Shown here: in pieces, positions 1 to 10,063 of the stretch
How positions within the stretch are numbered: the stretch's first letter is position 1
Layout of the letters: every line of letters starts with the position of its first letter
Assembly (NCBI GenBank): GCA_902783735.1
Contig: CACZSE010000057.1
Span: 1-10,063, forward strand
Reading direction: 5' to 3'
Source: an uncultured Lachnospiraceae bacterium
Lineage (GTDB): Bacteria > Bacillota > Clostridia > Lachnospirales > Lachnospiraceae
Length of the DNA: 10,063 nt
The notes under the pieces: generated by a model
The model's database searches: none
Told to the model about the DNA's origin: nothing
What the model saw: the letters and a program-made list of their open reading frames with translations, nothing else
Position numbers and translations under genes: made by a program

Positions 1-3000
1 GGGAACAATGAGGGTATATCCGTCTCTTCTCATCTGTTCGGTGAATTCTACTTTTGTTATGGAGCTTGGACGGATGGTACGTTCCTTACCGAGCCGTTTT
101 CTGACCTCCAGAGCCGATATGAGAGAACGGATCCTTATTCTGGCGGCACCAAGATTGTTTACCTCATCTATCTTTAAGCAGGTATAGATCTTGTCTGCAT
201 TTGAAAGTATGTCATTTACCTGATCGGTGGTGACGGCATCAAGACCGCAACCGAAGGAGTTTAACTGTACAAGATCGATATTCTCGCAGGTCCTTACAAA
301 ACTTGCAGCGGCATAAAGACGAGAATGATACATCCACTGGTCTGAAACTATGAGAGGCCTTTCCGGAGATGCCAGGTGTGAAACACTGTCCTCCGTGAGT
401 ACAGCGATATCATAGGAGGTTATCATCTCCGGTATGCCGTGATTTATCTCGGGATCGAGATGATAAGGTCTTCCGGCTAAAACTATACCGCGCTTACCGG
501 TCTCGTTAAGCTGCTTAATGACCTCCTCGCCTTTTTTCTGAATGTCTCTATGGGCATTGTCAAGTTCTTCCCATGCGTGGTAAACGGCACTTATAACATC
601 GTTGGCCGGTAATTTATCGAATTCTTTAACAAGTGCCTTAGCGATCACATCCGCACCGGTGAAGGACAGGAACGGATTCATGAAACGAACCTCGCCACGT
701 CCGATCTCTTCAACATTATTTTTAATGTTTTCGGAATATGATGTGACTATAGGACAGTTGTAATGGTTGTTGGCATCCTTAAACTCATTTCTTTCATAGA
801 AAAGAGCAGGGTAGAATATGAAATCCACATTTTGATTTATTAGCCACATGATATGGCCGTGTGCGAGCTTTGCGGGATAGCATTCCGATTCCGAAGGGAT
901 GGATTCTATGCCGAGCTCATAGATCTTTCTGTTGGTTATGGGAGAAAGAACTACTTTAAACCCAAGATCCGTAAAGAAGGTATACCAGAAGGGATAGTTC
1001 TCGTACATATTCAGGACTCTGGGTATACCGACAGTACCGCGTGTGGCTTTTTCTGCCGAAAGCGGTTCATAGTCAAAAAATCTGTTCATCTTATATTCGA
1101 ACAGATTGGGAACATTGTTTTTGTTTCTTTCTTTTCCGAGACCGCGTTCGCAGCGGTTACCGGAAATATAGTGACGGCCTCCGGGAAAACGGTTTATTGT
1201 AAGACGGCAGTTGTTGGTACAACCCTTACATTTGGACATGCTGGTCTCAAACGTAAAGTTCTCTATGGATCTCATGTCCAGCATGGTTGTTTTATAGCCC
1301 TCTTCGTAGCGTTCTCTTGATATGAGAGCAGCACCGAAAGCCCCCATTATCCCGGCTATATCAGGACGTATGGCTTCACAGTTTGCAGTTTTTTCAAAGC
1401 TTCGTAAGACAGCGTTATTGTAGAAGGTACCACCCTGTACAACGATGTTCTTTCCAAGTTCTGAAGCATCGGAAACCTTAATGACCTTAAACAAAGCATT
1501 TTTAATGACAGAATAGGCAAGACCTGCGGAAATGTCATTTACGCCGGCACCTTCCTTCTGTGCCTGTTTTACCTTTGAATTCATGAAAACCGTGCATCGG
1601 GTACCGAGGTCAATGGGATGAGGAGCGAAGAGAGCCTCTTTTGCAAAATCCTGAACGCTGTAGTTGAGAGACTCAGCAAAATTCTCTATGAACGAACCGC
1701 ATCCCGAAGAACATGCTTCATTTAACAGAACACTGTCTACGGTGCCGTTTTTGATCTTGATGCATTTCATGTCCTGACCGCCGATATCGAGGATGCAATC
1801 CACGTCAGGCTTAAAGAAGGCTGCCGCATAGTAATGTGCAACGGTCTCTACTTCTCCGTCATCGAGTAAGAATGCAGCTTTCATGAGAGCTTCGCCGTAA
1901 CCGGTAGAGCAGGCTCTTACGATCTTTGCATCCTTTGGAAGCACTTTGTATATGTCTATTATCGCATCAATGGCAGTCTGTAAAGGGTTGCCGTTATTGT
2001 TATCATAGAATGAATATAAAAGATCTCCGTCTTCACTTACGACAGCGATCTTGGTGGTTGTGGAACCGGCATCGATACCCATAAAGCAGCGACCCTTGTA
2101 GGTTGAAAGATCGCCTTTTTTTACCTGGGCTTTGGCATGACGTTCCTCGAAGTCCTTATATTCTTTTTGGGAAGCGAATAAAGGCTCCATTCTGGCGACT
2201 TCAAATTCCATCTTAATTCCGTTGCTCAAACGGGATATCATGTCATCGAGAGAGCATTTGATCTCTTCTTTTGCATTGAGAGCTGAGCCGATGGCTGCGA
2301 ACAGGTGAGAATTCTCAACATCTATGATATGCTCGTCGTCAAGCTTTAACGTACGTATAAAAGCGGCACGAAGCTCTGAGAGAAAGTGTAAAGGACCACC
2401 TAAAAATGCTACATGTCCGCGGATCGGTTTACCGCAGGCAAGTCCGGAAATGGTCTGATTTACGACAGCCTGAAATATGGATGCGGAAAGGTCTTCTCTT
2501 GTAGCACCGTCATTTATGAGAGGCTGAATATCGGTTTTTGCAAAAACTCCGCATCTGGCTGCGATCGTATAAAGCGAGTTATAGTTTTTTGCATACTCAT
2601 TTAAACCGGTAGCATCGGTCTGAATGAGTGCCGCCATCTGGTCAATAAAAGAACCTGTACCACCGGCACAGATACCGTTCATGCGTTGTTCTACATTTCC
2701 GTTGTCAAAATATATGATCTTTGCATCCTCACCGCCGAGCTCTATTGCAACGTCGGTCTTTGGAGCAAATTTTTCAAGAGATGTGGAAACTGCAATAACC
2801 TCCTGAGTAAACGGAACCTCAAGGTGGTTGGCGAGTGTCAGACCGCCCGAACCGGTGATCATGGGATGGACCGTAAGGTTTCCGAGCTTTTCATGAGCCT
2901 TTTTCAGTAAAGATGTCAGAGTTTCCTGAATATTGGCGAAATGCCTCTCATAATCAGAGAACAGTACCTCATGATGTTCGTTCAATATGGCTATTTTAAC

Positions 3001-3039
3001 GGTTGTTGAACCGATATCAATTCCCAATGTGTATTGCAT
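1..3039 (-). CDS. Giant acyl-CoA dehydratase activase-related protein (BadF/BadG/BcrA/BcrD ATPase family), 3' end outside window
   Basis: Activases of this family use ATP to drive one electron from a [4Fe-4S] cluster into a 2-hydroxyacyl-CoA dehydratase or benzoyl-CoA reductase partner. The 1013 codons present read without a stop. The first ATPase half (residues 1-260) has GIDIGSTT at 6-13, ELGGED at 100-105, C124 in NGICAGGTG and C163 in ARCGVFAK; those two cysteines match the cluster ligands known from HgdC-type activases. The second half (about 319-580) repeats the pattern: [17 protein letters not shown]443 in [12 protein letters not shown]482 in GTRCTVF. A cysteine group follows (C604, C607, C611, C630), then a DUF2229-like segment from about 670 and a further region with [18 protein letters not shown]. 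The protein is still open at the left edge; fused relatives reach roughly 1400 residues. The start ATG (3039-3037) has AAAGGA at 3051-3046, 6 nt upstream, and a strong promoter. No dehydratase subunit gene is visible beside it, so the substrate is unknown. Family assignment is firm; physiological role is not. Confidence 0.93.
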
Positions 3040-3103
3040 GGTAAATCCTTTCAGGAAAGATATTACTTCTTATTAAAAATATACTCCTATTCAAATCCAA
3101 TCC

Positions 3104-3132
3104 ATTATACATAGATTGAAAAAAGCTTTCAA
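3104..3132 (-). promoter_or_regulatory. Sigma-A promoter of the activase gene
   Basis: Read on the minus strand, TTGAAA (3132-3127) is followed by a 17-nt spacer and a perfect TATAAT (3109-3104). Transcription would begin near 3097, leaving a leader of about 58 nt before the ATG at 3039. Box sequences, spacing, orientation and distance to the gene all fit a housekeeping promoter, so this gene probably heads its own transcript, divergent from the dgt operon. Confidence 0.85.
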
Positions 3133-3209
3133 GGTTATTAAGACTTTAAAAAGATTGTTAATAAAAATTTTATATTTTCTGATAAAGGAAAAAACACCCG
3201 GGTACGGAA

Positions 3210-3220
3210 TATATTATATG
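3210..3220 (+). promoter_or_regulatory. Possible -10 region for the dgt operon
   Basis: The AT stretch at 3210-3220 contains overlapping -10-like hexamers (TATATT at 3210, TATTAT at 3212). It lies about 60-70 nt before the dgt start on the rightward strand. No -35 box is recognisable at the proper distance: the bases 17 nt upstream are A-rich and include a CCCGGG patch. It is the best -10 candidate in the intergenic region, but an activator or another sigma factor would have to explain the missing -35 box. Confidence 0.25.
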
Positions 3221-3251
3221 TAGGGCTTTTTTAGCGGTCCTGCGGGTTTGA

Positions 3252-3264
3252 CACCGTTACGGTG
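3252..3264 (+). promoter_or_regulatory. Small hairpin directly upstream of the dgt ribosome binding site
   Basis: CACCG (3252-3256), loop TTA and CGGTG (3260-3264) form a perfect 5-bp stem ending one base before the Shine-Dalgarno sequence AGAGAGG. An outer CTGC (3240-3243) could alternatively pair with GCAG (3264-3267), touching the first bases of the ribosome binding site. The structure may tune translation of dgt, but it is small and no known riboswitch class is recognised in the leader. Confidence 0.35.
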
Positions 3265-3265
3265 C

Positions 3266-3272
3266 AGAGAGG
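3266..3272 (+). promoter_or_regulatory. Ribosome binding site that fixes the dgt start
   Basis: AGAGAGG lies 7 nt before ATG 3280. A GTG codon at 3262 is in frame and would add six residues, but it lies upstream of this site and inside the leader hairpin. ATG 3280 is therefore the better start. Confidence 0.8.
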
Positions 3273-3279
3273 TTTTAGC

Positions 3280-4284
3280 ATGACCATAAGGGAAGAACTA
3301 GAAAACAGAGAAAAACTGACACTCAGTCCTTACGCAACATTAAGCATCAACAGTCGCGGAAGACAGAGGCAGGAAGAACAGTGTGATATTCGTCCGGTCT
3401 TTCAAAGAGACAGGGACAGAATACTTCACAGTAAGTCCTTCAGACGTTTAAAAGATAAGACACAGGTATTTTTATCTCCCGAGGGAGATCATTACAGGAC
3501 CAGACTGACGCACACGCTCGAAGTCAGTCAGAATGCGAGAACGATTGCAAAGGCTCTTAAATTAAATGAGGATCTGGTTGAGGCTATCGCTTTGGGACAC
3601 GATCTGGGACATACTCCTTTCGGACACGCCGGAGAGAGGGCTTTAAATGAGATATGTCCTTTGGGGTTTGAACATCACGTTCAGAGCTTAAGAACGGTGG
3701 ATGTGCTTGAAAAAGACGGTCAGGGCCTTAATCTGACCTGGGAAGTCAGAGACGGTATATTAAATCACCAGACCAGCGGAAATCCTTCGACTCTTGAAGG
3801 TAAGATAGTCAGACTTTCCGATAAGATCGCATATATCCATCACGACATGGACGATGCCATAAGGGCCGGGATCTTAACCGAAGCCGATGTACCTGAGAGT
3901 ATAAGAAAGGTCATAGGCTATACTACCGGAGAGAGGCTCGATCATTTTATTCACGATATTGTTACCACCAGTACCGGCAAAGCAGACATCTGTCAGTCAG
4001 AACCCGTGGCACAGGCAATGAAAGAGCTGCGGGAGTTTATGTTTGAAAACGTATATAAGAATCCGGAAGCCAAGTCCGAGGAAGGGAAGGCGGAAAGGCT
4101 GATGGAGACTCTGTATACTTATTACATGAACCATATAGATCTTCTTCCGACGGAACTCTTAAACCTTTTAAATAAAGGAGAAGCTAAGGAAAGGATCGTA
4201 TGCGACTTTGTCGGAGCCATGAGTGACCGATATGCCATATCAAAATATGAGGAATTGTTTATACCGAAATCATGGCATATTTAA
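3280..4284 (+). CDS. dgt: Deoxyguanosinetriphosphate triphosphohydrolase-like protein (HD domain)
   Basis: Proteins of this family cleave dNTPs, classically dGTP, to the deoxynucleoside and tripolyphosphate, and so shape the dNTP pool. The 334-residue product has the metal-binding HD signature in order: H78 in RLTHTLEV, H107-D108 in GHDLGHTPFGHAGE, and D181 in RLSDKIAYIHHD. The N-terminal RDRDRILHSKSFRRLKDKTQVF block and the C-terminal YAISKYEELFIPKSWHI ending are typical of the shorter dGTPase-like group, which is well below the 505 residues of E. coli Dgt. It is the first gene of the rightward operon, and its stop is 15 nt before the dnaG start. Placement upstream of primase couples nucleotide pool control with replication. 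Exact substrate preference and nucleotide activation cannot be told from sequence; many short homologues act on several dNTPs. Confidence 0.93.
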   Translation: MTIREELENREKLTLSPYATLSINSRGRQRQEEQCDIRPVFQRDRDRILHSKSFRRLKDKTQVFLSPEGDHYRTRLTHTLEVSQNARTIAKALKLNEDLVEAIALGHDLGHTPFGHAGERALNEICPLGFEHHVQSLRTVDVLEKDGQGLNLTWEVRDGILNHQTSGNPSTLEGKIVRLSDKIAYIHHDMDDAIRAGILTEADVPESIRKVIGYTTGERLDHFIHDIVTTSTGKADICQSEPVAQAMKELREFMFENVYKNPEAKSEEGKAERLMETLYTYYMNHIDLLPTELLNLLNKGEAKERIVCDFVGAMSDRYAISKYEELFIPKSWHI

Positions 4285-4299
4285 CAAGAGGAAAAACTG

Positions 4300-6108
4300 A
4301 TGTATTATCCCGATGAGATTATAGAAGAAGTCAGAAGTAAAAATGATATAGTGGATGTGATCTCAGGATATGTCAGACTTCAGAAAAAAGGAGCAAATTA
4401 CGTCGGACTGTGTCCGTTTCACAATGAGAAGACAGGTTCGTTTTCGGTATCAAGAAGCAAGCAGATGTTTTATTGCTTCGGTTGTCATGAAGGCGGAAAT
4501 GTCATCACTTTTATCATGAAGTATGAAAATGCCACCTTTTCGGAAGCGCTTGAAAAGCTGGCAGAACGGGCTTCGATCACATTACCGAAATATGAATTAA
4601 GTGAAGAACAAAAAAGGAAAGCAGGGAAGAAGAATCTTCTTCTGGAGATAAATAAAGAGGCAGCCAGATATTTTTATTACCAGTTGCGGGGCAACAGCGG
4701 AAAGCACGGCATGGACTATTTCTTAAAAAGGCAGTTGAGCGAAGAGACTATCAATGCCTTCGGACTCGGTTTTGCCCTGCCGTTTGGTGACGATCTCGTA
4801 AAATATCTGAAAAGCAAAGACTATAAGGATGCAGATATCATAGAAGCCGGGCTGGCATCATTCGATGAAAAACGCGGACTTCACGATAAGTTCTGGAACA
4901 GAGTCATGTTTCCTATACAGGATATCAATCACAGAGTCATTGGTTTCGGCGGAAGAGTCATGGGCGAAGGAGAGCCTAAATACTTAAACAGTCCGGAGAC
5001 CCCTGTTTTTGATAAGAGCAGAAACCTGTTCGGCTTGAATTTCGCAAGATCTTCAAAGAAGGATTACCTGATATTATGCGAGGGTTACATGGATGTCATC
5101 GCCATGCATCAGGCAGGCTTTAAAGAAGCCGTGGCTTCACTGGGTACCGCATTTACATCGGGACAGGCAAATCTTTTAAAGAGGTTTTGCAACAGTGTCA
5201 TATTAAGCTATGACAGCGACGGTGCGGGAACCTCGGCGGCTTTAAGAGCGATAGGAATATTAAGAGAAGTCGATCTGAATGCTAAAGTACTGGACCTGAA
5301 ACCGTATAAGGACCCTGATGAGTTCATTAAGAATCTTGGCAGGGAAGCCTTTGAAGAACGCATAAATACGGCTAAGAACAGTTTCTTTTTCGAGACAGAG
5401 GTATTGGAAAAAGGATTTGACCTCAAGGATCCGCAGGAAAAAACGTCATTTTACAGAGAGATAGCAAAAAAGATATGCGGTTTTGCGGATGAAGTGGAAA
5501 GAAACAATTATATCGATGCTGTTTGTGAGAGATACAACATTTCTGCGGACGCCATGAAAAAGATGGTCATAAGCTATGCTGCTTCGGGAATCGTAAGACC
5601 CGAACAGACCATAAAGAGCGGGGTAAAAAAAGCCGATCCCGCAGAAGGCAGAAAACAGGCACAGAGGCTGCTCATTACCTGGATGAGTGAAGAGCGGGAT
5701 ATTTTTGACAGGATATCAGAATATATCTCACCATCGGATTTTACCGAGGAACTGTATCGAAGGGTCGCCGAGCGCATGTTTGACAGCTTTAACAGCGGCA
5801 CGCCTTTTGAAGCGGCATCACTGGTGTCATTGACACAGGACGAGGATGAGCAGAAAGAGATAGCCAGACTGTTCAATACGAAACTCACGGGTTTAAACGG
5901 CTTACCTGTAGAGATAGATGATGTGAGGGATAAAGAAAAGGCTTTGCACGATATACTCATCAGTGTAAAAACGGCAAGTCTTGAATATCATTCGCAAAAC
6001 ATAGGAAGCGATCCCGATGCGATAAAAAAGGTCCTTGAGGATAAAAAGCTTCTTGATGACTTGAAAAAGACCAAAATAAAACTTGGAGGAGATAACAGGC
6101 ATGGATGA
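4300..6108 (+). CDS. dnaG: DNA primase
   Basis: Primase makes the short RNA primers that start Okazaki fragments and works with the replicative DnaB/DnaC helicase at the fork. The 602-residue product shows the full bacterial layout. An N-terminal CHC2 zinc-binding domain has C38, H41, C59 and C62. The catalytic core contains [23 protein letters not shown] and NLFGL. The TOPRIM fold has E261 in CEGYMDV and D305/D307 in SYDSDGAG, plus KDPDEF at 337-342. A divergent helical C-terminal region (about 450-600) corresponds to the helicase-binding domain. Length and motif spacing are normal. The start ATG follows AAGAGG (4286-4291) by 8 nt. The last codons contain the ribosome binding site of rpoD, and the stop TGA lies inside the rpoD reading frame, so the two genes overlap by 8 nt and are likely translationally coupled. 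Confidence 0.98.
6085..6090 (+). promoter_or_regulatory. rpoD ribosome binding site inside the end of dnaG
   Basis: GGAGGA lies 10 nt before ATG 6101 and within dnaG codons. It decides the rpoD start: an in-frame TTG at 6083 would begin upstream of this site and has no such site of its own. Ribosomes finishing dnaG would help expose it. Confidence 0.8.
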
Positions 6109-7240
6109 ATCATTACAACCCAAATTTGAAGAGAAGTTAAAGGGACTTCTCGAGTCTGCAAAGAAGCGTGAAAATGTTGTGGATTACAACGAAGTTTTGG
6201 ATACCTTTGCGGAATTTAATCTTGACGAGGAACAGATGGATAAGGTGCTTGAGACACTGGACGCTTCCGGCGTTGATGTCATGAAGATCGATCCTATCGA
6301 AGACGATATCAATCTTGATGACATAGATATCATTGACGATGAAGAGATCATTCTTACCGAAGAAGACGAGATCGACATGGAGAACATCGACCTGTCGGTG
6401 CCGGACGGAGTAAGCATAGAGGATCCTGTACGCATGTATCTTAAAGAGATAGGAAAGGTTCCGTTACTTAGTGCCGATGAAGAGATAGAGCTTGCTCTTC
6501 GCATGGAAGACGGAGATGAAGAAGCCAAGAAGAAGCTTGCAGAGGCAAACCTTCGTCTGGTAGTTTCCATAGCAAAGAGATATGTGGGAAGAGGAATGCT
6601 TTTCCTTGATCTTATTCAGGAAGGAAATCTCGGACTTATAAAGGCTGTGGAGAAATTCGATTACAGAAAAGGTTTCAAGTTCTCCACATATGCCACATGG
6701 TGGATCAGACAGGCCATTACAAGAGCCATTGCGGATCAGGCAAGGACCATACGTATTCCCGTACATATGGTTGAGACGATCAATAAACTGATCCGTGTTT
6801 CAAGACAGTTGCTGCAGGAGCTGGGGCGTGAACCTACCCCCGAAGAGATTGCAGAAGAGATGAACATGCCTGTTGAAAGAGTAAGAGAGATACTTAAGAT
6901 CAGTCAGGAACCCGTTTCTCTTGAAACCCCCATCGGTGAAGAGGAAGACAGCCATCTGGGCGATTTCATACCCGATGACAATATTCCCGTACCGGCAGAT
7001 GCTGCAGCATTTACATTGCTTAAAGAGCAGCTGCTCGAGGTACTCGGTACTCTTACAGACAGGGAGCAGAAGGTATTAAGACTCAGATTCGGACTTGATG
7101 ACGGAAGAGCAAGAACGCTTGAAGAGGTAGGAAAAGAGTTTAATGTTACTAGAGAGAGAATACGTCAGATAGAAGCCAAGGCTCTCAGAAAACTGCGTCA
7201 CCCTTCAAGGTCAAGAAAGTTAAAGGATTATCTGGATTGA
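6101..7240 (+). CDS. rpoD: RNA polymerase primary sigma factor (sigma-70/sigma-A)
   Basis: This is the housekeeping sigma subunit that directs RNA polymerase to -10/-35 promoters. The 379-residue product follows the primary sigma plan of Firmicutes. Residues 1-65 are a short region 1.1-like helical part; 66-100 form a very acidic linker (many D, E and I). Region 1.2 begins at [17 protein letters not shown] (108-124). Regions 2.1-2.4 run from [17 protein letters not shown] through [10 protein letters not shown] to [20 protein letters not shown], ending near RTIRIPVHM. Region 3 follows ([19 protein letters not shown]). Region 4 includes [16 protein letters not shown] and the helix-turn-helix segment [27 protein letters not shown]. 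Regions 2.4 and 4.2 look canonical, which agrees with the consensus promoter seen for the neighbouring activase. It overlaps dnaG by 8 nt and its stop shares one base with the trmK start. Confidence 0.98.
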
Positions 7241-7956
7241 TGGTACCGGTAAGTTTAAGAATGAAAAAGATCGCAGATATGGTAAGCGTATCGAGCGTGG
7301 CGGATATAGGGTGTGACCATGGATTTGTGAGCATATATCTTATTTTGGAGAAGGGCTTAAAATACGTGATAGCCATGGACATAAACGAGGGTCCGCTTCA
7401 AAGGGCAAAAGAGCATGTTGGCAGGTACGGTTTAACGGATAAGATCGATATAAGAAGATCCGACGGTGCAAAAGAATTAAAAAAGAGTGAGGTAAACGGA
7501 GCGATCATCGCAGGCATGGGAGGAAGACTCACTATCAGGATACTGAGCAACTCTCTTGAGATATTTAAGAATATGGAAGAAGTGATACTGTCTCCGCATT
7601 CCGAAGTTTTTTTGGTCAGACGGTTTCTTTCACAAAACGGTTTTGACATAATCGATGAAGATATGGTGATCGATGAAGAAAAGTATTATCCGATCATTAA
7701 ATGCGTGTACAAAGATGACAATGTAAAGACTGACTTAAGTGATATTGAAGAAGAGTTTGGCCCCATAATTATCAAAAAGAAGCATCCGGTGCTGATCGAA
7801 TATCTGCGGGATAAAGAAAAAAAACAAAAGATCATAGCAGACAATATCCGAAACAATCTGCATGGGGAAGATGAAAAAAAGATATTAAAGCTAAAAGAGA
7901 TCGAAGTGGGTTTAAAGCAGACTAAAGACCTGCTCATTAAACTTGAAGAAAGATGA
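7240..7956 (+). CDS. trmK: tRNA (adenine(22)-N1)-methyltransferase
   Basis: TrmK methylates N1 of adenine 22 in the D-loop of certain tRNAs using S-adenosylmethionine. The 238-residue product has a Rossmann methyltransferase core: SAM motif I VADIGCDHG (20-28), acidic motif II AMDINEGPL (45-53) and the family motif IIAGMGG (89-95). ILSPHSEVFLVRRFL (116-130) stands where B. subtilis TrmK has a QPN-type motif. The last 80 residues are charged and helical (LKEIEVGLKQTKDLLIKLEE) and resemble the coiled-coil C-terminal domain of the family. ATG 7240 overlaps the rpoD stop by one base, with only a weak AAAGGA 12 nt upstream, so translation probably depends on termination-reinitiation. An in-frame TTG at 7237 adds one residue and is less likely. 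The Nif3-like gene that often follows trmK in Firmicutes is absent here. Confidence 0.92.
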   Translation: MVPVSLRMKKIADMVSVSSVADIGCDHGFVSIYLILEKGLKYVIAMDINEGPLQRAKEHVGRYGLTDKIDIRRSDGAKELKKSEVNGAIIAGMGGRLTIRILSNSLEIFKNMEEVILSPHSEVFLVRRFLSQNGFDIIDEDMVIDEEKYYPIIKCVYKDDNVKTDLSDIEEEFGPIIIKKKHPVLIEYLRDKEKKQKIIADNIRNNLHGEDEKKILKLKEIEVGLKQTKDLLIKLEER

Positions 7957-8003
7957 GACTGCAAATAATACATATGGTCAGGCATTAAAGAGAGGAAACG
8001 AAT

Positions 8004-9659
8004 ATGGCAAAGATTACAATTGGCGGGATTACAAAAGAATATGCAAACGGTACTGATTTCGAGACTATTGTAAACGAGTATCAGGATGAATACGGCGGTG
8101 AGATAGCTCTCGTTACCGAAAACGGAAAGATCAGAGAACTTCACAGAAAGGTTAAAGACGATGCGACCTTGGAATTTATAACCCTTAGAGACAGCATCGG
8201 ACATAAGACCTATGAAAGAAGTGCTACCATGCTTTTCGTAAAAGCATTAAGCGATGTTGTTGGTTCTAAAAAGAACGGCAAAGTAAAGGTTGAATTCTCC
8301 ATAGGAAAAGGTGTATACTGCTCACCTCAGGGAGACTATAAGGTTACGGATGATCTTGTTGAGCATGTAAACATGCGCATGAATGAGCTTGTGGAAGCAA
8401 ACATTCCCATCATCAAGAAGACCTATCCCATCGGAGAGGCCGTTAAACTGTTCGAGGAACAGGGAATGACCGATAAGGTTAATCTTTTTAAGTATCGCAT
8501 GAGCTCATCTGTAAACGTTTACAGCATAGAGGATTATCATGATTATTATTACGGATATATGCTTCCGAGTACCGGATATATCAAATCCTTCATAGTACTT
8601 GCATATGAGAAAGGATTCCTGCTGCTCTTACCCGACAAAAACGATCCATTTAATCTTGAGACATTCGAACCCAGAGAAAAACTATTTAAGAGCATGGAGA
8701 CAACTACCGACTGGGGAGTTGCCATGGGTATCGGGACCGTTGGCGATCTGAATAACAAGATCTGTGACGGAGAACTCGAGGACATGATCCTTGTTCAGGA
8801 GGCTTTGCAGGAGAGAAGGATCGGTGAGATAGCAGGAGAGATCGCAAAGAGAGAAGGCGTAAAATTCGTCATGATTGCAGGTCCCAGTTCATCCGGAAAG
8901 ACAAGTTTTTCACACAGACTTTCCATCCAGTTAAGGACCCACGGACTCAAGCCGCATCCTATCGGTGTTGATGATTATTTCGTAAACAGGGAAGACACTC
9001 CCCTTGATGAAGACGGTAATTATAACTTCGAATGTCTCGAAGCTATAGACGTTGAAGGTTTTAACAACGACATGGTGGCTCTGCTTGAAGGAAAAAGAGT
9101 AGAGATGCCTTCATTTAATTTCAAGACCGGTCACAGAGAATATAACGGAAACTATCTGCAGCTCGGTGAAGACGACATTCTTGTAATAGAAGGTATTCAC
9201 GGACTCAATGATAAGATGAGCTACAGACTTCCCACCGAGAGTAAATTCAAGATATATATCAGCGCTCTTACATGTTTAAATATAGACGGTCATAACAGGA
9301 TACCTACAACCGACGGCAGACTGTTACGACGTATCGTAAGAGATGCAAGGACCAGAGGCAACCAGGCAAAGCGTACTATCGAGATGTGGCCCAGCGTAAG
9401 ACGCGGCGAAGAAGAGAACATCTTCCCTTATCAGGAAAGCGCAGATGTACTTTTCAACTCTGCAATGATATTCGAGATCGCAGCCCTGAAGCTGTATGCT
9501 GAACCATTGCTTCACAATATAGGAAAAGACGATCCCGAATATCATGAGGCACAAAGACTGTTGAAATTCCTCGGATATTTTGTTAGTATACCTTCCGACA
9601 AGATCCCTATCAATTCAATTGCAAGAGAGTTTGTCGGCGGAAGCATTTTTAAAGTTTGA
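8004..9659 (+). CDS. Nucleoside kinase (uridine kinase/phosphoribulokinase fold) with ThrRS-like TGS and editing-type N-terminal domains
   Basis: The C-terminal half is a P-loop kinase of the uridine kinase/phosphoribulokinase group, expected to phosphorylate a nucleoside at the 5' position. Visible motifs are Walker A GPSSSGKTS (293-301), GVDDYF (321-326), Walker-B-like ILVIEGIHGL (392-401) and the arginine-rich RIPTTDGRLLRRIVRD (432-447). The first 60 residues resemble a TGS domain. Residues 65-230 resemble the second additional (editing) domain of threonyl-tRNA synthetase, including a segment like DDLVEHVNMRMNELVEANIPI, but the paired HxxxH histidines are not kept (HKTYERSATML). The 551-residue length fits a known fused clostridial family. 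ATG 8004 has AGAGGA 7 nt upstream. The gene follows trmK after 47 nt, probably in the same operon, and a long palindrome starts 6 nt after its stop. The exact substrate is not decided by the sequence, so no symbol is given. Confidence 0.88.
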   Translation: MAKITIGGITKEYANGTDFETIVNEYQDEYGGEIALVTENGKIRELHRKVKDDATLEFITLRDSIGHKTYERSATMLFVKALSDVVGSKKNGKVKVEFSIGKGVYCSPQGDYKVTDDLVEHVNMRMNELVEANIPIIKKTYPIGEAVKLFEEQGMTDKVNLFKYRMSSSVNVYSIEDYHDYYYGYMLPSTGYIKSFIVLAYEKGFLLLLPDKNDPFNLETFEPREKLFKSMETTTDWGVAMGIGTVGDLNNKICDGELEDMILVQEALQERRIGEIAGEIAKREGVKFVMIAGPSSSGKTSFSHRLSIQLRTHGLKPHPIGVDDYFVNREDTPLDEDGNYNFECLEAIDVEGFNNDMVALLEGKRVEMPSFNFKTGHREYNGNYLQLGEDDILVIEGIHGLNDKMSYRLPTESKFKIYISALTCLNIDGHNRIPTTDGRLLRRIVRDARTRGNQAKRTIEMWPSVRRGEEENIFPYQESADVLFNSAMIFEIAALKLYAEPLLHNIGKDDPEYHEAQRLLKFLGYFVSIPSDKIPINSIAREFVGGSIFKV

Positions 9660-9664
9660 TGATA

Positions 9665-9828
9665 CAAGCGTGATCTGTTGAAAAGGGATCAGAAATTTTT
9701 TCATTCGAGACGTCCGCAGCGCCGGTCCTTAGGCGGTGTTTTTTACCGCCTTAGTACCGCTGCGCGAGGATACAGTGCGAACGGTCGAGAATGGAAAACA
9801 TTTTGATCCGTTCAGCAGATCACGCTTG
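9665..9828. repeat. 164-nt long imperfect palindrome between kinase gene and rnpB
   Basis: The ends are perfect 13-bp inverted repeats: CAAGCGTGATCTG (9665-9677) and its reverse complement (9816-9828). Pairing continues inward to 9682/9811 and then through GGATCA/TGATCC (9686-9691 with 9804-9809), TTTTTCATTC/GAATGGAAAA (9697-9706 with 9789-9798, one G-T), CGCA/TGCG (9715-9718 with 9776-9779) and GCGC/GCGC (9719-9722 with 9762-9765). It ends with AGGCGGT/ACCGCCT (9731-9737 with 9745-9751) around the loop GTTTTTT. By hand about 60 pairs form, with short internal loops and one 10-nt bulge at 9766-9775. No open frame of note and no flanking direct repeat is seen. It could be a MITE-like insertion, an oversized terminator/processing hairpin, or a structured RNA. 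Confidence 0.8.
9717..9744 (+). terminator. Possible intrinsic terminator of the dgt-to-kinase operon
   Basis: A short GC-rich stem can form between CAGCGCC (9717-9723) and GGCGGTG (9732-9738), with one G-G mismatch, followed at once by six T (9739-9744). This is the usual intrinsic terminator form and lies about 60 nt past the kinase stop. The same GGCGGT bases pair instead with ACCGCC downstream in the longer palindrome, so the two folds exclude each other. A second T6 run at 9696-9701 after a weak TGATCT/GGATCA stem is a less convincing alternative. Confidence 0.4.
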
Positions 9829-9843
9829 CGAAAACACGAGAAA

Positions 9844-10063
9844 AAAACAAGCAGGACAGGTGATCGCGGCAGCATTAGCTGACGAGGAAAGTCCGGGCTT
9901 CACAGGGCAGGATGCCGGACAACGTCCGGTGGAGGCGACTCCCAGACCAGTGCAACAGAAATATACCGCCCCTTTGGGGTAAGGGTGAAATGGCAGTGTA
10001 AGAGACTACCGCCTGTGTGGTAACAGACAGGGCACATGTAAACTCCATCCGAAGCAAGACCAA
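9844..10063 (+). ncRNA. rnpB: RNase P RNA, bacterial type A, 3' end outside window
   Basis: This is the catalytic RNA of RNase P, which removes 5' leaders from tRNA precursors. Conserved elements occur in order: GACAGGTGATCGC near the 5' end (9855-9867), the P4 strand GAGGAAAGTCCGGGC (9884-9898), CAGGGCAGGATGCC, a P8 hairpin CCGGAC-AAC-GTCCGG (9915-9929), P9 GGAG-GCGA-CTCC with a GNRA loop, GACCAGTGCAACAGAA, GGTAAGGGTGAAA, P13/P14 hairpins with GTAAGAG and GGTAACAG, and finally GTAAACTCCATCCGAAGCAAGACCAA. The order matches E. coli RNase P RNA, so this is type A, as expected in Clostridia. P3 (CAGC-ATTA-GCTG) and P12 (CCCC-TTT-GGGG, 9969-9979) are very short. The 5' end is estimated from alignment to E. 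coli to within about 10 nt. The 3' part, with the P4 partner and P1 return strand, lies beyond the edge. Confidence 0.95.

Follow-up and report, generated by a model that had tools for sequence, protein, structure and literature searches.

Bacterial hairpin MITEs, as described in passages of PMC2229807 and PMC10969869, are non-coding elements of about 100-200 bp which lie mostly between genes and form a long stem-loop. Those named Correia/NEMIS, ERIC, YPAL/RU-2 and Rickettsia palindromic elements are the closest known kinds to the family of elements described here; according to the same passages, they have no transposase of their own and, in several cases, show target duplications. The family differs from them in that its centre is conserved across genera while both arms and both ends vary strongly yet match each other, and also in its long arms (well over 60 bp), the lack of TA ends and the host group; the passages on such elements searched in PMC10969869 hold no mention of Clostridi-. 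REP/REPIN and CGTC-tagged repeats resemble the family as intergenic palindromes with high copy numbers and head-to-head pairs, and the CGTC repeats additionally in being without a known transposase (PMC3733652, in the parts consulted). By contrast, REPs are given there as 20-40 bp long with an unpaired tag, compared to roughly 160-300 bp with target duplications for the elements described here, and the phyla listed for CGTC repeats exclude Firmicutes.

A different line of work concerns the arms of hairpins. Template switching has been described as a way to copy changes from one arm to the other, and Monttinen and Loytynoja (2022) proposed that single events of this kind yield perfect stems and compensatory changes of several bases (PMC8794818). 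That work deals with RNA genes; in the present case the same footprint is found in a palindrome that is mobile and shows few traces of wobble intermediates. In open-licence papers, as far as their text was accessible to the search, no account of such a Lachnospiraceae repeat was found, and four literal sequence strings had no match in open-licence papers. The hairpin analysed below is probably one copy of a non-autonomous palindromic hairpin MITE family in which the palindrome is upheld at the DNA level, the upkeep probably being due to template switching.

The hairpin between a kinase gene and rnpB

The window is the whole stretch of 10,063 nt that was analysed, from the genome of an uncultured Lachnospiraceae bacterium; its features are collected in Table 1. 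A sequence-only reading had described a 164-nt palindrome filling the gap between the kinase gene and rnpB, with perfect 13-bp ends and about 60 hand-counted pairs, held to be far beyond a normal terminator and far beyond chance. The minimum free energy fold of 9660-9850 is a single hairpin with the same coordinates (-89.3 kcal/mol) and contains 64 pairs, of which 4 are G-U; the ends CAAGCGTGATCTG (9665-9677) and CAGATCACGCTTG (9816-9828) pair perfectly over 13 bp. Shuffled versions of this stretch reached a mean of -48.4 (sd 4.1, z -9.92), with 0 of 200 equally stable. As the kinase reading frame ends at 9659, 5 nt separate its stop codon from the start of the hairpin. The spacing to rnpB had been estimated at about 16 nt; the 5' end of rnpB according to Rfam (9848) lies 19 nt beyond the hairpin. 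Pieces of the missing rest of rnpB match the start of another contig of the same genome, C165.

Table 1. Features of the window around the hairpin, in window coordinates
Feature	Position	Strand	Basis or remark
Whole hairpin (palindromic extent of the inserted element)	9665..9828	+	Fold; absence in 7 of 7 relatives
5' arm	9665..9714	+	In its own genome (assembly 77% complete) matches only itself or its own reverse complement (E<=0.001)
Conserved family part	9715..9788	+	Covariance model R1, 71 bits, E 2.8e-16 (this copy is one of the 16 sequences used to build R1)
Conserved core hairpin CCGGTCCTTAGGCGGTGTTTTTTACCGCCTTAGTACCG	9722..9759	+	Two conserved mismatches; two-base bulge just 3' of the core
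Mini-hairpin GT-GCGA-AC	9775..9782	+	GNRA tetraloop class
3' arm	9783..9828	+	Fold
Upstream gene, uridine kinase/phosphoribulokinase family protein	8004..9659	+	PF00485
Promoter-like site TTGAAA-17-TAGTAT, second hexamer preceded by TG	9561..9589	+	Inside the kinase gene; consensus match only
rnpB, class A RNase P RNA	9848..10063	+	Rfam; truncated at the contig end

The position after a stop codon and the U-rich core loop would suit an ordinary intrinsic terminator, but the size of 164 nt at a z of -9.9 does not, no T-run follows the outer stem, and the scan has a single terminator-like site overlapping the hairpin, formed by a small minus-strand stem. A palindrome arising by chance is contradicted by the presence of the same core in many genomes. 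Both of these explanations are refuted.

A dispersed family with a constant core

In BLAST searches, the inner 45 nt of the unit match dispersed places in relatives of the same family, several per genome. All 19 of the fetched places (L082-L100) share the core, and almost all of them form long hairpins whose outer arms differ; in L099 the arms are largely lost and the core is present. A covariance model (R1) was built from 16 sequences including the window copy, aligned by their cores and with a hand-written structure. Of 299 Lachnospiraceae genomes, 126 have matches at E<=1e-3, in a scan with at most 16 candidates scored per genome so that copy counts are minima and weak matches may be chance; in about half of the 126, as read by eye from the table, the best E is below 1e-10. 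Six genomes scanned more fully contain, at E<=0.01, at least 133, 49, 26, 20, 12 and 5 copies, with the highest count being a lower bound because 150 candidates were scored per genome. In a class-wide scan of 291 genomes, 6 had a match at E<=1e-8, all of them within Lachnospiraceae. The family occurs in gut and rumen bacteria, and the hosts among the matches listed for the core pattern include Coprococcus catus, Eisenbergiella tayi, Butyrivibrio, Robinsoniella, Hungatella, Mediterraneibacter and Blautia. No match was obtained with the exact core pattern in IMG/VR, in a distant search of plasmids with the window unit, or in phages with one Coprococcus catus copy as query.

Plain BLAST of the window unit against its own genome (77% complete) gave no second copy. 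This reflects a limit of sensitivity, as the covariance model did recover copies there: of 12 R1 matches five are strong (E<=4e-11), two others look like variants by eye, and the remaining ones lack such a fold. Matches in this genome (G000) on contigs C155, C157, C206 and C327, the last of them weak, lie within about 250 bases of the contig start, as would be expected if the repeat breaks the assembly. For annotation, this means a repeat with more than 100 copies in some gut and rumen Lachnospiraceae, which probably also breaks assemblies. Short, non-coding and dispersed in many copies, the family agrees with MITEs in these respects. The sequence-only reading had made both its mobile-element and its RNA interpretation depend on other copies and on compensatory changes in relatives, and both were found.

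In the orientation of the window, each element consists of an arm, the core (CCGGTNCTTAG-stem-loop-CTTAGTACCG) with its two conserved mismatches, a CT bulge directly 3' of the core, the GNRA mini-hairpin and the other arm. The loop of the mini-hairpin is GNRA in 93 of 95 aligned copies (GAGA 31, GAAA 30, GCAA 18, and others). In genome G324, from which 56 distinct copies were read, the core is nearly constant and the arms are variable, with a mean identity between copies of 0.87 for cores and 0.61 for left arms. Even in 92 copy pairs with cores identical at 65 or more of 66 positions, the identity of the left arms is 0.75, while the left and right arms within one copy match at 0.90. The end sequences are specific to lineages (GTAACAGTTCAG, CAATGTCATTAA, GGGTGTAGATAA, TAGGCGATTGC and GTTACTGTTCAC).

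Several related structures were seen beside the typical copies. A 196-bp element (L163:12201-12396) has GTAACAGTTCAG-like ends, a similar mini-hairpin and the variant core CCAGCGCTTGGC...AAGCTTAGCAC; further 196-bp pairs are present in L211 and L233, and the pair in L233 has an 8-nt direct repeat. A palindrome of less than 60 bp at L246:1725-1781 has the same GTAACAGTTCAGCC ends without the core and is perhaps a minimal relative of the element. A second type of long-armed hairpin with a different core (around GCCGTCCATGGC), found at L163:18254-18500, is repeated in G324 and its genus with 72-95% identity; it has flank sequence in common with the first type and often adjoins a copy of it.

Insertion sites and candidate movers

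Among 19 relatives of the same genus, 10 have another gene before rnpB, and G005 and G011, where the site falls at contig ends, were not judged. In all 7 relatives with the kinase gene directly before rnpB (G001, G007, G009, G012, G014, G015 and G019), the hairpin is absent and the gap measures about 15-60 nt; G001 instead has a short terminator-like stem. Therefore, the hairpin is an insertion in the lineage of the window. In the genus of G324, three copy-bearing sites are empty in sister species. At one of them, site A, G358 has the empty form and G357 an insert of 343 nt. This insert includes one copy of the 10-nt direct repeat TTACATCAGT, which is present singly in the empty G358 site, with the exact ends of the insertion being ambiguous. 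Insertion polymorphism as known from MITEs is thus seen at the window site as well as in the genus of G324.

Direct repeats point in the same direction for part of the family. Of 20 full-length G324 copies from a young subfamily, five (L367, L370, L371, L377 and L380) have, as judged by eye, an 8-nt direct repeat abutting GTAACAGTTCAG-like palindromic ends, and one further copy matches at 7 of 8 positions; at least 4 of the 20 stretches have no repeat, and in 4 the script did not locate the core. In a scan of 204 distinct copies, with ends defined by an inverted match at 9 or more of 12 positions, 19 have an abutting non-palindromic direct repeat of at least 8 nt and 185 do not; repeats of 6-7 nt were found in 3 copies and of 5 nt in 11. 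When the right flanks were swapped between copies, the average was 0.2, compared to 22 of 213 for the real flanks, a figure that still includes palindromic 8-mers. Target duplications of about 8-9 bp therefore exist at part of the family, while the ends of the window copy show no clear duplication on inspection.

A MITE-like non-autonomous element was among the roles first suggested for the hairpin, and it is supported by the many dispersed copies, the empty sites in relatives and the 8-9 bp repeats at part of the copies. Speaking against it are the end sequences, whose differences between lineages are unusual for a MITE, the lack of a direct repeat at the window copy and in 185 of 204 copies, and the fact that no transposase is tied to the family. 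We infer that a transposase of some type, supplied in trans, would insert the elements mostly between genes and thereby create the target duplications of about 8-9 bp, and that the copy now separating the kinase gene from rnpB in the window lineage moved by the same route.

Two transposase families, Y1 and IS66, were tested as movers and rejected, as their presence does not track the element. The Y1 transposase (PF01797) occurs in 9 of 21 element-rich and 15 of 20 element-free genomes, and 12 of the 21 rich genomes have none. This bears on the idea of an element of the REP/REPIN type that is mobilised by a RAYT or another Y1 (IS200/IS605) transposase. Such an origin would fit the intergenic, palindromic, high-copy elements, which are sometimes found in head-to-head pairs 250-350 bp apart, but a Y1 transposase does not accompany the repeats as it does in REP/RAYT systems, and 8-9 bp duplications and units of 160-300 bp are unlike REPs as described in PMC3733652. 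It is very improbable.

An IS66-type MITE, with ends starting with GTAA, 8-bp duplications and an IS66 transposase as the mover, would fit the G324 copies, in which GTAACAGTTCAG ends occur with 8-bp duplications. In addition, an IS66-family element in G034 has GTAAGCGTCAAATAA ends and the 8-bp duplication CTTTTAAC. The IS66 transposase (PF03050), however, is found in 5 of 25 genomes that carry the element, is absent from G324 and occurs in 7 of 20 genomes that lack the element. None of 18 IS66 loci has GTAACAGTTCAG ends or scores as carrying the core, and the ends in other lineages are quite different. The transposase is thus missing from most bearing genomes and the matching ends of such a MITE are not seen at these loci, which makes this origin unlikely. 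The neighbourhood of the copies gave no other candidate: the 25 most recurrent clusters among 712 open reading frames near copies were inspected, and Pfam analysis of ten representatives gave ABC-F-like, histidine kinase, aminotransferase, DegV, GntR and NlpC/P60 proteins along with four reading frames outside any family, and no transposase. Inverted ends are present, and among the fetched DNA no autonomous partner with the same ends was seen.

It is also conceivable, although on balance doubtful, that the element is recognised not by terminal repeats but by its conserved central hairpin, either as folded single-stranded DNA or as a cruciform with the fixed mismatches and the mini-hairpin. Such recognition would account for the conservation of core and mini-hairpin, but not of ends and arms, from one genus to another. 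If true, ends could have any sequence, one arm could be re-copied from the other, and the arms would evolve in a self-homogenising manner.

Two further differences between G324 and related genomes were noticed. At L168:10119-10492 in G324, another palindromic stretch lies inside the core of one copy; the copy of G357 at this site is uninterrupted, and G358, G356 and G355 have no copy there. Compared with G324, a 1.7-kb segment (L167:13137-14860) has the opposite orientation in G355, G356 and G357; G358 shows no such inversion.

Paired change in the arms almost without wobble

In an alignment of 95 copies, 94.4% of cells pair, and 473 cells have changed on both sides compared to 14 on one side; the score was 0.517 against 0.145 in shuffles. 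With one fixed loop-closing pair left out, there are 18 G-U pairs among about 2160 cells, along with 36 A-C mispairs, 24 of them at one fixed pair. The control was rnpB of 30 genomes from the order; with RNAalifold supplying the pairs, it had 515 double and 141 single changes, 303 G-U pairs among 2712 cells and 15 A-C mispairs, so that the frequency of G-U in the element is far below that in rnpB (Fisher p 2e-55). Selection at the RNA level tolerates G-U pairs and passes through G-U intermediates. The wobble-poor paired change of the element stem departs from this RNA type of covariation and instead fits copying from arm to arm in DNA.

Two further comparisons extend this to the arms and to individual copies. 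In the arms of 186 copies (of 193, with 7 left out for short alignments), G-T mismatches number 137 and A-C mismatches 111 of 8184 positions (p 0.11 against equality). Between sister species, five orthologous copy pairs, with 36 gapped cells set aside, contain 15 pairs that changed on both sides and are still Watson-Crick; 6 lost their pairing by a single change, 3 gained it and 3 changed otherwise. Internal arm duplications are present in both arms of the same copy at L167:19549, L169:11515 and L169:5567.

The whole element would thus be viewed as an inverted repeat around a conserved core. In the chromosome, DNA polymerase may slip from arm to arm at the DNA hairpin and copy the changes of one arm into the other. 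According to this proposal, the arms diverge quickly but in step with each other because template switching copies changes across, and the core would be held by selection in the meantime. The matched arms carry the footprint expected of template switching, from which we infer it as their cause. Two observations run against a purely DNA-level explanation, namely the RNA-like GNRA mini-hairpin and the slight excess of G-T over A-C in the arms.

The main rival is a dispersed functional RNA whose stem is selected as RNA, either a small RNA, as had been considered earlier for the hairpin, or a spacer between operon mRNA and rnpB cut by RNase III. The very strong covariation and the GNRA loop, whose letters vary although 93 of 95 copies have it, are what such an RNA would show, and the location between a promoter-like site and rnpB means that the hairpin is probably transcribed. 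Nevertheless, wobble pairs are almost absent, unlike in rnpB, and the mismatches in the arms are nearly strand-symmetric. The orientation towards flanking genes is inconsistent as well, with 18 ++, 14 --, 12 -+ and 4 +- among 48 intergenic copies by crude gene calls. Rfam, searched with both the gathering cut-off and relaxed E-value thresholds, has no family for the hairpin and gave only sub-threshold matches to ssnA and FTX_2 at chance level, and the hairpin is missing at the same place in relatives. A structured RNA is thus disfavoured and quite unlikely as the explanation of the family.

The promoter-like string 9561-9589 recurs in 5 of the 6 relatives checked for it and, judging from the sequence, is a possible rnpB promoter upstream of the hairpin. 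If this predicted promoter drives rnpB, the insertion would form part of the pre-rnpB 5' leader, and its transcript would fold into a long double-stranded hairpin, a predicted and likely substrate of RNase III; processing by RNase III of a transcript that reads through the hairpin into rnpB is plausible on this prediction.

Under the preferred reading of a mobile palindrome maintained in DNA, mobile DNA can also produce strong base-pair covariation, a signal commonly taken to prove a functional RNA, and the near absence of G-U pairs offers a simple flag for covariation at the DNA level. The family also provides a large natural set of palindromes with a common core, differing arms and orthologous copies in sister species, which makes template switching and step-by-step compensation directly testable against each other as answers to the old question of what keeps the arms of long inverted repeats matched.

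Exchange between copies may add to the variation of the elements. In L144, L180 and L354, the last being site A of G357, a longer alternative 5' segment lies beside the core. The orthologous G324 copy at site A has the same arms with the short form, which suggests exchange between copies.
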